A stretch of DNA of 64,000 bases, from NCBI RefSeq assembly GCF_000585335.1, contig NZ_KK073872.1, positions 2,781,283 to 2,845,282 of the forward strand, read 5' to 3'. This stretch comes from Cloacibacillus evryensis DSM 19522. GTDB lineage: Bacteria; Synergistota; Synergistia; Synergistales; Synergistaceae. The notes beneath the pieces were generated by a model. It had not been told where the DNA came from, did no database searches, and saw only the letters and a program-made list of their open reading frames with translations. How positions within the stretch are numbered: the stretch's first letter is position 1; the number at the start of each line of letters is the position of its first letter. Below, in pieces: positions 1-64,000 of the stretch. A program made the position numbers and the translations under genes.

Positions 1-999
1 ATAACGGCGCTCGTCGACGCGGTGAAGTGCGGCTGCACCACCGTTATCGACCATCACGCGAGCCCTCACGCGGTGAGCGGCAGCCTCTGCGAGGTGGCGA
101 AAGCGGCGCGTGAGGCGGGCATACGCACCTCCACCTGTTACGAGGTCTCCGACCGCGACGGGCAGAAGATCGCCTATGAGGGCATCAAGGAAAACATCGC
201 CTTCCTGGACTGGGCGGAACGCGAGAACGACCCGATGATTTCAGGCAAATTCGGCCTGCACGCCTCCTTTACTCTATCCGACCAGACACTTGAAAAGTGC
301 CGCGAGGCGATGAACGGACGGAGGGACGGCTTCCACGTCCATGTCGCAGAGGGACCGTCGGACGAGGCCGACTGCGCCGCCAAATACGGCAAACGCATCG
401 TGGAGAGGTTTAATGATTTCGGACTCACGGGGCCTAGTTCCATCTTCGTCCACTGCATCCATATCGACGACGGGGAGCGCGCCCTGCTCAAAGAGACCGG
501 CACCGCCGTCGCGCATAACCCCGAATCGAACATGGGCAACGCCGTCGGCGCGGCGAAGATAACGGAGCTCATGGCCGGCGGAATAACGCTGGGGCTGGGC
601 ACCGACGGCTACGTCTGCGACATGCTGCAATCCTATAAGATGGGCAACGCCCTCTGCAAACACGCCTCCCGGCATCCCAACTCCGGCTGGGGCGAGCTGC
701 CGGCGATGCTCTTCGGGAACAACGCGGAGATCGCGGAGCGGGCTTTCCCCGTAAAGCTCGGCAAACTCAAGGACGGCTATGCCGCCGACGTGATCGTGCT
801 CGACTACAGCGCCCCGACGGAGCTCTCCGATAAAAACATCAACGGTCATCTGCTCTTTGGGGCCTCGGCGCGCAGCGTCGTCACCACGATCGCGAACGGC
901 AAGATCCTCATGAAGGATCGCAAACTGACCGAGCTCGACGCCGAAGAGATATACGCCAAAGCACGCGAGCGCGCGAAAGAGGTCTGGAAGAGACTGTAA
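1..999 (+). CDS. ssnA: SsnA-type amidohydrolase, 5' partial
   Basis: The frame is open from base 1, so the start lies outside the window; about 332 carboxy-terminal residues are present, ending in TAA. It is a metal-dependent amidohydrolase of the cytosine deaminase/chlorohydrolase superfamily. Visible active-site segments are GLHASF and FHVHVAEG (metal and substrate histidines), VAHNPESNMGN and GLGTDG (metal-binding Asp). The order and the VAHNPESNMGNAVG signature match SsnA, the putative aminohydrolase found near selenium-dependent molybdenum hydroxylases in purine-degrading anaerobes. It converges on a hydA-type hydantoinase, which also occurs beside ssnA in other genomes. The physiological substrate is unknown, and a guanine-deaminase-like role cannot be excluded. 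The missing amino terminus would carry the HxH metal site. Confidence 0.8.
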   Translation: MTALVDAVKCGCTTVIDHHASPHAVSGSLCEVAKAAREAGIRTSTCYEVSDRDGQKIAYEGIKENIAFLDWAERENDPMISGKFGLHASFTLSDQTLEKCREAMNGRRDGFHVHVAEGPSDEADCAAKYGKRIVERFNDFGLTGPSSIFVHCIHIDDGERALLKETGTAVAHNPESNMGNAVGAAKITELMAGGITLGLGTDGYVCDMLQSYKMGNALCKHASRHPNSGWGELPAMLFGNNAEIAERAFPVKLGKLKDGYAADVIVLDYSAPTELSDKNINGHLLFGASARSVVTTIANGKILMKDRKLTELDAEEIYAKARERAKEVWKRL

Positions 1000-1020
1000 G
1001 CTCCGGGGTTACGTGATATC

Positions 1021-1057
1021 AAAAGAGGCGCGCCCGCGCGGGCAACGCCTCTTTTTT
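1021..1057. terminator. bidirectional intrinsic terminator between ssnA and hydA
   Basis: AAAAGAGGCG pairs with CGCCTCTTTT around a GC-rich loop and is followed by a T run on the plus strand. The A run on the other side makes it usable for the convergent hydA operon as well. Confidence 0.85.
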
Positions 1058-1076
1058 ATATCGGTCGTATAAACTC

Positions 1077-2444
1077 TCATCCGCGCGCGGGAGCTCTTTT
1101 TACGAATTTTCCCCGCGGGACGCTCTCGGCCAGCGCGCCATCCCTTATCAGATGCCTCCCGCGCAGCCAGACGTCGGTCACGCAGCCGGTGACGGTGATG
1201 CCCTCGTAAGGCGTATAGTCGACCTGCTGGTGCAGCGTATCGACGGAAAGCCGCTTGCTCTTCGCGGGGTCGATAAGTATCAGGTCCGCGTCGGCCCCCT
1301 CTTCTATCCGTCCTTTGCCGTCCAGTCCGAGGATCGCGGCGGGATTCGTCGCGGTGACGGCGACGAACCGCTCCAGCGAGAGGCGGTTTTTCATCACGCC
1401 CTCGGAGAAAAGCAGCTCCATGCGCGTCTCGATCCCCGGTATCCCTCCTGGGCTCAGGAAAACATTTTCCGCGCCCAGACGCGTTTTGTCGGCGCGGCTG
1501 AAGGAACAGTGGTCGGTGCCGACCGTGTCGATGTCGCCCTGCGCGAGGGCGCGCCAGAGGCGGTTGCAGTCGCCCCGGCTGCGCAGCGGCGGGGCCATCA
1601 CGTAATCAAGGCCGTTCTCTTTTTCGTAGCATTTATCGGTCAGCGTCAGGTACTGCGGACAGCTCTCAACATATACCTTCTGACCCGCGCGGCGCGCGAG
1701 GATCACCTCGTCAAGCGCGGCCTTCGTCGAAAGATGGACTATATAGGCCGGCACCTCGGCGGCCCGCGAGAGCGCGAGTACGCGCTTCACCGCCTCCGCC
1801 TCGCAATAATCGGGGCGGCTCTTTGGCCAGCAGAGACATGAGACCGGCAGCTCCCTCTGAAATCCCGCCGCGAGGCCGTTCGTTATCGCGTCGTTCTCGC
1901 AATGGTAGAAGAGCAGTCCGCCGGCCTCCTTCATCCTCAGCATCAGCGGAAATATCTCCTCGTCCGTGAGCCTCCCGGCGTAGGTGGTATAGACTTTTCC
2001 GGTCGGGAAGCCCTCGGAGACAAGCCCCGGCAGCTCCCGCGCGATATTCCCGTTATAGCGCCGGAATACGAGATGCACGCCGAAATCCGTATAGGAGCGG
2101 CCTTCGCCTTCGGCGACGGTCAGTTCGACGGCCCTGGCAAGAGGGTCTTCCTCCGCGGTAAAACCAGGGTGCTCGACAACGGAGGTCGTGCCTCCGAAAA
2201 GCGCCGCGCGCGTCGCCGCCGCGAACCCGTCGGAGACACTGTTCTCACCGGCCCGCAGCATCACATGCGTATGCGGGTCGACGCCGCCCGGCAGCAGATA
2301 ACGGCCCGCGGCGTCGATCACCTCGGCGCCGCCGCAGTACAACGAGCCGCCGACGGCGGCGATCTTTTCATCCTCTATGAGCAGGTCTCCGCGAAATGAA
2401 CGCTCCGCCGTTCCGATTATCCCATTTTTTATCAATACAGACAT
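1077..2444 (-). CDS. hydA: dihydropyrimidinase / D-hydantoinase family protein
   Basis: 455 residues, the usual length of cyclic amidohydrolases that open hydantoin or dihydropyrimidine rings. Seen: GGVDPHTHV (metal-binding HxH), a lysine in FPTGKVYTTYAG at the place of the carboxylated bridging Lys, YHCEN and IVHLSTK (metal histidines), and VGTDHCSF (Asp). The start follows the sdaAA stop by 4 bases, so it is the last gene of a three-gene operon sdaAB-sdaAA-hydA. Together with the facing ssnA it suggests breakdown of purine/pyrimidine-type rings and serine. Exact substrate (dihydrouracil, hydantoins or another cyclic imide) cannot be set from sequence. Confidence 0.85.
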   Translation of the reverse strand: MSVLIKNGIIGTAERSFRGDLLIEDEKIAAVGGSLYCGGAEVIDAAGRYLLPGGVDPHTHVMLRAGENSVSDGFAAATRAALFGGTTSVVEHPGFTAEEDPLARAVELTVAEGEGRSYTDFGVHLVFRRYNGNIARELPGLVSEGFPTGKVYTTYAGRLTDEEIFPLMLRMKEAGGLLFYHCENDAITNGLAAGFQRELPVSCLCWPKSRPDYCEAEAVKRVLALSRAAEVPAYIVHLSTKAALDEVILARRAGQKVYVESCPQYLTLTDKCYEKENGLDYVMAPPLRSRGDCNRLWRALAQGDIDTVGTDHCSFSRADKTRLGAENVFLSPGGIPGIETRMELLFSEGVMKNRLSLERFVAVTATNPAAILGLDGKGRIEEGADADLILIDPAKSKRLSVDTLHQQVDYTPYEGITVTGCVTDVWLRGRHLIRDGALAESVPRGKFVKRAPARG

Positions 2445-2448
2445 AAAA

Positions 2449-3324
2449 TCAGCCTCCGATCCTGTCCGTTCTGTCCCTCATCAGCTCGGCGGCCGCCTGC
2501 GTCACCGCAAGCCCTCCCTGAGAGGTCTCGCGCAGAGCGGGCGCCATCATCCGGCCTATCTGTCCCATCGAGTCGATAACTTCGTCAAGCGGGATCACCG
2601 ACTCGATCCCCGCGAGCGCCATATCGGCGCAGAGCGTGCCGTTAGCCACAAGAATGCCGTTGCGCTTGATGCAGGGGCATTCGACGAGGCCGCCGACGGG
2701 GTCGCAGGCCAGACCGAGCACCGATTTAAATGTCATCGCGGCGGCGTGCGCGCACATCGCGGGCGTACCGCCCTGCAAAAAGGCGAGCGCCGCCGCGCCC
2801 ATCGCCGCCGCCGCGCCGCACTCGGCCTGGCAGCCGCCGTCCGCTCCCGCGAGCGTCGCGCGAAAGGCCGTCACTTCGCCGACCGCGCCCGCCGTTATCA
2901 GCGCGTCGATCAGCATCGCCTCGGTGTCCTTGCCTTCGCCGCGAAAAAATTCCCAGGCGAAAAGCATCCCCGGGATTATTCCGCAGCTGCCCGCGGTCGG
3001 GGCCGCGACGATGCGCCCCATCGTCGCGTTATAGGAGGCGACCTCCATCGCCGTCGCGGAGGCGGCGAGAATAAAATCTCCCGCCATCGGTTCCTGATAG
3101 GCGCGCAGTTTTGGCCCCATCGGCGGCTCTATGCGGCAGGGCACCGTATTGGCGCAGGCTTCGCGGACGCTGCGGCGCATGTCGGCAAGGCGCTCCGCCA
3201 TCCTGCCCCTTATCTCTTCCGCGGGGACGCCGGTCTCCGCGGCGTCAAGGAGAAGGACCGCCTCCGGGAAGCTGATCTTTTTCTCGTCGGCAAGCTTTAT
3301 GATCTTTTCAACGGCTTTGAGCAT
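2449..3324 (-). CDS. sdaAA: L-serine dehydratase, iron-sulfur-dependent, alpha subunit
   Basis: 291 residues, normal for the catalytic alpha chain of two-subunit Fe-S serine dehydratases, which turn L-serine into pyruvate and ammonia. Seen: PTAGSCGIIPG near the middle, GGCQAECGAAAAMG, and CDPVGGLVECPCIKRN, which carry the cysteines for the [4Fe-4S] cluster. The ATG directly follows the TAA of sdaAB (no gap), so the two chains are translationally coupled. The oxygen-sensitive cluster fits a strict anaerobe fermenting amino acids. Confidence 0.93.
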   Translation of the reverse strand: MLKAVEKIIKLADEKKISFPEAVLLLDAAETGVPAEEIRGRMAERLADMRRSVREACANTVPCRIEPPMGPKLRAYQEPMAGDFILAASATAMEVASYNATMGRIVAAPTAGSCGIIPGMLFAWEFFRGEGKDTEAMLIDALITAGAVGEVTAFRATLAGADGGCQAECGAAAAMGAAALAFLQGGTPAMCAHAAAMTFKSVLGLACDPVGGLVECPCIKRNGILVANGTLCADMALAGIESVIPLDEVIDSMGQIGRMMAPALRETSQGGLAVTQAAAELMRDRTDRIGG

Positions 3325-3990
3325 TTAGTCTTCCCCCTCTATCCCTATCACGCGGACTATCCCCGGATGCAGATTCTTTATCACATCGGTATCGACGTGC
3401 TCCTCTGCCGAGTCAAGCTCGATGACCATAGTCGCGAGCCCGCCGCGCGTATCGCGGTGGAGCTTCATCGTCGCGATATTCACGTTATGCGCCGACAGGT
3501 ACGAGGTGACCGCGCTCACGACGCCCTGCACGTCGCGGTTCATTATTATGACGGCGGGCAAAGTGCAGGAGATGTCCACCTGAAAACCGTCGAGCTTGTG
3601 AAGGAGGACGGCGCCGCCTCCGATGGAGTAACCGACGGCCTCCATCGTGCGTCCCTCCCCGTCGCCGACGACTACGCGTACCGAGTTTGGATGCGCCCCC
3701 GCCACCTCTTCCGTGTAAAAATGGAAATCCATCCCCGCGGCGCGCGCCAGCGCAAGCGCGTTTCTGATCTCGGGATCATCCTGCGTCATTCCCATAAGGC
3801 CGGCGATCAGCGCCTTGTCCGTACCATGTCCCGCGCCTGTGCTCGCAAAGCTTCCGCGCATATATAGGTCGGCCCTCTTTACCTCGCCGCCCCAGCACAT
3901 GCGGACGATACGCCCTATGTGGGCCGCGCCGGCTGTATGGCTAGAAGAGGGGCCGGTCATGACCGGGCCGATTATCTCCCAAACGGGCAT
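3325..3990 (-). CDS. sdaAB: L-serine dehydratase, iron-sulfur-dependent, beta subunit
   Basis: 221 residues: the amino-terminal GPSSSHTAGA signature (about residues 12-21) of the beta chain, then a carboxy-terminal ACT-type regulatory domain (about 145-218) that in relatives senses serine. First gene of the operon. AGGTGA lies a few bases before the ATG, and the 220-bp AT-rich region upstream separates it from the divergent hydrogenase gene. Confidence 0.93.
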   Translation of the reverse strand: MPVWEIIGPVMTGPSSSHTAGAAHIGRIVRMCWGGEVKRADLYMRGSFASTGAGHGTDKALIAGLMGMTQDDPEIRNALALARAAGMDFHFYTEEVAGAHPNSVRVVVGDGEGRTMEAVGYSIGGGAVLLHKLDGFQVDISCTLPAVIIMNRDVQGVVSAVTSYLSAHNVNIATMKLHRDTRGGLATMVIELDSAEEHVDTDVIKNLHPGIVRVIGIEGED

Positions 3991-4027
3991 CTCATCACCT
4001 CAGTTTTTTCATCTTGTTGCTCGGATT

Positions 4028-4056
4028 ATCTTATATTATGGAGAGCCAATTGACAA
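4028..4056 (-). promoter_or_regulatory. candidate promoter of sdaAB-sdaAA-hydA
   Basis: On the minus strand TTGTCA (4051-4056) is followed after 17 bases by TAAGAT (4028-4033), about 38 bases before the sdaAB start. Pattern match only. Confidence 0.45.
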
Positions 4057-4213
4057 ACGGAATACTTGCGGCGCTTTTTTCTATGCGTCTGTTCATTATT
4101 ATTTATTTTATAAATTTTCGCTATTTTATATCTTCTGAAAAAATTTACATACTGTTACTGCGGCACAAATTAGTGTATAGTCTTCCCATAATCGCAAGGG
4201 AGATGGGGAAGAG

Positions 4214-5710
4214 ATGCTTTCAAATCATCTGATAGAGGTAAAACGCTGGGTAATAAGGAGCATCGCCGGGGCGTATATACACAGCAGGGAGATACCCGGC
4301 GGCAGTTACGCACAGGACAGCGACTTCCGCCAGAGCGTGAAGAAGCTGCCCTTCGTGCATATTCCTCCGGGTTCCGCCGCAAGATACCGCTGCTGCGTCT
4401 ATAAAGAGCGCGCGATCGTCCGCCTGCGCGTCCTCGCCGGACTCGGCTTCAGCGTGGAGGCTGACGACGAAATGACCTCGCTGCTCGAATATGCCGACCG
4501 CGCGCTTAAGAGACACCAGATAGAGGGGCCGGCGCTGACGATCATCGACATCGCCTGCAAGGGCTGCGTCAACGCCCGCTATTATGTCACCGAGCTCTGC
4601 CAGGGCTGCCTCGCGCGCCCCTGCGAGAGCGTCTGCCCCTTTGGAGCCATCCACGTCGAGGACGGTCATTCAAGAATAGAAAAAACAAAATGCAAAAACT
4701 GCGGCCGCTGCAAAGAGGTCTGCCCCTATCACGCCATCGCCAAGATCGCCGTCCCCTGCGAAGAGAGCTGCCCGACAAACGCGATACAAAAGGATGAAAA
4801 CGGCGTCGCCTCCGTCGACCACGCGAAATGCATCAGCTGCGGCTGCTGCGTCGCCGCCTGCCCCTTCGGCGCCGTCCTTGAGCGCAGCCAGATCGTGGAC
4901 GTCGTGCGCGCGCTCGACAGCCGCAAACAGATATACGCGCTCGTCGCCCCAGCCATCGCCGGACAATTTGAAGCGAGCTTCGCCCAGCTCGTCACCGCGA
5001 TAAGGGAGCTCGGCTTCTCCGACGTGGTGGAAGTGGCGCTCGGAGCGGATAAGACAGCCGTGGACGAGGCGGAAGAGCTGCGCGAGCGCATGGCGAACAA
5101 GCGCCCCTTTATGACCACCTCCTGCTGTCCGGCTTACATCCAGGCGGCGCGCCGCCATATGCCGGAGCTTACGCCGCACATTTCGGACACCCCGACACCC
5201 ATGCACTTCACCGCCGAAATGATGAAGACGAAGAACCCCCGCAACATAAACGTATTCATCGGCCCCTGCGTCGCGAAGCGCAAGGAGGCGATGGAGGACT
5301 CCTGCGTCGACTACGTCATGACCTTTGAAGAGCTCTCGGCCCTATTCGAAGCGGCCGGGATAAACCCCTCCGCGTGCGAGGAGGCGGAGCTTAAAAAGAA
5401 CGCCTCCGCCCAGGGGCGCGGCTTCGCCATAAGCGGCGGCGTCGCCGCGGCGGTCAAACGCGCGCTGGGAGAGGAGGCCGAAATCCGCACCACCTGCATA
5501 AACGGCCTCAGCAAGGCCACGATGGCGCAATTGAAGGCCTACGCGAAAAACGGCGCGCCGTTCGACCTCATAGAGGTAATGACCTGCCCCGGAGGCTGCA
5601 TCAGCGGCGCCGGCGTCGCGATGCGCGACAAAAAGGCGAAGGACGGAGTGGAAAAATTCGTGCGTGAGAGCGAACCGCTGCGGGTCAATAACGACGGATG
5701 CGGCCAATAG
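4214..5710 (+). CDS. monomeric [FeFe] hydrogenase, group B-like
   Basis: 498 residues. Ferredoxin-like cysteine clusters occupy about residues 115-220 (CQGCLARPCESVCP, CKNCGRCKEVCP, CISCGCCVAACP). The H-cluster domain follows, with TSCCPAY (302-308), GPCVAKRKE (350-358) and TCPGGCISGAG (457-467). These deviate from the group A patterns (TSCCPGW, MPCxxK) in the way seen in group B hydrogenases of anaerobes. The ~110-residue amino-terminal region with a Cys-Cys pair is typical of that group. It should interconvert protons and H2 with ferredoxin in the cytoplasm. No diaphorase (HydB/C-like) or maturase genes are next to it. A GGGAGATGGGG ribosome site precedes the ATG. Physiological direction or a sensory role is unknown. 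Confidence 0.88.
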   Translation: MLSNHLIEVKRWVIRSIAGAYIHSREIPGGSYAQDSDFRQSVKKLPFVHIPPGSAARYRCCVYKERAIVRLRVLAGLGFSVEADDEMTSLLEYADRALKRHQIEGPALTIIDIACKGCVNARYYVTELCQGCLARPCESVCPFGAIHVEDGHSRIEKTKCKNCGRCKEVCPYHAIAKIAVPCEESCPTNAIQKDENGVASVDHAKCISCGCCVAACPFGAVLERSQIVDVVRALDSRKQIYALVAPAIAGQFEASFAQLVTAIRELGFSDVVEVALGADKTAVDEAEELRERMANKRPFMTTSCCPAYIQAARRHMPELTPHISDTPTPMHFTAEMMKTKNPRNINVFIGPCVAKRKEAMEDSCVDYVMTFEELSALFEAAGINPSACEEAELKKNASAQGRGFAISGGVAAAVKRALGEEAEIRTTCINGLSKATMAQLKAYAKNGAPFDLIEVMTCPGGCISGAGVAMRDKKAKDGVEKFVRESEPLRVNNDGCGQ

Positions 5711-5727
5711 CGACGACACACGATAAA

Positions 5728-5768
5728 GCCGGCGGAGGGAGCGTGTTTTCTGGACTCCCTCCGCTGGC
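5728..5768. other. strong hairpin after the hydrogenase gene
   Basis: A 14-base arm GCCGGCGGAGGGAG pairs with CTCCCTCCGCTGGC (one G-T pair) across a 13-base loop, 17 bases after the hydrogenase stop. No T run follows, so it may be a 3'-end stabiliser or a weak terminator. Confidence 0.6.
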
Positions 5769-5787
5769 ACGGATACGGACAGGCTCT

Positions 5788-5809
5788 GCCGGATAAATAT
5801 TTATCCGGC
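5788..5809. repeat. perfect 22-bp palindrome
   Basis: The half-site GCCGGATAAAT (5788-5798) is followed directly by its exact reverse complement. A spacer-free palindrome of this length in an intergenic region may be an operator or part of a terminator; no partner protein can be named. Confidence 0.6.
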
Positions 5810-5978
5810 CTCCGAATTTCCGCGCGCGACAAGAAAATTGATAAAGTTATACACTAAACCCCCGTCTGCATCGGGGCAAACTCATCAAACCTTTTAACGC
5901 GCCGGGCGGCGGCATGGGAGCGGCAGGAAACCATTCCTGCGTCCCAGCCCCGCCTTGATTTTCGCATCGAATTACCCC

Positions 5979-6006
5979 TTGACAAATACAAAGTTAGGAG
6001 TATCAT
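5979..6006 (+). promoter_or_regulatory. candidate promoter of the lys operon
   Basis: TTGACA (5979-5984), 16 bases, TATCAT (6001-6006). It would start transcription near 6013 and give a ~180-base AT-rich leader before lysW. Confidence 0.6.
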
Positions 6007-6021
6007 ACCTCCCCAGGATAA

Positions 6022-6153
6022 ATGAACTTTTTATTATTTTATCCATTCGAAATAGTTAAATATCGCGCTTTTTATAAACTTAAGTAATATAAAAAGAGAA
6101 TTAAGAGACACCTGCGATATAATTATTAGAAAATATTATAATAAAAAGTTCAT
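6022..6153 (+). repeat. 132-bp AT-rich leader bounded by 16-bp perfect inverted repeats
   Basis: ATGAACTTTTTATTAT (6022-6037) recurs as its exact reverse complement at 6138-6153. Inside lie two further stems: ATATCGC/GCGATAT (6060-6066 with 6114-6120) and CTTTTTATA/TATAAAAAG (6068-6076 with 6088-6096, loop containing CTTAAG). The nested arrangement starts about 10 bases after the predicted transcription start and ends 25 bases before the lysW ribosome site. It may be a structured regulatory leader or a small foldback (MITE-like) insertion; no target-site duplication is obvious. It does not resemble the lysine riboswitch. Confidence 0.6.
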
Positions 6154-6193
6154 AAAGTTAATTAAATATAATTTTAATGGAGGTATTTTTATT

Positions 6194-6361
6194 ATGACTG
6201 CTACTTGTATCGTATGTGAGGCAAACGTATCCGTTCCCCAGGATTGCTGCGAGGGAGAGCTTCTTATCTGCCCGGACTGCGGCACTGAACTTGAGGTGGT
6301 AGCGCTCGATCCGCTCACTGTGGAAGAGGCGCCGCAGGTGCAGGAAGACTGGGGCGAATAG
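6194..6361 (+). CDS. lysW: LysW amino-group carrier protein
   Basis: 55 residues. Four zinc-ligand cysteines lie at positions 5, 8, 26 and 29 (CIVC and CPDC), and the acidic tail ends in EDWGE, the invariant carboxy terminus whose terminal glutamate is joined to the substrate amino group. LysW protects alpha-aminoadipate (or glutamate) as a protein-bound intermediate through lysine (or arginine) synthesis. GGAGGT lies 9 bases before the ATG. It is the first gene of an operon lysW-X-Y-Z-J-K and is easily missed because of its size. Confidence 0.96.
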   Translation: MTATCIVCEANVSVPQDCCEGELLICPDCGTELEVVALDPLTVEEAPQVQEDWGE

Positions 6362-6364
6362 GTA

Positions 6365-7204
<840 letters not shown>

Positions 7205-7412
7205 TTTATGAGCGGCTGCGTCACGGCTTACGAATCAGCCATAAAGTTTGCGGATAAATGCAAGCGCGGAATAAAGCGGTTGCCCGATGGGTCGTGGATT
7301 TTTGCAGCGCCGATTTAAGTTTGTCGGCCTCACAGGCAAAATCACGGCTCGCATCCCGAAGGACGCGGGCCTTTTTCATGCTTAAATAAAATTTTTAGGG
7401 AGTGTGCAAGAA
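7205..7412 (+). other. non-coding gap inside the lys operon
   Basis: 208 bases between lysX and lysY without a credible gene. It carries a GGATTTTTGCAGCGCCGATT segment sharing nine bases (GCCGATTTA) with the repeats at 47698-47828 and 57642, and a weak GC-rich hairpin near 7350-7372 followed by TTTTT. Whether this is an internal attenuator is unclear. Confidence 0.4.
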
Positions 7413-8462
7413 ATGACAGAGAGGATTCCAGTAACTATATGGGGCGCTACGGGCTTCGCCGGCGCGGAGCTTCTGCGGATATTCGCCCGCCATCCGCATT
7501 TTGAGGTCATAGGGGCGGTCTCACGTTCAAAGGCCGGCACGTCGGTCGGCGCGGTCCATCCGCATCTGCGCCATGTATATAACGACCTTACCTTTATTTC
7601 GCCGGAGGACGCGGCTTCGCTCTCCGCCGCCGCGGCCTTCCTCGCGCTGCCGCACCGCGCCTCGGCGCAGGAGGCGATGCGCCGCCTTGATGCCGGCGAG
7701 CGCGTCGTAGACCTTTCGGCTGATTTCCGCCTGCGCAGCGCGGAGGAATATAAAAACTGGTACGGAGTCGATCATCCGGCGCCGGAGCTTCTCTCCGAGG
7801 CGGTCTACGGGCTGCCCGAGCTGCACCGCGCCGAGATGGCCTCCGCGCGCCTCGTCTCCGGCGTCGGCTGCAACGCGACCTCGGCGATCACAGCGCTGCT
7901 GCCGCTCGCGAGGGCGGGGCTGATCGAAGAGGCGCGCATCGAGTGCCGCGTCGGCTCCTCCGAGGCGGGAGCCAACGCCGACGAGGGCTCGGCGCACGCG
8001 ATGCGCAGCCGCGCGCTGCGCGTGGTCAACCCCTTCGTCCACCGCCACATGGCGGAGGTGGTGCAGGAGCTTTCTCTGGCGCAGAGCTCCTTCACGATGG
8101 GCGTCACCGCCGTCGAGCTGGTGCGCGGCATCCAGTGCCTCGCCCATGTGACGCTTAACCGCCCGGTGCGCGAGGCCGAGGTATGGAAGCTTTATCGCGC
8201 CGCATGGAACGGAGAACCATTCGTCTCCTTCACGCCCGCGAAGCCGGCGCACTTCCGCATCCCCGACCCGCGTTTCGTCGTCGGCAGCAACCGCGTGCTG
8301 ACCGGCTTTATGCTCGCGGAGGACGGACGCCGGATGATCGCCGCCTCGGCGATAGACAATCTCATGAAGGGCGCGGCGGGCTCCGCGGTGCAGTGCGCCA
8401 ACCTGATGTTCGGCCTGCCGGAGACGGAGGGGCTCGATATGATGCCCGTCTATCCCGCCTAA
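7413..8462 (+). CDS. lysY: LysW-aminoadipyl-6-phosphate / N-acetyl-glutamyl-phosphate reductase
   Basis: 349 residues from ATG 7413, which has AGGGAG at 7397-7402 with 10 bases spacing; an in-frame GTG at 7404 lies almost on top of that site and is less likely. NADPH-binding GATGFAGAEL at residues 10-19, catalytic Cys in SGVGCNATSAITALLP, and HRHMAEVVQEL follow the ArgC/LysY pattern. It reduces the LysW-bound acyl phosphate to the semialdehyde. Within this operon it is LysY rather than a free-standing ArgC. Confidence 0.92.
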   Translation: MTERIPVTIWGATGFAGAELLRIFARHPHFEVIGAVSRSKAGTSVGAVHPHLRHVYNDLTFISPEDAASLSAAAAFLALPHRASAQEAMRRLDAGERVVDLSADFRLRSAEEYKNWYGVDHPAPELLSEAVYGLPELHRAEMASARLVSGVGCNATSAITALLPLARAGLIEEARIECRVGSSEAGANADEGSAHAMRSRALRVVNPFVHRHMAEVVQELSLAQSSFTMGVTAVELVRGIQCLAHVTLNRPVREAEVWKLYRAAWNGEPFVSFTPAKPAHFRIPDPRFVVGSNRVLTGFMLAEDGRRMIAASAIDNLMKGAAGSAVQCANLMFGLPETEGLDMMPVYPA

Positions 8463-8480
8463 GAAAGGAAGTATGCGAAG

Positions 8481-9290
8481 ATGATCGGAGTTGTAAAAAT
8501 CGGCGGAGCCTCTGGCAACAGGCTCGAGCCGCTCATAGATGAAGTAGCGGAGAGAAACCGCGCGGGCGAACGCTGGATCGTCGTCCACGGCGCAAGCGGC
8601 GTGATGAACGACCTCTGCGCCGAACGCGGGCTGGAGGTACGTATGGTTACGAGCCCCTCGGGCTACCGCAGCCGCTTCGTCGGCGAGAGGGAGCGCGAAC
8701 TCTTTCGCGAGGCGGCGCTCTCCTACGGCGCGCGTATCATTGAGATGCTCGCGGAACGCGGCGTGAAGGCCGTCCAGGCCGATCCGGAACAGGCGCCGTA
8801 CGCGGCGGCGAAGCGCAAGGATTTTCTGCGGGAGAGCGTGAACGGCCGCATGCGGATACTGCGCGGCAATTACAGCGGCACCGTGACGAAGGTCGAACCG
8901 TCGTCGCTTCTCGCGGCTCTCGACGGCGGGCTCGTGCCGGTCGTTCCGCCGCTCGCGCTCGACTCGGAGCTCGGCATTTCGCTGAACATCGACGGCGACC
9001 GCCTCGCGGCGCAGATCGCCGGAGCGGTGAGGGCCGACCTCCTGATTATTCTTTCAAACGTCCCCGGCCTTATGAAGGATATCGAAGACCCACGGTCGCT
9101 CATCACCAGGGGCAGCCTCGCGGGCTGGGACGTCATCGAGCACTACGCGCAGGGCAACATGAAACGCAAGGTCGTCGCCTGCAAAGAGGCGCTGGAGCTC
9201 TCTATCCCCAGCGTCTATCTTGCCGACGGCCGGGTGGAAAATCCGCTCGCAAACGCGATGGAGGGACATTCGACATGGCTGGTTCGTTAA
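8481..9290 (+). CDS. lysZ: LysW-aminoadipate kinase
   Basis: 269 residues of the amino acid kinase fold (ArgB relative). Seen: VVKIGGASGN at the start (phosphate-binding Lys), VHGASGVMND, SLNIDGDRLAAQIAGA, LSNVPGLM and the GNMKRKVVA lysine motif. It phosphorylates the delta-carboxyl of LysW-bound aminoadipate before LysY acts. GAAAGGAAG precedes the ATG. The last 16 bases overlap lysJ. Confidence 0.93.
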   Translation: MIGVVKIGGASGNRLEPLIDEVAERNRAGERWIVVHGASGVMNDLCAERGLEVRMVTSPSGYRSRFVGERERELFREAALSYGARIIEMLAERGVKAVQADPEQAPYAAAKRKDFLRESVNGRMRILRGNYSGTVTKVEPSSLLAALDGGLVPVVPPLALDSELGISLNIDGDRLAAQIAGAVRADLLIILSNVPGLMKDIEDPRSLITRGSLAGWDVIEHYAQGNMKRKVVACKEALELSIPSVYLADGRVENPLANAMEGHSTWLVR

Positions 9291-10432
9291 GCGGGCTCTA
9301 CGGCGGACGCGGCATCGCGCTCACGCACGGCGAGGGCGCCTGGGTCTGGGGCAGCGACGGACGCCGCTATATCGACTTTTTCAACGGACACGGGGCGGCG
9401 CTGTTCGGCCACGCAAACCCGGTGCTGACGGAGGCGCTGGCCGAGGCGGCGCGCGGCGTATGGAGCTGCGGCGCGGGCTACGAATCCCCCGCGCGCGAAG
9501 AACTCGGAGCCATCCTCGGCGGTGAGCTCGGCGACGGCAGGGTATTTCTCTGCAACAGCGGCACCGAGGCGATCGAAGGGGCGCTCAAGCTCGCGGCGGT
9601 GCTCGGCGGCAAACGCCGCGAGATCGCCGCCTCCCGCCGCGCCTTTCACGGCAGGAGCTGCGGCGCGCTCGGCCTCACCTTCAACCCAAAATACCGCGCG
9701 CCCTTCACCTCGCTGATCCCCGCGGCGAAGCATTACGCGCCCGAGGATATCCCCGCGAAGATCAGCAACGAGACTCTCGCCGTCTTCATCGAGCCGGTAC
9801 AGGGAGAGGGCGGCGTCTATCCCATTCCAGAAGAGGTGGGACGGGCCATCACCGAAAGCTGCCACGCGCACGGCGTGCTGCTGATCGCAGACGAGGTGCA
9901 GAGCGGCCTCGGCCGCTGCGGCTCCTTTTTCGCTTCGGCGGAAAGAGGGCTTGCGCCGGATATCATTTGCCTCGCGAAAGGGCTCGCTGGCGGCATGCCG
10001 GCGGGAGCCGTCGTCTGGCGCGGAGAACTCGGCGACTTCCCGCCGCACTCTCACGGTTCGACCTACGGCGGCAACGAACTTACAGCGCGCGTCTCGCTCG
10101 CGGCGCTCAAATACATAAAAGAAAACGGCCTCTGCGCCCACGCGGCGAAGACAGGCGCGTTTATAAGGGAAGAAATTTCACGGAGGTCCATTCCCCTCGT
10201 CGGCGACGTCCGCGGCGCTGGGCTGCTGATCGGCGTCGAGACGGAGATACCCTCGCAGGATATCGTCAAGGCGCTGCAGGAAAACGGCCTGCTCTCTCTC
10301 GCGGCCGGGCCGCGCGTCGTTCGTTTCCTGCCCTCCTTCGCCGTCACTGAAGAGATCGCGCGCGAGGCCGCGGACATATTTGAAAGAACGATGAACGATC
10401 TCGACGCACGGCGTAACGAGGGGGTGGCGTAG
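9275..10432 (+). CDS. lysJ: LysW-aminoadipate semialdehyde aminotransferase
   Basis: 385 residues, class III PLP aminotransferase. Seen: NSGTEAIEGALKLA (PLP phosphate), EPVQGEGGVYP, IADEVQSGLGR (Asp to the pyridine nitrogen) and CLAKGLAGGMPAGA (Schiff-base Lys). It transaminates the LysW-bound semialdehyde with glutamate to LysW-lysine, or LysW-ornithine in the arginine branch. It overlaps lysZ by 16 bases and shares one base with lysK. Confidence 0.94.
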   Translation: MAGSLSGLYGGRGIALTHGEGAWVWGSDGRRYIDFFNGHGAALFGHANPVLTEALAEAARGVWSCGAGYESPAREELGAILGGELGDGRVFLCNSGTEAIEGALKLAAVLGGKRREIAASRRAFHGRSCGALGLTFNPKYRAPFTSLIPAAKHYAPEDIPAKISNETLAVFIEPVQGEGGVYPIPEEVGRAITESCHAHGVLLIADEVQSGLGRCGSFFASAERGLAPDIICLAKGLAGGMPAGAVVWRGELGDFPPHSHGSTYGGNELTARVSLAALKYIKENGLCAHAAKTGAFIREEISRRSIPLVGDVRGAGLLIGVETEIPSQDIVKALQENGLLSLAAGPRVVRFLPSFAVTEEIAREAADIFERTMNDLDARRNEGVA

Positions 10433-11469
10433 TGCGTCTGCCTGAATCAGTCGGGCTTCTCGTCGACATCGTCGCCGTGCCCAGCCCCACCGGACACGAG
10501 GAGGACGCGGCGCGGATGCTCGCGGACCGCTTGCCCCGCTTCGGCTGGGAGACCTCCCATTTGGACGGCGCGGGTTCGGTGATCGCGACGCGCGGCAACG
10601 GCGACAAAGAGCTGGTGCTGCTCAGCCATATCGATACCGTCCCCGGCGGCCCCAAACTCTTCGTCAACGAGGAGCGGATAGAGGGGCGCGGCTCGGTCGA
10701 CGCCAAAAGCCCCTGCTGCGCCCTAGCTGTGGGCGGCGGAGCCGTCGAAGTTCCCCGCGACTGGCGGATAACCTTCGTCGCCGCCGTCGGCGAGGAGATA
10801 GATTCGCGCGGCGCGCGCTTCCGTATGCCGCTTCACGAGCCGGCGGCCCTCGTCGTCGGAGAGCCGCCCGGCAGCAACGGCGTCGCCCTCTCATATCGAG
10901 GGCGCATCCTCTTCTCATTCGTCGCGGAGGACAGCGGCGCGCACCGCTCCGGCAGCCCGGGCCCGATGTCAGACACCGTGCTAGCCGCCGCCTCGATGAT
11001 GCAGATAACGGAAAATATGGGCAAGGGTTATTCGATCGCGATCATGGAGATGGAGGGACACGAGGCGGGAAGACGCTCCGCCTCCATCACGATGGACCTG
11101 CGGACCCCCATCGGCGCGCAGCAGGAGGAGCTGGAACTGATGCTCAACGAGACCGCCGCCGCCTTCGGCGTCGGGTTGAATGTGATCGAGTACGTTCCTC
11201 CTCATGAGGTGCATAAATCGGACCCCGTGATACGCGCCTTCCGCACGGCGATACGCGACGTCACCGGCGAGCCGCCGCGCGTGCTCGCGAAACAGGGCAC
11301 CTGCGATTTCAACGTCCTCTCCACCTGGGGCTGCCCCATGGGCGCCTTCGGCCCCGGAGACTCCAAATACGACCACAGCTCAAACGAGCAGATCGAGATA
11401 AAGGAGTTCCTGCGCGGCATCGAGGTGGTAAAGGGCGCGCTGCCGAAGGTGATGGAGGCGATACGGTAA
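10432..11469 (+). CDS. lysK: LysW-lysine / LysW-ornithine hydrolase
   Basis: 345 residues, M20-type metallopeptidase. Seen: LLSHIDTVPGG (metal His and Asp), GRGSVDAKSPCCALA (bridging Asp), AAVGEEIDSRG (general-base Glu pair) and a late DHSSNEQIEI (metal His). It frees lysine or ornithine from LysW and regenerates the carrier, closing the pathway. GTG start overlaps the lysJ stop (TAGTG). Upstream enzymes making alpha-aminoadipate (homocitrate synthase and so on) are not in the window. Confidence 0.93.
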   Translation: MRLPESVGLLVDIVAVPSPTGHEEDAARMLADRLPRFGWETSHLDGAGSVIATRGNGDKELVLLSHIDTVPGGPKLFVNEERIEGRGSVDAKSPCCALAVGGGAVEVPRDWRITFVAAVGEEIDSRGARFRMPLHEPAALVVGEPPGSNGVALSYRGRILFSFVAEDSGAHRSGSPGPMSDTVLAAASMMQITENMGKGYSIAIMEMEGHEAGRRSASITMDLRTPIGAQQEELELMLNETAAAFGVGLNVIEYVPPHEVHKSDPVIRAFRTAIRDVTGEPPRVLAKQGTCDFNVLSTWGCPMGAFGPGDSKYDHSSNEQIEIKEFLRGIEVVKGALPKVMEAIR

Positions 11470-11544
11470 CGGGCGGCCCGGCCCTCCTTGGCGGGAAACT
11501 TGATACGGTATTTCCACCGTCACAGTTTCCCCACAATTATGCTG

Positions 11545-11550
11545 TATAAT
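11545..11550 (+). promoter_or_regulatory. candidate -10 box of the small exported protein gene
   Basis: TATAAT at 11545-11550, 33 bases before the ATG at 11584. No good -35 is visible at 17 bases. Confidence 0.35.
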
Positions 11551-11583
11551 ATATGCTACATAAAGAGAAGGAGGGCGTTTCAA

Positions 11584-11937
11584 ATGATACTGAAAAGAGG
11601 CTTGACCGCACTGTTCGCCGTGCTGACGGTGATGGCTGCCGGCGCCGCTTTCGCCCATCCGCCCACAGATGTCAATGCGAGCTGGAACAAGGGCGGCGGC
11701 ACCCTGACCGTTACGGCGTCACATCAGGTGAACGACAGGACGAAGCATTATGTCATGACGCTTATCGTAAAAGAGGGCGGCAATCAATTACTGATGAAAA
11801 AATACACTGAACAGCAGTCCAACGACGGTTTCTCCGACACGGTGCCGCTCAGCGGAATAAAACCGGGGACAAAGCTCACTATAGAGCTCATCTGCAATAT
11901 CATGGGAACGACTGAAAAGACGATAACGATTCAATAA
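11584..11937 (+). CDS. small exported protein of unknown function
   Basis: 117 residues from ATG 11584, which is preceded by GAAGGAGGG. It has a signal peptide (basic MILKR, hydrophobic core, AAFA cleavage site before His 24) and a mature all-beta-looking domain with HPPTDVNASW at its front and HYVMTLIVKEGG in the middle. The layout resembles small periplasmic proteins with a desulfoferrodoxin-like fold seen in anaerobes, but the iron ligands are not evident. No function is assigned. Monocistronic: own -10 and terminator. Confidence 0.75.
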   Translation: MILKRGLTALFAVLTVMAAGAAFAHPPTDVNASWNKGGGTLTVTASHQVNDRTKHYVMTLIVKEGGNQLLMKKYTEQQSNDGFSDTVPLSGIKPGTKLTIELICNIMGTTEKTITIQ

Positions 11938-11965
11938 ACGGCCCCACCGGGCCGGCCTAAAAATC

Positions 11966-11998
11966 GGGAGGAGGCTTTCAAGCCCCCTCCCTGTTTTT
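11966..11998 (+). terminator. intrinsic terminator
   Basis: GGGAGGAGGCTTT folds onto AAGCCCCCTCCC and is followed by TGTTTTT. It serves the small exported protein gene and, read from the other side, lies beyond the rodZ-like gene. Confidence 0.85.
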
Positions 11999-12024
11999 AT
12001 CTTTGCCGTTAACGGCGCGGTTTT

Positions 12025-12987
12025 CTAGTTTTTATCGGTAATTCTGCCGTCGTACCAGTAGTACCTTGTGATCGGGTTGGCGGCGGGACCTACCGGAGCT
12101 TCGGCCGCTCCGAACCATGAGACGCCGGTCTTTGCCGGATTCCCATACCGTACACGCAGCGGAACGTCGGCGCGCGGACTGTATTCGCGCGTCTCGCCAG
12201 GCTTCAGCAGACCCTCAAAGAGCACCTCTTTCCCGACACTCAGCTTTATCCAGACGACGCCTTGAGGATTTATCCTTATCACCGGGACCGCCGCTGCCGG
12301 GGGCGTCTGTTGTTCGGGCGCCGCCGTAGCGGGAGCCGTCTGCGCGGGCGCCGGCGAAGCGGCAGGAGCAGGGGCCGCAGGCGGCTTGCCGTCCATCCAG
12401 CCAAGATCCACAGATGCAGGGGCCGGTGCCGGTTGGCTCTGTACCGGCGCGTCGGCGCTTGCAGCCGGAGGCGCCTCCTTCTGCTCGGCCACCATAGAGG
12501 CGGTGCCGCCTTCGAGCGGCGTCGTGCCCTCGCTGGTTATCTCGCCGCGGTACTGCCAGGTTATCCAGGCCGCCGCGCCGAGCGAGAGTATCACGATCAG
12601 ATAGACCCACAGGTATGATTTGTGCCGGAATATCTTCGGGCTGCTGGTATAGCTTGCCTCTGTCTCTTCCTGCCGGTAGGCCTTAAGCGCTTCGTTTTCC
12701 TTCTTTGTCAGACGGTCGTAGCGGTCCCAAAGGTCTTCCGCGTTGAGATATCCGCAATACTGCCTCAGAAAACTGCGGCAGAAGGGACCTTTGGGAAGCC
12801 GGTCAAGCTGCCCCTCCTCTATCACCGCCAGATGCTTTTTTTGTATCTTCGTCGCGGTCCAGGCATCGTCAAGCGTGAGCCCCTGCGCCTCGCGCAGCTC
12901 ACGGAGCTTTCGCCCCAGCTCCGCCGTCACTTCCGCCGTTTTTTTGTTTTCGTCTTCTTTTTGCGAGGAATTTGCCCCTGTTGCCAT
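12025..12987 (-). CDS. RodZ-like helix-turn-helix membrane protein
   Basis: 320 residues from ATG 12987; AAGGGGGT lies upstream, and a longer frame reading into rpe is not needed. Domains: HTH (residues ~25-95, with GLTLDDAWTATKIQKKHLAVIE and the F-C-R-S-F-L-R-Q-Y segment typical of HTH_25), one membrane span (~126-145, LWVYLIVILSLGAAAW), a long Ala/Pro/Gln-rich periplasmic linker, and a terminal DUF4115-like beta domain (~235-310). This is the architecture of RodZ, which links MreB to the elongation machinery. Last gene of rsmB-PASTA-rpe-rodZ. Confidence 0.75.
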   Translation of the reverse strand: MATGANSSQKEDENKKTAEVTAELGRKLRELREAQGLTLDDAWTATKIQKKHLAVIEEGQLDRLPKGPFCRSFLRQYCGYLNAEDLWDRYDRLTKKENEALKAYRQEETEASYTSSPKIFRHKSYLWVYLIVILSLGAAAWITWQYRGEITSEGTTPLEGGTASMVAEQKEAPPAASADAPVQSQPAPAPASVDLGWMDGKPPAAPAPAASPAPAQTAPATAAPEQQTPPAAAVPVIRINPQGVVWIKLSVGKEVLFEGLLKPGETREYSPRADVPLRVRYGNPAKTGVSWFGAAEAPVGPAANPITRYYWYDGRITDKN

Positions 12988-12992
12988 GCAGA

Positions 12993-13694
12993 TTACCCCC
13001 TTTGTACCGATCTGCGCATCTCCTTTATTACCTCCGACGGTTCTGGCTGCCCGAAGACCGCGCTGCCCGCGACCACGACGTCGCATCCCGCCTCCGCGAT
13101 CCGCGCGACGTTTTTCGGCCCGACCCCGCCGTCCATCTCGATCAGATATCCCCACCCATGTTCGCCGCGAACGCGGAAAAGCCAACGGACCTTGTCAAGC
13201 GTTTCCTCAATAAAGGACTGCCCTCCATAGCCGGGGTTCACGGACATCACAAGGACGAGATCCGCCATGTGGAGCACCGGCATCAGCGGCTCCGCGGCGG
13301 TGCCGGGATTTACCGAAACCCCGGCAAGCACGCCGGCGTCCTTTATCCTCTGCAGCGCGCGGTGTATGTGTTTCGCGGCCTCAAGATGGACCGTCAGCAA
13401 TGACGGCCCCGCCGAGAGGAACATGTCGAGAAAATCCTCCGCCGGCTCGACCATGATATGTACGTCGAGAAACGCCTGCGGGTATCTTTTGCGCAGCGCC
13501 TTGACGAGCGCCGGCCCGTAGGAGAGGTTGGGGACGAAATGCCCGTCCATTATATCCACATGAAGCCAGTCCGCCTCGCCTTTAAGCTCGCCTATATGCC
13601 GCTCCATGTTGAGGACGTCGGCCGAAAGCAGCGAGGGGGAAATCAGGATACCCCTCTCCTTTTTTAGTTCTTTTAGTTGTAGCGGTCCTGCCAT
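12993..13694 (-). CDS. rpe: ribulose-phosphate 3-epimerase
   Basis: 233 residues, TIM-barrel epimerase of the pentose phosphate pathway. Seen: ISPSLLSAD, HVDIMDGHFVPN (metal His and Asp), MVEPAE, VMSVNPGYGGQSF and EMDGGVG (catalytic Asp). The start lies 22 bases inside the preceding PASTA gene with GGAGGAGATTTT before it, so coupling is likely. A ~13-residue amino-terminal extension precedes the conserved ISPSLLS. Confidence 0.95.
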   Translation of the reverse strand: MAGPLQLKELKKERGILISPSLLSADVLNMERHIGELKGEADWLHVDIMDGHFVPNLSYGPALVKALRKRYPQAFLDVHIMVEPAEDFLDMFLSAGPSLLTVHLEAAKHIHRALQRIKDAGVLAGVSVNPGTAAEPLMPVLHMADLVLVMSVNPGYGGQSFIEETLDKVRWLFRVRGEHGWGYLIEMDGGVGPKNVARIAEAGCDVVVAGSAVFGQPEPSEVIKEMRRSVQRG

Positions 13695-14869
13695 ACAAAA
13701 TCTCCTCCAAGGAAAATCGTTATGCGAGCCTCGCCGGAATAGGGAACGTTCATCGATATATACTCGCCGCTATTTGCCATGACGTCTTTCAGCACTCGCG
13801 TACCGGACGCATCGGTCATCTCTATCTTCAATGAAAGAGGTTTTGTCAGCGGCGGCACCTGATAGCGCACCTTCGCGTGCTTGGTCGGCGCGGCCGGCTC
13901 CGCCGGCGCTGGCTTGGGTGCAGGCGTGTTGACGGCGGGCGTCTCCGCCTTCGGCGTCTCGACCTTCGGCTGTTCCGTTTTTGCCGGCTCGGGCTTCTTC
14001 TGCTCCGGCTTCTTCTGCTCGGGCTCTTCGGTGACCGGCAGCTTCGACGGTATCGTCGTCGGCGTGGTCTCCTTTATCACGACCTTACGCACCGCCTCGG
14101 CGCGCTCCTTATCCTGATCGTTGACCGGCGGAATGTCGTTCGTGGTCTCCGAGGCCAGCGGTTCCCTCGCAAAGGTGAGGTTCACCAGCGAACCGGCGGG
14201 GACCTTGGCTCCGCCCTTCGGACGCGACGACAAGACGCTTCCTATCGGCAGCGAGGTCGAAGGCGCGTCCGAGGTCTGGCCAAGCCTTAACCCCAGCTGT
14301 TCTATCATCGCCACCGCCGCCTCCTGAGTTTGACCGCGAAGGTCCGGCACCGTTACAAAGGCGCTTTCGCCGCTCGTGCCGCTGCTGACGAGCAGGCTGA
14401 CCATGCAGTTGGCCGCCACCTGCTGCGGAGAGGCGGGGTTCTGCGCGATTATCGTTCCCGATGGCTTGAGTTTGTCTGTGACCCGTGTCACCTTATCCAC
14501 CTTGAAGCCGGCTTCGCTGAGTTTCCTGACGCCCTCCTCGAATTTCAGTCCGCGGACGTCGGGGATCGGCTGTATCGCCCCGCCCTTGCTGACCCTCAGC
14601 AGGACGACCTTCCCCTTGGAGACCTTCTCCCCGGCGGAAAGGTTCTGTGAGACAACGGTATCCGCCGCCATCGGGGAATCGACCTTGTCCACCTTAGCCA
14701 GAAGTCCCCTCTCCTGCAGCGCGTCGACGGCGTCGACAAGCTGCATTCCCGTGACGGCCGGCACCTCGGAATCCTTATCCTCGATAAATACCATTTTTAT
14801 TCCGATATATGCGCAGCCCATTATCACCAGAAAAGCGAATATCATTCCCCAGCGGTGAATTCTTCCCAT
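13673..14869 (-). CDS. PASTA-domain membrane protein without kinase domain
   Basis: 398 residues: a short cytoplasmic start, one membrane span (~9-29), three PASTA domains (~36-95, 97-165, 170-235; VPAVTGMQLVDAV, IPDVRGLKFEEGV, VPDLRGQTQEAAV), a Pro/Glu/Lys-rich linker (~255-325) and a ~70-residue beta-rich end. PASTA repeats bind peptidoglycan fragments or beta-lactams in Ser/Thr kinases and PBP2x. The position between rsmB and rpe is where PrkC/PknB-type kinases lie in many bacteria, but no kinase motif (GxGxxG, HRD, DFG) is present. Probably a periplasmic cell-wall sensor or scaffold; partner unknown. Confidence 0.85.
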   Translation of the reverse strand: MGRIHRWGMIFAFLVIMGCAYIGIKMVFIEDKDSEVPAVTGMQLVDAVDALQERGLLAKVDKVDSPMAADTVVSQNLSAGEKVSKGKVVLLRVSKGGAIQPIPDVRGLKFEEGVRKLSEAGFKVDKVTRVTDKLKPSGTIIAQNPASPQQVAANCMVSLLVSSGTSGESAFVTVPDLRGQTQEAAVAMIEQLGLRLGQTSDAPSTSLPIGSVLSSRPKGGAKVPAGSLVNLTFAREPLASETTNDIPPVNDQDKERAEAVRKVVIKETTPTTIPSKLPVTEEPEQKKPEQKKPEPAKTEQPKVETPKAETPAVNTPAPKPAPAEPAAPTKHAKVRYQVPPLTKPLSLKIEMTDASGTRVLKDVMANSGEYISMNVPYSGEARITIFLGGDFVWQDRYN

Positions 14870-14884
14870 TGAACAGACCTCCGT

Positions 14885-16204
14885 TTATTTCCTTTTAGCG
14901 AGAAGCGCCATATAGAACCCGTCCACCCACGGCAGCGCCGGCATGACCGTCGTACCGTAAGGCTTGCCCTTTACCATGAACTTAGCCGTGCGCTCCGCCG
15001 GCAGCTCGATAAGATCCGGGCGGCGGGCCATGACTTCGGCGACGACCTTTTCATTTTCATCGCGGAAGAGGCTGCATGTACTGTAAGCCACGATGCCTCC
15101 CGGCGCTACCAGGGAGGCGGCGCGTTCCAGCAGCTGCTTCTGCAGCGCGCTGTTCTGCTGTACCTGCTCGGGCGAGCAGCGCCATTTACTCTCCGGGTGA
15201 CGGCCCCATGTGCCGCTGCCGGTACAGGGAGCGTCGAGCAAAACCGCAGACGGCGCTTCGTCGGGCCTCAATACAAGCGCGTCCCCGATCTTAAATTTCA
15301 CTCTGCCCTCCGTGTGCATACGCATCATTTCAAATTTAGCGGATTTTATCTTACCATCGGAGAGGTCCCAGCCCTCTATACGCGCCTCTGGCAGGATATC
15401 CGCAAGCTGCCCCGTTTTAACGCCGCGGCCGCAGCACATGTCGAGTATCATGCCGCCCTTCCAGCGCCTGGCGATCAGCTCGGCGACGAGCATCGACGAT
15501 TCGCTTTGCGGCATGATCTGCCCCTCCCCAAAGCCGGGAAGATCTACCGGATACGGATTGGCCGCGGTGCGGACGGAGAACTCAAGAAAGGGCGACGCCC
15601 AGCCCTTGCGTCCGGAGGCGTTATATTCCTCGATATACCGGTCACGGTCCACCCCGCGTGAGAGGCGCAGGGAGAGATAGGTCTTCATCCCGCTCGCGCG
15701 TACGAGCCGCTTCGCCTCCGGTATAGAAAGTTCTTTCGACCACTGCGCGGCGGCCCAGCCGGGGATACCCCAATAGAGGGCCTGATCCCTCAGCGCGCTG
15801 CTCTTTTTAAGCCCGTCGATGAACTTATGCGCATCGTCGGCAACCGTGTGGAGCACGGCGTTTACGAGGCCGATATCCTTTGCCTCGCCGCCGTTTTTTA
15901 TCGCCTGCACCAGTCCGTTTATCAGGACCGGCAGCGCGAAATACTTAAGCTCCACGATCCCGGCGATGCCGATCATCAGCGCGTTCGTCGCGAGCGGTGA
16001 CAGGTCGCGAGGATTTCGCTTGCAGTATTTGAGCAGCACCGTCTTCCAAAGACTCTGCCGTCTCAGCGTGCAGTAAACAAGCGTTGCGGCGAGCTTGCGG
16101 TCGCCGGGCGCGATATTGTTATAAACCTTCCTCAGCGCCTCGGAGGCGAACGCCCCGTTTTGCACCTCTCCATATATCGTAAGAGCGGCCTCTAATCCCC
16201 TCAT
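14885..16204 (-). CDS. rsmB: RsmB-like 16S rRNA (cytosine-C5) methyltransferase
   Basis: 439 residues: an amino-terminal NusB-like domain (~1-140) and a SAM-dependent RNA m5C methyltransferase domain. Seen: DMCCGRGVKTGQ (SAM loop, differing from the usual DxCAAPGGKT), LLDAPCTGSGTWGRHPE (release Cys) and YSTCSLFRDENE (nucleophilic Cys). Expected to methylate C967 of 16S rRNA or an equivalent site. First gene of the minus-strand operon with the PASTA, rpe and rodZ-like genes. Confidence 0.85.
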   Translation of the reverse strand: MRGLEAALTIYGEVQNGAFASEALRKVYNNIAPGDRKLAATLVYCTLRRQSLWKTVLLKYCKRNPRDLSPLATNALMIGIAGIVELKYFALPVLINGLVQAIKNGGEAKDIGLVNAVLHTVADDAHKFIDGLKKSSALRDQALYWGIPGWAAAQWSKELSIPEAKRLVRASGMKTYLSLRLSRGVDRDRYIEEYNASGRKGWASPFLEFSVRTAANPYPVDLPGFGEGQIMPQSESSMLVAELIARRWKGGMILDMCCGRGVKTGQLADILPEARIEGWDLSDGKIKSAKFEMMRMHTEGRVKFKIGDALVLRPDEAPSAVLLDAPCTGSGTWGRHPESKWRCSPEQVQQNSALQKQLLERAASLVAPGGIVAYSTCSLFRDENEKVVAEVMARRPDLIELPAERTAKFMVKGKPYGTTVMPALPWVDGFYMALLAKRK

Positions 16205-16501
16205 AAGATCAACCCCTTATTGCGTGGGAAAGGATGTCTCGCAGCATCCCCTCTCAACGGTTTCTATTATACTATACGAAAAAGATAAAAACTCCGGCCG
16301 CGCACCCCTGCGGCAACAAGGCAACTGCTCCCCTCGCGGGGAGCAGTTTAAAATTTTATCGCCCTCCGGCGAATGTCGTGTTGAGCGCGAAGCAAAACGA
16401 GCCTGTCCGTGAGAAAAGACGGGCCTGATATCGGCGCGAATGATAAGCGGCGGCTTCCGTCATATATCCCGCTCTCCGGACAATGTCGCTCCGCGGCGAC
16501 T
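16205..16501. other. intergenic region with rsmB promoter and a hairpin
   Basis: No credible gene. On the minus strand TATAAT (16266-16271) may be the rsmB-operon -10. At 16323-16348 AACTGCTCCCC and GGGGAGCAGTT form a perfect 11-bp stem with a 4-base loop, followed by TAAAATTTT: a likely terminator for the zinc peptidase gene or an orphan. Confidence 0.55.
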
Positions 16502-17200
16502 TTAATCGCGGCGCATATTGCGCAGCGCAAGCAGGCGCACAAGCTGCAGCACGGTCATCACAAGCGCCGCCACATAGGTCAGGGCCGCCGCGTCGAGCAC
16601 GGATTTGGCGCCGCCCAGCTCGCTCCCCGAGAGCGTGTTCGTCTCGCTGAGCAGCTTCAGCGCCCTCGCGCTCGCGTCAAACTCAAGCGGCAGGGTGACC
16701 AGGTGAAAGACGAGTACGCCGCAAAAGAGCAGTATCCCCGCGTTAAGCAGATTCAGCGATCCGAAGATGAGGCCGACGAAGAAAAGCGGCATCGAAAGCG
16801 TGGAGCAGAACTGCACCCCCGGCGCGATCGCATTGCGGAACTTCAGAAAACCGTAGCCCTCCTTATCCTGTATGGCATGGCCGACTTCGTGAGCGGCAAC
16901 GCCGATGGCGGCGATGCTGCGGCTGGAATTTACACTGTCCGAAAGGCGCAGCACCTTTGAGCGCGGGTCATAGTGGTCCGTCAGCTCTCCGGGGACGCGT
17001 TCGATCTTAACTCCCGTCAGGCCGCGGCGATCCAGCAGCATGCGCGAGACCTGTTCGGCCGTGACTCCGCTTACAGCGCGGATCTCACTGTATTTCGCAA
17101 AAGCGCCCTTGACCTTGAACTGAGCCCACATTGAAAACAACAGGGCGGGTATCAGCACGATGATCGTCGGGTCGAAAAACGGATAGAACATCCGTGGCAC
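16502..17200 (-). CDS. membrane zinc metallopeptidase (YugP family)
   Basis: 232 residues with HEVGHAIQ (about residues 106-113) as the zinc site. Membrane spans are near the start (PTIIVLIPALLFSMWAQF) and in the second half (two or three). The YSEIRAVSGVTAEQVSR and DHYDPRSKVLRLS segments match the neutral zinc metallopeptidase family PF04298, of unknown substrate. GGAGGTG stands before the ATG; it appears to be transcribed alone. Confidence 0.85.
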   Translation of the reverse strand: MPRMFYPFFDPTIIVLIPALLFSMWAQFKVKGAFAKYSEIRAVSGVTAEQVSRMLLDRRGLTGVKIERVPGELTDHYDPRSKVLRLSDSVNSSRSIAAIGVAAHEVGHAIQDKEGYGFLKFRNAIAPGVQFCSTLSMPLFFVGLIFGSLNLLNAGILLFCGVLVFHLVTLPLEFDASARALKLLSETNTLSGSELGGAKSVLDAAALTYVAALVMTVLQLVRLLALRNMRRD

Positions 17201-17245
17201 CTCCTAATTTAAATTATCTATATTATAGTCTAATTTGGTCAATTT

Positions 17246-18394
17246 TTATTTGCCGACGCCGTAAAAATCAGCAATTTCATTTACCACGCGTTCCTGTTCC
17301 TCAGGCAGCAGCTCGGGGAACATCGGCAGCGCGAGCACATCCTCCGCTAACGCCTCGGAAACCGGGAAATCGCCTTTGCCATAGCCAAGATATGAGAAAC
17401 AGTGCTGCAGATGGAGCGGCAGCGGATAATAGACGCGCGTCGTCACGCCGCGTTCGTCAAGAAATTTCTGAAGTTCGTCGCGCCTCTGCGCGCGGACGAC
17501 ATACTGGTGATAGACGTGACGCCCTCCCGCGAGCTCCGCCGGCGGCGTGATGAGCTCAAGCAGCCCCTTCTCGGCAAAGAGCGTCATATAACGTTCGGCG
17601 ACGATGCGGCGCTCCTCGTTCCACCCTTCGAGGTGGCGCAGGCGCACGCGCAGGATGGCCGCCTGCAGCGCGTCGAGGCGGCTGTTGATGCCGACTTCTT
17701 CGTGGAAATATGTCTTGCCGGCGCCGTGGACCCGCAGGCTCTTCACGCGCTGCGCGAACTCAGGGTTGTCCGCGATGGAGACCATGCCGCCGTCTCCGTA
17801 GCAGCCAAGGTTTTTCGTCGGGAAGAAGGAAAAACAGCCCATGTCGCCGACGGAACCGCTGCGCGCCACGCGGCCGCCGATCATCCGGTGGGCGCCGATG
17901 GCCTGGGCGCAGTCTTCGACAAGGGCGATGCCGCGGTTTTTCAGCTCGTCCTTTATCTCCTCCAGCGGGCACATCTGCCCGAAGAGGTGGACGGGGAGGA
18001 CCGCCTTGGTGCGCGGAGTGATCTTCGCGATGATGTCTTCGCTGTTTATATTGTAAGTGACGGGATCGACATCCGCAAATACCGGCGTCGCGCCGTTGCG
18101 CGTGATGCAGCTCGCCGTGGCGAAGAAGGTAAACGGCGTCGTGATGACCTCGTCTCCCGGTTTCAGATCAAGCGCCATCATCGCCAGAACGAGAGCGTCG
18201 GTGCCGGAGGCGCAGCCGACGGCGCTCTTTACCTCGAGATAGGCGGCGATCTCCTTCTCCAGCGCCTCGACCTCCGGGCCGAGGATGAAATGCTGAGTAT
18301 CGAGCACTCTGAGGACGGCGACGTTTACCTCTTCCTTCACGCGCGCATAATTTCTCGTAAGGTCGAATGACGGTATCTTTGTATTTTCTGTCAT
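17246..18394 (-). CDS. DegT/DnrJ/EryC1/StrS sugar aminotransferase
   Basis: 382 residues, PLP-dependent aminotransferase of nucleotide-sugar synthesis. Seen: CASGTDALVLAM, VEDCAQAIGA, FSFFPTKNLGCYGDGG (Schiff-base Lys) and GINSRLDALQAAIL. It most resembles enzymes that aminate 3-keto sugars for surface polysaccharide (WlbC/WbpE-like). No other sugar-nucleotide genes lie beside it. It follows a GntR gene by 14 bases, so both are probably on one transcript. GGAGGTAATATC precedes the ATG. Confidence 0.85.
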   Translation of the reverse strand: MTENTKIPSFDLTRNYARVKEEVNVAVLRVLDTQHFILGPEVEALEKEIAAYLEVKSAVGCASGTDALVLAMMALDLKPGDEVITTPFTFFATASCITRNGATPVFADVDPVTYNINSEDIIAKITPRTKAVLPVHLFGQMCPLEEIKDELKNRGIALVEDCAQAIGAHRMIGGRVARSGSVGDMGCFSFFPTKNLGCYGDGGMVSIADNPEFAQRVKSLRVHGAGKTYFHEEVGINSRLDALQAAILRVRLRHLEGWNEERRIVAERYMTLFAEKGLLELITPPAELAGGRHVYHQYVVRAQRRDELQKFLDERGVTTRVYYPLPLHLQHCFSYLGYGKGDFPVSEALAEDVLALPMFPELLPEEQERVVNEIADFYGVGK

Positions 18395-18408
18395 GATATT
18401 ACCTCCGT

Positions 18409-19077
18409 TTAATCTCTGTTTCTGAAATCGGGAACCTCAAGCGCCCTGTGCGAATGGTGCAGGTGCTCCCTCATAAACTCCTGCGCCCGCTCCTTGTCAC
18501 GCTGGGCTATCGCGCGTAATATCGCCCGATGCTCCTGTGACGAAGAATTGTCCTTTTCGTCGAACTGGTCGTAAAAGAAAATATAGACGTTGGTGCGAAG
18601 CATGATATTGTCAATATACTCGCAGAGCACCGTATTCTTTCCTGACTCCGCGATAAGGCGGTGAAAAGTGTTATTGGCCTCAAGAAAGGCGTCGATATCC
18701 TTATTTTCAAAGGCGCCCTCTTCCGAGCGCAGCACCTCTTCGAGACGCTCGAGCACGCGGCGGTCCATACCGTTGCGGCAGGCAAGCTCGACGCTGAGAT
18801 TTTCAAGATATTCGCGCACATTGTAGGCGTTCTCCATCTCATTCACGGTCGGGGCGGCCACTCGCGCGCCGCTGTTGGGAACTATCTTCACCAGCCCCTC
18901 GTTGGCGAGACGCCTCAACGCCTCCCGCACGGGAGTCCTGCTGACTCCCATCTCTGTCGCTATCTTTACCTCCAGCAGTCTCTGCGCCGGCTTCAGCTCT
19001 TTGCTGACGATCTTGCCGCGCAGATCAAGGTAGACGAAATCCGAAGATGTGTTGTATATCCTGGAACGCTGCATCAT
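18409..19077 (-). CDS. GntR/FadR-family transcriptional regulator
   Basis: 222 residues: winged helix-turn-helix (~10-75; EMGVSRTPVREALRRLANEG) and a carboxy-terminal FCD ligand-binding domain (~85-210) with Asp and His residues that hold a metal and a small acid in relatives. Expected to be an autoregulator responding to a metabolite. Co-directional with the DegT aminotransferase gene. Ligand unknown. Confidence 0.88.
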   Translation of the reverse strand: MMQRSRIYNTSSDFVYLDLRGKIVSKELKPAQRLLEVKIATEMGVSRTPVREALRRLANEGLVKIVPNSGARVAAPTVNEMENAYNVREYLENLSVELACRNGMDRRVLERLEEVLRSEEGAFENKDIDAFLEANNTFHRLIAESGKNTVLCEYIDNIMLRTNVYIFFYDQFDEKDNSSSQEHRAILRAIAQRDKERAQEFMREHLHHSHRALEVPDFRNRD

Positions 19078-19312
19078 TACAAAATAATCCCCCTAGATGT
19101 TGCCTGTTGCGATAAACTCTTCCCTAGACTTATCCTGTATAAAATTTTCAACTCCCCGCGAAACGCGTGAAGAGAACGCTATGGGAGCTTTGGCCCCTCA
19201 TAGTGTAGTACAAGAACAATTAATCTTAGCATAAAATCCCGTATCCGCAATATCTTTTCTTTCCTCCTGTAAATCGGCGCGAATAAGCACCGTATGCGTC
19301 ATAAACGTTTGC

Positions 19313-19341
19313 TTGCCATAATTGGGCGGCAATACTACAAT
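19313..19341 (+). promoter_or_regulatory. candidate promoter abutting a start codon
   Basis: TTGCCA (19313-19318), 17 bases, TACAAT (19336-19341). The ATG at 19348 is only 7 bases further, so the transcript would have practically no leader. Confidence 0.4.
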
Positions 19342-19347
19342 TACCCA

Positions 19348-19584
19348 ATGAGTAAACGATTGATTGTGCTGTTCCTGTCATTTTCTACTATAATCGCCTT
19401 CGGCTACGCGCTCGGAGGGCTTGGAAGCTACGCGATGGGCGTGCCCAAGCCGCTGCCGATCGCCGCGGGGCTTATCGGCGGCACTTTCTGCGCCTGGCTC
19501 GCGCTGAAGATATGGCGGCTCTACCTGACGGAGATCGAAGAGGAGAACCGGCGGCTGGAGGAAAAACGCGAAGAGGAAGAATAA
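19348..19584 (+). CDS. small two-span membrane protein
   Basis: 78 residues from ATG 19348, chosen because a hydrophobic span begins at once (RLIVLFLSFSTIIAFGYALG); an in-frame ATG at 19294 would add 18 polar residues, and neither start has a clear ribosome site. A second span (LPIAAGLIGGTFCAWLAL) is followed by a highly charged coiled-coil end (EIEEENRRLEEKREEEE). No family recognised. Confidence 0.6.
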   Translation: MSKRLIVLFLSFSTIIAFGYALGGLGSYAMGVPKPLPIAAGLIGGTFCAWLALKIWRLYLTEIEEENRRLEEKREEEE

Positions 19585-19620
19585 TTTTTACGCTGACGCG
19601 CGCCTGCGACAGCAATTTTA

Positions 19621-19674
19621 AATAGTTGACTTTGTCCATCAATTTGCCTATCATAATGGACGAAGTCAACTATT
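19621..19674 (+). promoter_or_regulatory. inverted-repeat operator and promoter of the MarR-GNAT gene
   Basis: AATAGTTGACTTTGTCCAT (19621-19639) and ATGGACGAAGTCAACTATT (19656-19674) are reverse complements except one position, with a 16-base spacer. TTGACT (19625-19630) and TATCAT (19649-19654), 18 bases apart, lie within this repeat, 25 bases before the gene. A regulator bound there would block the promoter, which suggests autorepression by the downstream MarR domain. Confidence 0.65.
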
Positions 19675-19698
19675 ATATTATAAGGGGATCGCTCAGCA

Positions 19699-20619
19699 AT
19701 GGACAATAACATGGACACCATCACCGAGATCAGGGCCTTTAACCGCTTCTACACGGGGGTGATAGGGCTGCTCGACCGGCACATTCTTGATTCGGGCTAC
19801 TCTCTCACCGAGGCGAGGGTGCTGCTCGAGATCGGCAGGACGAAGAACTGCACCGCCAACCGGCTCGCCGGAGCTCTCGGAATAGACCGCAGTTATATGA
19901 GCAGGATCGTCGTGAAATTTGAAAAAGACGGGCTCGTCACACGGGCGGCGAACAAAAATGACAGCCGCGCAAGCGACATCCGGCTGACGAACGAGGGGAG
20001 GCGCGTCCTTCGCGGCCTCGACGAACGTTCCAACCGGCAGATAGAGCGGCTCATCTCCGGACTCGGCGAGGATGAGCGCGGCAAACTCCGGCAGGCGATG
20101 AGGACGATAAAAAAATATCTCGAGGCCGCCCCCGCCGGGTTCTCCATCCGCACATTCCGCGAGACGGACGTGGACTACGTGATCGAGAGGCAGCTCTCGC
20201 TTTACGAGACGGAGCGCGGCTTTTCCTCAGAAATATGGCAGCGTTACCTGCGGGAGGGCGTGCTGGCGCTGGTGGACCGTTTCGACCCGGAGCTCGATAA
20301 TATCTACATCCTCGAGAGCGCCGGCGCTCCCGCCGGCTGCGTAGCCGTAACCCACACCGACGCGAAGACGGCGCAGCTGCGCTATTTCTTCCTCGAGCCT
20401 GAACTGCGCGGCCTCGGCGCGGGGCAAAAGCTCTTTGATAAGGCGCTCGATTTCTGCCGAGAAAGGGGCTATCACCGCGCATTCCTCTGGACGGTCAGCG
20501 CCCAGGAGGCGGCGAGACGCCTTTACGCGGCGAAGGGCTTCAAAATCACTGAAACGGGCGAAAACTCGGAATGGGGCGTCCCCGTTCTCGAAGAGCGCTG
20601 GGACCTGGAGCTGCGATAA
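19699..20619 (+). CDS. MarR-type regulator fused to GNAT acetyltransferase
   Basis: 306 residues: winged helix-turn-helix (~1-140; ANRLAGALGIDRSYMSRIVVKFEKDGLV, then the DSRASDIRLT wing) and a GNAT acetyltransferase (~152-305; RYFFLEPELRGLGAGQKL is the acetyl-CoA loop). Such MarR-GNAT fusions are known as a family, with mostly unknown substrates. A strong inverted repeat at its promoter points to self-regulation. ATG preceded by AGGGGATCGC. The GNAT target may be a small toxic amine or an amino acid. Confidence 0.9.
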   Translation: MDNNMDTITEIRAFNRFYTGVIGLLDRHILDSGYSLTEARVLLEIGRTKNCTANRLAGALGIDRSYMSRIVVKFEKDGLVTRAANKNDSRASDIRLTNEGRRVLRGLDERSNRQIERLISGLGEDERGKLRQAMRTIKKYLEAAPAGFSIRTFRETDVDYVIERQLSLYETERGFSSEIWQRYLREGVLALVDRFDPELDNIYILESAGAPAGCVAVTHTDAKTAQLRYFFLEPELRGLGAGQKLFDKALDFCRERGYHRAFLWTVSAQEAARRLYAAKGFKITETGENSEWGVPVLEERWDLELR

Positions 20620-20633
20620 GAGCGGCGTCACAG

Positions 20634-20670
20634 GCATGGGCGGCGGCCGTGCCCGCGCCGCCGTCCATGC
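20634..20670. other. GC-rich hairpin between convergent genes
   Basis: GCATGG-GCGGCGGC pairs with GCCGCCG-CCATGC around a short loop between the MarR-GNAT gene and thiC. No T run; probable 3'-end structure for both. Confidence 0.55.
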
Positions 20671-20679
20671 CATCAGCCT

Positions 20680-21987
20680 CTATTCGTCAAAAATAGAGAC
20701 GATCTCCCCATCGAGTATCCGGTTCATGTTCCTCACGGCGCAGAAGTTGCCGCACATGCTGCAGGTATCCTCTTTCTCGGGCTTTGATTCGGCTCGGTAT
20801 CGCCTCGCCTTTTCCGGGTCGATCGCCAGCTCGAACATCTTTTCCCAGTCAAGCTTTTTACGCGCGAAACTCATGCGGTCGTCCCATTCCCTCGCGCCGG
20901 GCACGCCCTTCGCGATGTCGGCGGCGTGCGCCGCGATGCGCGCGGCGACGATCCCCTCTTTGACGTCGTTCACATCCGGCAGACGCAGGTGCTCTGCGGG
21001 CGTCACGTAACAGAGGAAGGCCGCGCCGCTCGCCGCGGCCAGCGCGCCGCCGATCGCGGAGGTGATGTGGTCGTAGCCGGGGGCGACGTCGGTGACGATC
21101 GGTCCGAGCACGTAGAAGGGCGCGCCGTGGCAGAGCGTCTTTTCTATCTCCATGTTCGCCGCGATCTGGTTCAGCGGCATGTGCCCCGGCCCCTCTATCA
21201 TCACCTGCACGTCGCGCTCCCAGGCCCGCTTCGTCAGTTCGCCGAGCGTTATCAGCTCCTCAACCTGCGAAGCGTCGGTGGCGTCCGCGAGACAGCCGGG
21301 GCGGCAGGCATCGCCGAGGCTCAGCGTCACGTCATAATCGCGGCATATTTCGAGCAGCTCGTCGAAACGTTCATAGAAGGGATTTTCTTTGCCAGTCATC
21401 TCCATCCAGGCGAAGATTATCGAGCCGCCGCGTGAGACGATGTTCGTCAGGCGCTTGTTCTTTTTGAATTTATGCGCCGTATCGCGGTTGATGCCGCAGT
21501 GTATCGTCATGAAGTCAACGCCGTCCTCGGCGTGCATCCGCGCGATATCGATCCACTCCTCCGTCGTTATCTGCGCCAGCGGCTTGTTATAGTAGACGAC
21601 GGCGTCGTAGATCGGCACCGTGCCGATCATCGCCGTACAATTCCCCGTCAGATGGCGGCGGAATTTCCGCGTGTCGCCGAAGGAGCTCAGGTCCATGATC
21701 GCCTCGGCACCCATTTCGACGGCGCTTTGCACCTTTTTGAACTCCATCTCAAGATCGGTCATATCACGCGAGGTACCGAGGTTGACGTTGATCTTCGTCT
21801 TAAGCATCGAGCCCAGTCCATTGGGCGATAAGGCGGAGTGCAGCCTGTTGCATGGTATTATCGCGCGTCCCTCGGCCATCAGCCCCATAAGCTTGTCCGT
21901 TCCGATGCGCTCCTTCTCCGCGACCGCCGCCATCTCCTTTGTCAAGACGCCCCGGCGCGCCGCCTCCATCTGTGTTGAATGATCCAT
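20680..21987 (-). CDS. thiC: phosphomethylpyrimidine synthase ThiC
   Basis: 435 residues, the short bacterial form. It converts aminoimidazole ribotide to HMP phosphate for thiamine. Seen: [26 protein letters not shown] (metal His), and the carboxy-terminal [12 protein letters not shown], the CxxCxxxxC cluster motif of this radical-SAM enzyme. A TPP riboswitch lies in its leader, with a 12-bp stem just before the coding region. Other thi genes are not adjacent. Confidence 0.97.
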
Positions 21988-22012
21988 CGTGCCACCACTT
22001 TCTTCGCAGAAA

Positions 22013-22050
22013 TTAAGCGGGGAACACCCGAATAGGCATTCCCCGCTTAA
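22013..22050 (-). terminator. expression-platform hairpin before thiC
   Basis: TTAAGCGGGGAA (22013-22024) is the exact reverse complement of 22039-22050. On the minus strand the stem follows the TPP aptamer and is followed by TTTCT, so it can act as the ligand-induced terminator, although the U tract is short. Confidence 0.65.
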
Positions 22051-22062
22051 AAGACATTTATG

Positions 22063-22152
22063 CTATCTTCCTACGGCGGCATTACCCGCATCAGGTGTAA
22101 GGGTCGAAGTAAATAACTTCCTCTCAGCCTGCCGCGCAAGCTCCCCTGCTTT
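22063..22152 (-). promoter_or_regulatory. TPP riboswitch (THI element)
   Basis: Read on the minus strand it contains GGGGAGC, the invariant CTGAGAGGAAG, GACCCTTACACCTGAT and GGGTAATGCCGCCGTAGGAAG-like ending, the full set of conserved TPP aptamer blocks in the right order. It stands 75 bases upstream of thiC. Confidence 0.97.
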
Positions 22153-22160
22153 GTTGTTTA

Positions 22161-22190
22161 ATTAGAACACGCCTCTTTCCTTTTTGTCAA
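22161..22190 (-). promoter_or_regulatory. promoter of the thiC riboswitch transcript
   Basis: Minus strand TTGACA (22185-22190), 18 bases, TCTAAT (22161-22166), just upstream of the aptamer. Confidence 0.65.
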
Positions 22191-22232
22191 GCGCGTGAGA
22201 AAAAAAATACGCGGGCCTTCCACGATGGCAAT

Positions 22233-22275
22233 AAAAAAGGAAGCCGGGGAACAAACGCTCTCCGGGCTCCTTTCA
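22233..22275 (-). terminator. terminator of the gltS-containing operon
   Basis: On the minus strand AAAGGAGCCCGGAG folds with CCCCGGCTTCCTTT (small bulge) and ends in TTTTTTATT, about 50 bases after the gltS stop. Confidence 0.75.
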
Positions 22276-22325
22276 TAAAACTATATAGTTCTGAAGAGGG
22301 CTTTACTATTCAATAGCGTCCGCGG

Positions 22326-23519
22326 TCAGCGGCACCAATTCAACCACATGGTTATGATCGCGGCATTAGTAAAGTTGCAAAAGAGACCGCCTATCACAGG
22401 AACCACCAGGAACGCCAGTTTTGAATAGCGATATTTGACGCGGAGAGCGTTCATATTAGCCATCGCGACAGGTACCGCCCCTAAACCGAAGCCGACATGC
22501 CCGGCACAGATCACGGCCGCATCGTAGTTTTTTCCGGTAAGGTTGAAGGTGAGATAGCGGGCAAAAAGATACATCAGCAGCACCTGGGCCAGCAGTACAA
22601 CCATAATGGGAAGCGCCATGTCGATAAGTTCCCAGAGCTTCATCGTATAAATCGCCATTGAAACGAAGACCGTCAGGAATACGTCCCCGATCGTCTCTAT
22701 TTCAACCTCCGGCACATCGGCCTTCTTCGCGTCCAGCGCCACCCTCATCACAGCCCCACCGCACATCCCCATCACATGAGACGACAGTACGACGGAGGGG
22801 AAGAAATAGTTGAACACCGATTGCATGATCATACCGACGCCAAGCGCCACGAATATGAGAAAGAACGATTTGGGTATCTCGCCGACAGAAACCATCGCGG
22901 CGGATTTTTCCGGCGATTCCGTATCCATGGAGCCGTCGGCAACACTGTCCAGCAGATGTTTTTTCTGGATCAGGCTGTTGGCGAGCGGGCCTCCAAGCAA
23001 TGATCCGCTGACGAGCCCAAAGGTGGCGGCGGCTATCGCGACCGAAAGCGCCCCGGGGTAATCGGGCGGAGCGAAGGAAGCCGCATAGCCGTGCCCTCCG
23101 GTCATCGGGATGGAACCGGTCATCAGCGCTATCATCGGCTCCAAGCCTAGCATCGTGCCCAGCGATACGGAAAGGACATTCTGCAGAAAAGCAAGCAGAG
23201 AGGCCAGTATCAAGAACACAATGACAACCTTGCCTCCTTTTTTAAGGACGACCATGCTGGCGCCAAATCCGCTGGCAGTAAAGAAGAGGTCCATGAAAAA
23301 CCCCTGGTAGGAGTTATCAAAGGTAAATCCGACGACTCCCGTCAAGCGAAGGGCCAGCGCCAACGCCGCGAAAAGCAGCCCGCCTACGACCGCCCCAGAG
23401 ATACAGTATTTTCTGAAAACAGATACCTTGGAATTTATCCATTCGCCCAGCAACGCTAATATGACCGCGAAGAAAAGGGTGTAAACGCTGCTGAATTGGA
23501 TATTGTAAAGTTCATTCAT
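22326..23519 (-). CDS. gltS: GltS-type sodium:carboxylate/glutamate symporter
   Basis: 397 residues with about ten hydrophobic spans. The GSIPMTGGHGYAASF and FGLVSGSLLGGPLANSLI segments match the GltS (ESS) family of sodium-coupled glutamate carriers. It is the last gene of a minus-strand operon with aminotransferase, dehydratase and dehydrogenase genes, so the true cargo may be another acidic or hydroxylated amino acid. GGGAGAG before the ATG. Confidence 0.82.
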   Translation of the reverse strand: MNELYNIQFSSVYTLFFAVILALLGEWINSKVSVFRKYCISGAVVGGLLFAALALALRLTGVVGFTFDNSYQGFFMDLFFTASGFGASMVVLKKGGKVVIVFLILASLLAFLQNVLSVSLGTMLGLEPMIALMTGSIPMTGGHGYAASFAPPDYPGALSVAIAAATFGLVSGSLLGGPLANSLIQKKHLLDSVADGSMDTESPEKSAAMVSVGEIPKSFFLIFVALGVGMIMQSVFNYFFPSVVLSSHVMGMCGGAVMRVALDAKKADVPEVEIETIGDVFLTVFVSMAIYTMKLWELIDMALPIMVVLLAQVLLMYLFARYLTFNLTGKNYDAAVICAGHVGFGLGAVPVAMANMNALRVKYRYSKLAFLVVPVIGGLFCNFTNAAIITMWLNWCR

Positions 23520-23584
23520 CGTATATCTCTCCCGTAATCCCAGCTTATCTTATCATAAGGATATTTATTCGGAGGATAAAAGCG

Positions 23585-24943
23585 TCAGCGAAGTTCATCG
23601 CAAACTTGCTTTATCGCGGCGTCGAGCGCGGAGATGAGAATATCGACCTCTTCGCGGCTGATGGTGATCGGCGGGGTGATCTGGATATGATCTCCGCGCA
23701 CTCCATCGGCGGAGCCGCCTCCGGGATAGGGAACGATGCCGCGCTCCAAGCAATATTCGGTGATCTTGCCCTTTATGTTCTGTTTTGTCTCGAAAGGCTC
23801 TTTGGTAGTTTTATCGCGCACGAACTCGATGCCGCACATCAAGCCTTTGCCGCGCACGTCGCCGACGATAGGATATTTGTACAGTTCTTCGAGTTTGGCA
23901 AGGAGGTATTCGCCCTGCACGGCGGCATTGTCGATATAATGCTCGCGTTCGATAATTTCCATCACCTTGCAGGCGATCCCTGTCGAAAGAGGGTTGCCGG
24001 CGTAAGTATGTCCGTGATGAAAGCTTCCGGAACCGTCGATCATGATGGCGTTAAAAACCTTCTCCGACGCGACGGCCGCTCCGATTGGAGTATAGCCGCA
24101 GCTCATCCCTTTTGCAGTGCAGAGGATATCGGGGATCGCGCCGCCGAAATGTTCCACCGCCATTTTCTTTCCTGTCCTTCCGCACCCCGCCATAACCTCG
24201 TCGTCGATCCACAGAACGTCATATTTGTCGCAGATGCTCCGCACCATCTGGAAGTATACGGGCGCGGGGTGAATCCCCGGGCAGGCGGAGCCTACGACCG
24301 GCTCGCTTATAAAGGCCATGACATTCTCCGGCCCCTGGCGAAGTATCTCGGACTCAAGAGCTTCCGCAGCTTTGACGCTCGTCTCCATCAGTGTGCCGCA
24401 GCCCCATGGATTGCGGTAGTGATAGAACTGGGGTATTTTTGGGAACTGCAGCAGTATCGGATCAAAAACCTTTTTGCGGCCGCTTATGCCCGTAACGGAA
24501 AGCGCTCCCAGCGTATTTCCATGGAAACCGTTCCACTTCGATATCACTTTCCATTTGCTGCTGGAGCCGTCGCGTTCGATGAAATACTGGCGGGCCATTT
24601 TCAGGGCTGTTTCCACAGCCTCGCTTCCGCCTGAAACGAAGTATACGTGATCGAGGTCTCCAGGCGTCCATGAAGCAAGCTTTTCAGCGCACGCCTCGAT
24701 AGTATCCACCGTCCACCTTGAAAGGTGGGTAAAGGCTATCCTTGCCATTTGCCCGCGGGCGTAATCGGCGATCTCGGCGTTGCCGTGGCCGATATTGGCG
24801 ACAGCCGATCCCGAGCACGCGTCGAGGTACCTTTTTCCGTTCTCGCCATAGAGAAAGACGCCTTCGCCTTTCACTATCTTAGGGTAACGCCATGTCTGTG
24901 TCCTGTAGAATACGTTGTTGCGCGGTGCGTTGTTTGCTGCCAT
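23585..24943 (-). CDS. class III PLP-dependent aminotransferase
   Basis: 452 residues from ATG 24943, with GGGAGGTT upstream; a longer frame lacks such a site. Seen: GSAVANIGHGN, VSGGSEAVETALKMARQY (PLP phosphate), ISKWNGFHGNT, WIDDEVMAGCGRTGK (Asp) and CTAKGMSCGYTPIGA (Schiff-base Lys). The HFGGAIPD and CGYTPIGA signatures belong to the omega-amino acid/taurine-type subgroup. Between an IlvD/Edd dehydratase and a GltS carrier it probably starts or ends breakdown of an imported amino acid. Substrate unknown. Confidence 0.85.
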   Translation of the reverse strand: MAANNAPRNNVFYRTQTWRYPKIVKGEGVFLYGENGKRYLDACSGSAVANIGHGNAEIADYARGQMARIAFTHLSRWTVDTIEACAEKLASWTPGDLDHVYFVSGGSEAVETALKMARQYFIERDGSSSKWKVISKWNGFHGNTLGALSVTGISGRKKVFDPILLQFPKIPQFYHYRNPWGCGTLMETSVKAAEALESEILRQGPENVMAFISEPVVGSACPGIHPAPVYFQMVRSICDKYDVLWIDDEVMAGCGRTGKKMAVEHFGGAIPDILCTAKGMSCGYTPIGAAVASEKVFNAIMIDGSGSFHHGHTYAGNPLSTGIACKVMEIIEREHYIDNAAVQGEYLLAKLEELYKYPIVGDVRGKGLMCGIEFVRDKTTKEPFETKQNIKGKITEYCLERGIVPYPGGGSADGVRGDHIQITPPITISREEVDILISALDAAIKQVCDELR

Positions 24944-24968
24944 GATACATAACCTCCCGATTGATATT

Positions 24969-26654
24969 TTATTCTTTATGATTTGAGCCGCCGTAGAGCC
25001 AGACGGCGCCTTCGTCCGCCCCTCGCACTCCCTGGCGGTAAGCCTCAAGGATCCCGTCGGCCTTCCGTGCCGGCCTGACTACTTTTTTCCGCCGCTCTTC
25101 CAGAATTTCGTCGGAGACGAAGAGCGTCAGGGACTTTTTATTAAGGTCTATCTCAATAGCATCGCCGTTTTGCACAAGTCCGATAACACCGCCGTCCCAC
25201 GCCTCCGGCGTAATGTGGCCGACGCACGGGCCCCTGGTCGCGCCTGAAAAACGGCCGTCGGTGATCATGGCCACGGACGTATGCAGCCCCATTCCGACAA
25301 GCATCGCCGCCGGTATAGACATCTCCCGCATGCCGGGGCCGCCCTTAGGCCCCTCATAGCGGATCACCAGGACCGACCCCTTGGCGACAGAGCCACCCAG
25401 CAGATAATCACGAACCTCCTCCTCCGAATCAAAAACGACGGCCGGCCCCTTATGGCAATACATGCTGGGATCGACCCCGGTCTTCTTTACCACTGCTCCT
25501 CGGGGGGCGAGGTTTCCAAAGAGAATCGAATAACATCCGTCCTGAAATTTTGAATCGGCCGGCTTAGAAATCACATCTTCGCAATCAACATGGGGAGTAT
25601 TTTCTATATGATCTTTCAGCGTTCCCCCCATAGCCGTAGGAAGGCTCGTGTCGACGTAACCGGCAATTTGCCTAAGCACGGAAAGGACGCCTCCGGCGCG
25701 ATGGTAGTCGCTGATGTTATATTCCGACGCGGGTTTGAATTTTGCCACTACGGGGACGGCGGCCTGTTCCCTGTCAAAATCAGAGAGGGAAATGGGGTGC
25801 CCCATAGCTTTGGAGATCGCCGGAATATGCAGGGCGGCGTTTGTCGAGCCGCCGGTGGCGGAGATATAGCGGATCCCGTTGTTGAGCGAGGCTGGATTAA
25901 ATATTTTCGAAAACGACGTCTTATTTTTAACCAGTTCGACAACACGTTCTCCGACGTCTCTCGCCTGTCTGGATTTTTCCGAAGCGCAGAAAAGCATCGT
26001 CGAACTCCCAAACGGAGCGACGCCTACGGCCTCTAAAAAAGAGCCCATCGTATTCGCCGTACCGTACATGGAGCATGTTCCTTGGGAGAAGCAAATATTT
26101 TTCTTCCAGCCAGAAAAAGTCGCCGCGTCTAGCTCGCCGCTGTTGACCTTGCCGATCGCCTCTTTGAGGTCACATGTGACATAATCCTTCCCGCAGCTCT
26201 GATAGGGCAGCATCGCACCCGCCGTGATAAAGAGCGAGGGAAGGTCAAGCTTTGCGGCCGCCATAAGCATACCTGGGACAATCTTGTCGCAGGAGCAGAG
26301 AAAAACCAATCCGTCGAACCCATGCGCCCTGACCATCGCCTCAATGGAAGCCGCGATAAGGTCCCGCTGAGGAAGCACATAATGCATCCCTTTTCCCTGC
26401 GCCATCCCATCGCATGGCGCGGGAACGCAAAACTCAGCGGGTGCGCCTCCGGCCGCCCACACGCCCTCCTTTACATAAAGCGCCAATTGGGAGAGCGGCT
26501 TATGGCCGGGGTTCACGTCGTTGCAGGAATTGACGACGCCAATAATCGGCTTCGCGAGATCTTTGCCGCGATACCCGACTGACGACATCAGCCCCTCGTA
26601 ATAGGCCTCGGTTATATTCCGCGGGTCTCCGCGTTTCTCCGTCTCGCCCATCAC
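24969..26654 (-). CDS. IlvD/Edd-family dehydratase
   Basis: 561 residues. Cluster ligands are C44 (NSCND), C122 (CSCDK) and C194 ([13 protein letters not shown]). Metal- and substrate-binding features of dihydroxy-acid or sugar-acid dehydratases follow ([25 protein letters not shown]). Absence of other ilv genes and presence of a RpiR regulator suggest a catabolic (sugar-acid or hydroxyamino-acid derived) dehydration rather than valine synthesis. It shares 4 bases with the upstream dehydrogenase gene. Confidence 0.85.
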
Positions 26655-27547
26655 GCCCGAGCCCCTGCGCGAAAAACTACGCCGAGCAGCTCTTCATAGA
26701 CCTTTATCATAGCGCCCTTGTCTTCCCCGCCAAGTCCGCGCAGCAACGCCGTCTGATAGGTCGACGTCGCCGCGCTTAACACCGGCAGAGGTATCCCGTT
26801 GTTCGCGGAGAGCTCGGCCGCGCTGACGAGATCTTTATACGCGTTTTCCATAAAATACCCCTGGGAAAATATTCCCTTGAGCACTCTGGGAATAAAAAAT
26901 TCAGAGGCATAGCTTCTGCCGGTTCCGCTGTTGACGATCGCCCCTACCTTTTCCGGGTCGAGCCCCAGCTTTACAGCCATCGGCAGTATCTCGGCCAAAG
27001 CCGCGGCGTTGATATCGAACAGCAGCTGATTGATCAATTTTGCGAGCTGGCCGCACCCCGGCCCGCCCATAAAGAGAATATTGCTGCCCATCATTTCAAA
27101 ATATGGCCTTACATATTCAAAGGTTTCATAGTCGCCGCCGCACATCACCGAAAGAGTGCCGTCTTTGGCGCGCGCCTCCATGCCGGAAACAGGGGCGTCG
27201 AGAAAACGCACTCCTTTCGCCATAAGGGCGTTGTGGAGTTTTATCGTCGAATCATAAGAGATGGTGCTTAGATCCGCCACAACTTGCCCGCGAGACAGCT
27301 TTTCCAAAAGGCCGTTCTCGCCGATCAATAGATTTTCAACTATCCGCGCGTTTGGCAAAGAAAGAAAGATGATACCTGCCGACGCAATTTGGTGGATATC
27401 ATCCACCGGTTTTATTCCAATTTCTGAAAGTTCACGATAACAGGCGCTAGAAACATCGTAAGCCATTACCTCGTCTTTATGCTTCATAGCCAGGTTTACA
27501 GCCATATTTTTGCCCATTTTTCCCAAGCCGACAAATCCAAGCTTCAC
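26651..27547 (-). CDS. beta-hydroxyacid dehydrogenase (3-hydroxyisobutyrate dehydrogenase family)
   Basis: 298 residues from GTG 27547, giving [23 protein letters not shown] stands 5 bases ahead, whereas a GTG at 27556 lies on top of it. Rossmann motif GLGKMG, substrate loop [16 protein letters not shown], and catalytic Lys in LAKLINQ are present. Relatives oxidise 3-hydroxyisobutyrate or reduce tartronate semialdehyde. It is first in the operon whose other genes are the dehydratase, aminotransferase and GltS carrier. Confidence 0.87.
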
Positions 27548-27635
27548 CGGAACCACCCCTTTACTCTCTTTTAGATAAAAGCGACAACATGGTTAAAATA
27601 CACCATATTACGGAGCAAGTCAATCATTTTGCAAA

Positions 27636-27660
27636 AAATAATGGATTATTTCCATTATTT
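27636..27660. promoter_or_regulatory. candidate RpiR operator
   Basis: AAATAATGGA (27636-27645) and TCCATTATTT (27651-27660) form a perfect 10-bp inverted repeat with a 5-base spacer in the divergent gap. A second palindrome AGTAAAATTTACT lies at 27683-27695. Both are near the two promoters; binding by the adjacent RpiR protein is inference. Confidence 0.55.
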
Positions 27661-27700
27661 AAATATATACATAGTTTTTTGTAGTAAAATTTACTTTTTC

Positions 27701-27729
27701 TTGTCAAGAATCGACTACTCATGTAAAAT
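27701..27729 (+). promoter_or_regulatory. promoter of the rpiR-like gene
   Basis: TTGTCA (27701-27706), 17 bases, TAAAAT (27724-27729), 42 bases before the ATG. Confidence 0.6.
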
Positions 27730-27770
27730 AACGGAGAAAATTCATCAATAAAAATCGGAGATGGCACATT

Positions 27771-28643
27771 ATGAATAAAACGGATTCCAACCCTTTAGTC
27801 CCCGCGGGGAACGCCATGGAACGCATCAGAATGATGCAGCCCTCTTTCAGCAAAAGCCACAAAAAGATCGCGGACTTCATTCTGCAAAACTATGAAAAGG
27901 CTGTTTTTTTGACATCGTTCAAGATGGGGCAGCAATGCGGCGTCAGCGAATCAAGTATCATCAGATTTGCCACGACGCTCGGTTACTCCGGATATTCCGA
28001 GTTTCAGCGCGAGATACAGGATTTGTTAAAAACTCAGATCACCATGTCGCAGCGGCTGAAAGAAACTTCGTTAAGCGGCGACGGCGGGATCATGCAGGGC
28101 ATGATGCAAAAGGGGATAGACGGTATCCAGTATGCCATGATGAATCTCAATGAAAAAGATTTTGACCGGGCGGTCGCCGTGCTGTCACAAGCAAAGAGAG
28201 TATTTCTCGTCGGTTCAAGAAGCTCCTATGGGCTGGTCTATTACTTCGCGTTCGTTCTCAACTGGATCAGAGAGTCGGTATTCGCGGTCAATTGCAGCAA
28301 CGAAATTATCGATTATCTGGCGACGCTGACCGAAGACGACGCCGTACTAGCCATAAGTCTGCCCAAATACCCCAAATCCACGGTCGACGCTTTGGAGGCA
28401 GCGCGCAGCAAAGGCGCCCATACGATAGCCATCACCGATACGATGACCTCTCCGCTCATACCTCACTCTGAAATATCTCTGCTCGTATATACGGAGCTGC
28501 TCTCATATTCCGACAATATCGCCCCTGTAATGTGCCTGATAACCGCCCTGCTGACCGCCATTGGCGCCGCAGACCCACAGAAGACGGCGGGGCTGCTGGA
28601 AAAGCACGAAGCTTTGTGGGAGGAATCCGGCATTTACGCGTGA
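27771..28643 (+). CDS. RpiR/MurR-family regulator with SIS domain
   Basis: 290 residues: RpiR helix-turn-helix (~12-90; SFSKSHKKIADFILQNY, GVSESSIIRFATTLGYSGYSEFQ) and a SIS sugar-phosphate-type domain (~130-265; VFLVGSRSSYGL, LAISLPKYPKSTVDAL). Divergent from the dehydrogenase-dehydratase-aminotransferase-GltS operon, which it likely controls. Ligands of the family are usually phosphosugars, but some act on amino-acid or keto-acid loci. Confidence 0.9.
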   Translation: MNKTDSNPLVPAGNAMERIRMMQPSFSKSHKKIADFILQNYEKAVFLTSFKMGQQCGVSESSIIRFATTLGYSGYSEFQREIQDLLKTQITMSQRLKETSLSGDGGIMQGMMQKGIDGIQYAMMNLNEKDFDRAVAVLSQAKRVFLVGSRSSYGLVYYFAFVLNWIRESVFAVNCSNEIIDYLATLTEDDAVLAISLPKYPKSTVDALEAARSKGAHTIAITDTMTSPLIPHSEISLLVYTELLSYSDNIAPVMCLITALLTAIGAADPQKTAGLLEKHEALWEESGIYA

Positions 28644-28722
28644 GAGAGCGGTAAAAAACCGGCGCGGGCCGGAGTTATCACAATTCCTTCGCCCGCGTCG
28701 ATTTTACATTTTTCCTGTACTT

Positions 28723-29898
28723 TTATTTTGCGAGGAAATCCGCCGCGAACTGTGCCGCGAGCGCGGCTCCCATGGGGAGTATTTTTTCGTCTATCGTGTA
28801 GCATTCGTGATGATTCGACATGCCAGACCCCGGGACATCCTTACTGCGTCCGCCGATGAAGCCGTAAACTCCCGGGGTGTCCTCCATGAGGAAGGAGAAA
28901 TCTTCGGAGCCCATGAGCTTTTCAAAGGGGACGAGCACATCTTCGCCGAAGAGTTTGACCGCCGCGCCGCGCGCCGTCTCCACGACCTTTTCGTCGGAGT
29001 TTATCACCGCGGGGCAGAGGTATTTGTAATCGAGCTCCGCCGTGCAGCCGTAGCCGGCGGCCACATCCCGGGCGGTCTTTCTGATCATCTCCTCCATCTT
29101 CATGCGGAACTTCGGGTCGAAGGTGCGCACGGTGCCGTCCATGACGGCTTTGTCGGCGACGATGTTGAAGCGCTGCCCCGCGTCGAAGGTGCCGACTGTG
29201 AGAACGAGCGAGTTGAGCGGGTTGTTGACGCGGCTGACGATGGTCTGCAGCGCCATGATTACCGCCGAGGCGGCGACGACAGCGTCGCGGCCGAGATGCG
29301 GCGCGGAGCCGTGGCTCGCCTCGCCCCTGACCGTCAGCGTAAACATGTCGCAGGAGGCCATGCGCTCGCCGTGGGCGATGTTTATCTTGCCGGCGTCGAC
29401 CAGCCCCCAGACATGAGCGCCGTAGACAGCGTCAACACCCTTCATCAGCCCGCGCTCGACCGCGCCTTTGGCGCCCAGCGCGAGCTCTTCGGCGGGCTGG
29501 AAGAAGAACTTGACCGTGCCGCCGAGCTCGCCGCGCATCTCCGTAAGGATCTTCGCCGCGCCGAGCTGCATCGCGATATGCGCATCGTGCCCGCAGGCGT
29601 GCATCCTGCCCTCGTTCCGCGAGGCGAAGGGAAGGCCGGTCGCCTCTTTTACGGGCAGGGCGTCGATGTCGGCGCGCAGCAGCACCGTTTTTCCGGGCGT
29701 AGCGCCTTCCAGCGTCGCGACGCAGCCGTACATTCCCTCGAAGCGTTCGACGGGAAGCCCCATCGCCTCGAGGTCCTTAACGACGGCCTCCGTCGTCTCC
29801 GCCTCGTGCTCCGTCAGTTCGGGACGGGCGTGGTAGTATCTGCGCCTCTCCACGATATAGTCGTTGTATTTCGCGGCCAGCGCTTTGATGTCAGCCAT
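28723..29898 (-). CDS. M20-family amidohydrolase (second of a tandem pair)
   Basis: 391 residues, metal-dependent amino-acyl amidohydrolase of the hippuricase/IAA-amino-acid hydrolase group. Seen: MHACGHDAHIAM (metal Cys/His), FFQPAEE (general-base Glu), GSAPHLGRDAV (dimerisation-domain His), GSEDFSFLME and NHHECYTIDE. It releases free amino acids from N-acyl or aminobenzoyl conjugates. The start overlaps the stop of the upstream paralogue by one base (TAATG). Confidence 0.9.
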   Translation of the reverse strand: MADIKALAAKYNDYIVERRRYYHARPELTEHEAETTEAVVKDLEAMGLPVERFEGMYGCVATLEGATPGKTVLLRADIDALPVKEATGLPFASRNEGRMHACGHDAHIAMQLGAAKILTEMRGELGGTVKFFFQPAEELALGAKGAVERGLMKGVDAVYGAHVWGLVDAGKINIAHGERMASCDMFTLTVRGEASHGSAPHLGRDAVVAASAVIMALQTIVSRVNNPLNSLVLTVGTFDAGQRFNIVADKAVMDGTVRTFDPKFRMKMEEMIRKTARDVAAGYGCTAELDYKYLCPAVINSDEKVVETARGAAVKLFGEDVLVPFEKLMGSEDFSFLMEDTPGVYGFIGGRSKDVPGSGMSNHHECYTIDEKILPMGAALAAQFAADFLAK

Positions 29899-31079
29899 TA
29901 CTTCGCCGCCCTTTCGTCTGTAAAGTCTTTCGCGAACTGCGCGTAGAGCGCCGCGCCGCGGTGCAGCGCATCCTCGTCGACGGTGAATTTGTCGCTGTGG
30001 TTCGAGTACGTGATGCCGCAGGCGGGGTTGAGCGCGCCGATGAAGCCGTAAAAGCCGGGGACCTTCTCCATGAAGTAGGCGAAGTCTTCCGAGCCGGTGA
30101 GGCGCGGCATCGTCGTGAGGATATCCTCGCCGTAAAGCTTGACGGCGGCCTCTCTCGCGATCCGGTTGAGGTCGTCGTGGTCGTTGATGATCGGTCCGGG
30201 GAAGCGGTCGTATTGCAGCTCCGCCTCGCAGCCGAGAGCTTCGGCGGTGTTCTTTATTATCTTTTCGAGCTGTTTGTCGATCGTCTTGCGCAGCTCGCGC
30301 GAATAGGTGCGCACGGTGCCCTCCATCACCGCTTCGTTGGCGATGATGTTGAAGCGCTGCCCTCCGTGTACGGTGCCGACGGAGACGACGAGAGTGTTGA
30401 GCGGGTCGTTGACGCGGCTGACGAAGGTCTGGAGGTTCATGACGATAGAGGCAGCCGCGACCACCGCGTCGCGGCCGAGGTGCGGCGCCGAGCCGTGGGC
30501 GGTGAGGCCGCGGACGGTGATCTTGAAGTTGTCGCAGGAGGCCATGCGGCCGCCGGGCTCGAGGCTCATGAGCGGCGCGTCGAGCGTGCCCCAGATGTGC
30601 ATGCCGAAGATCGCGCCGACGCCGTCGAGGCAGCCCCTTTCGACGTAATACTCCGCGCCGTGGCAGGATTCCTCCGCCGCTTGAAACAGCAGCTTCACCG
30701 TTCCGCTGAGCTCGTCCCTCATCTCCGAAAGTATCTTAGCCGCGCCGAGCAGCATCGAGATGTGCGCGTCGTGTCCGCAGGCGTGCATTTTGCCCTCGTT
30801 TTCCGAGGCGAAGGGCAGCCCCGTCTTTTCGACCGAGGGCAGCGCGTCGATGTCGGCGCGCAGCATCACCGTGGCCCCGGGCTTTCCGCCTTCGATAGTG
30901 CCGATGAGGCCGTAATAATCGGGGAAGGTCTCGACGGCGATCCCCATCGCCTCGAGTTCGCCCCTGATCGCCGCCGTCGTCTCCCTCTCCTCAAACGAAA
31001 GTTCGGGATGGGCGTGGAAGCGGCGCCTTTGGGCGACGATGTAGCCGTTGTGCCTCTCGGCAGCTTCTTTTATATTCAT
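29898..31079 (-). CDS. M20-family amidohydrolase (first of a tandem pair)
   Basis: 393 residues, the same fold and motifs as the downstream gene (MHACGHDAHISM, LLFQAAEESCHG, GSAPHLGRDAV, GSEDFAYFME, YSNHSDKFTVDE). Clearly a tandem duplicate, with divergence around the substrate segments suggesting different acyl or amino-acid preference. GGAGGC before ATG. A membrane transporter gene on the same strand lies upstream beyond a long palindrome. Confidence 0.9.
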   Translation of the reverse strand: MNIKEAAERHNGYIVAQRRRFHAHPELSFEERETTAAIRGELEAMGIAVETFPDYYGLIGTIEGGKPGATVMLRADIDALPSVEKTGLPFASENEGKMHACGHDAHISMLLGAAKILSEMRDELSGTVKLLFQAAEESCHGAEYYVERGCLDGVGAIFGMHIWGTLDAPLMSLEPGGRMASCDNFKITVRGLTAHGSAPHLGRDAVVAAASIVMNLQTFVSRVNDPLNTLVVSVGTVHGGQRFNIIANEAVMEGTVRTYSRELRKTIDKQLEKIIKNTAEALGCEAELQYDRFPGPIINDHDDLNRIAREAAVKLYGEDILTTMPRLTGSEDFAYFMEKVPGFYGFIGALNPACGITYSNHSDKFTVDEDALHRGAALYAQFAKDFTDERAAK

Positions 31080-31132
31080 TTCAAGCCTCCTAATTTATTT
31101 TACAAACGTTCGCAAGCAAAAACGTCTGTTCC

Positions 31133-31179
31133 GCCGGCGGTACCAGCCGCCTGTGACACGGGCGGCTGGTACCGCCGGC
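31133..31179. repeat. 19-bp perfect palindrome with 9-base loop
   Basis: GCCGGCGGTACCAGCCGCC (31133-31151) is repeated as its exact reverse complement at 31161-31179. It lies between the transporter gene and the M20 pair. No U tract follows on the minus strand, so it is more like an mRNA-processing or stabilising stem, or a REP-type sequence, than a terminator. Confidence 0.75.
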
Positions 31180-31188
31180 AGCTCTTTA

Positions 31189-32385
31189 TTAAAGCAGTCC
31201 GATAAAAATACCGGCAATGATGACGGAGGTGATCGTTACCGTCACAAAGCCGCCGACGATCATCTGCGGCAGCATCGCGTCCAGCAGATATTGGTGCTCC
31301 TCGGGCGTCTCGGCGAGAGCCTTGACCGACTCCTCGGTGAGGATGTAGTTCGGCGGGAAGCCGTAGAGCGCCGTCAGCGAAGTCGCGAAGGCCATCTCCC
31401 AGCTCACCTTGAGTATCCTGCCGGCTATTATCGAAAGCACCGCCATGCCAGCGACGCCGACGACGATGATCGTCAGCATCGGCCCGATGCACTCGCCGAG
31501 CATCTGCGGCGTCGCGTCCTTGAGCCCCGCGAAGACGAAGATCATCAGCACATACATGAGGAAGCCGTAGGAGCCGGCCTTATGCAGCGCGTCCTTCTCC
31601 AGGAACCCGAGCTCGGTGAATACGATGCCGAAGAGCAGCGCCAGGACCGCCATGTTGATGCCCGTGAGCTTGGCCGCGAGACTGGCCAGATACGCGGAGA
31701 ACATCAGCTTCGCGAGGATGAGCGCCGTCGACGAATATTTCGCGGGGATCTCGGGGAAGATGCGGTATTTAAGGACGTCACCCGTAGCCATGTTGCCGAC
31801 GACGGTGTCGACTTTTTCATTTTTGTTGACATGGACTTCGCCGCTGCGGTATTTTTTAAGCAGCCGGCGTCCCTCAAGTTTGAGGCAGACGGCGGTCAGC
31901 GGGTAGCCGAAGAACCCCTGCACGGCGTACATCGCGATCGCGAGTACGGCGGCGGTCGTCAGCCCCTTCTCCGCGGCGGCGGTGTTCATCATCGTCGCCG
32001 CGACGATGCCGCCCGTGAGCGGCGGCAGTCCCGCGATGACGTAGGCGCGTCCGACGAGCGGGATGCAGACGAACCAGCAGAGGGCGACCATGCCGGCGAG
32101 TCCCGCGAGCGTGATGCAGATTATCTTCCACTGGTCAAGCAGCTGCCTGATGGAGATGATCGTTCCCATGTGGGTGATGCAGAGCATGATGACGAGCGTG
32201 CCTCCGAGCGGCGCGCCCATTCCCGCCAGAGCCACGATGTCCTTGGGGAAAAATGTCCAGTAACCGAAAAGAAAGAGCGACGCGATGACGAAGACAGACG
32301 GAATCCACGCCTTTGTCTTGGTGCCGACAAATTCGCCTATGTAATAGACGACGGCAAGAACTAAAAATGCCACGATACTGCTCAT
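31189..32385 (-). CDS. polytopic membrane protein, probable transporter of unknown cargo
   Basis: 398 residues with about eleven hydrophobic spans, a Gly-rich LPPLTGGIVAATMMNTAAAEKGL segment near the middle and a cytoplasmic charged loop (~175-210). I cannot assign a family; overall layout recalls ESS (GltS)-type carriers. The operon position before two M20 amidohydrolases suggests uptake of N-acylated amino acids or dipeptides. AGGAGGAA stands before the ATG. Confidence 0.7.
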   Translation of the reverse strand: MSSIVAFLVLAVVYYIGEFVGTKTKAWIPSVFVIASLFLFGYWTFFPKDIVALAGMGAPLGGTLVIMLCITHMGTIISIRQLLDQWKIICITLAGLAGMVALCWFVCIPLVGRAYVIAGLPPLTGGIVAATMMNTAAAEKGLTTAAVLAIAMYAVQGFFGYPLTAVCLKLEGRRLLKKYRSGEVHVNKNEKVDTVVGNMATGDVLKYRIFPEIPAKYSSTALILAKLMFSAYLASLAAKLTGINMAVLALLFGIVFTELGFLEKDALHKAGSYGFLMYVLMIFVFAGLKDATPQMLGECIGPMLTIIVVGVAGMAVLSIIAGRILKVSWEMAFATSLTALYGFPPNYILTEESVKALAETPEEHQYLLDAMLPQMIVGGFVTVTITSVIIAGIFIGLL

Positions 32386-32625
32386 AAAAATTCCTCCTAT
32401 GCAGATATTGTTGATGTAATCATTTTACAGTATTTAGCATCCGGTGTGTATCAGCCGCGTTAAAAATCCTTTAAAGTCACGCCTTTTGCCTGTTTTGCCG
32501 CCCCTTTACGTTAAATTCATATTTCCTCGGGAAAAATTCCCCAAATTGAGCGCTTTAGCTGTACAATTAGAAAAGTTATGTGTTTACATAATTCCCTTTG
32601 CATAATGAGAGGAGTTTTTTGTTAA

Positions 32626-34560
32626 ATGAAGGTCACAGAGGAAATACGGGGTTTTAAGTCTGAGGGGATTAGCGCGGAGGGCGTCGCCGAACTGCGCGGG
32701 GCGGCGCGCGAGGCGCGCGTGTGGGCCGTCGTCGCGACGGCGGCGGCAAAGAGCGGGCATCCCGCGGGAGCGCTCTCGTCGATGGATATTTACATGACGC
32801 TGCTCGGCGCGGCGAACGTCACGCCGGAACTCGCGGACTCGCCGGAGCGGGACCGCATAGTCGTCAGCCACGGGCACACTTCGGCTGGCTTCTACGCGGC
32901 GCTCGCCGAATACGGCTTCTTCCCCGCGCATGAGATGGCGGCGAACTTCCGCCGCGCCGGCAGCCCCTATCAGGGACATGTCGAGCGCGACGTTCCCGGC
33001 GTCGATTGGGGCACCGGCAACCTCGGACAGGGACTCGCGGCGGGCGTCGGCTTCGCTCTCGCGGCCCGCGCACGCGGCTCGCGGGCGCACACCTGGGTCG
33101 TCATGGGAGACGGCGAACAGGTCAAGGGACAGGTCGCCGAGGCGCGCAGGATCGCGGCAAAAGAGAAACTCACCAATATCACCGCGTTAGTGGACTGGAA
33201 CGACATCCAGATAAGCGGCCGCCTCGAAGAGGTGATGCCGGTAAACATCCCCGCGCTCTGGGCCGCCGACGGCTGGCTGGTGACGGAGTGCGACGGACAC
33301 GACTACGAGGCGCTCTACAGGGCGATGAAGGCGGCGAAGGGTTCGCCCGTGCCGACGGTCATCCTCTGCCGGACGACGATGGGCAAGGGGGTCTCTTTTA
33401 TGGAGAACATCCCCGACTACCACGGCAAACCGGCCGCTGGAGAAAAGCTCGAGCTGGCGCTTAAGGAGCTTGGCAGCGACATCTCCGTGTTCAACGCGGC
33501 GCTCGCGGAGCGCAAGGGCCCCCTGCCCAAAGGCCGCCGCATCACGCCGGAAAAACCGGTGCTTGAGCTCGGCGTTCCGCACACCTATACAAGGGAAGAT
33601 AAGAAGGACAACCGCGGCGCCTTCGGCAAGGCCCTCGCGGAGGTCGGCGAACTCAACTATAAAAAAGAGGGCGCGACGCCGATGCTCGTATTCGACTGCG
33701 ACCTCGCCGGTTCGGTAAAGGTCGACGGCTTCGCGAAGGTCTGCCCCGACAATTACGTGGAGGCCGGCATCCAGGAGCATACGACGGCGACCGCCGCCGG
33801 CGCGGCGTCGGCCGCGGGAGTCGTCTCCGTGTGGGCCGACTTCGGCGTCTTCGCGAGCGACGAAGTATATAACCAGCAGCGGCTCAACGACATCAACCGC
33901 GCCGGCGCGAAGACGGTGCTCACCCACACGGGGCTTGACGTCGGAGAGGACGGCATGACGCACCAGTGCATCGACTACGTCGGCCTCTTCCGCAACACCT
34001 TCGGCTGGAACGTAGTCGTTCCCGCCGACCCGAACCAGACCGACCGCGCGACGCGCTGGATGCTCGCGGAACCCGGCAACGTCTGCCTCGCGATGGGGCG
34101 CAGCGTGCTGCCAGTGATCCTGAAAGAGGACGGCACGCCATTCTACGGCGAAGGCTACGAGTTCCGTAACGGCGCGATAGACCTGCTGCGCGACGGGACT
34201 GACGTCGCCATCCTCGCGATGGGACACCTCGCGGGACGCGCCGTCGAAGCGCGCGAACTGCTCGCGAAAGAGGGGATCAGCGCCAGGGTGCTGCACTGCG
34301 CGACGCCGCTTTCGATGGACGAAAACGAGCTGTTCACGCTTGTGGGAGAGCTGCCGCTCCTCACCTGCGAGGACCATCACGCCGACACCGGGATCGGGGC
34401 GGTCGCCGCGCTGGCCTTCGCGCGCGCCGGCAAGGCGGTCAGGATAAAGAACCTCGGCGTGACGCGCTACGGCCTTTCGGGCTCAAACGGCGACGTCCTC
34501 GCCGACATGGGGCTCGACGCCGACGGGATCGCCGGCGGAGCGAAGGAACTGCTTAAATGA
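32626..34560 (+). CDS. tkt: transketolase
   Basis: 644 residues, single-chain form. Seen: KSGHPAGALSSMDIYM (about 42-57), GTGNLGQGLAAGVGFAL and MGDGEQVKGQVAEA (thiamine diphosphate and metal), DWNDIQISG, then the pyrimidine-binding domain (FDCDLAGSVKV, EAGIQEHTTATAAGAAS with catalytic Glu, FASDEVYNQQRLNDI) and a carboxy-terminal domain. It moves two-carbon units between sugar phosphates; with rpe elsewhere in the window it supplies pentoses. GAGGAG stands upstream. trmI overlaps the last 4 bases. Confidence 0.93.
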   Translation: MKVTEEIRGFKSEGISAEGVAELRGAAREARVWAVVATAAAKSGHPAGALSSMDIYMTLLGAANVTPELADSPERDRIVVSHGHTSAGFYAALAEYGFFPAHEMAANFRRAGSPYQGHVERDVPGVDWGTGNLGQGLAAGVGFALAARARGSRAHTWVVMGDGEQVKGQVAEARRIAAKEKLTNITALVDWNDIQISGRLEEVMPVNIPALWAADGWLVTECDGHDYEALYRAMKAAKGSPVPTVILCRTTMGKGVSFMENIPDYHGKPAAGEKLELALKELGSDISVFNAALAERKGPLPKGRRITPEKPVLELGVPHTYTREDKKDNRGAFGKALAEVGELNYKKEGATPMLVFDCDLAGSVKVDGFAKVCPDNYVEAGIQEHTTATAAGAASAAGVVSVWADFGVFASDEVYNQQRLNDINRAGAKTVLTHTGLDVGEDGMTHQCIDYVGLFRNTFGWNVVVPADPNQTDRATRWMLAEPGNVCLAMGRSVLPVILKEDGTPFYGEGYEFRNGAIDLLRDGTDVAILAMGHLAGRAVEARELLAKEGISARVLHCATPLSMDENELFTLVGELPLLTCEDHHADTGIGAVAALAFARAGKAVRIKNLGVTRYGLSGSNGDVLADMGLDADGIAGGAKELLK

Positions 34561-35465
34561 TCCAGGCGGGAGACCTCGTATTTATCTGGAACCCCAAAAA
34601 AGGAGACAGTTTTCTCGTCAAAGTGCAGCCGGGGCAGAGCCAGGGCACGCACTTCGGGCAGATAAAGCATGCCGACCTCATGGAACACGACTACGGCGAA
34701 GGCCTCCGCACCCCCAAGGGCGAGGTCTACTTCCTGCTCAGACCGACGCTCGGCGAGTACACGCGCCGCCTCAAAAGGCAGACGCAGATCGTCTTCCCCA
34801 AAGAGGCGGGCTTCATCATCGAACACCTCAACATCTTCCCTGGCTGCACCGTCGTGGAATGCGGCACCGGTTCCGGCAGCCTCTGCTGCACCTTCGCCCA
34901 CTTCGTCGGCGATACGGGAAAGGTCTGCACATACGACCGCCGCGAGGAATTCTCCGCGCTCGCGCGCAAGAACGCCGAAAAATGGGGCGTGGCGCACCGC
35001 ATAGAGTTCAACGTCCGTTCGCTCGACGAGGGCTTTAAGGAACGCGGCGCAGACGCCGTATTCCTCGACGTCCCGACACCGTGGGACTATATCGACAAGG
35101 CCTACGAGGCGCTCGCGCCGGGCAACCATCTCGGCATCCTCGTGCCGACGACGAACCAGATCTCCGAGACGCTGCGCGCGCTTCAGGAATTCGGCTTCGC
35201 CGACGTGCAGGTGGTCGAGATAATGCTGCGCTACTTCAAGACCGAACCGAACAGGATACGCCCCGAGGATATGATGATCGGTCATACCGGCTACCTTATC
35301 TTCGCCGTTAAAACCCTGCCGCTGCCGGAGATAAAGGCGGAGGAAAGTCCAGAATCCTCCCGCGCGGAGGCGGAGACAGAACCTTCGGCGCTTCCAAAAT
35401 GCGAAGCGCCGGCCGGGGACGCCGCCGCGGACGCCCCCTCCGCCGTTAAGGGACCCTGCATATAG
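34557..35465 (+). CDS. trmI: tRNA (adenine-N1)-methyltransferase TrmI
   Basis: 302 residues: a small amino-terminal beta domain (~1-70), then a SAM methyltransferase domain with VVECGTGSGSL (SAM), TYDRREE and FLDVPTPWDY (catalytic). TrmI makes m1A58 (and sometimes m1A57) in the T loop of tRNAs. About 45 acidic Ala/Glu/Pro-rich residues at the end are beyond the core. ATGA overlap with tkt. Confidence 0.92.
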   Translation: MIQAGDLVFIWNPKKGDSFLVKVQPGQSQGTHFGQIKHADLMEHDYGEGLRTPKGEVYFLLRPTLGEYTRRLKRQTQIVFPKEAGFIIEHLNIFPGCTVVECGTGSGSLCCTFAHFVGDTGKVCTYDRREEFSALARKNAEKWGVAHRIEFNVRSLDEGFKERGADAVFLDVPTPWDYIDKAYEALAPGNHLGILVPTTNQISETLRALQEFGFADVQVVEIMLRYFKTEPNRIRPEDMMIGHTGYLIFAVKTLPLPEIKAEESPESSRAEAETEPSALPKCEAPAGDAAADAPSAVKGPCI

Positions 35466-35475
35466 AGGCGGCGGA

Positions 35476-36024
35476 TTGAACGAGAAAAGGCTCCTGCTGC
35501 ACATATGCTGCGCGCCTGACGCCACAGTCCCGTGGCCCTCGCTGATCGGCGAGGGCTGCGAGACCGCCGGCTATTTTTACGGCGGCAACATCCACCCTCG
35601 CGAGGAATATGACCGGAGGGCGGCGGCGGTCTCCGCGCTGGCCGGGCACACAGGCGCGGAGGTATTCCTGGCGGACTATGCGCCGGGACCGTGGTTTGAA
35701 GCGGTGCGCGGCCTCGAACAAGAACCTGAGCGCGGCGCGCGCTGCCGAAGATGCTTCGAGACGCAGCTCGCCTCCGCCGCCGAATGGGGGGCGCGGGGCG
35801 GATTCACTCATCTCTGCACGACGCTCACCATCAGCCCGCACAAGGACGTGAACCTGATCAACGAGATCGGCGCCCGCGCCGCCGCCGCCCGAGGCCTCGT
35901 ATGGGTGGAAAGGGTCTGGCGCAAGGCGGATGGCTTCAAGCGATCCGTTGAGATAAGCAAAGAGCTCGGCCTCTACCGGCAGAACTACTGCGGCTGTATT
36001 TTTTCAAAGAACATAGAGTTATAA
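35476..36024 (+). CDS. queH: epoxyqueuosine reductase QueH
   Basis: 182 residues from TTG 35476 with GAGGCGGCGGA ahead. Seen: LLLHICCAPD (adjacent cysteines), GGNIHPREEYDRR, GARCRRCFETQL and LYRQNYCGCIFS. These are the cluster and metal cysteines of QueH (DUF208), the cobalamin-independent enzyme for the last step of queuosine synthesis in tRNA. It follows trmI, another tRNA-modification gene, by 10 bases. Confidence 0.94.
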   Translation: MNEKRLLLHICCAPDATVPWPSLIGEGCETAGYFYGGNIHPREEYDRRAAAVSALAGHTGAEVFLADYAPGPWFEAVRGLEQEPERGARCRRCFETQLASAAEWGARGGFTHLCTTLTISPHKDVNLINEIGARAAAARGLVWVERVWRKADGFKRSVEISKELGLYRQNYCGCIFSKNIEL

Positions 36025-36155
36025 TCATAGGACAAACTGATTCGGAGAGACCTCTCCCGGGCCTCGCGCGCGGGGGTTGGCTTTTGCTATCAGGGACTAT
36101 TCCTCCGGAAACCTGAACGGACATATAAAAAGACCACTGACCAGAGGTGAGCGAA

Positions 36156-37154
36156 ATGACAGACAAACCGAAAACAAAACTCCCTTCGGGAAAACTCTCG
36201 CCCGAGGCGCTCAAGCGCAACGTCCTTTCTTACGTCGGCGCGCCGCGCCCCGAGGTGCTGATCGGCCCCGGAGTCGGCGAGGACGCCGCCGTCATCAAAT
36301 GGCCGGAAGGGAAATATATGGTCTTCGCCTCCGACCCGATCGTCGGCGCCGAAAGCGGCGCGGGGCGGCTGCTCGTGAGAATAAACTCCAACGACATCGC
36401 CTCCAAGGGCGGCGACCCCGCCTACCTTACGGTGACGCTGATCCTGCCGCCCTCCCTCGGCGAAGAGGGCGCGGCGCGCATCATGAGCGAGATCGACGAG
36501 GAATGCCGGGCGCAGGGCATCGCCGTCGCCGGCGGACATACGGAGTTCAACGACCGCTACGACCGCCCCGTGATCATGGGCGCGCTCGTCGGCACCGCCG
36601 ACAGGGTGATGCGCGCGACCGACATCTCGGAGGGCGATCTGCTGATCGTGACGAAACATCTCGGCATCGAGGGCATGTCGATATTGGCACTCGACCGCCC
36701 TGACCTGCTCGCGCCCTTCATGAGCGAGGATGAGATCGCCGAGATACTCTCATGGTCGGAGATGACCTCGGTGCTCGCGGAGTCCCGCCTGCTGCGCCCC
36801 TATGCGAAATTCATGCACGACCCTACCGAGGGCGGCTTCATGGGCGGCCTCGATGAAATATGTTCGCTCTGCGGCCTCAAAGCCGAGCTGGACCGCGAAG
36901 CGCTGGCGATACATCCGCTGACGCGCCGCGCCGCTAAAGAGCTGGACTTCGATCCCCTGCACCTGATCGCCTCCGGCAGCATGCTCGCGGCAGTGCCGGA
37001 ACGCTATGCGAAGGCCGCGCGCTCCGCTCTTGAGGCGGCGGGGATCGAATCGGCGGTCGCGGGGCGCATGGGCGGCAGGCTCGAAACGCCCCTTCCCGAA
37101 CCGAAGGAAGAACTCTGGCGCCTGCTCAAAATGGAGAAAAAAGATGCGCGCTGA
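36156..37154 (+). CDS. AIR synthase-related (HypE/PurM-like) protein
   Basis: 332 residues from ATG 36156, which has AGAGGTGA 6 bases ahead (an in-frame GTG at 36147 lies within that site). Seen: GPGVGEDAAVIKW and DPIVGAESGAGRLLVRINSND, then DPTEGGFMGGLDEI and HLIASGSMLAAV: the two ATP-binding halves of the PurM/HypE/SelD/ThiL superfamily. It lacks the carboxy-terminal Cys of HypE. Function unknown. It overlaps the M24 peptidase gene by 11 bases. Confidence 0.82.
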   Translation: MTDKPKTKLPSGKLSPEALKRNVLSYVGAPRPEVLIGPGVGEDAAVIKWPEGKYMVFASDPIVGAESGAGRLLVRINSNDIASKGGDPAYLTVTLILPPSLGEEGAARIMSEIDEECRAQGIAVAGGHTEFNDRYDRPVIMGALVGTADRVMRATDISEGDLLIVTKHLGIEGMSILALDRPDLLAPFMSEDEIAEILSWSEMTSVLAESRLLRPYAKFMHDPTEGGFMGGLDEICSLCGLKAELDREALAIHPLTRRAAKELDFDPLHLIASGSMLAAVPERYAKAARSALEAAGIESAVAGRMGGRLETPLPEPKEELWRLLKMEKKDAR

Positions 37155-38232
37155 CATCCTGCGCCGCACCGAGCGGCTCGCGAAAGAGCTCAGAGCGCGG
37201 GGAGCGGATGCCTTCGTCATCGTCAACGACGAAGATACGAACTGGGAGAGCCTGTTCTACATGAGCGGCTTCCGCGGAACGGCCGGCTCGCTGGCGGTCT
37301 ACGCGGACGGCGAGGCAGAACTGACGCTCGACGGGCGTTACGCCGCGCAGGGACGGGAACAATCGCCGCATAGAGTCCTTGAGCAGAAGACGAGCCTCGA
37401 GGACGACCTGACGGAAAACCTCAAAAGGCATGGCTCGCGGGAGATACTCTGCGAGGCCGGCAAGACTTTCCACGGCACCTGGGAAAAATTATCCTCGGCA
37501 GGCGGACGCTGGCGCGACGGCGGCGCCGTCATGAGAGAACTCCGCCGCGAAAAGGACGCGGGAGAGGTGGAAGAGATAAAGAGGGCCGCCGCGATCGGCG
37601 CCGAAGCCTTCCTGGAGACGCTCGACTGCGCGAAGCCCGGAATGACGGAAAAGGCCTTTGAAGCGCTGCTCAACTACAAGATAAGCCTCCTCGGAGGCGG
37701 TCCCGGCTTCGACATGATCGTCGCCTCCGGCCTTCGCAGCGTCATGCCGCACGGGCGCGCGAGCGAAAAGACGATGGAGGCGGGAGAGTGGGTCACCGTA
37801 GACTACGGCGCGCGCTGGAACGGCTATTTTTGCGACATTACGAGAAATTTTTCCATCGGGAAACCAAGCGGAGAGGCCGCGGAGATGCACGAGCTGCTGC
37901 GCAGGGCGCATAACGAGACGGCGGCGATGCTGCGCGCCGGCGTCTCCGGCGCCGGCGTTCACAAAAGAGCCGTGGAAATATTCGCCGCCGAGGGCAAAGA
38001 CGGCTGCTTTACCCACAGCCTCGGCCACGGGTTCGGCCTTGAGATACACGAGGCCCCGCTGCTATCGCCGAGGCGCGACGACATCCTGCGGGCCGGGGAC
38101 GTCGTGACCATCGAACCGGGACTCTATATACCGGGCTTCGGAGGCATGAGGCTGGAGGACGACTACCTCGTCACGGAAGACGGAGCCGAAAGATTAACGA
38201 AAAAACTAAATCAGTGTTTTTACAGTATTTAA
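37144..38232 (+). CDS. M24-family aminopeptidase P / Xaa-Pro dipeptidase
   Basis: 362 residues from ATG 37144; a longer frame starting in the upstream gene has no support. Creatinase amino-terminal domain (~1-125), then the pita-bread catalytic domain: VMPHGRASEK, VTVDYGARWNGYFCDITRNFS (metal Asp pair), HSLGHGFGLEIHE (metal His), TIEPGLYIPGFGGMRLEDDYLVT (metal Glu pair). It removes residues next to proline from peptides, which fits peptide use as carbon source. Confidence 0.93.
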   Translation: MRADILRRTERLAKELRARGADAFVIVNDEDTNWESLFYMSGFRGTAGSLAVYADGEAELTLDGRYAAQGREQSPHRVLEQKTSLEDDLTENLKRHGSREILCEAGKTFHGTWEKLSSAGGRWRDGGAVMRELRREKDAGEVEEIKRAAAIGAEAFLETLDCAKPGMTEKAFEALLNYKISLLGGGPGFDMIVASGLRSVMPHGRASEKTMEAGEWVTVDYGARWNGYFCDITRNFSIGKPSGEAAEMHELLRRAHNETAAMLRAGVSGAGVHKRAVEIFAAEGKDGCFTHSLGHGFGLEIHEAPLLSPRRDDILRAGDVVTIEPGLYIPGFGGMRLEDDYLVTEDGAERLTKKLNQCFYSI

Positions 38233-38311
38233 AATTAAATTAAAACTGTTATAATCATTCTTAGTTTTTTAAGGTTAAAAATCTTAAATAAACCAAAGGA
38301 GAGAGAAATTT

Positions 38312-38464
38312 ATGAAAAAGTACGTCTGCACCGTATGCGGTTATGTATATGATCCCGAAGCCGGCGATCCCGATTCCGGGATAGCCCCCGGCACAGCCTT
38401 TGAGGACATCCCAGACGATTGGGTCTGCCCCGTCTGCGGCGTCGGCAAAGATATGTTCGAATAG
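38312..38464 (+). CDS. rubredoxin
   Basis: 50 residues: CTVCGYVYD and CPVCGVGKD supply the four cysteines for one iron, with the usual [15 protein letters not shown] and [11 protein letters not shown] between them. Small electron carrier for oxygen and peroxide detoxification in anaerobes. AAAGGAGAGAG precedes the ATG, and it has its own terminator. Too short to stand out by length. Confidence 0.97.
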
Positions 38465-38494
38465 AAAACGGCGCGCATAAGCGCCGTTTTCTTT
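38465..38494 (+). terminator. intrinsic terminator after rubredoxin
   Basis: AAAACGGCGC, loop GCATAA, GCGCCGTTTT, then CTTTA. Also usable from the other side for the convergent HD gene. Confidence 0.88.
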
Positions 38495-38593
38495 ATGCCG
38501 CCATATTTACCCTCGCCCTCGGCCCTCCCGCAATATTTCGCTTCGCCGCGGGCCCTCCCGCGCTGCGATTTTTCAGATGTTGAGATCTGTTCC

Positions 38594-39355
38594 CTAAAAC
38601 TCGTCGATCTTTTTCATCAAGCCGCCGACCACGTCGGCGACCGGGTATTCTTTGAGATCGTCGGCTATCCGCCGGAATATCCCCTCTTCTTTCAGCGTAA
38701 CGACCGAGACCGGATAATTCAGGTCAAGCGCCCAGGTAAGCTGTATCAGCCGGTAGTCCTGCAGCGAACGCGCGTTGGCGTAAGAACCGCGTCCCGTGGC
38801 GCGGACCTCTTCCACGAGCGCGGGCGAAAGCCCGCTGACCTTTTTATGGCGCGGCAGCATCTCATATACGGTGCCGTTGTCAATGCGGCTCTGCACCATG
38901 CGGAAGACGTCTATCTTGTCCGCGTCGCGTATGAGGGCGCACCAGCGGTAGATCGAGAGCGGCACGTCGGCCGGTATTTCGATCTTGTTATGGTGGCGCA
39001 CCGCCGCCAGCACTTTCTCTTTATCGCCCCTATCGATGCCCTCCCAGTCAAAGAGTCCGGCCAGTATCTCCGCTCCGCGATCGCCGTGGTCGAAACTCGC
39101 GCTGTCCTGAAAGGTCTGATAATCACGGTATTGGGAAAACCTCGCCGTGTCGTGCAGCAGCCCCACGGCGTGGGCAAGCCAGGCGTCATTCTCCTCGCGC
39201 CATTCAAGCGACTCGGCGATCGCCGAGGCCAGCCGCTGCACGCGGAAGCTGTGCCTTCTCTTGAGCTCCTGCATCCGGGCGAGCTCTCCCTCTATCCTGA
39301 ATGAATCAACGTAATCGTTGAACCATCTTTCCGTCTTTTCGCTGGAATACATCAT
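38594..39355 (-). CDS. HD-domain phosphohydrolase
   Basis: 253 residues with the HD metal motif: RRHSFRVQRLA (first His), HAVGLLHDTAR (HD pair), HHNKIE and RDADKIDVFRM (last Asp). The family includes nucleotidases and cyclic-dinucleotide or dGTP hydrolases; the exact substrate is not evident. Monocistronic, convergent with rubredoxin. Confidence 0.85.
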   Translation of the reverse strand: MMYSSEKTERWFNDYVDSFRIEGELARMQELKRRHSFRVQRLASAIAESLEWREENDAWLAHAVGLLHDTARFSQYRDYQTFQDSASFDHGDRGAEILAGLFDWEGIDRGDKEKVLAAVRHHNKIEIPADVPLSIYRWCALIRDADKIDVFRMVQSRIDNGTVYEMLPRHKKVSGLSPALVEEVRATGRGSYANARSLQDYRLIQLTWALDLNYPVSVVTLKEEGIFRRIADDLKEYPVADVVGGLMKKIDEF

Positions 39356-39644
39356 TAAAAGCCCCCAATCTCACGAAATTATACAACAGTAAGCGGATAA
39401 CTGCTCCGCAATCGCGCCGGCCGCCCCGCTTAAACTAAAAAAACGGCCCTTAAAACCTTTCATCGCCGCTCTTTTCACTAAATCGTGCCGTCATAAAGCG
39501 ATTTAAGCCATTCACGCCGCCCTTCCTAGGTATATTGGCCTTGTTGGCGGCTCCCTCATTTGAGAAGATGCTGCATGTGATATACGCCGGAAACAGGTAT
39601 CTGACGACAGCAATCTAAAAATACCATTCAAGGGGGAAATAAAG
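39356..39644. other. intergenic region without clear features
   Basis: 289 bases between divergent genes. GGGGG stands 10 bases before the ATG at 39645. I see no RNA gene and no clear promoter. Confidence 0.4.
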
Positions 39645-39908
39645 ATGGCAGTAAAGAACGACGAAGAGATCAAGAAAAGCCTGGATATGCTCGAGGCTCA
39701 CACCGGCCCGTATGACGAAAAGTTCGCGAAGTCGCACGCGGAAGACATCCACGCGATGGCAGACCGCCTTTCCGGAAAGAAGGACGACCTCTGGCAGCGT
39801 ACGAAGAAATGGTTCGACGATCACTACGATCATCTGAAAGACCATTTGCACGACGACAAGGAGAAGATCGAGACACACATCCACCGCCATAAAGAGGAAA
39901 AGAAATAG
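39645..39908 (+). CDS. small His-rich charged protein
   Basis: 87 residues, no hydrophobic segment, strongly charged and helical in appearance. The end is rich in His and Lys (HYDHLKDHLHDDKEK, HIHRHKEEKK), a possible metal-binding tail. No family recognised. It has a ribosome site (AAGGGGG) and its own strong terminator, which supports it being real. Confidence 0.65.
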   Translation: MAVKNDEEIKKSLDMLEAHTGPYDEKFAKSHAEDIHAMADRLSGKKDDLWQRTKKWFDDHYDHLKDHLHDDKEKIETHIHRHKEEKK

Positions 39909-39920
39909 CGTTAAAGCCGG

Positions 39921-39968
39921 CAAAAGCCCCGCCAGCGAGCGCCTCCAGCTTCGCGGACGGGGCTTTTG
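39921..39968 (+). terminator. intrinsic terminator
   Basis: CAAAAGCCCCG and CGGGGCTTTTG are exact reverse complements around a 26-base loop; T run at the end. Confidence 0.8.
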
Positions 39969-40028
39969 TCATAAATGACGGGGCTTAAAGCGCCGCCGTA
40001 TACGGACAAAAGGAATGCCTCCCGCGGC

Positions 40029-40694
40029 TCAGCCTTGTCTGAGGCGAAAATGGCTCTTATAAAAATCGAGCAGCCCCTCGTCTCGCATTTTGGAAAGCTC
40101 GCCCGACATCGCGCTGCGGTCTACGGAGAGATAGTCGGCGAGCTGCTGGCGGTTGAAGGTTATATCGAACTCAGGGCTTCCGAGGCGCATAGACTCGGCG
40201 GAGAGATAGGAGAGCAGCTTCTGGCGGGTGGTGCGCTGCGCCATGTGCGTGAGTTTGTCGTTGAAGCGCAGATTCTTTTCGGCGAGGACGGAGAGCAGGT
40301 TTCTAAGCAGCCGCGAGTGGAATTCACAGGCGGAACTGCAAGTCGTGAGGACGCGGCGCACGTTCATAAACATAACCGCGGCGGCCTCGGCGGCCACGAC
40401 GCTGACGCCGAGCGCGGCGCCGGGCGTACAGGCGTAGCTTTCGGCGAATATCTGTCCGGGCCCGATCTCCGTCACGATGTTCCTGTTGCCCCAGAAGTCT
40501 TCCTTGACAATGTGGACGGAGCCGCTCAGCACCATTCCGATAGCCTCGGTGCTGTCGCCGAAACGCATCACGAACTCGTGCCGCGCATATTTTCTCGCCT
40601 TCACCGAAAGGCAGCCGAGCATCGCCTCGATCTCACTCTCCTCTATACCTTTGAAGAGCGGTGATTTTTTTATCGTCTCAAGATATTTTTTCAT
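40029..40694 (-). CDS. Crp/Fnr-family transcriptional regulator
   Basis: 221 residues: cyclic-nucleotide-binding-like sensor domain (~10-125), long dimer helix, and winged HTH (~150-215; FNRQQLADYLSVDRSAMSGELSKMRDEG). No Fnr-type amino-terminal cysteine cluster. Divergent from a ferredoxin-hcp pair, the arrangement of HcpR-type nitrosative-stress regulators that sense NO through haem. AAAGGAG before ATG. Confidence 0.88.
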   Translation of the reverse strand: MKKYLETIKKSPLFKGIEESEIEAMLGCLSVKARKYARHEFVMRFGDSTEAIGMVLSGSVHIVKEDFWGNRNIVTEIGPGQIFAESYACTPGAALGVSVVAAEAAAVMFMNVRRVLTTCSSACEFHSRLLRNLLSVLAEKNLRFNDKLTHMAQRTTRQKLLSYLSAESMRLGSPEFDITFNRQQLADYLSVDRSAMSGELSKMRDEGLLDFYKSHFRLRQG

Positions 40695-40707
40695 ATTTCT
40701 CCTTTTT

Positions 40708-40721
40708 GTTGTTTATACAAC
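40708..40721. promoter_or_regulatory. candidate Crp/Fnr-type operator
   Basis: GTTGTTTATACAAC: 5-bp arms GTTGT/ACAAC separated by 4 bases, the classical geometry of Crp/Fnr sites, 14 bases before the regulator start and about 105 before the ferredoxin gene. TATATT (40730-40735) and TAGTAT (40741-40746) downstream may be -10 boxes. Confidence 0.5.
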
Positions 40722-40825
40722 CGATTCATTATATTTATTGTAGTATCCTCTAAACGTAAAAGCAAGAGAGCCAGAAAATCAATAAAAATAAATATTGAAG
40801 ATAAACAGGTTTGGGAGGAAAAGCG

Positions 40826-41536
40826 ATGTTAAGGAGAATAATCGAGATAGACGAAACAAAATGCAACGGCTGCGGCGCCTGCGCCGACGCCTGCCACGAG
40901 GGCGCGATCGCGATGGTAGGCGGCAAGGCGAAGCTGATGCGCGACGATTACTGCGACGGTCTCGGGGACTGCCTGCCCGCCTGCCCCGCCGGAGCGATCA
41001 CCTTCGTGGAGCGTGAGGCGGCGGCCTATGACAAAGAGGCGGCGTCGGCAAATATAGCCGCGAAGAGGACGGCAGGCGGCAGCCTGCCCTGCGGCTGCCC
41101 GGGGACTCACTCGCGCGGGATCACACGCATGGAGCGGGAGACAGAGGCGGAAGCCTGCCGTCCCCAGGCCGCTTCACGGCTCTCGCAGTGGCCGGTCCAG
41201 ATAAAATTGGTCCCCGTAAACGCGCCCTATTTCGACGGGGCAAAGCTGCTCGTCGCCGCCGACTGCACGGCCTTCGCGCGCGCCGATTTCCACGAGCGGT
41301 TCATCAAGAACCACGTGACGCTGGTCGGCTGCCCGAAGCTCGACGCCGGCGACTATTCGGAAAAGCTTACTGAAATACTGAAGAACAACGATATCAAAAG
41401 CGTTACCGTCGTGCGTATGGAGGTGCCGTGCTGCGGCGGCATCGAGGCGGCGGTGAAGAAGGCGCTGCAGGCCAGCGGGAAATTCATTCCCTGGCAGGTC
41501 GCAACCATCTCCGTAGAGGGAGAGATCATCGATTAG
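40826..41536 (+). CDS. 4Fe-4S ferredoxin-type protein, Hcp partner
   Basis: 236 residues from ATG 40826 (GGGAGG ahead). Two [4Fe-4S] motifs in the first 60 residues (CNGCGACADACHEGAI, CDGLGDCLPACPAGAI), a Cys/Gly stretch (LPCGCPG) and a ~130-residue carboxy-terminal domain with DCTAFARADFHE and VPCCGGIEAAVKKA. Frequently found next to hybrid cluster proteins in anaerobes, where it likely supplies electrons. Same strand and 59 bases before hcp. Confidence 0.88.
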   Translation: MLRRIIEIDETKCNGCGACADACHEGAIAMVGGKAKLMRDDYCDGLGDCLPACPAGAITFVEREAAAYDKEAASANIAAKRTAGGSLPCGCPGTHSRGITRMERETEAEACRPQAASRLSQWPVQIKLVPVNAPYFDGAKLLVAADCTAFARADFHERFIKNHVTLVGCPKLDAGDYSEKLTEILKNNDIKSVTVVRMEVPCCGGIEAAVKKALQASGKFIPWQVATISVEGEIID

Positions 41537-41595
41537 GACCGGCGCGGACGGCACTATGACCGGTGGCTCCGCAAATCATGAAGGGAGAGATAATC

Positions 41596-43173
41596 ATGGA
41601 AGAGAAGATGTTTTGTTTTCAATGCGAACAGACGGCCGGCGGCAAAGGCTGCATGGGAAGGGCGGGCGTCTGCGGCAAACCGGCGGATACGGCGCTGCTG
41701 CAGGATGAGCTGACAGGGGCCCTGATCGGCCTTGCGCGCGCCGCGAACGGGAAAAGCCCGTCGGAGAGCGCGGACAGGGCGATGCTCGCGGGGCTCTTCA
41801 CCACGGTGACTAACGTAAACTTCGACAGCGGCACCGTAAAAGAAATGACCGGCAAGGTGCGGGCCGAGGAACAGAAGCTCGCGGGATGTTCGTGCGGCTG
41901 CGGATGCGGCGAGTATGACGTGAGGGGGCTGTGGGATGCGGACGAGGACGTCCGCTCGCTAAAATCACTGATCCTCTTCGGGCTGCGCGGCATGGCGGCC
42001 TACGCCTACCACGCGATGGTCCTCGGCTATAGCGACAGGGAGGTCAACGACTTCTTTTACGAGGCGCTCGCCGCGATAGGACGCGAAAATACGATGGATG
42101 CGCTGCTGCCGCTCGTCCTTAAAACGGGGGAGGTCAACCTCCGCTGCATGGAGCTGCTAGACAGGGCGAACACCGGCACCTTTGGGACGCCGGAACCGAC
42201 CACCGTATCTTTTAAGGTCGAAAAGGGCCCCTTCATCGTCATCAGCGGCCACGACCTGCGCGACCTGAAACTGCTGCTTGACCAGAGCGCGGGCAAGGGC
42301 GTCAATATCTACACGCACGGTGAAATGCTGCCGGCGCACGCCTACCCGGAACTGAAAAAGTACCCGCACCTCAAAGGCAATTTCGGCACCGCCTGGCAGA
42401 ACCAGCAGCGGGAGTTCGACGGCGTACCCGCGCCGATACTCTTCACCACGAACTGCCTGATGCCGGTCAAGCCCTCGTACGCGGACCGCGTCTTCACCAC
42501 CGAAGTGGTCTCCTATCCCGGTCTGGTCCACATCGGCGAGGACAAAGATTTCGCCCCCGTCATCGCCAAAGCCATTGAGCTCGGCGGCTGGAGCGGGGAT
42601 AAGAGCTTTACGGGCATCAACGGCGGCGGCCATACCGTGACCGGCTTCGGCCACGGCGCGGTGCTCGCCGCCGCGGATAAGGTCGTGGAGGCGGTAAAAT
42701 CGGGAGCGATACGCCGCTTCTTCCTCGTCGGCGGCTGCGACGGCGCGAAACCCGGACGCAACTACTACACGGAGTTCGTTGAGAAGAGCCCCGCGGACAC
42801 GATAATCCTCACGCTCGCCTGCGGCAAGTACCGCTTCAACGACCTCGACCTCGGTACGATCGGCGGCTTCCCGCGCATCATGGACATGGGACAGTGCAAC
42901 GACGCTTACAGCGCGATCCGCGTCGCCGTGGCGCTCTCGGAGGCATTCAAATGCGGCGTCAACGACCTGCCGCTCACGCTCGTACTCTCATGGTATGAAC
43001 AAAAGGCCGTCTGCATCCTGCTGACGCTGCTCCACCTCGGGATAAGGAACATCCTGCTCGGCCCGACGCTCCCGGCCTTCGTCTCGCCGAACGTGCTCAA
43101 CTTCCTTGTCGAACACTACAACATCGCCCCCATCGGCACGCCGGAGGCGGATCTGAAAAAAATCCTCGGATAA
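41596..43173 (+). CDS. hcp: hybrid cluster protein / hydroxylamine reductase
   Basis: 525 residues from ATG 41596 (AAGGGAGAG ahead). The amino-terminal CFQCEQTAGGKGC then GVC gives the cubane cluster ligands. Cysteines in TTNCLMPV, VGGCDGAKPGR and LACGKYRFND with Glu residues hold the hybrid Fe-S-O cluster. Hcp reduces NO to N2O or hydroxylamine to ammonia. It forms a module with the ferredoxin and the divergent Crp/Fnr gene. Confidence 0.96.
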   Translation: MEEKMFCFQCEQTAGGKGCMGRAGVCGKPADTALLQDELTGALIGLARAANGKSPSESADRAMLAGLFTTVTNVNFDSGTVKEMTGKVRAEEQKLAGCSCGCGCGEYDVRGLWDADEDVRSLKSLILFGLRGMAAYAYHAMVLGYSDREVNDFFYEALAAIGRENTMDALLPLVLKTGEVNLRCMELLDRANTGTFGTPEPTTVSFKVEKGPFIVISGHDLRDLKLLLDQSAGKGVNIYTHGEMLPAHAYPELKKYPHLKGNFGTAWQNQQREFDGVPAPILFTTNCLMPVKPSYADRVFTTEVVSYPGLVHIGEDKDFAPVIAKAIELGGWSGDKSFTGINGGGHTVTGFGHGAVLAAADKVVEAVKSGAIRRFFLVGGCDGAKPGRNYYTEFVEKSPADTIILTLACGKYRFNDLDLGTIGGFPRIMDMGQCNDAYSAIRVAVALSEAFKCGVNDLPLTLVLSWYEQKAVCILLTLLHLGIRNILLGPTLPAFVSPNVLNFLVEHYNIAPIGTPEADLKKILG

Positions 43174-43197
43174 CATTACTGTAATAGAACGAACGGG

Positions 43198-43240
43198 AGG
43201 CCGGAGGCGCGTCATAACGACAGCCTCCGGCCTTTCTTCA
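43198..43240 (+). terminator. terminator of fdx-hcp
   Basis: AGGCCGGAGGC (43198-43208) and GCCTCCGGCCT (43223-43233) with TTCTTC following. Confidence 0.85.
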
Positions 43241-43612
43241 TATAGGGAGGGACAACGACTGCCGTAATTGATCTACCTTTGCCCACATAATATCTTATTT
43301 ACTATTAAAGAATAAATACTGTCGCCCCAATTATAAGTGACCGTATTATATTTTGTCCGCCATACAAATAGAGGCAAGAAAAGAGAGACAAGAGATAAAA
43401 ACTCTTGTCTCTCTTTTCTTCTATTAGGTATTTTTATTTTATCGACTTTATCAAGCGAGATTCTTAACGAATTAAGATTTTTAGGTAGTGCCAAGAGGGA
43501 CGTTTTTCCCTTAATCTCCAAGTTCTCCAAACCACAAAAATCCAGGTGTGCGTCGAAACTTCTCAAAGCAGATTTTCTCCGTTCGGCGGGATGGCGCTCT
43601 TTAGGGAAACAA
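43241..43612. other. AT-richer non-coding stretch next to an IS scar
   Basis: No credible gene; an open frame on the minus strand (43273-43566) has no family features. It contains a perfect 19-bp stem (43376-43394 with 43402-43420, arm AAGAAAAGAGAGACAAGAG, 7-base loop), purine-only but for one base and so unlike neighbouring hairpins. Base use suggests acquired DNA. Confidence 0.5.
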
Positions 43613-44041
43613 TCAATGTATTACGCCTGGATTCACATTTGGATAAGGCCCCGCCTTGCGGCAGTGCTGCTTTTCGTAAGTCGTATCGTCGATGATGAAG
43701 ACGTTCACACGTTCTTTCGAGGTAAGTCTTTCAAGAAAGCATGTTACGATCTTTGCCGCCAGCACCGTCGTAAAATTGAGCCAGTTGATGCTCGTAGAAT
43801 TGAGAAATCTGTAAAACGTATCTTTGGCGCATAGATCAGACCTTTTAAGTTCCTCAAACAGGCCTCGGTGTAAAAACAAAAGCTCGAAAAGTTTATGGAA
43901 CAGTAAGACAGACTGTATCCCCTTTTCCTTGTAAACGTTGGAACGCCTCAGAAGTTTTGAAAGCTCACAATTCCTGAAGAAAGCGTCGATGGTTGTTATA
44001 AGTTCATTTTCTTTTGTGTCTTCATATGCTATTCTATTCAT
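43613..44041 (-). pseudogene. amino-terminal fragment of an IS4-like transposase
   Basis: About 130 recognisable residues: MNRIAYEDTKENELITTIDAF, DTFYRFLNSTSINW and VFIIDDTTYEK, the first catalytic Asp region of a DDE transposase. The sequence then departs from the family and stops, so the catalytic core and carboxy terminus are gone. CAGGAGGG before the ATG. AT-rich against its surroundings: a decayed insertion. Confidence 0.75.
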
Positions 44042-44199
44042 GGCATGAGGCCCTCCTGCGGTTTTGTTTTCGACGATAAAATCATGGCAGAAAAGGACTC
44101 ATGCCGCTTCTTTTTGGCCTGAAAATATTGAGTTTTCAAGGTGCGTGCGATGTTTTGCTAGTGCGAAGTTTCAGAATAAAAACATAAGGATGGTATTTC
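44042..44199. mobile_element. probable upstream end of the decayed IS
   Basis: AT-rich 158 bases between the transposase start and the RhuM fragment. GTGCGAAGTTTCAG (44161-44174) may be the terminal inverted repeat; its partner is not present on the truncated side. Confidence 0.35.
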
Positions 44200-44541
44200 T
44201 TGAACAACAAACCTAATACAGATATCGTCATGTACACCACTGATGATGGTACGACAAAAATAGAAGCAACCTTTGATAAGGATACCGTATGGCTGTCCAT
44301 TGACCAGATGGCAGAATTATTTCAGCGTGACCGCAGTGTTATCGGAAAACATGTGCGTAATGCGTTTAAAGAAGGAGAACTGGTTAAAGATTCAGTGTGG
44401 GCAAAATTTGCCTACACTGCTGCTGATGGAAAAGATTATAATGTCGATTATTATAATCTTGATGTCATTATTTCCGTGGGTTACCGTGTAAAGTCTGTTT
44501 TAGACGCACAACTGTCCCACCCCCATCCGGAATCATGTTAG
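44200..44541 (+). pseudogene. truncated RhuM-family protein
   Basis: TTG start with AAGGATGG ahead; 113 codons, of which about 100 match the front of RhuM/Fic-associated phage-type proteins (DTVWLSIDQMAELFQRDRS, HVRNAFKEGEL, YNLDVIISVGYRVKS). After YRVKS the family would continue for some 200 residues, but here the frame runs into unrelated DNA and stops. A remnant of an accessory island. Confidence 0.8.
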
Positions 44542-44612
44542 TGAGAGTCCAATAAAAACACGATATTTCGGACAGATTTGATCATGATACGACAATGAAA
44601 TACACAGTATAA

Positions 44613-44656
44613 AAAATGACCATGCTTGAACATTTCTACTCTTGCATGGCCATTTT
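44613..44656. terminator. hairpin in the accessory scar
   Basis: AAAATGACCATGC pairs with GCATGGCCATTTT (one mismatch), 18-base loop. A possible terminator of lost mobile DNA. Confidence 0.45.
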
Positions 44657-44778
44657 CTGTTGCACCCGCTTGAAGGTGTCACTCAAAATTTACCTGCTAT
44701 TGTAAATCCCTAAGTGAATGCTCCCTAACGGAGGCCTCGTCCCGCTTAAATTATTTTAAAAAAAATACATCCCGCCGG

Positions 44779-45339
44779 CTAAATCATCGCGAGAAAATAC
44801 CTGTGCACTCGCTCGTCTCCGGTGACCTCGGGATGAAAGGCGGTGACTAGCATGTTTTTCTCACGCGCCGCCGTGATCAGCCCTTCGTGCTCGGAGAGGA
44901 CCTCAACGCCCTCCCCCGCTGCCGAGATATAGGGCGCGCGGATGAAGGGCATTTCGACCCCCTTCATGCCCGCGAACTCCCCGCGCGCGATGAAACTGCC
45001 AAGCTGACGGCCGTAGCCGTTGCGGCGCACGGTGATGTCCATCGCCGCGAAGTGGCGGCGTCCGTCGTTTTCGATATTTTTCGCGAGCAGGATCATCCCC
45101 GCGCAGGTGCCGTAGACGGGGAGGCCGTCCGCGATCATCCTTTCCATCGGCTCGAAGAGCCCCAGTTCGCGCAGCAGCTTTCCCTGCGCCGTGCTCTCTC
45201 CGCCGGGCAGGATCAGCGCGTCGAGCCCCTTGAGATCGGCGCGCCCGCGTATCCCGGCGGCCTCCGCGCCGATGCGTTCAAGCATCGCGCGGTGCTCCGC
45301 GAAGGCTCCCTGCACAGCGCAGACTCCGACGCGCTTCAT
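44779..45339 (-). CDS. pdxT: PdxT, glutaminase subunit of PLP synthase
   Basis: 186 residues. LPGGESTAQGKL, nucleophile in VYGTCAGMILLA, and the His-Glu dyad in TAFHPEVTGDERVHRY. It makes ammonia from glutamine for PdxS. Its start shares one base with the pdxS stop. Confidence 0.97.
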   Translation of the reverse strand: MKRVGVCAVQGAFAEHRAMLERIGAEAAGIRGRADLKGLDALILPGGESTAQGKLLRELGLFEPMERMIADGLPVYGTCAGMILLAKNIENDGRRHFAAMDITVRRNGYGRQLGSFIARGEFAGMKGVEMPFIRAPYISAAGEGVEVLSEHEGLITAAREKNMLVTAFHPEVTGDERVHRYFLAMI

Positions 45340-46217
45340 TATTTTCCGCGCTCCGCCATCAGCACGGCAATCTCGCTCTCGTTGATGCCGACCATCGCGC
45401 CGCCGAGATCCTCCGATATTGCCGCCAATATTCCCGGATCATCATAATTCGTGACGGCCTTGACGATTGCCGCCGCCCGCTTTTCCGGATCGCCGGACTT
45501 GAAGATGCCGCTGCCGACAAAGACACCCTCCGCGCCAAGCAGCATCATCAGCGCCGCGTCGGCGGGAGTCGCCACGCCGCCCGCCGCGAAGTTGACGACC
45601 GGCAGCCTGCCCGTGTCGTGGACCTCGCGCAGCAGCGCGCAGGGGACCTGCAATTCCTTCGCCGCCTCAAAGAGCTCGTCGGCGCGCATCGATACCACGC
45701 GCGCGATCTCCGCCTGCATCGCGCGCATGTGGCGCACGGCCTGCACGACGTCGCCGGTCCCCGGTTCGCCCTTCGTGCGGATCATCGTCGCCCCCTCCTC
45801 TATGCGGCGCAGCGCCTCCGAAAGGTTACGCGCGCCGCAGACGAAGGGCACGCGGAACTGCGTCTTGTCGATGTGATAGGTATCGTCGGCTGGGCTCAGG
45901 ACTTCGCTCTCGTCGATGTAATCTATCTCGATCGCCTCGAGGATGCGCGCCTCCGCGATGTGGCCGATACGGCACTTCGCCATCACGGGAATGCTGACGG
46001 CCTGCTGGATGCCCTTGATCATCTTCGGATCGCTCATGCGCGAAACGCCGCCCGCCGCGCGGATATCCGCCGGAATGCGCTCCAGCGCCATCACCGCGCA
46101 GGCCCCCGCCGCCTCGGCGACCTTCGCCTGTTCCGGCGTGGTGACGTCCATAATGACGCCGCCCTTGAGCATCTTCGCCAGGTCGCGGTTCAATTTTATC
46201 TGTTCCATGTTGTCCAT
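45339..46217 (-). CDS. pdxS: PdxS, PLP synthase
   Basis: 292 residues, highly conserved (beta/alpha)8 enzyme that builds pyridoxal 5'-phosphate from ribose 5-phosphate, glyceraldehyde 3-phosphate and ammonia. Seen: [12 protein letters not shown] (catalytic Asp/Lys region), [19 protein letters not shown] and [36 protein letters not shown] before ATG. Divergent from a MocR-type regulator. Confidence 0.98.
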
Positions 46218-46268
46218 CTTTTTTCTTCCTCCAACTCATCCTAAAAAACTTCACAGCTGTGTGATGTT

Positions 46269-46297
46269 GTTATATGATATATTTGTCATTGCTTCAA
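46269..46297 (-). promoter_or_regulatory. pdxST promoter
   Basis: Minus strand TTGAAG (46292-46297), 17 bases, TATAAC (46269-46274). A TCACAGCTGTGTGA inverted repeat (46251-46264) lies just downstream. Confidence 0.55.
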
Positions 46298-46311
46298 TGG
46301 ACAAATATTAT
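46283..46311 (+). promoter_or_regulatory. pdxR promoter, overlapping the pdxST promoter
   Basis: TTGTCA (46283-46288), 17 bases, TATTAT (46306-46311). It lies face to face with the pdxST promoter, within an inverted repeat ATTTGTCATTG...CAATGGACAAAT (46281-46305), so one bound regulator could control both directions. Confidence 0.6.
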
Positions 46312-46341
46312 TTATTTTAAGATGACAGATGAGGAGAACAA

Positions 46342-47691
46342 ATGATCTTCGACTTCATACGCATAGAAAACGGCAGCGATACGGCGCTCTGGCGGCAGAT
46401 ATACGAACAGTTCGCCGCCGCGGTGGACGGCGGGAGGATCGCGCCGCTTACGAGGCTCCCTTCCATACGCGAACTCGCGGCGGGACTCTCCGTCAGCCGG
46501 TCGCCGGTCGAAAACGCATACGAGCGGCTCCACCTCGACGGATACATCGTAAGCCGCCCGAAGAGCGGCTGCTTCACCGCGCCGCGCAGGAGCGGAGGCG
46601 GCGCGCGGCGCGGCGTCAAGGCCGCAAGCATCACTGAAGCGCGGTATGACCTCAGCTCCGGCAGGATAGACGCAAAAAACACGGACATCTCCGCGTGGCG
46701 GCGCTGCCTGCGCTCCGCGCTCAAACGCGAGGATGAGATCACCTCGCGCGGCGATCCCTGCGGCGAACCGGAGCTGCGCCGCCAGCTCGCCGCCTACGCC
46801 TACCGCGCTCGCGGCGTGAAATGCGGCGCCGGTGAAATCATCACCGCCTCCGGCACCCAGCAGTTACTCTCGCTGCTCTGCCGCGCGCTTGGCGGCGGAG
46901 GGCGCGCGGTGCTTGAGAGCCCCGGCTTTGAACAGGGAGAACGGGTGCTGCGCGATTACGGCTGGGAGGTCTCCGTCGTTCCGGAATCGCCTGAGACAGT
47001 CTCGCGGCTCTACGATGCCGACATCTTCGTGGAAATAGCTTCAAAGCGCCCGCTGCGCACTCTCGCGCAGAGGACCCGGCGCAGAGGCGCGCTCGCGGAA
47101 TGGGCGCGCGAGAACGGCCGCCTTATCGTCGAAGACGACTATAACGGCGAGCTGCGCTACCTTGCGCGCCCGATCCCGGCGATGCAGCCGCTCGCGCCGG
47201 AAAACGTCGTCTACATCGGCAGCTTCTCGCAGCTGCTGCTGCCCTCGGTGCGCGTCGCCTACATGGCGCTTCCGGCGCGGCTCGCGGAGAGCTGCGCGGC
47301 GGCGGCCGGCTTCTACGATCCGACATCTAGTAAAATCGAGCAGCTCGCGCTGGCCGAATACATCCGCGAGGGACATCTCGAACGCCACCTGCGGCGCTGC
47401 CGAAAGACATACCTGCGCAAAAGCCGCCTGCTCTCCGAGGCGCTGGGCTCCGCTTTCGGCGCCGCGTTTGAATGGCGGCTGCTCGAAACATCGACGTCAT
47501 TCACGCTTCCCCTCTGCGGCAAGGCGGAAAAAATGCGGCAGGCGGCGCTCATGGAGGGAGTAAAAGTCGACGCCGGGAGAGACAATATCCTGCTCTCCTT
47601 CGCCGGCATCCCCGAGGAAGACATCAACGGCGCGGCGGCGGCCCTAAAACGCGCGTGGGAGCGCGTCATCAGGGGGGACGATAAAATGTAA
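46342..47691 (+). CDS. pdxR: MocR/PdxR-type GntR regulator with aminotransferase-like domain
   Basis: 449 residues: GntR winged HTH (~15-85; LPSIRELAAGLSVSRSPVENAYERL) and a fold-type I aminotransferase-like domain (~115-445; ASGTQQLLSLLCRAL, ESPGFEQGERVL, VEDDYNGELRY). By position (divergent from pdxST) it should be PdxR, controlling PLP synthesis by sensing PLP. Unusually, the PLP lysine expected in GTFSKxLxPxLR is Gln 297 here (GSFSQLLLPSVR), so a Schiff base cannot form at that place. GAGGAG before the ATG. Confidence 0.9.
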   Translation: MIFDFIRIENGSDTALWRQIYEQFAAAVDGGRIAPLTRLPSIRELAAGLSVSRSPVENAYERLHLDGYIVSRPKSGCFTAPRRSGGGARRGVKAASITEARYDLSSGRIDAKNTDISAWRRCLRSALKREDEITSRGDPCGEPELRRQLAAYAYRARGVKCGAGEIITASGTQQLLSLLCRALGGGGRAVLESPGFEQGERVLRDYGWEVSVVPESPETVSRLYDADIFVEIASKRPLRTLAQRTRRRGALAEWARENGRLIVEDDYNGELRYLARPIPAMQPLAPENVVYIGSFSQLLLPSVRVAYMALPARLAESCAAAAGFYDPTSSKIEQLALAEYIREGHLERHLRRCRKTYLRKSRLLSEALGSAFGAAFEWRLLETSTSFTLPLCGKAEKMRQAALMEGVKVDAGRDNILLSFAGIPEEDINGAAAALKRAWERVIRGDDKM

Positions 47692-47697
47692 ATCGGC

Positions 47698-47828
47698 GTA
47701 AATCGGCGTTTAGAAGTGCGAGTTGCTAAATAAAATGGGGGCTCCGATACCGGAGCCGTATTTGTATACGGCGAGGATTCGGAGCCCCCGTTTTATGACG
47801 CAAATCGCGCTTATAAACGCCGATTTAC
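47698..47828. repeat. 131-bp foldback element after pdxR
   Basis: GTAAATCGGCGTTT (47698-47711) returns as AAACGCCGATTTAC (47815-47828). The interior also pairs: TAAAATGGGGGCTCCGA with TCGGAGCCCCCGTTTTA and CCGTAT with ATACGG at the tip. Nearly the whole element is one long imperfect hairpin, followed by further ACCGATTT repeats. The central GGGGGCTCCGA stem with TTTTAT can end transcription. AAACGCCGATTTAC occurs again at 57642-57655. Confidence 0.75.
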
Positions 47829-47910
47829 CGATTTACCGATTTGCCTCGCCTTACAGGGTGATGTATAATCTTGATGCAAAGTAGAATAATTTTATTTTGG
47901 AGGCAGATAA

Positions 47911-48717
47911 ATGGATTGGTTCGTTTCACAGCCGGCGCCGCTACAGGCTTTAATGGCGGGGATTTTCACCTGGGGCGTGACGGCGCTTGGGGCGGCGGGC
48001 GTATTCTTCGCCAAACGCCCGAGTCAAAAACTGCTCGACGTCATGCTTGGTTTTGCCGGCGGCGTGATGATCGCGGCGAGCTACTGGTCGCTGCTCGCAC
48101 CAGCGATAGAAATATCGGAAGAGCTCGGCTACCCCGGATGGCTGCCGCCGGTGATCGGATTCCTCGCGGGCGGCGGAGCGCTGCGCCTGCTCGACATGGT
48201 CATGCCGCACCTCCACCCCGCGATGGCGGAGACGCATCCGGACGGGCCGCCCTCCACTCTGCGCCGCACGACGCTGCTCGTACTGGCGATAACGCTGCAC
48301 AACATTCCCGAGGGGCTCGCCGTCGGCGTCGCCTTCGGAGCGATAGGGATGCTGCCCCAGGCGACGGTCGCCGGGGCGATCGCGCTCGCGCTCGGCATGG
48401 GACTGCAAAACTTCCCCGAGGGGCTGGCCGTCTCGATGCCGCTGCGCCGCGAGGGACTTACCCGCTCCAAAGCCTTCTTCTACGGCCAGCTCTCGGCGAT
48501 CGTCGAACCGATATTCGCCTTCATCGGCGCGCTGCTCGTCTATATAGCGCGCCCGCTGCTGCCCTACGCGCTCGCCTTCGCCGCCGGCGCGATGATCTTC
48601 GTAGTCGTCGAAGAGACGGTCCCCGAGTCCCAGGCATCCGGCAACGGCGACATCGCGACGACGGGATTCCTCATCGGCTTCGCGGTGATGATGGTGCTCG
48701 ACGTAGCGCTGGGTTAA
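47911..48717 (+). CDS. ZIP-family divalent metal transporter
   Basis: 268 residues, about eight membrane spans. The metal motifs HNIPEGLAVGVAFG (span IV) and QNFPEGLAVSMPL (span V) are typical of ZupT/GufA-type ZIP proteins that import zinc, iron or other divalent ions. A His/Pro loop (VMPHLHPAMAETHPDG) lies between spans III and IV. GGAGGCAG before the ATG. Confidence 0.93.
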   Translation: MDWFVSQPAPLQALMAGIFTWGVTALGAAGVFFAKRPSQKLLDVMLGFAGGVMIAASYWSLLAPAIEISEELGYPGWLPPVIGFLAGGGALRLLDMVMPHLHPAMAETHPDGPPSTLRRTTLLVLAITLHNIPEGLAVGVAFGAIGMLPQATVAGAIALALGMGLQNFPEGLAVSMPLRREGLTRSKAFFYGQLSAIVEPIFAFIGALLVYIARPLLPYALAFAAGAMIFVVVEETVPESQASGNGDIATTGFLIGFAVMMVLDVALG

Positions 48718-48997
48718 ATCCAAACAGTGATATCGACAGATACTCCGAGTATGCTAAAAAAAATCATACATAAGTGAAAGAAACGATACCCTGAATAACT
48801 CATCGATGGTAAATTTAGCCGTAAATACAGTGTTTTTAGCTTAAAACCAGATTTTAAGCAAAAATGGGACAAATAACATTAAAACGAGATAAATAACGCA
48901 AATTCCTTCATTTATCGTTTAATTGACCATATATTAAAACCATGCTAGAATGAACGAAAGATTTAAGCTAATAATGTTTGATTATGAACACACAAAA
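48718..48997 (+). other. AT-rich region holding the first surface-protein promoter
   Basis: No gene. A weak stem GCTTAAAA/TTTTAAGC lies at 48839-48859. From about 48880 on, the sequence resembles the region before the second module (CGAGATAAATAACGC block, GTTTAATTGACC or GTTAATTGACC), so upstream promoter DNA is part of the duplication. Confidence 0.55.
48923..48951 (+). promoter_or_regulatory. promoter of surface-protein module 1
   Basis: TTGACC (48923-48928), 17 bases, TAGAAT (48946-48951). The same elements with the same spacing stand before module 2. Confidence 0.7.
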
Positions 48998-49079
48998 AAG
49001 TAAAAGGCAAGCCCGTTGAAAAACGGAGCACGCAAAACTATAGGGTCTTACCCCGTCAGGGATGACAGCCAGTTACCTT
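48998..49079 (+). promoter_or_regulatory. cyclic di-GMP-I (GEMM) riboswitch, copy 1
   Basis: The aptamer shows the GEMM order: GGCAAGCC, a CCGTT-GAAA-AACGG stem with GNRA tetraloop, CACGCAAA, a second helix with GGGTCT, GATGACAGCC and GTTACC at the end. The terminator follows at 49097. Identified by eye from the consensus; ligand class (c-di-GMP or 3',3'-cGAMP) not settled. Confidence 0.88.
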
Positions 49080-49096
49080 CAAAGGTCCCATCAGGA

Positions 49097-49131
49097 CGTC
49101 GCCGGCTGTATATACCGGCGGCGTTTTCTTT
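49097..49131 (+). terminator. riboswitch terminator, copy 1
   Basis: CGTCGCCGG pairs with CCGGCGGCG (one wobble), loop of 9, then TTTTCTTT. ACCTT/AAGGT and GTCC/GGAC short stems just before it offer an alternative fold, so it can be the expression platform. Confidence 0.82.
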
Positions 49132-49154
49132 ATCAAAAAGAGGGGGGCGAAGTG

Positions 49155-49244
49155 ATGCGAACAGGTTTTGCGGTAAATATTACAAATAACATTACCCCCC
49201 CCATGTTGTCTGTATGTATCTGCACATCTAAACACATCCGTTAG
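49155..49244 (+). CDS. conserved short ORF in the leader, copy 1
   Basis: 29 codons from ATG 49155, 7 bases after a GGGGGG Shine-Dalgarno-like run. The first 16 residues (MRTGFAVNITNNITPP) are identical in the second module, while the rest differs. A run of eight C (49195-49202) encodes the Pro residues and can pair with the G run. Could be a leader peptide, or only a by-product of leader duplication. Confidence 0.45.
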   Translation: MRTGFAVNITNNITPPMLSVCICTSKHIR

Positions 49245-49474
49245 TCATTTCATCAAACAGCGGCACGCCAGCCGTCTATATATACCGTCATGCAGCCCAA
49301 AAACCTGGGACGGCTGCGACGTGGCCTTCAATCTGCGATGTTGAAAAAACGACGGCATCCTAGCGGCCACGGCGCACCGTCCGTCATGCGGACAGATACT
49401 ACACGGACGCCGGCCGACAAGATTTGCGTGGTTTCTGCGTAATGTTATTTTGGATATGATTGAAGGAGAAAGGT
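49245..49474 (+). other. rest of leader 1
   Basis: About 230 bases unlike leader 2. An inverted pair CAGCCGTC/GACGGCTG (49269-49276, 49309-49316) may fold. AAGGAG at 49463-49468 serves the surface-protein gene. Confidence 0.45.
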
Positions 49475-52400
49475 GTGGTTAAATTGTTGAAATTATACAA
49501 AAAAAGGACTCTTGCGTCGTTTCTTATCACAATCTTTATAATGGTCGGCACGGCGTGGGCGGGCGGCATCGCTTACAATTCGGGCGACAGTAAGGCATTA
49601 AAGGAAGATGTCGCAACCAACGACATACTCTCGCCGTACGCTAACGGGAGCAATAAACTTACCCTTACAGGGAAAGAGGGAACATCCGAGAGCGATCGTT
49701 CAGACAAAAACTTTGTCATATACGGGGCGAGCGGCGACGTCGCCGGAGACTCCTCGCTTGTCCTGGACTGGCAGGCGGAGCTGTATACCCAGGGCAAGGT
49801 GCAGTTTTTCGCCGGAGGCGACGGCTCGAATGTGACGGGCAACTCCAGCCTCACGGTCAACGCGGCGGACGATTCGATCATGTATGCGTATGGAGGCGCT
49901 CCAGGCGCCCAGCAATCAATAATCCTGGCAGGAAGCCCGAACGGCGGCACCGTCACGGGGAATACGAAACTGACGATCAACGGAGCCCTCGGAAATGCTT
50001 GTTATTTGAAGGCGAGCGGAGCGGCGATGATAGATAAAGCCGGCGCCCTTACCGTCAACGGCGACAGCACTGTGGAGATCAGCGCCTCCTGTGAGGTTGG
50101 AGACGGGATCGGCGCGAACGGCGGCCTGCATATCGTCGCCAACGGATTAAAAGCCGATGAAACGGCACGCGGCATCTTAAAGGGCAAGGCGACACTGATA
50201 ATAGACAACCCGAACGCGAGAGTCGAGCAGATATGGGGCGGCAATAATTCCGTGGCAAACAGCGGCCACACGTATGCGGCGACGGAAAGCGTTGCGGTCT
50301 ATCTGAGGCAGGGCAAAGTCGGCGCCGTAACGGCCGGCCCGTCAAGTTGGGGGAAAACCGCCGAGGCCGTTGTCTCAAAAGACGTCTATGTAGAGGTGAC
50401 GAGCGCGGATTTCAGCTCCTTCAGCCACTATCTTGGCGGCGGCGGAGTCAGTTGGGGTGAAGGCAGCCGCGCCATCGTCAAGGGGAACACGTCGGTCGCG
50501 GTAAAGGGCGGCGGCGGCATCGACTTACTGGTCGGCGGCGGCCTGGGCCGCGCCGGCGGCAACGCCGACGTCGAGGGCAATACGAACATCGCGATCATCG
50601 GAGACGCCGGGCTCAAGGCTCTGACAAAAGACGCCTGGATAATCGCCGGCGGAAAGCGGACCGGCTCTGGCAGCGCCGCGGTCGGTGGGAATGCCACGAT
50701 AACTTTCGCGGATATTGAGAAGGGCGTGTTTGCCGGGAACATAACGGGTCAGGGAATTCTGCGCGATGATAACGATAAGCCCTATGACAAGAACGACAAT
50801 GACGCCTTTTACACCACCTCCGTCCTCGGCGATTCCGTCCTTGTCTTCGACAACGTGAAAGCCGACTTCTCCGACGCTAAAATAAAGGAGATGGACAGAG
50901 TCGAGATCGCCAACGGCACGGAGCTGACGCTTTCGAGCCTCGGCGGGGCGAAGGAACTTAAACTCACAGGCGCATGGTCAAGCACGGGCAAGCTCACGCC
51001 CATGAAGTTCAGCAACGCCGCGCCTTCCGATGTGACAATTGATACCTCCGAAGCGACGGGCATCCTCTACGCTGCATTCAACGCAGAGAGAACCGAGCTT
51101 TGCGTTGTAACAAGACCCGTCACAGCCTCCCCTGACAACCTGACGCTCACGTATAAGCTCGACACTTCGGCGAAACTCACCGCGCAGAGCGACATCGATG
51201 AAGAATTCACATGGAAGTCGAGCAATTTGGGCTATGTTTCAGTGGACCAGGACGGAAAGGTCACCCCAATTAACGTCGGGCGCGCAACGATCACAGCAAC
51301 AGGCAAAACAAGCAACCTCGTCGGTTCCTGTTACGTCACCGTAAGGGACGCCGACGACGTTACTGTATCCCCTTCTTCCGCGGCGATAAAAGTAGGCGAA
51401 ACAAAACAACTGGAAGCGGCCCATGACGGCAAAGACAAGATAACCGGCTGGACCTCTGGCAATACTGCTGTCGCTACGGTCAGCGGCAGCGGCGACAGCG
51501 CCACAGTAACGGCGCTCAAGCCCGGCGACGCAGTCATCACTGCGACAGGGGCAAGCGGCAAAACGGGGACCAGCACAATAACCGTCAATAAGTCTAATGT
51601 CACGATAAACGGCGACCTGCGCGACGGCAACCTCGTCCTCACGCTCAGGACAGACTCTGAGTCCAAGCCCATCACCGCCTCCAGCGACATCACCGAGACC
51701 TTTACATGGACGACAAGCGACGCATCCATCGCTAAGGTCGGCGAAACCTCCGGCATAGTCACCGGCGTCAGCGCGGGCAGCGCCGACGTCACGGCCACGG
51801 GCGTGAAGGGCGAAGGCGTAAAGACGATAAAAGTGATCGTCGCCGAGCCCGGCGATGTGGTGGTTACACCCGCCAGCTTCGACGTCAAAGTGGATGAAGA
51901 AAAGAGCCTCACCGTTACCTGCGACCCAGAAGACAAGATAACGAAATGGGCCTCTGACAAACCGGAGATTGCCACGGTAACAACAAACGGCAAAGTCAGA
52001 GGGGTCAAGCCCGGGACAGCCACGATCACCGCAACGGCGCAGAGCGGCAAATCCACCGCCAGCAGCGTGACGGTGAACAAATCCGTCGTCACGCTCGACA
52101 AGACGGAAATAACCCTCAAACCGGCAGCAACGGCGACCGTCAAAGCGGCGAGCGACATCAGCGAAAGCGTCAGCTTCGTCTCCGACAATGAAAAGGTGGC
52201 TAAGGTGAATGCGGCCACCGGTGAAATCACGGCGCTGGCGGCCGGCAAGACCAACATCACTGCCACGGGCGCGCGCGGAGAGGGAACCGCCTCCTGCACC
52301 GTCACGGTGGAGACACCGAAGGCCGTAACGGTCCTCCCGCCCACACTCAGCATCGAAATCGGCAAGACCGGCACTGTAATCACCAGCTATGACACGTATG

Positions 52401-53308
52401 AAACTGTAACGTGGAGCACAAGCGACGGGACGGTAGCCACGGTCAAAGACGGGACGGTAACGGCGGTCAAAGCCGGCATAGCTGTGATCACGGCGACTGG
52501 CAAATTGAGCGGCAACAACGCGGGCTGCACCGTCACGGTAACCGACCCGGAGACCCCTGCCCCCACGCCCACACCGACGCCGGTGACCCCAAGCACAATT
52601 GACGAAAAGAACAACCCGATAAACGACGACGAAGGCGTTCCCAATGAAGTGAAGCCCGCCACCCCTGCCGCGACCGAAGCCACGACGGAGAACAAGGCCA
52701 ACCTGGCAGAGAAGTCAGGCATCGCGTCCACTAACCTTGTGTCCACCTCCGACGGTCTTATCGCCATCAGCCCCGTCCTGGCGAAGCAGGCAGTAGAAGA
52801 AGTGAAGTCCAACGATAATACAGTACAGCCGCAAACCATAGCCGCACTTCCGATAGTAACGGCTGCGGTTGAGAAAGAAAAGACGGCGGCGCTCGCCTTC
52901 AAGATGACAGGCAAAGAGCTCGGCGCGCAGGAAAACAGCGTCGTCAGTGACATAACTCTCGTCAAGGTATTCGCAAATGGAACGGGCGGCGTGTTCCAAT
53001 ACGCCGCGACGCCCGACGCCTACGCTGACGAACACTTCACGCTCAAAGACGCGGACGGCAACAACCTGGTCCTGACGGACAACGTCATACCGGCCAACGA
53101 ATACACTCTGATAGTGTTCATCAAAGACGGCGGAAAATTCGACCTCGACAAGGCGGAGGGCTCCGTCATAGACCCGATAGCGATAGCCACGAACGCGGCG
53201 ACAGAGCCGAAATCCGGCAGTTCAAGCAGCGGATGCAACGGCGGCTTCGGCGCGCTGGCGCTCCTCGGGCTCGCGCTTGTGCCGATGTTTTACGGGAAAA
53301 AGAGGTAG
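49475..53308 (+). CDS. giant surface protein 1: beta-helix-like tip, six Ig-like (BIG_2) repeats, Synergist-CTERM tail
   Basis: 1277 residues from GTG 49475, chosen by alignment with the second copy and the AAGGAG ahead (TTG 49484/49487 possible). Signal peptide about 1-31, ending in GTAWA. Residues ~32-550 are Gly/Asn-rich with recurring GNSSLTVN, GNTKLTIN and GNTNIAII units, as in beta-helices. About 551-1027 hold six BIG_2-type repeats (ATVKDGTVTAVKAG, ITATG, VTV). A PTPTPT linker, a ~200-residue domain shared with the paralogue, and the tail SGSSSSGCNGGFGALALLGL + hydrophobic + GKKR follow. Exported and probably held in or processed at the envelope by the Synergist-CTERM system. Likely an adhesin, controlled by the upstream riboswitch. 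No enzyme motif seen. Confidence 0.88.
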   Translation: MVKLLKLYKKRTLASFLITIFIMVGTAWAGGIAYNSGDSKALKEDVATNDILSPYANGSNKLTLTGKEGTSESDRSDKNFVIYGASGDVAGDSSLVLDWQAELYTQGKVQFFAGGDGSNVTGNSSLTVNAADDSIMYAYGGAPGAQQSIILAGSPNGGTVTGNTKLTINGALGNACYLKASGAAMIDKAGALTVNGDSTVEISASCEVGDGIGANGGLHIVANGLKADETARGILKGKATLIIDNPNARVEQIWGGNNSVANSGHTYAATESVAVYLRQGKVGAVTAGPSSWGKTAEAVVSKDVYVEVTSADFSSFSHYLGGGGVSWGEGSRAIVKGNTSVAVKGGGGIDLLVGGGLGRAGGNADVEGNTNIAIIGDAGLKALTKDAWIIAGGKRTGSGSAAVGGNATITFADIEKGVFAGNITGQGILRDDNDKPYDKNDNDAFYTTSVLGDSVLVFDNVKADFSDAKIKEMDRVEIANGTELTLSSLGGAKELKLTGAWSSTGKLTPMKFSNAAPSDVTIDTSEATGILYAAFNAERTELCVVTRPVTASPDNLTLTYKLDTSAKLTAQSDIDEEFTWKSSNLGYVSVDQDGKVTPINVGRATITATGKTSNLVGSCYVTVRDADDVTVSPSSAAIKVGETKQLEAAHDGKDKITGWTSGNTAVATVSGSGDSATVTALKPGDAVITATGASGKTGTSTITVNKSNVTINGDLRDGNLVLTLRTDSESKPITASSDITETFTWTTSDASIAKVGETSGIVTGVSAGSADVTATGVKGEGVKTIKVIVAEPGDVVVTPASFDVKVDEEKSLTVTCDPEDKITKWASDKPEIATVTTNGKVRGVKPGTATITATAQSGKSTASSVTVNKSVVTLDKTEITLKPAATATVKAASDISESVSFVSDNEKVAKVNAATGEITALAAGKTNITATGARGEGTASCTVTVETPKAVTVLPPTLSIEIGKTGTVITSYDTYETVTWSTSDGTVATVKDGTVTAVKAGIAVITATGKLSGNNAGCTVTVTDPETPAPTPTPTPVTPSTIDEKNNPINDDEGVPNEVKPATPAATEATTENKANLAEKSGIASTNLVSTSDGLIAISPVLAKQAVEEVKSNDNTVQPQTIAALPIVTAAVEKEKTAALAFKMTGKELGAQENSVVSDITLVKVFANGTGGVFQYAATPDAYADEHFTLKDADGNNLVLTDNVIPANEYTLIVFIKDGGKFDLDKAEGSVIDPIAIATNAATEPKSGSSSSGCNGGFGALALLGLALVPMFYGKKR

Positions 53309-53353
53309 TCCTGTAAGCGAAGATACTACGATAAGTAAAAATTAATTATCCGA

Positions 53354-53397
53354 CGATCCGGGCCGCTGTTTTTCAACGGCCCGGATCGTTTGCTTTA
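53354..53397 (+). terminator. terminator of surface-protein gene 1
   Basis: CGATCCGGGCCG and CGGCCCGGATCG, 11-base loop with TTTTT, then TTTGCTTT. The whole 3' region from the stop codon on is nearly identical to that of gene 2. Confidence 0.88.
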
Positions 53398-53498
53398 CCT
53401 CTGCCGGAGAGGCGCCGCTCTCCTCATTTTTTTGTTAAAATTTTATACTTTTTAACAAGGCGAGATAAATAACGCTAACTTTTTCATTTACTAGTTAA

Positions 53499-53527
53499 TT
53501 GACCATAAATTAAAATGATACTAGTAT
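53499..53527 (+). promoter_or_regulatory. promoter of surface-protein module 2
   Basis: TTGACC (53499-53504), 17 bases, TAGTAT (53522-53527), equivalent to the module 1 promoter. Confidence 0.68.
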
Positions 53528-53573
53528 GTATAAAAGATTTTAACAGGCAGTATTTGATTATGAACACACAAAA

Positions 53574-53655
53574 AAGTAAAAGGCAAGCCCGTTGAAAGAC
53601 GGAGCACGCAAAACTATAGGGTCTTACCCCGTCAGGGATGACAGCCAGTTACCTT
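53574..53655 (+). promoter_or_regulatory. cyclic di-GMP-I (GEMM) riboswitch, copy 2
   Basis: Same aptamer as copy 1, with one substitution in the tetraloop stem (AACGG to GACGG, turning a pair into a wobble). All conserved blocks are intact. Confidence 0.88.
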
Positions 53656-53672
53656 CAAAGGTCCCATCAGGA

Positions 53673-53707
53673 CGTCGCCGGCTGTATATGTCGGCGGCGT
53701 TTTCTTT
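53673..53707 (+). terminator. riboswitch terminator, copy 2
   Basis: CGTCGCCGG with TCGGCGGCG and TTTTCTTT. Changes relative to copy 1 fall in the loop and one closing pair, so the stem is kept. Confidence 0.82.
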
Positions 53708-53730
53708 ATCAAAAAGAGGGGGGCGGAGTG

Positions 53731-53823
53731 ATGCGAACAGGTTTTGCGGTAAATATTACAAATAACATTACCCCCCCCCCGCGTGTTCTCTACTTGTATT
53801 CATTCATCAAACACATCCGCTAG
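53731..53823 (+). CDS. conserved short ORF in the leader, copy 2
   Basis: 30 codons from ATG 53731 after a GGGGGG run, beginning MRTGFAVNITNNITPP as in copy 1. Its C run is ten long (53771-53780) against eight in copy 1, and the peptide ends differ after it. Coding status unproven. Confidence 0.45.
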   Translation: MRTGFAVNITNNITPPPRVLYLYSFIKHIR

Positions 53824-54047
53824 TCGTTCTTTCAGACAAAGGCGCGCCAGCCGCGCCACGCCGCCATGCGGCCCGGAAAAATTTCAGCCCCGTCTCCAAA
53901 TTGGACGCGCCGCAGACAGGCGTGTGCCGTTTTATCTTTGCGCACCTCCCAAGATACACAAAGAGGAGGTGCGTCGATAAATACATCCCTCAAAGCGGCT
54001 GTTTCTTCGTGAACGGGTAGAAAAATTTAGTATTTTGAAAGAAAGGT
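53824..54047 (+). other. rest of leader 2
   Basis: About 220 bases. CGCACCTCC (53941-53949) pairs exactly with GGAGGTGCG (53965-53973); this hides a strong Shine-Dalgarno-like sequence which has no start codon after it. GAAAGG at 54041-54046 precedes the GTG start. Confidence 0.45.
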
Positions 54048-57000
54048 GTGGTGAAATTGTTGAAATTTGGGAAAAAGGGAATCATCACGTTTTTAGTAGC
54101 GGCGCTGGTAATGGTATTCGCGTCGGGAGCATGGGCGGCAACATCAATCTCGGATGTAGAAGGCCTAAAGGAAGCGTTCGCAAAGGGTGGCGAGTATCAG
54201 TTAACGGAAGACTTGACACTCACAGGCGCACTTAGCACAGACCAAAAGGTCACCTTGGACGTGGCCGGTCATACAATATTTACATCTTATGATATAAGCG
54301 TTGGGGACGAGACCACTATGAAAGGCGGCAATTTGACACTTAATAATACCGCCGCTATTACCGGAGGAATTACTCTCACGGTTGTCCAAGACTACGGGGC
54401 AAAAATATACGGCAATAAGCTGCTTGTATACGGCAATACAGGACCAGAACCTACGGCTGAAAAATCATCCGTGGATTCAGTATTAACAATCAATACAGGA
54501 GTAAAAATCCATTCTGAGAGTGGCTATTATACCGTGTACGTCTGCGGTAAAGGAGCTACGCTCAACCTAAATGGAGGCGAAATCATAGCCTCGCAAAAAA
54601 TAGGAGCCGCGGCAATCCAAGGTAACGGAAGGCCGGAAAATGGTGGCACAACCATCAATATCAACAGTGGAAAGGTTGAGGGAGGCCCAATTTTAGATAG
54701 CAACAAAGAAAGCGGATGCGCGATATATCATCCGCAGGATGGCGTCTTAAAAATCAGCGGCGGAACCATCACTGGGTACGACGGCGTACAGCTTAAAGCC
54801 GGCAAACTAGTTATGACTGGCGGCGTTATTAAAGCAACAGGAGCAAAACCAGAAAAATATCCGGACAGCAGTAATGGTTCCGTGGTTACTGCATGCGCAA
54901 TATCGCTAATATCAAATGAAAGCTATACGGGAGATATAAACGTAGATATTTCCGGAAAGGCAGAACTGGAAAGTACCAAAGCATGCGCTGTATTTTCTAA
55001 GATAACAGTCGGCGATAACAAGGTCAATAAAATTGAGATTAGCGGCGGTTCCTTCCGCGGCGGAGATCAGGCTCTGTTACTTGAAGATGCCGAAAACATC
55101 GATATTTCCCTCACCGGCGGCAGCTACAGCAGCAATCCGAGCGCTTATGTCGCGGACAGGGAGAAGTACGTCATCGTTGAAAAAGACGGTAAATATGTCG
55201 TAGAGCAAGTATACGTTAATGTGGCACCGGAAAGCATTGAGCTTTGGCTCAACACCCAGTTAAAGAAAACGGCAAAACTGGAGCCAACCAGCAATAAAAC
55301 TGGAGCAACTTTCAAATGGGAATCCTCTACGCCCACCATCGTGAGCGTTGACCAGACGGGCAACATCACCGCGCTGGCAGTGGGTTCGGCCGATGTGACC
55401 GCGAGAGAAACCGTAAGCGGCGCTTCTGGAACCTGCCAAGTTACCGTGCGTAAAGCCGGCCCAGTCACCGTGTCACCCGCCTCAGTAAACCTCGTTCTCA
55501 ATGCCTCGCCGACAGCGCAGCTTACGGCATCGTGCGATAAAGCCGAGAGCGTCACGTGGCAGTCCAGCGATGGTAGCATTGTGACCGTAGACAATTCCGG
55601 CACAGTCACTGCCGTAAAAGAGGGTAAAGCTAACGTCACGGCCACCGGCAAAACAAGCGGTTTCTCTGATACCTGTGCAGTCACCGTGAGTCGGGCAAAG
55701 ATCACCATGACGCCAAACACTAAAGAACTCGTCCTTAACATTTCACAGACAGCCGCACTGGCGGCTTCCAGCGATTTTGAAGAGGAGCTCGAATGGAGTT
55801 CCAACAATACCGAAGTCGTGAGCGTCGACCAGAAGGGCAATATCACAGCTCTGGCAGTGGGTTCGGCCGATGTCACCGCAAAGGGCAAAAAGAGCCTCTC
55901 CGTCGGAACCTGCGCGGTTAATGTACGCGCGGCGAACCCCGTCGAAGTAACGCCGCTCACCGAGGAATTTATTCTCAACATCTCGCCCGCGAAACAGCTT
56001 ACGGCAACGTGCGATGCCGCCGAGAGCGTCACATGGAATTCAGACAAGACTGACATTGTAACAGTAGACGATTCCGGCAAGATCACCGCCATCGGCTTAG
56101 GCACGGCCAACGTCACCGCTACGGGCAGCGTGAGCGGCTTTAAGTCCGCCCCCTGCGTCGTTACCGTGCGCCGGGCAAATATCTCCGTGACGCCGACAGA
56201 GGTGGAACTCATCCTCGGTATAGCGCCGACTTACCAATTGGAGGCCGACAGTGAGGTTACCGATACTTACACCTGGACTTCAGCCAACAAGGACATCGTG
56301 ACCGTCGACGATTCCGGCAAAATCACCGCCAAAAAAGATGGCACAGCTAACGTCACCGCCACAGGAATCAAAAGCGGCTCAGTCGCAAGCTGTACAGTCA
56401 CAGTACGCACCGCTGAATACGTCGTCGTAACGCCTTCCAAGATGGAACTCGCCATCGGCGCGACAGGCAAGCTCTCGGTCAGAAATGATAAAAAAGACAG
56501 CATAACCTGGGAGAGCAGCGACACAGCCGTCGCCACCGTCAAGGACGGCACGGTAACGGCCGTTAAAGCCGGCATCACCGTCATCACCGCGAATGGGCTC
56601 CATACCTCGGCCGCCTGCACGGTGACCGTCACCGACCCTGCGTCGCCCGATCCCGTCACGCCGACGCCTGCCCCCGTCGCCCCGGGGACGGTAAATAAAG
56701 AAAACAACCCCGTCAATAAAGAAGAAGGCAAACCGGAGAACGTAGAGGCGGCGACGCCGGCCATTACGGAAGCTACCGAGGAAGGTAAAGCCGCCGTAGT
56801 TAGCGCGACAAAGATCGAGGAAAAGAACCTCGTCGCCACCGCCGACGGCAAACTCACGATCAGCCCCGTGCTTGCCAAGAGCGCGCTTGAAGAAGTGATA
56901 TCCGCCGACGCGACAGTCGCGCCGCAGAGCGTGGCCCTGCTTCCGATCGTAAAGGCTGCGGTAACGGCAAATAACGTGGCCGCCCTCGCCTTCACGATGA

Positions 57001-57401
57001 CCGGCGAACAGTTGGGCGCTGAGGAAAACACAATCGCGGGAGACGTCAAGGTGATCAAGGTCCTGGCAGACGGCAAGGGCGGACAGTTCAGCTATGCCTC
57101 CGCGGCGGCAGGCTACGCGGACAAGACCTTCACGCTCAAAGACGCTGACGGCAAGAGCCTCGCCCTGACGGATAAGGTCGCGAAGGCTTCGACCTATACG
57201 CTGGTAATATTCGTAGCCGACAACGGCGACTTCGACCTCGACGCGACGGCCGGCAGCGTGATCGACCCCGTGGCGGTAGCCACCAACGCGGCGACAGAGC
57301 CGAAATCCGGCAGTTCAAGCAGCGGATGCAACGGCGGCTTCGGCGCGCTGGCGCTCCTCGGGCTCGCGCTCGTGCCGATGTTTTACGGGAAAAAGAGGTA
57401 G
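54048..57401 (+). CDS. giant surface protein 2: beta-rich tip, six Ig-like (BIG_2) repeats, Synergist-CTERM tail
   Basis: 1117 residues from GTG 54048 (GTG 54051 and TTG 54057/54060 also possible). Signal peptide about 1-30, ending in GAWA. The tip (~31-385) differs from protein 1: LTLTGAL..., GGTININSG, GGTITGYDGV and GGSFRGGDQ repeats suggest a right-handed beta-helix. Its DNA is AT-richer than the rest of the gene, a sign of separate origin. Six BIG_2 repeats follow (~389-864; SVDQTGNITALAVGSADVTA and variants), a Pro-rich linker, the shared ~200-residue domain, and the same Synergist-CTERM tail. Last ~117 bases differ from gene 1 at one position. Probable adhesin or cell-surface lectin-like protein; ligand unknown. 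Confidence 0.88.
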   Translation: MVKLLKFGKKGIITFLVAALVMVFASGAWAATSISDVEGLKEAFAKGGEYQLTEDLTLTGALSTDQKVTLDVAGHTIFTSYDISVGDETTMKGGNLTLNNTAAITGGITLTVVQDYGAKIYGNKLLVYGNTGPEPTAEKSSVDSVLTINTGVKIHSESGYYTVYVCGKGATLNLNGGEIIASQKIGAAAIQGNGRPENGGTTININSGKVEGGPILDSNKESGCAIYHPQDGVLKISGGTITGYDGVQLKAGKLVMTGGVIKATGAKPEKYPDSSNGSVVTACAISLISNESYTGDINVDISGKAELESTKACAVFSKITVGDNKVNKIEISGGSFRGGDQALLLEDAENIDISLTGGSYSSNPSAYVADREKYVIVEKDGKYVVEQVYVNVAPESIELWLNTQLKKTAKLEPTSNKTGATFKWESSTPTIVSVDQTGNITALAVGSADVTARETVSGASGTCQVTVRKAGPVTVSPASVNLVLNASPTAQLTASCDKAESVTWQSSDGSIVTVDNSGTVTAVKEGKANVTATGKTSGFSDTCAVTVSRAKITMTPNTKELVLNISQTAALAASSDFEEELEWSSNNTEVVSVDQKGNITALAVGSADVTAKGKKSLSVGTCAVNVRAANPVEVTPLTEEFILNISPAKQLTATCDAAESVTWNSDKTDIVTVDDSGKITAIGLGTANVTATGSVSGFKSAPCVVTVRRANISVTPTEVELILGIAPTYQLEADSEVTDTYTWTSANKDIVTVDDSGKITAKKDGTANVTATGIKSGSVASCTVTVRTAEYVVVTPSKMELAIGATGKLSVRNDKKDSITWESSDTAVATVKDGTVTAVKAGITVITANGLHTSAACTVTVTDPASPDPVTPTPAPVAPGTVNKENNPVNKEEGKPENVEAATPAITEATEEGKAAVVSATKIEEKNLVATADGKLTISPVLAKSALEEVISADATVAPQSVALLPIVKAAVTANNVAALAFTMTGEQLGAEENTIAGDVKVIKVLADGKGGQFSYASAAAGYADKTFTLKDADGKSLALTDKVAKASTYTLVIFVADNGDFDLDATAGSVIDPVAVATNAATEPKSGSSSSGCNGGFGALALLGLALVPMFYGKKR

Positions 57402-57446
57402 TCCTGCAAACGAAGATACTACGATAAGTAAAAATTAATTATCCGA

Positions 57447-57489
57447 CGATCCGGGCCAATGTTTTTCAACGGTCCGGATCGTTTGCTTT
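57447..57489 (+). terminator. terminator of surface-protein gene 2
   Basis: CGATCCGGGCC with GGTCCGGATCG (one wobble) and TTTGCTTTA; counterpart of the gene 1 terminator. Confidence 0.87.
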
Positions 57490-57829
57490 ACCTCCGCCGC
57501 ATTTCTGGTGAACAAATTAAATGTGAAACCGGCGGTTTTATGCCGCGCCCTTCCGCCGCTTTGGCCTGCAAGCCGGAGCGGCGTTTGGTTTGATTTATAA
57601 ACGGCGGCGGAGCAAACCTGAAGGCGCCGGAAGTGAATGGCAAACGCCGATTTACAGCCATGTTTCATGTGACAGCCGCCCCGCAAAAAAGCCCGCGCTT
57701 TATGCTATACTTACATAATGTCCTGCGGCATTTTTTATTTTAATGCCTCTAATGGTGGTTTTATGTGAAAATTATTTATAGAGGCAGTTTTCACCGGCAT
57801 CTGCGCCGGAATTTTTAGGAGGAATAGTT
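57490..57829. other. intergenic repeat-bearing region before lpxI
   Basis: No convincing gene; a minus-strand frame (57435-57686) is antisense to the terminator and looks like translated repeat DNA. AAACGCCGATTTAC (57642-57655) matches the ends of the 131-bp foldback at 47698-47828, and GCGGCG/CGCCGC pairs abound. TTTATGCTATACTTACATAAT (57700-57719) may contain the lpx promoter -10. Confidence 0.5.
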
Positions 57830-58645
57830 TTGGATAACCAGATAGCTCTCATCGCCGGCGAGGGATCGCTTCCCGTTGTGATAGCAAGCAGGCTGACGGA
57901 TAACGGCAATCCGCCCGTCGTCTATTCTATCAGGGAGAGTATCGGCGAGCTGTCTAAGTACGCGCTTGACGTTATAAATATTACTAAGCCCGATTTCGGC
58001 TTTACGATAAAGGACATGAAGAAACGCGGCGTAAGGAGCATCATCATGGCGGGGACGGTCTCGAAGACGCTCGTCTTCAAGCCGTCGCTCTTCGACCTCA
58101 CCACGCAGCGCTTTCTCGCCGGGCTGCTTTTCCGCGACGATCATTCGATCCTCGGGGCGATCGTCGATTTTCTCGAAAAAGAGGGCTTCAAGGTGCTTAG
58201 TTACCGCGACATCGTTCCCGATCTGCTCGCGAAGAGCGGACATATCGCGGGGCGCGCGCCTACCAGGGACGAGCTTGACGATTCGGAGTACGGTTTTTCG
58301 ATATGCAAGGCTGTGGTGCCGCTTTCCTTCGGGCAGACGGTGATCGTCAATAAACGCTCGGTCGTCGCCGTGGAGGCGATGGAGGGCACGGACGCTACGC
58401 TGCTGCGCGCGGGCTCTCTCTGCAAAGGCGGCACGGTCGCGAAGATGATGCGCCTCGACCAGGACGAACGTTACGACATTCCCACCGTCGGCCCCGACAC
58501 GCTGCGCCATATGGCGCAGGCCAAGCTCAGTTGTCTCGCGCTGCACGCCGGCTGGACGCTGATCCTTGAACCGGAGGAGTTCCGCTCCGTCGCCCTGAAG
58601 GAAGATATCTCCGTGATAGGTGTCGAAGTTTGTCGATCTTTATAA
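57830..58645 (+). CDS. lpxI: UDP-2,3-diacylglucosamine pyrophosphatase LpxI
   Basis: 271 residues from TTG 57830 (TTAGGAGGAATAG ahead). Seen: IALIAGEGSLPVVIA at the start, KRGVRSIIMAGTVSK, RDDHSILGAIVDFLE, and the carboxy-terminal VVAVEAMEGTDATLLRAG (catalytic region). It hydrolyses UDP-diacylglucosamine to lipid X, the alternative to LpxH. First of lpxI-lpxB-msbA-like-lpxK-kdsA with overlapping genes. Confidence 0.95.
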   Translation: MDNQIALIAGEGSLPVVIASRLTDNGNPPVVYSIRESIGELSKYALDVINITKPDFGFTIKDMKKRGVRSIIMAGTVSKTLVFKPSLFDLTTQRFLAGLLFRDDHSILGAIVDFLEKEGFKVLSYRDIVPDLLAKSGHIAGRAPTRDELDDSEYGFSICKAVVPLSFGQTVIVNKRSVVAVEAMEGTDATLLRAGSLCKGGTVAKMMRLDQDERYDIPTVGPDTLRHMAQAKLSCLALHAGWTLILEPEEFRSVALKEDISVIGVEVCRSL

Positions 58646-59763
58646 GCTCCGGCGAAGCCTCGGGCGATCATTACACCGCGAATCTCGCAAAGAGGCTGCG
58701 CGCCGGCGGTTATTCCGGCGATATATGGGGGATGGGCGGCATAGAGTCGCGCGAGGCGGGGATACGCGTCGAATGGCACGGAGAGCGCCTGCAGCTTTTG
58801 GGGCTCACGGAGGTCATTTCGGCGATCCCCTCGATTTTCGCGCTGCGCAATGAGATGGTGGAGCGCATCCTCACGGAATCGCCGGAGGCCGTCATCGTCT
58901 GCGACAGTCCTGATTATCACATGCGCCTGATATCGAAGCTGCGTTCGCGCGGCTACAGAGGGCGCATATTTTACATTTCGCCGCCTTCGGTATGGGCATG
59001 GCGGAGCGGCCGCGCAAACGACCTGCGCCGTAATGTCGACGAGTGTCTTCCCCTTTTTAAGTTTGAACATGAATATCTGCTGTCGCGGGGCTGCGTCAGC
59101 CATTGGCGCGGTTATCCGCTTGCCGAAGAGTTCCGGAAACTCGCGGCGGAGCCCTCGCCGCTTGACGGGAGTTTCGACCGTGAACGTCTCGTCGCCTTCC
59201 TTCCCGGGAGCCGGCGGAGCGAGGTGACGGCGCTGCTCCCGATGATGCGCGAGGCGGCGGCGGTTCTCGCGGAAAGAGGCTGGCAGCCGGTGTTTTCGGT
59301 CGCGCCGGGGTTGAATCCCGCCGTGCGCGACGGCATGATCGAAAAGTTTACGAAAGACGGAGTCTTATTCTACGACGGTCCGGGCCACGACCTGATGGCC
59401 GCCGCGCGCTGCGCCGTCGGCGCGAGCGGCACGATCACGGTCGAATCGCTGCTCCTTGGCTGTTATATGGTCGTCACCTATAAGCTGAACCCGATATCGG
59501 CGTTCGTCGCCCGCTGCGTCATCAAGACGCCCTATTACGCGATGGCCAACATCCTCGCGGGAGAGGAGATGTTCCCGGAGCTCCTGCAGGAAAAGGCCAC
59601 CGTGGACAACATTCTCGGACACACTCTCGAATGGCTTGAGGGAGAGGGCGATTTTCGCGCGGAGACCGAAAAAACGATGCGGCGCGCGCGGCTCACGCTC
59701 GGCGAAGAGGGAGTATATGACTTCTGGAGCAAACGAATAATGGAGGCCTCCGCCCGATGCTGA
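58630..59763 (+). CDS. lpxB: lipid-A-disaccharide synthase LpxB
   Basis: 377 residues from TTG 58630, overlapping lpxI by 16 bases. ISSGEASGDHYTANL is the family start; PDYHMRLISKL, YISPPSVWAWRSGR and FLPGSRRSEVTALLP (UDP-sugar binding) follow. It joins lipid X and UDP-diacylglucosamine to form the disaccharide core of lipid A on the inner membrane. Confidence 0.96.
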   Translation: MSIFISSGEASGDHYTANLAKRLRAGGYSGDIWGMGGIESREAGIRVEWHGERLQLLGLTEVISAIPSIFALRNEMVERILTESPEAVIVCDSPDYHMRLISKLRSRGYRGRIFYISPPSVWAWRSGRANDLRRNVDECLPLFKFEHEYLLSRGCVSHWRGYPLAEEFRKLAAEPSPLDGSFDRERLVAFLPGSRRSEVTALLPMMREAAAVLAERGWQPVFSVAPGLNPAVRDGMIEKFTKDGVLFYDGPGHDLMAAARCAVGASGTITVESLLLGCYMVVTYKLNPISAFVARCVIKTPYYAMANILAGEEMFPELLQEKATVDNILGHTLEWLEGEGDFRAETEKTMRRARLTLGEEGVYDFWSKRIMEASARC

Positions 59764-61514
59764 AACTTACCAATAGAGATGAATGGTCATCTTATCTCAG
59801 AGTCCTGAGATACTGCACGCCCTATAAGAAACGGCTCATTTACGCCATCGTCTGCATGGTGCTCTCCGCGCTCGCCGCGATCACGCCGCCGTGGCTCATA
59901 AAGAATGTCGTCGACGACGTCCTCATCCGCAAGGAGACCTATATGCTGAACCTTCTCTGTTTCAGCGTTATTTTCCTATATATCCTGAAGGCGGTCTTCA
60001 CCTACGCCAACCTCTATCTTATGACCTGGGTGGGACAGAAGGTGGTCATCGACATCCGCCTCGAACTCTACGACCACACGCAGAGGCTCTCGCTGCTGAC
60101 GCTATACAGCAAGCGTTCCGGCGAGTTTCTTTCGCGCATCACGAACGACGTGGCGACGCTGCAGAATATCCTCGCCTCGGTGGTCGTGGACTTCGTCGTG
60201 CAGGGCGTCACCTTTGTCGGCATTATCGGGCTGCTGCTTTTCCTCAACTGGCGGCTGACCCTTATCACCTTTCTGGTCATCCCGGTCGCGGTCTTCGCCA
60301 TCGACCAGGCTTCTTCAAAGCTGCGCAAAGTCGGCACGGTGATCCAGGAGCGCCTCGCGATGGTGGCCGCCATCGCCCAGGAGGCGGTATCGTCGATAAA
60401 GATCGTTCGCTCGTTCGCCACGGAGGAGGAGGAGTATGAGCGTTTCCGGGAGGAGAGCAACCTCCACTTCAAGGCGCTGATGAAGGGCACGCAGGTGCGC
60501 GGCGCGTTGGAGGGCATCGTCGAGGTCATCCTCATCATGGCGCTCGCCGTCATCCTCTGGATCGGCGGTCGCGACGTGATCGGCGGCAAGCTCACCGCGG
60601 GCGGGCTAATCGCCTTCCTGACTTACATCGGCCTGCTGGTGCAGCCGGTGCGCGTGCTGAGCCGCGTCGTCAGCACGATACAGCAGGGAGCCGCCTCGGC
60701 GGACCGTGTCTTTGAGATACTCGACGAAGCCAACGAGGTGCCGCTCGCCGAGCATCCCGTCGTCCATTCGCCGATGGATGGGCATGTAAGTTTTGAGGAT
60801 GTGGATTTTCGTTATAATGATTCAAAGCATGTCCTCAACGGCATTTCTTTTGAGATAAAACCGGGAGAGAAGGTCGCGATCGTCGGCCCCACCGGCGCGG
60901 GCAAATCTACGATCGCCGACCTGGTGATGCGCTTCTACGACCCGCAGGGCGGCGCGGTCAAGGTCGACGGGATCGACATCCGCCGCCTTGAATTGAAGTC
61001 ATACCGCCGCCAGATCGGCGTCGTCCCGCAGGACCCGGTCCTTATGAAGGGGACGCTCGCCTATAATATCGGCTACGGCTGCAAGAACATGACGAAAAGG
61101 GATCTGGAGCGGGCCGCGAAGATGGCCGGCATCTATGATTTCATTATGACGCTGCCGCGCGGTTTCGACACGGAGGTCGGCGAGCGCGGCGTGACGCTGT
61201 CTGGCGGGCAGCGCCAGCGCGTGGCGATCGCGCGCGCCGTGGTGCGCGACCCGCGGATACTGATAATGGACGAAGCTACCTCCTCGCTGGACGCGCTCGT
61301 GGAACAGCAGGTGCAGGAGGCGATGCACAACGCGATGGAGGGGCGCACCGCCATCGTGATCGCGCACCGCCTTTCGACGATACGCGACGCCGACCGGATA
61401 TTGGTACTGCGGGACGGCCGGATCGTAGAGGCGGGCACGCACGACGAACTCGTGGCGGCCGGCGGACATTATTACAGGTTGTTCGCGGCCAGCAACGGAG
61501 AGCATACAGGTTAA
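59757..61514 (+). CDS. msbA: MsbA-like ABC exporter (fused permease-ATPase)
   Basis: 585 residues. Six membrane spans in ~20-310, then the ATPase: Walker A GPTGAGKST (~379), Q loop VVPQDP, signature LSGGQRQRVAIARA (~482), Walker B ILIMDEATSSLD, and the H loop AHRLST. Context between lpxB and lpxK argues for flipping of lipid A-core across the inner membrane. It starts inside the last 7 bases of lpxB. Confidence 0.92.
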   Translation: MLKLTNRDEWSSYLRVLRYCTPYKKRLIYAIVCMVLSALAAITPPWLIKNVVDDVLIRKETYMLNLLCFSVIFLYILKAVFTYANLYLMTWVGQKVVIDIRLELYDHTQRLSLLTLYSKRSGEFLSRITNDVATLQNILASVVVDFVVQGVTFVGIIGLLLFLNWRLTLITFLVIPVAVFAIDQASSKLRKVGTVIQERLAMVAAIAQEAVSSIKIVRSFATEEEEYERFREESNLHFKALMKGTQVRGALEGIVEVILIMALAVILWIGGRDVIGGKLTAGGLIAFLTYIGLLVQPVRVLSRVVSTIQQGAASADRVFEILDEANEVPLAEHPVVHSPMDGHVSFEDVDFRYNDSKHVLNGISFEIKPGEKVAIVGPTGAGKSTIADLVMRFYDPQGGAVKVDGIDIRRLELKSYRRQIGVVPQDPVLMKGTLAYNIGYGCKNMTKRDLERAAKMAGIYDFIMTLPRGFDTEVGERGVTLSGGQRQRVAIARAVVRDPRILIMDEATSSLDALVEQQVQEAMHNAMEGRTAIVIAHRLSTIRDADRILVLRDGRIVEAGTHDELVAAGGHYYRLFAASNGEHTG

Positions 61515-63773
61515 ATGTCAAGGCTCCTGCGCAGTTACTTAAAATACGCGCGCGGCGAGAGCGGACCTTCGGTGTGGAGCCTCTTATATCCATGCCAGTT
61601 TGTCACGCGCGCCTGGATGAAGCTGCGCATCGGCCTCTTCAACCGCGGAGTTTTCGCCGTCACGGACCCGATGCTGCCGACTATCAGCATCGGCAACAAC
61701 AGTTTCGGCGGCACGAATAAGACCCCGATGGCCGAATATATCGTGCGCCAGTTCGCCGAGGCGGGGATCAAGGCGGGGCTCGTGAGCAGGGGATATCGCG
61801 CTAAGGAACACCCGCCGCTCTGGATCGGGCAGGACGCCAAGAGCACTCGCCGCGATTTCGCCGGCGACGAGCCGCTGATGCTCGCGAAACGGCTGCCGGA
61901 TACCAAGGTGGTCGTATCCCGCAACCGCATAGAGGGAGTGAAGCTGCTCGCCGCGCTGGGAGCGGAGGTCGCCGTCACGGACGACACTTTCCAGCACCGG
62001 AAGATGGCGCGGGACGTAGATATCGTCCTTGTGGACTCGACCTGCCCCTTCGGCAACGGCCAGGTGATACCCGCCGGCTCGATGCGCGAGCCGATGTCGG
62101 CCTTCGGCCGCGCGGATATCGTTGTCCTCACCAAGGCGAATCAGGCCTCACCCGGGGATATAGCGTCAATAAAGGAAAAGCTCGCCCCCTATGTGGCGTC
62201 GGACAAGATATTCACCGCCGACATCAAGCTTGAAAGGTGGATGAAGATCACACCGGAGGGGGAGAAAAAACTCCCCGACGGCTTTCTGCCGCGCGGCCGT
62301 TATATCGCGATCTCCGCGATCGGAAACCCCGGCGGCTTTTATAATTTTCTTGACGAAATGGGCGTCGGCGTCGCGCTGCGCCGCACCTACAGGGACCACC
62401 ATATATTGACGGGCGAGGATCTCTCGCGGCTGGAAGCGCTCGCGGAGGAGAGCGGCGCGGACGGCTTTATCTGTACGGAAAAGGATCTTATGAACATGCC
62501 GGGCGAGCTTTTCCTCAACCGTCCTCTGTACGTGCCGTCGATCGCGGTCTCGCTCCGCGATCCGCTTGCTTTCCGAAAAAAAATCATGGAACGGCTGCGC
62601 CCCGCCTTCCTCGTCACCTCAAACGGACACGGCGAGGACGCCATCGGCCTCGTGCTGGCAAAAAAGCTGATCGAACGTTTCAAATGCGCGCAGGTAGACG
62701 CCTTCGCCTTTGTGGGCTCCGGCAAGCCATACGCGATGAACGGCATCCGCGTCGTCTCGCCATCGTCGGAGATGCCGAGCGGCGGCGTCGTCAAATACCA
62801 TCTCACGGATCTCCTGCGGGATATGCGCCACGGCCTCGGCCGTTCTATCAGAAAACAGAGGGACAAAATGCGTTCACTGCTTGGAAGATACCGCACGCCG
62901 CTCTGCGTCGGCGACGTCTACCTGTTGTCGAGCGTCCTGTGGGGACAGGGGATGAAGCCGATCCTGGTCGCCACCGCGAAGACGGTACATCTGAGCGGGC
63001 ACCTGTGGATAGAGAAATGGCTGCTCCGCAAGCGCTGCATCCTCGTCTGGACGCGCGACGAGGAGACGGCCCACGAGCTTGTGGAGGACGGGGTGCCGGC
63101 GGTCTTTTACGGCAACCCGGTCATGGACCTGCTCGACGAGGTGAAGAGCCCGGCCTTCGCCTGGAGCGAACGCGGCGCGAAGATACTGCTGCTGCCGGGA
63201 AGCCGGCCGCGCGCCTATGAGGATATCAAACTGATCCTCGATACAATATCGCTGCTCGCCGCGAGGATGGAGTGCAACTTCGTAATGGTCCCGGCGCCGA
63301 CGATAGAGATAAAAAAGCTGACGGAGAACCTCGACGGCTGGGAACTTTCGGAGGACGGCGGCAAACTCTTCTCAGACAGGGTCGGCGTAACGATCTGCCG
63401 CGAGCCCGTCGCCGCCGCCGCCTACGGGGCGGAGCTGCTGATCGGGCTGGGAGGGACGGCGAACCAGCTCTGCGCCGGCCTCGGGATACCGGTCGTCTCC
63501 ATAATAGAACGCGGCAAACTGCGTCAGAAAAAGCTGCTGCGCGAGGCGGAGATATTGGTCCCGCCCGAGCCCGGGGCGCTCGCGGAGGCCGCCGAACGGG
63601 TCCTCTCCGACAACAGGCTGCGGCGTTCGATGCAGGAGGCGGGAATGAAAAACCTCGGACGTACCGGAGCGCTGGAAAAGGTAGTAGAATACTGCGCGGA
63701 AGAGCTTGGCTGGGATACGCGCTGCCGCGTATATGAAAAATACAGGGATCATCTTGAATCACTGGAGAAATAG
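61515..63773 (+). CDS. lpxK: LpxK (lipid A 4'-kinase) fused to an LpxB-related glycosyltransferase-like domain
   Basis: 752 residues, about twice the usual LpxK. Residues ~1-355: LpxK with ISIGNNSFGGTNKTPMAEY at the P-loop, where the usual GGxGKTP glycine is Asn; LVSRGY, DDTFQHRKMARDVDIVLVD and GNGQVIPAGSMREP are otherwise in place. Residues ~362-752: LVTSNGHGEDAIGLVLAKKL, FVGSGKPY, LLPGSRPRAYEDI and IGLGGTANQLCAGLGIPV, the pattern of LpxB-related glycosyltransferase-fold proteins known as separate genes elsewhere. Kinase function fits the operon; the second domain's sugar substrate is unknown. Confidence 0.88.
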   Translation: MSRLLRSYLKYARGESGPSVWSLLYPCQFVTRAWMKLRIGLFNRGVFAVTDPMLPTISIGNNSFGGTNKTPMAEYIVRQFAEAGIKAGLVSRGYRAKEHPPLWIGQDAKSTRRDFAGDEPLMLAKRLPDTKVVVSRNRIEGVKLLAALGAEVAVTDDTFQHRKMARDVDIVLVDSTCPFGNGQVIPAGSMREPMSAFGRADIVVLTKANQASPGDIASIKEKLAPYVASDKIFTADIKLERWMKITPEGEKKLPDGFLPRGRYIAISAIGNPGGFYNFLDEMGVGVALRRTYRDHHILTGEDLSRLEALAEESGADGFICTEKDLMNMPGELFLNRPLYVPSIAVSLRDPLAFRKKIMERLRPAFLVTSNGHGEDAIGLVLAKKLIERFKCAQVDAFAFVGSGKPYAMNGIRVVSPSSEMPSGGVVKYHLTDLLRDMRHGLGRSIRKQRDKMRSLLGRYRTPLCVGDVYLLSSVLWGQGMKPILVATAKTVHLSGHLWIEKWLLRKRCILVWTRDEETAHELVEDGVPAVFYGNPVMDLLDEVKSPAFAWSERGAKILLLPGSRPRAYEDIKLILDTISLLAARMECNFVMVPAPTIEIKKLTENLDGWELSEDGGKLFSDRVGVTICREPVAAAAYGAELLIGLGGTANQLCAGLGIPVVSIIERGKLRQKKLLREAEILVPPEPGALAEAAERVLSDNRLRRSMQEAGMKNLGRTGALEKVVEYCAEELGWDTRCRVYEKYRDHLESLEK

Positions 63774-63791
63774 AAAAAGGAGCTGAAACGG

Positions 63792-64000
63792 ATGAAGATC
63801 GTAAAAGAGGTCAGGGTGAGGGACATTACGGTCGGCGGCACACGGCTGACGGTCGCCGCCGGCCCCTGCGTGCTCGATACGTTTGACGAGGCGCTGATGA
63901 CCGCCCGCGTGATGAAAGAATACTGCGCGGAGTTTGGTTTCAATTATATCTTCAAGGCCTCCTTCGATAAGGCCAACAGGACCTCGATCGCGAGCTTTCG
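63792..64000 (+). CDS. kdsA: 3-deoxy-8-phosphooctulonate synthase, 3' partial
   Basis: First ~69 residues only; the gene runs out of the window. VAAGPCVLDTFDEAL and FKASFDKANRTSIASF are the KdsA signatures for phosphoenolpyruvate and arabinose 5-phosphate binding. Makes Kdo 8-phosphate for the LPS core. GGAGCTG precedes the ATG, 18 bases after lpxK. Confidence 0.95.
   Translation, partial: MKIVKEVRVRDITVGGTRLTVAAGPCVLDTFDEALMTARVMKEYCAEFGFNYIFKASFDKANRTSIASF

Follow-up and report, generated by a model that had tools for sequence, protein, structure and literature searches.

What lies between the promoter and the first gene of a LysW-type operon in the 64,000-nucleotide stretch of DNA analysed here (the window), where a long, AU-rich inverted repeat separates the two? 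The promoter is of the sigma-70 type (TTGACA-16-TATCAT, 5979–6006, 11 of 12 consensus matches; features lie on the + strand unless stated otherwise), and its position predicts a transcription start near 6013. The operon has the order lysW-lysX-argC/lysY-lysZ-lysJ-lysK. Its first gene, lysW (6194–6361), encodes the carrier protein (TIGR01206, 60.5 bits against a cut-off of 53.2) and is preceded by the Shine-Dalgarno (SD) sequence GGAGGT (6179–6184). The following genes are a lysX-like ATP-grasp ligase (6365–7204; TIGR00768 above cut-off, LysX_arch with 267 bits below its cut-off of 275.6), an argC/lysY-like gene (7404–8462), a lysZ-like kinase (8481–9290), an argD/lysJ-like gene (9275–10432) and a lysK-like gene (10432–11469), where several names denote the best NCBIfam match at a score below the cut-off of that family. 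The leader has an overall GC content of about 20%. In 100-base windows it amounts to 0.19–0.25 between 6001 and 6200, compared to 0.47–0.73 elsewhere in the region 5001–7000.

The original prediction described a perfect 16-bp inverted repeat spanning 132 bp ahead of lysW, in a leader that begins about 10 bases before the repeat and is made up almost wholly of three nested AU-rich stems. The coordinates bear this out. The arms (6022–6042 and 6133–6153) are 21 nt long and 90% complementary; they contain a perfect 16-bp core (6022–6037 with 6138–6153, 132 bp from end to end), and the predicted transcription start lies about 9 nt 5' of it. The predicted stems are P1, formed by the two core arms, P2 (6046–6058 with 6120–6131) and P3 (6061–6067 with 6113–6119). 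The register given for P3 is that of the window's own leader; genus g4 uses another one. For the 172-nt stretch we calculated a folding energy of -34.2 kcal/mol, compared to a mean of -20.2 for shuffled sequences (z = -4.08, none of 200 shuffles as good). The structured core of the leader (6014–6153) reached -32.3 on the + strand (z = -6.04, again none of 200 as good) and -26.9 on the minus strand (z = -4.60). All seven leaders of this type described below (groups A and B) fold better than the average of their shuffles, with z between -2.6 and -6.0; between 0 and 4 of the 200 shuffles do as well in each case.

Inverted-repeat ends and a low GC content are also what a MITE-like insertion between promoter and gene would bring, and the original prediction had offered this as one explanation. 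A search of the window's own genome (one contig of 3,488,464 bases) with 6013–6193, however, found the leader only once. The identical search with 47688–47838, which contains the other foldback of the window, gave 66 BLAST match rows; some of these count one place twice, once per strand, owing to the palindromic nature of the element. The second foldback (47698–47828, 131 bp, 50-nt arms with 86% complementarity) corresponds by its length to the 131-bp foldback of the original prediction and belongs to a MITE-like family. Despite their almost equal length, the two foldbacks are thus different things, one being single-copy and the other multicopy. As the position of the leader is moreover identical in seven genomes, an origin as a MITE-like insertion is refuted for practical purposes. 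A further inverted repeat of the window, AAGAAAAGAGAGACAAGAG at 43376–43420, has perfect arms of 19 bp around a loop of 7 nt.

We searched 185 Synergistota genomes for lysW, which was present in 73 of them at E ≤ 1e-4, and read the upstream regions of 47; 23 others were left out and three (L114–L116) stayed unclassified as lysW was not located. A leader like that of the window was found in seven of the 47 regions. Five of these form group A (L002, the window's own, with L003, L004, L007 and L013) and two form group B (L006 and L022), so that the sample comprises seven sequences from four genera. The promoter layout ahead of the leader recurs in the relatives. Seven further regions, all from genus g5 (L008–L011 and L014–L016, with L015 and L016 identical to each other), contain an AU-rich leader of the same place, size and promoter. 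The region of L005 is truncated at the edge of its contig, 13 others showed a T-box by eye and 19 had neither.

A covariance model of 6014–6153 built from the five group A leaders (R1) matched seven of the 185 genomes at E ≤ 1, once in each and always upstream of lysW, in a search under strict filters that may lose weak matches. Two of these matches are independent of the building set, G167 with E = 0.0022 and G168 with E = 0.064. The scores of the two B rows are only 33 and 26 bits, compared to 21 bits for one A leader read on its reverse strand, which is nearly palindromic. With the filters off, a second model made from groups A and B (R2) failed to recover any of the six g5 leaders given to it (best E = 3.2), and for four of these six the fold does not stand out from that of shuffles (z = -1.2 to +0.2). 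The g5 counterpart is too diverged to confirm homology with the window-type leader and was excluded from all pair counts. In a tree of 30 LysX rows, groups A and B, g5, the cut locus L005 and L012, which carries an unrelated short leader, form one clade of 16 rows (97/89). Its sister consists of five f1 genomes with short leaders and six T-box rows fall outside, in a tree that was midpoint-rooted for drawing only and that does not include G122, a T-box genome from the window's family. Among the matches found, the leader is restricted to one subclade of the window's family and stands only ahead of lysW.

The original prediction proposed comparing lysW upstream regions across Synergistota for covariation, and this comparison turned out in favor of the fold. 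An RNAalifold consensus of the five group A leaders contains P1, P2 and P3 with 38 pairs. Nine of these are changed on both sides and still paired, against a mean of 3.9 in shuffled alignments (0 of 500 as high), and sliding the partner by one to three columns leaves one to four. With all seven leaders the count rises to 13 of 38 pairs (shuffle mean 6.1, 0 of 500 as high; four to six with a slid partner), in an alignment that was fitted to the structure via R1 and is hence biased towards it. The tool itself warns that shuffles can be exceeded by related sequences. P1 arms pair with their own partners at a mean of -19.0 kcal/mol in group A and -19.2 kcal/mol in group B, compared to -9.8 kcal/mol for arms combined across the groups. 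In g5 only L009 shows a strong P1-type pairing (-18.7). L008 and L014 lie in between, with 37 and 28 of 500 shuffles doing as well, and L010, L011 and L015 stay at the level of shuffles (203, 160 and 171 of 500). As judged by this comparison of sequences, compensatory changes have kept the structure of the leader.

Concerning the strand, the consensus structure of the five leaders contains 24 G-U and 3 A-C combinations among 190 cells. We withdrew this excess as proof of a sense-strand RNA, because fold prediction on a strand itself favors G-U there. When the alignment was reverse-complemented before folding, the counts became 6 G-U and 11 A-C, which means that the choice of strand for the prediction accounts for most of the ratio. 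From the window's P1, which is strictly Watson-Crick, the other four group A leaders show 4 G-U and 2 A-C departures, and the other six leaders 5 and 2. The consensus fold amounts to -13.99 on the + strand and to -12.11 on the - strand. From the direction of the promoter, the position of the leader and the better fold on + than on -, we infer that it acts as a sense-strand RNA.

The 5' part of the leader (6014–6061) is strongly conserved. Between the five members of group A, which represent three genera, these first 48 nt are 90–98% identical, compared to 56–85% for the 3' side of P1 and P2 and 33–64% for the middle of the leader (79% for the pair L007/L013). Four-fold degenerate sites of lysX are 38–57% identical in nine of ten genome pairs and 74% identical for L007/L013. 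The 5' arm thus surpasses its 3' partner in conservation, and pairing by itself leaves this unexplained. A strand shared by two structures would show such conservation, and a competing local hairpin, P0 (6016–6044; 6016–6022 with 6038–6044), could provide the second one. No compensatory change was found in P0, and its outermost pair is lost in both B leaders. In an equilibrium model the 5' arm of the window is engaged in long-range pairing with 0.88 and in local pairing with about 0; for L013 the values are 0.47 and 0.27. P0 is hardly populated at equilibrium except in L013 and some g5 leaders.

Conservation beyond the needs of pairing would equally be expected if the block were a DNA operator, with the fold being secondary. 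The operator could consist of the palindromic element GGATAAA-N15-TTTATCC directly after the promoter or of the P1 arms as inverted copies. We consider this unlikely, although less so than initially, because the outcome of the strand analysis leaves a cause at the DNA level possible. In the five-leader count, however, six of the nine pairs with changes on both sides belong to P3 rather than to the region of the 5' block. A pair of ArgR operators was rejected, as the Arg_repressor domain PF01316 was not found in the window's own genome in a search whose control detected it in nine of 14 known genomes.

Another role for the fold would be that of a constitutive 5' stem which protects the end of the mRNA from decay and senses nothing. 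The 5' stem of the ompA mRNA is an example of such protection. In favor of it, the first base of P1 and the predicted transcription start are about 9 nt apart, and the middle of the rod drifts outside the L007/L013 pair. A mere stabilizer, however, does not need a 5' block that is 90–98% identical, and we regard a purely protective stem as rather improbable.

The leader has a constant place ahead of lysW in seven of seven matches, is present once in its genome and shows compensatory changes. We therefore read it as a clade-specific cis-regulatory RNA of the lysW operon mRNA, which is the probable interpretation. Our confidence was slightly higher before P0 proved to be hardly populated and the G-U test failed. 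The leader probably acts after initiation, on the translation of lysW or on the stability of the message, and not via an intrinsic terminator. No terminator-like site was found on the + strand of 5700–6400 in a scan that requires G-C pairs and that an AU-only terminator would escape; all three sites detected are on the - strand. Control by transcription termination is unsupported for this reason.

A possible route of such control involves the apical part of the rod. In L003, L004, L007 and L013 the 10-nt segment directly after a conserved URAAC is the strongest pairing partner of the leader's own SD sequence (none of 131–133 segments pairs better). Over the first 80 aligned group A positions this site, which had been picked by eye before its pairing was scored, has the best mean SD pairing (-8.4; next separate site -4.8). 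The corresponding segment of the window (6076–6087) is only weakly complementary, with 29 of 127 segments pairing better. The B leaders possess no SD-complementary segment at that site (57 of 131 and 63 of 129 segments better), and in the six g5 leaders between 0 and 34 segments pair better with the SD (the site is the best in L015, and 4 to 34 others are better in the remaining five). At this site, no preference for a leader's own SD over the SDs of other genomes was seen.

Based on these data the following mechanism can be envisaged. The 5' leader of the lysW mRNA would fold as one rod of P1, P2 and P3 with internal loops in between. The conserved 5' block would alternate between closing P1 with the 3' arm and forming the local hairpin P0, and this choice would govern the access of the apical segment after URAAC to the SD of lysW. 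The balance between P1 and P0 could be set by an arginine/ornithine-pathway or lysine-pathway metabolite, by a protein or by nothing at all. We consider this the most likely route of control only with reservation: once a tentative possibility, it has become an unlikely one, because the equilibrium model hardly populates P0.

Two other modes of control were tried and rejected. Sequestration of the start codon by pairing of 6138–6147 with 6186–6195 was dropped, as L004 and L013 do not keep this pairing (by eye). As to a leader peptide, group A shares an ATG site (5 of 5), but the open reading frames range from 9 to 32 codons. Both B leaders lose that ATG while its pair stays (G-C to A-U), and have another ATG 7 nt upstream with frames of 10 and 40 codons. 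In Thermus, lysine genes are controlled by leader-peptide attenuation. This is likewise a leader control of LysW-pathway genes, but the window leader differs from it in having no conserved leader peptide. In lysW upstream regions from other families (L024, L124 and L126) we noticed by eye a CCCTCC or CCCCCC directly after the -10 box that is complementary to the GGAGG of lysW and, if transcribed, would form an SD hairpin. In the window, ATACCTCC lies at 6005–6012 and GGAGGTAT at 6179–6186.

At gathering scores, Rfam 15 gave no match in the leader of the window or in those of six relatives (L003, L004, L006, L007, L009, L013), and with E up to 10 only two matches at chance level appeared in the window leader (E = 0.93 and 6). 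The original prediction had stated that the lysine riboswitch does not match. Indeed, RF00168 has no covariance-model match in the window or its genome and was rejected as the identity of the leader. Like the leader, this riboswitch is found ahead of amino-acid operons, but its aptamer folds as a multi-helix structure, whereas the leader is a single rod. It occurs in five of 52 genomes of the window's family, all five without a lysW match.

The T-box (RF00230) was also rejected as the identity of the leader, which has neither an Rfam match nor the sequence GGGTGGTACC. In other Synergistota, T-boxes are likewise leader RNAs in front of lysW; the window leader differs by the missing T-box sequence and by the absence of a terminator in our scan. 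Many other Synergistota have a Lys-type T-box or a short leader ahead of lysW. The T-boxes recognized by eye are found at 13 loci (L112, L117, L121, L122, L125, L129, L131, L025 and L027–L031), with AAA or AAG, for lysine, as the specifier (by eye). All seven loci tested match the Rfam T-box with E values from 1.3e-16 to 3.8e-5, but below the gathering score, and are therefore missed by default Rfam searches.

A further question is which amino acid the operon makes. DAP decarboxylase (lysA) scores above its cut-off in the window's own genome and in G134, G125, G163 and G167 (A or B leaders), as well as in G130 and G127 (g5 counterparts) and G144 (short leader). In the T-box genomes it is below cut-off (G018, G024, G122), without a match (G009, G179) or barely above cut-off (G173, 299.2 versus 297.9). 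Argininosuccinate synthase is above cut-off in all 14 genomes tested. ArgJ had no match in any of the 14, in a search that found it in ten of 14 known genomes. Homocitrate synthase (TIGR02146) reached its cut-off in none of the 14, which is a weak result since only two of 14 control genomes did so. Its best scores are at most 84 bits in the window's own genome, G134, G125, G163 and G167; two g5 genomes have one match each at 277–278 bits, and six T-box genomes have matches at 260–297 bits, two of them with further ones at 226–277 bits. The long-framed matches were taken as putative leuA. Since lysA and argininosuccinate synthase are present and ArgJ is absent in the leader-bearing genomes tested, the LysW operon may make ornithine/arginine rather than lysine in this clade. 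The original idea of an undescribed regulatory RNA for LysW-based synthesis is supported at the level of sequence by the compensatory changes and the location ahead of lysW only, whereas a tie to lysine is doubtful.

The leader would fill in one clade the regulatory slot that a T-box holds in the outgroups, where lysine-type T-boxes precede lysW. Together with the lysine riboswitches of the family, none of which coincides with a lysW match, this is consistent with a metabolite riboswitch of a new class or a tRNA-sensing leader that took the place of the Lys T-box seen in other Synergistota. Amino-acid riboswitches, however, often serve several genes, whereas R1 under strict filters located the RNA at no gene other than lysW. 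Moreover, few unpaired positions are conserved and the middle of the leader is hypervariable, so that we judge a new sensing class to be somewhat unlikely. The more elaborate scenario, in which such a class arose in the window's family and took over the LysW operon when the pathway turned from making lysine to making ornithine/arginine, with loss of the ancestral lysine T-box, is a speculative and improbable one. If the leader is regulatory, as we prefer to read it, it would offer, inside a single phylum, a small and testable example of an operon at which another regulatory RNA has taken over from a T-box, and would open a way into the control of LysW-borne amino-acid synthesis.

In open-licence papers on LysW operons, RNAs of Synergistota and Cloacibacillus, T-boxes and Thermus attenuation, covered mostly through titles and openings of abstracts, no description of the RNA was found. 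Another RNA element, the guanidine-IV variant Gd4v, shares the phylum of the leader, as Cloacibacillus is a genus of the same phylum as the window. The Gd4v riboswitch tested from Cloacibacillus sp. was a 95-nt construct from the 5'-UTR of an aminotransferase gene with a terminator and, unlike the window leader, has no link to lysW in the accessible portion of that report (PMC9788692). The name 'lysW' in PMC5584792 refers, in the portion available, to a transporter gene and not to the LysW carrier. Elsewhere in the window, Rfam reports two c-di-GMP-I riboswitches (48996–49080 and 53572–53656, + strand, 4.6 kb apart) and a TPP riboswitch (22051–22157, - strand). A match to the TwoAYGGAY RNA (RF01731) was observed in another lysW-bearing locus (L120, 419–574).

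Follow-up and report, generated by a model that had tools for sequence, protein, structure and literature searches.

Poly-C tracts in leader ORFs behind c-di-GMP-I riboswitches as likely contingency loci of Synergistota surface-protein genes

In a 64-kb stretch of DNA from a gut-type Synergistota bacterium (here called the window), two surface-protein genes are each preceded by a c-di-GMP-I riboswitch and by a short upstream ORF that carries a run of C residues. These leader tracts are not a product of chance, and their sequence context makes it likely that they are contingency loci. The C run probably lets single cells randomly alter the extent to which the leader is translated and hence the amount of surface protein. 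For the resulting scheme of two-input control, in which a c-di-GMP-I riboswitch would be followed by attenuation of the surface protein through a leader ORF set by slippage, we consider the chances to be even.

Organization of the two modules

Both modules lie on the forward strand. Module 1 begins with a promoter (TTGACC, 17 nt, TAGAAT; 48923 to 48951) whose spacer contains no homopolymer, followed by a c-di-GMP-I aptamer at 48996 to 49080, which scored 58.0 bits with Rfam model RF01051 against a gathering threshold of 35. The counterparts in module 2 are a TTGACC-17-TAGTAT promoter (53499 to 53527) and an aptamer at 53572 to 53656 (RF01051, 56.9 bits against 35); the promoter in the genus's other genome (G014) reads TTGACC-17-TACAAT. 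The expression platform consists of a hairpin resembling an intrinsic terminator and a T-run, at 49100 to 49131 in module 1 and 53676 to 53707 in module 2. Next comes the ribosome-site-like G run GAGGGGGG, located at 49140 to 49147 in module 1 (G6 at 49142 to 49147), 7 nt 5' of the leader ATG, and at 53716 to 53723 in module 2. Copy 1 of the leader ORF starts with the ATG at 49155 and reads MRTGFAVNITNNITPPMLSVCICTSKHIR before its stop (29 codons; 49155 to 49244), and copy 2 starts with the ATG at 53731 and reads MRTGFAVNITNNITPPPRVLYLYSFIKHIR before its stop (30 codons; 53731 to 53823). The candidate slipped-strand sites are C8 in copy 1 (49195 to 49202) and C10 in copy 2 (53771 to 53780). 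The gene downstream of copy 1 (49475 to 53308; start GTG or TTG, the exact one being uncertain) encodes a secreted Big_2 repeat protein with a Synerg-CTERM sorting tail, and the gene downstream of copy 2 (54048 to 57401) also encodes a Big_2 repeat protein with such a tail. Elsewhere in the window, a TPP riboswitch aptamer was found on the reverse strand (22051 to 22157).

The original prediction had placed G6, a start codon (ATG, 49155 or 53731), 16 common codons and a C8 or C10 tract behind each riboswitch terminator, and these coordinates proved correct. It had also stated that the copies diverge after the tract. This is not simply so: they can be aligned in 32 of 46 columns up to a common AAACACATCCG(T/C)TAG, and both leader frames end at one aligned TAG (49244 and 53823). 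From just 5' of the aptamer to the tract, the copies are identical at 214 of 219 bases, and on this degree of identity the block is a recent duplication. Since the identity stems from that duplication, the two window copies are not independent evidence. Copy 1 alone contains a 19-nt inverted repeat (84% complementary; 49177 to 49195 and 49439 to 49457), whose arms lie in the conserved element ahead of the tract and immediately 5' of the main gene's ribosome site.

Tract length and association with surface-protein genes

C/G runs in the window become about 8-fold rarer with each added base (360 of length 4, 44 of length 5 and 6 of length 6), and the only runs of at least 7 are the C8 and C10 leader tracts. 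In the whole genome studied (G000), 48 runs are exactly 7 long (by subtraction), followed by 3, 3, 4, 2 and 1 runs of length 8, 9, 10, 11 and 12, respectively; the spectrum thus has a plateau at 8 to 12 instead of a decay, with an excess of long tracts. Measured against both the window and the genome spectra, C8 and C10 are well past the background length, as is typical of homopolymeric-tract contingency loci. Tract length also differs between the two paralogues and the one genome of the other species (C8 in copy 1, C10 in copy 2 and C7 in G014).

Long tracts, defined as C/G runs of at least 8, were counted at the 5' end of each Synerg-CTERM gene. In G014, 8 of the 25 long tracts were found there, versus 0.28 expected (P about 2e-10). 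The corresponding figure in G000 was 2 of 13 (P = 0.002), and these two are the C8 and C10 leader tracts. The closest G014 homologue of the copy 1 protein (71% identical) lies behind a c-di-GMP-I riboswitch whose promoter, TTGACT-TG10TGATG-TAAAAT, has G10 in its spacer, and the promoter of a G014 paralogue, TTGACA-CG9TGATG-TAAAAT, has G9 between its -35 and -10 elements. Both the G10 promoter (L094, tract at 3918) and the G9 promoter (L093, tract at 5715) drive c-di-GMP-I riboswitches of Synerg-CTERM genes. In the L093 copy, a transposase-like insertion interrupts the riboswitch. Several G014 genes carry C8 to C10 tracts in early codons just 5' of the signal-peptide core, the long frame being restored by 0, -1 or +1 base; combined with the Synerg-CTERM enrichment, these tracts fit the pattern of contingency loci. 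The window tracts themselves look like contingency loci because the G014 leader has C7, the homologue has a G10 promoter spacer and the long tracts of G014 are concentrated at Synerg-CTERM 5' ends. Judged from these comparisons, phase variation of the leader is well supported, if indirectly.

Tracts and riboswitches were also noted in other settings. The G014 loci L070 to L074, L077, L079, L081, L087 and L091 encode secreted proteins, many of them Synerg-CTERM, with C/G tracts of 8 to 10 within the first 10 to 24 codons; these tracts precede the signal-peptide core and are in frame in some genes and off by one base in others. In G043, a genome from another genus of the family, a promoter with a poly-G spacer (TTTACA-G8CAAATGTG-TAAAAT; L007/L102) precedes a c-di-GMP-I riboswitch, and the gene downstream of the latter resembles, by eye, a periplasmic solute-binding or sensor protein. 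Runs of G9 to G11 at L061 and L067 (G000) and L084 (G014) sit between small genes that resemble, by eye, phage tail-fibre modules in duplicated prophage-like regions, and the tail fibres are possibly phase-variable. Finally, c-di-GMP-I riboswitches at L012 and L020 (G014) and at L010 and L021 (G043) lie 5' of secreted proteins that look serpin-like by eye. A literature search found no paper on Cloacibacillus and phase variation together and none that uses the term Synerg-CTERM.

The leader in a second species and its reading phases

Among 188 genomes of the phylum, a clear homologue of the leader was found only in G014, and the genomes outside the genus gave only short, chance-level matches. 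No other copies were found in viral contigs, plasmids or phages. One exact 21-base match occurs in a Gammaproteobacteria MAG contig (L029). The G014 leader occupies the syntenic locus, adjoining the same transporter gene; the aptamer at this locus has decayed, with its 5' part gone, and is absent from the c-di-GMP-I matches found in G014. The leader retains a ribosome site (GAGGGAGG), an ATG and an open frame into C7, reading MSADFVINITNNITPPVVYMYLFLI before its stop (25 codons). The shortness of this C7 tract speaks against the slippage scheme. Between the species, the region from SD to ATG together with codon 8 to the tract has 4 mismatches in 51 positions, versus 9 in 18 for codons 2 to 7 (Fisher P = 3e-4), and the peptide NITNNITPP is fully conserved. 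The original prediction of a translated leader is thus backed by a conserved ribosome site, ATG and open frame, from which we infer translation itself.

After the tract, the frame of G014 (C7) is that of copy 2 (C10), and copy 1 (C8) is one base off; in silico, copy 1 with C9 would give HVVCMYLHI before its stop, resembling VVYMYLFLI of G014. A one-base slip, likewise in silico, moves the leader stop from 29 to 25 or 62 codons in copy 1, from 30 to 82 or 96 codons in copy 2 and from 25 to 62 or 29 codons in G014. By tract length, the predicted stop of copy 1 falls at 49229 to 49231 with C9 and at 49342 to 49344 with C7 or C10, and that of copy 2 at 53978 to 53980 with C9 and at 54018 to 54020 with C8 or C11. 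Coding constraint in the long frame was unconvincing: the mismatches by codon position number 11, 6 and 12, so the post-tract peptide is weakly conserved and nothing more than ordinary open frames may underlie the long phases.

The long phases enter or cross hairpins, and those hairpins that are reached by long phases alone have no convincing T-runs; an example is the strong hairpin at 53933 to 53979 (-19.3 kcal/mol), which lacks a T-run. No convincing intrinsic terminator was found 3' of the tract in copy 1 or G014. A C-rich, G-poor stretch follows the tract in all three copies, the one in copy 1 (49181 to 49300; for example C19/G6 per 60 nt at 49181) being a candidate Rho loading region, and rho is present. 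With such a stretch and no clear intrinsic terminator after the tract, Rho would be the more likely agent, and Rho-dependent termination after the tract appears plausible from the sequence.

Proposed mechanism, alternatives and known systems

We propose that a constitutive-looking promoter would transcribe the c-di-GMP-I riboswitch and its terminator, and that transcripts running past the terminator would continue into about 340 nt of additional leader, which opens with a presumably translated short ORF carrying the poly-C run. In living cells, slipped-strand mispairing would add or remove C residues and change the reading frame after the tract. An early stop, after about 25 to 30 codons, is what all three known copies now have. 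With a late stop, after 62 to 96 codons, ribosomes would traverse the C-rich stretch and its hairpins and thereby protect the leader against early termination, which would probably be Rho-dependent, and more Synerg-CTERM surface protein would be made. We infer this effect of leader length on the downstream gene, and that leader-ORF attenuation is what the contingency tract brings about seems to us neither favored nor disfavored. A broader proposal, which we put forward only tentatively and with low confidence, is that of a combined gate: the riboswitch would stand in series with the poly-C leader ORF, the C run would serve both as frame switch and as part of the Rho loading site, a heritable random switch would decide whether the second-messenger signal reaches the surface gene, and related species would differ in where these genes under riboswitch control carry the hypervariable tract, some having it in the leader and others in the promoter spacer.

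A contingency tract might instead act through RNA or DNA structure and not through the frame, by hiding the ribosome site or by tuning RNA stability or an internal promoter. The original prediction had suggested that the G run and C run pair and so hide the ribosome site. Indeed, pairing of about 6 bp between the SD and the C tract is predicted in both window copies, and poly-G does occupy riboswitch promoters in G014. However, the predicted pairing does not exceed that of dinucleotide shuffles (z = -0.3, -0.7 and -1.4) and hardly responds when the tract is varied between C7 and C12 (copy 1) or between C8 and C12 (copy 2). Being so insensitive to the number of C residues around the lengths now found in the two window copies, and not above shuffles, the pairing is an unlikely switch, and we rejected it in that role. 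An internal promoter spanning the tract was rejected too, as no sigma-70-like promoter spanning the leader tracts was found on either strand. An action through structure is thus improbable in our estimate. We judge it equally improbable that the leader ORF is constitutive, as a translated attenuator or as a small peptide, and has a C run that just encodes Pro-Pro and is not hypervariable; NITNNITPP is identical between the species and C7 to C10 could be fixed differences, but runs of 8 and 10 C lie far beyond the local run-length spectrum, and the post-tract frame of copy 1 differs from that of the other two copies.

The leader could also be a decayed relic without present function, namely what remains, 3' of the riboswitch, of a duplication that copied the 5' end of a phase-variable surface gene. 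In G014, the genes of phase-variable secreted proteins have 5' ends of similar layout (SD, ATG, 13 to 24 codons, poly-C and a hydrophobic stretch). Homology to the 5' ends of those poly-C genes was nevertheless rejected, the similarity being mostly, and overall, not significant; moreover, the SD, the start and the tract flank were conserved while codons 2 to 7 drifted, which makes a relic an unlikely reading. Homopolymer length in assemblies is error-prone, and the window lengths come from a single assembly. Even so, we give almost no credence to the idea that the tract lengths are assembly errors and the difference between C8 and C10 meaningless, since the runs stay outliers even with one-base errors and the corresponding position in an independent genome carries C7. 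An invertible DNA switch was unsupported, copy 2 having no inverted-repeat pair and copy 1 one imperfect pair.

The proposed frame-dependent attenuation resembles that of Streptococcus gallolyticus pil1 and pil3, which are phase-variable through leader-peptide attenuation, proven for pil1, where the leader stop shifts in this way (PMC3894217). In both cases a leader ORF that has a ribosome site and start codon of its own contains the repeat, repeat number sets the leader stop (here 25 to 30 versus 62 to 96 codons, in silico) and the downstream product is at the surface (an adhesin for pil, a surface protein here). Unlike the GCAGA pentamers of pil1 and pil3, the repeat here is a homopolymer of C, a c-di-GMP-I riboswitch and terminator lie upstream, and no clear intrinsic terminator follows the ORF, a Rho-type mechanism being more likely in what is here computed from sequence. 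Phase-variable leader peptides are rarely described, and our literature searches returned a single worked example, that of pil1 and pil3.

Single leaders that combine a second-messenger riboswitch in series with a heritable switch are known from C. difficile flgB and cmrRST (PMC8844915, PMC7446863): a phase-variable switch there comes after a c-di-GMP riboswitch, and the flgB leader is subject to the action of Rho. In contrast to the tracts described here, those switches use recombinase-inverted DNA between inverted repeats, and serial control by riboswitch and phase switch was found in the literature only for such invertible DNA in C. difficile. Homopolymeric-tract contingency loci are known in Campylobacter, Neisseria and Helicobacter (e.g., PMC8355987, PMC2823697), where the promoters or early codons of phase-variable genes hold G/C tracts. 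The window tracts differ in that a riboswitch precedes them and the ORF that contains them is a distinct leader; they also come from Synergistota, a phylum for which the literature searches gave no report. The poly-G tracts of G014 (L093, L094) and G043 (L007) share the riboswitch class with the window and, in G014, also the surface-protein group, but they lie between -35 and -10 and not in the leader. If true, the proposed mechanism would suggest that phase-variable Synerg-CTERM surface proteins, on which we found no literature, form a set that spans the genus, and would represent a homopolymer-based serial riboswitch and phase switch in Synergistota.
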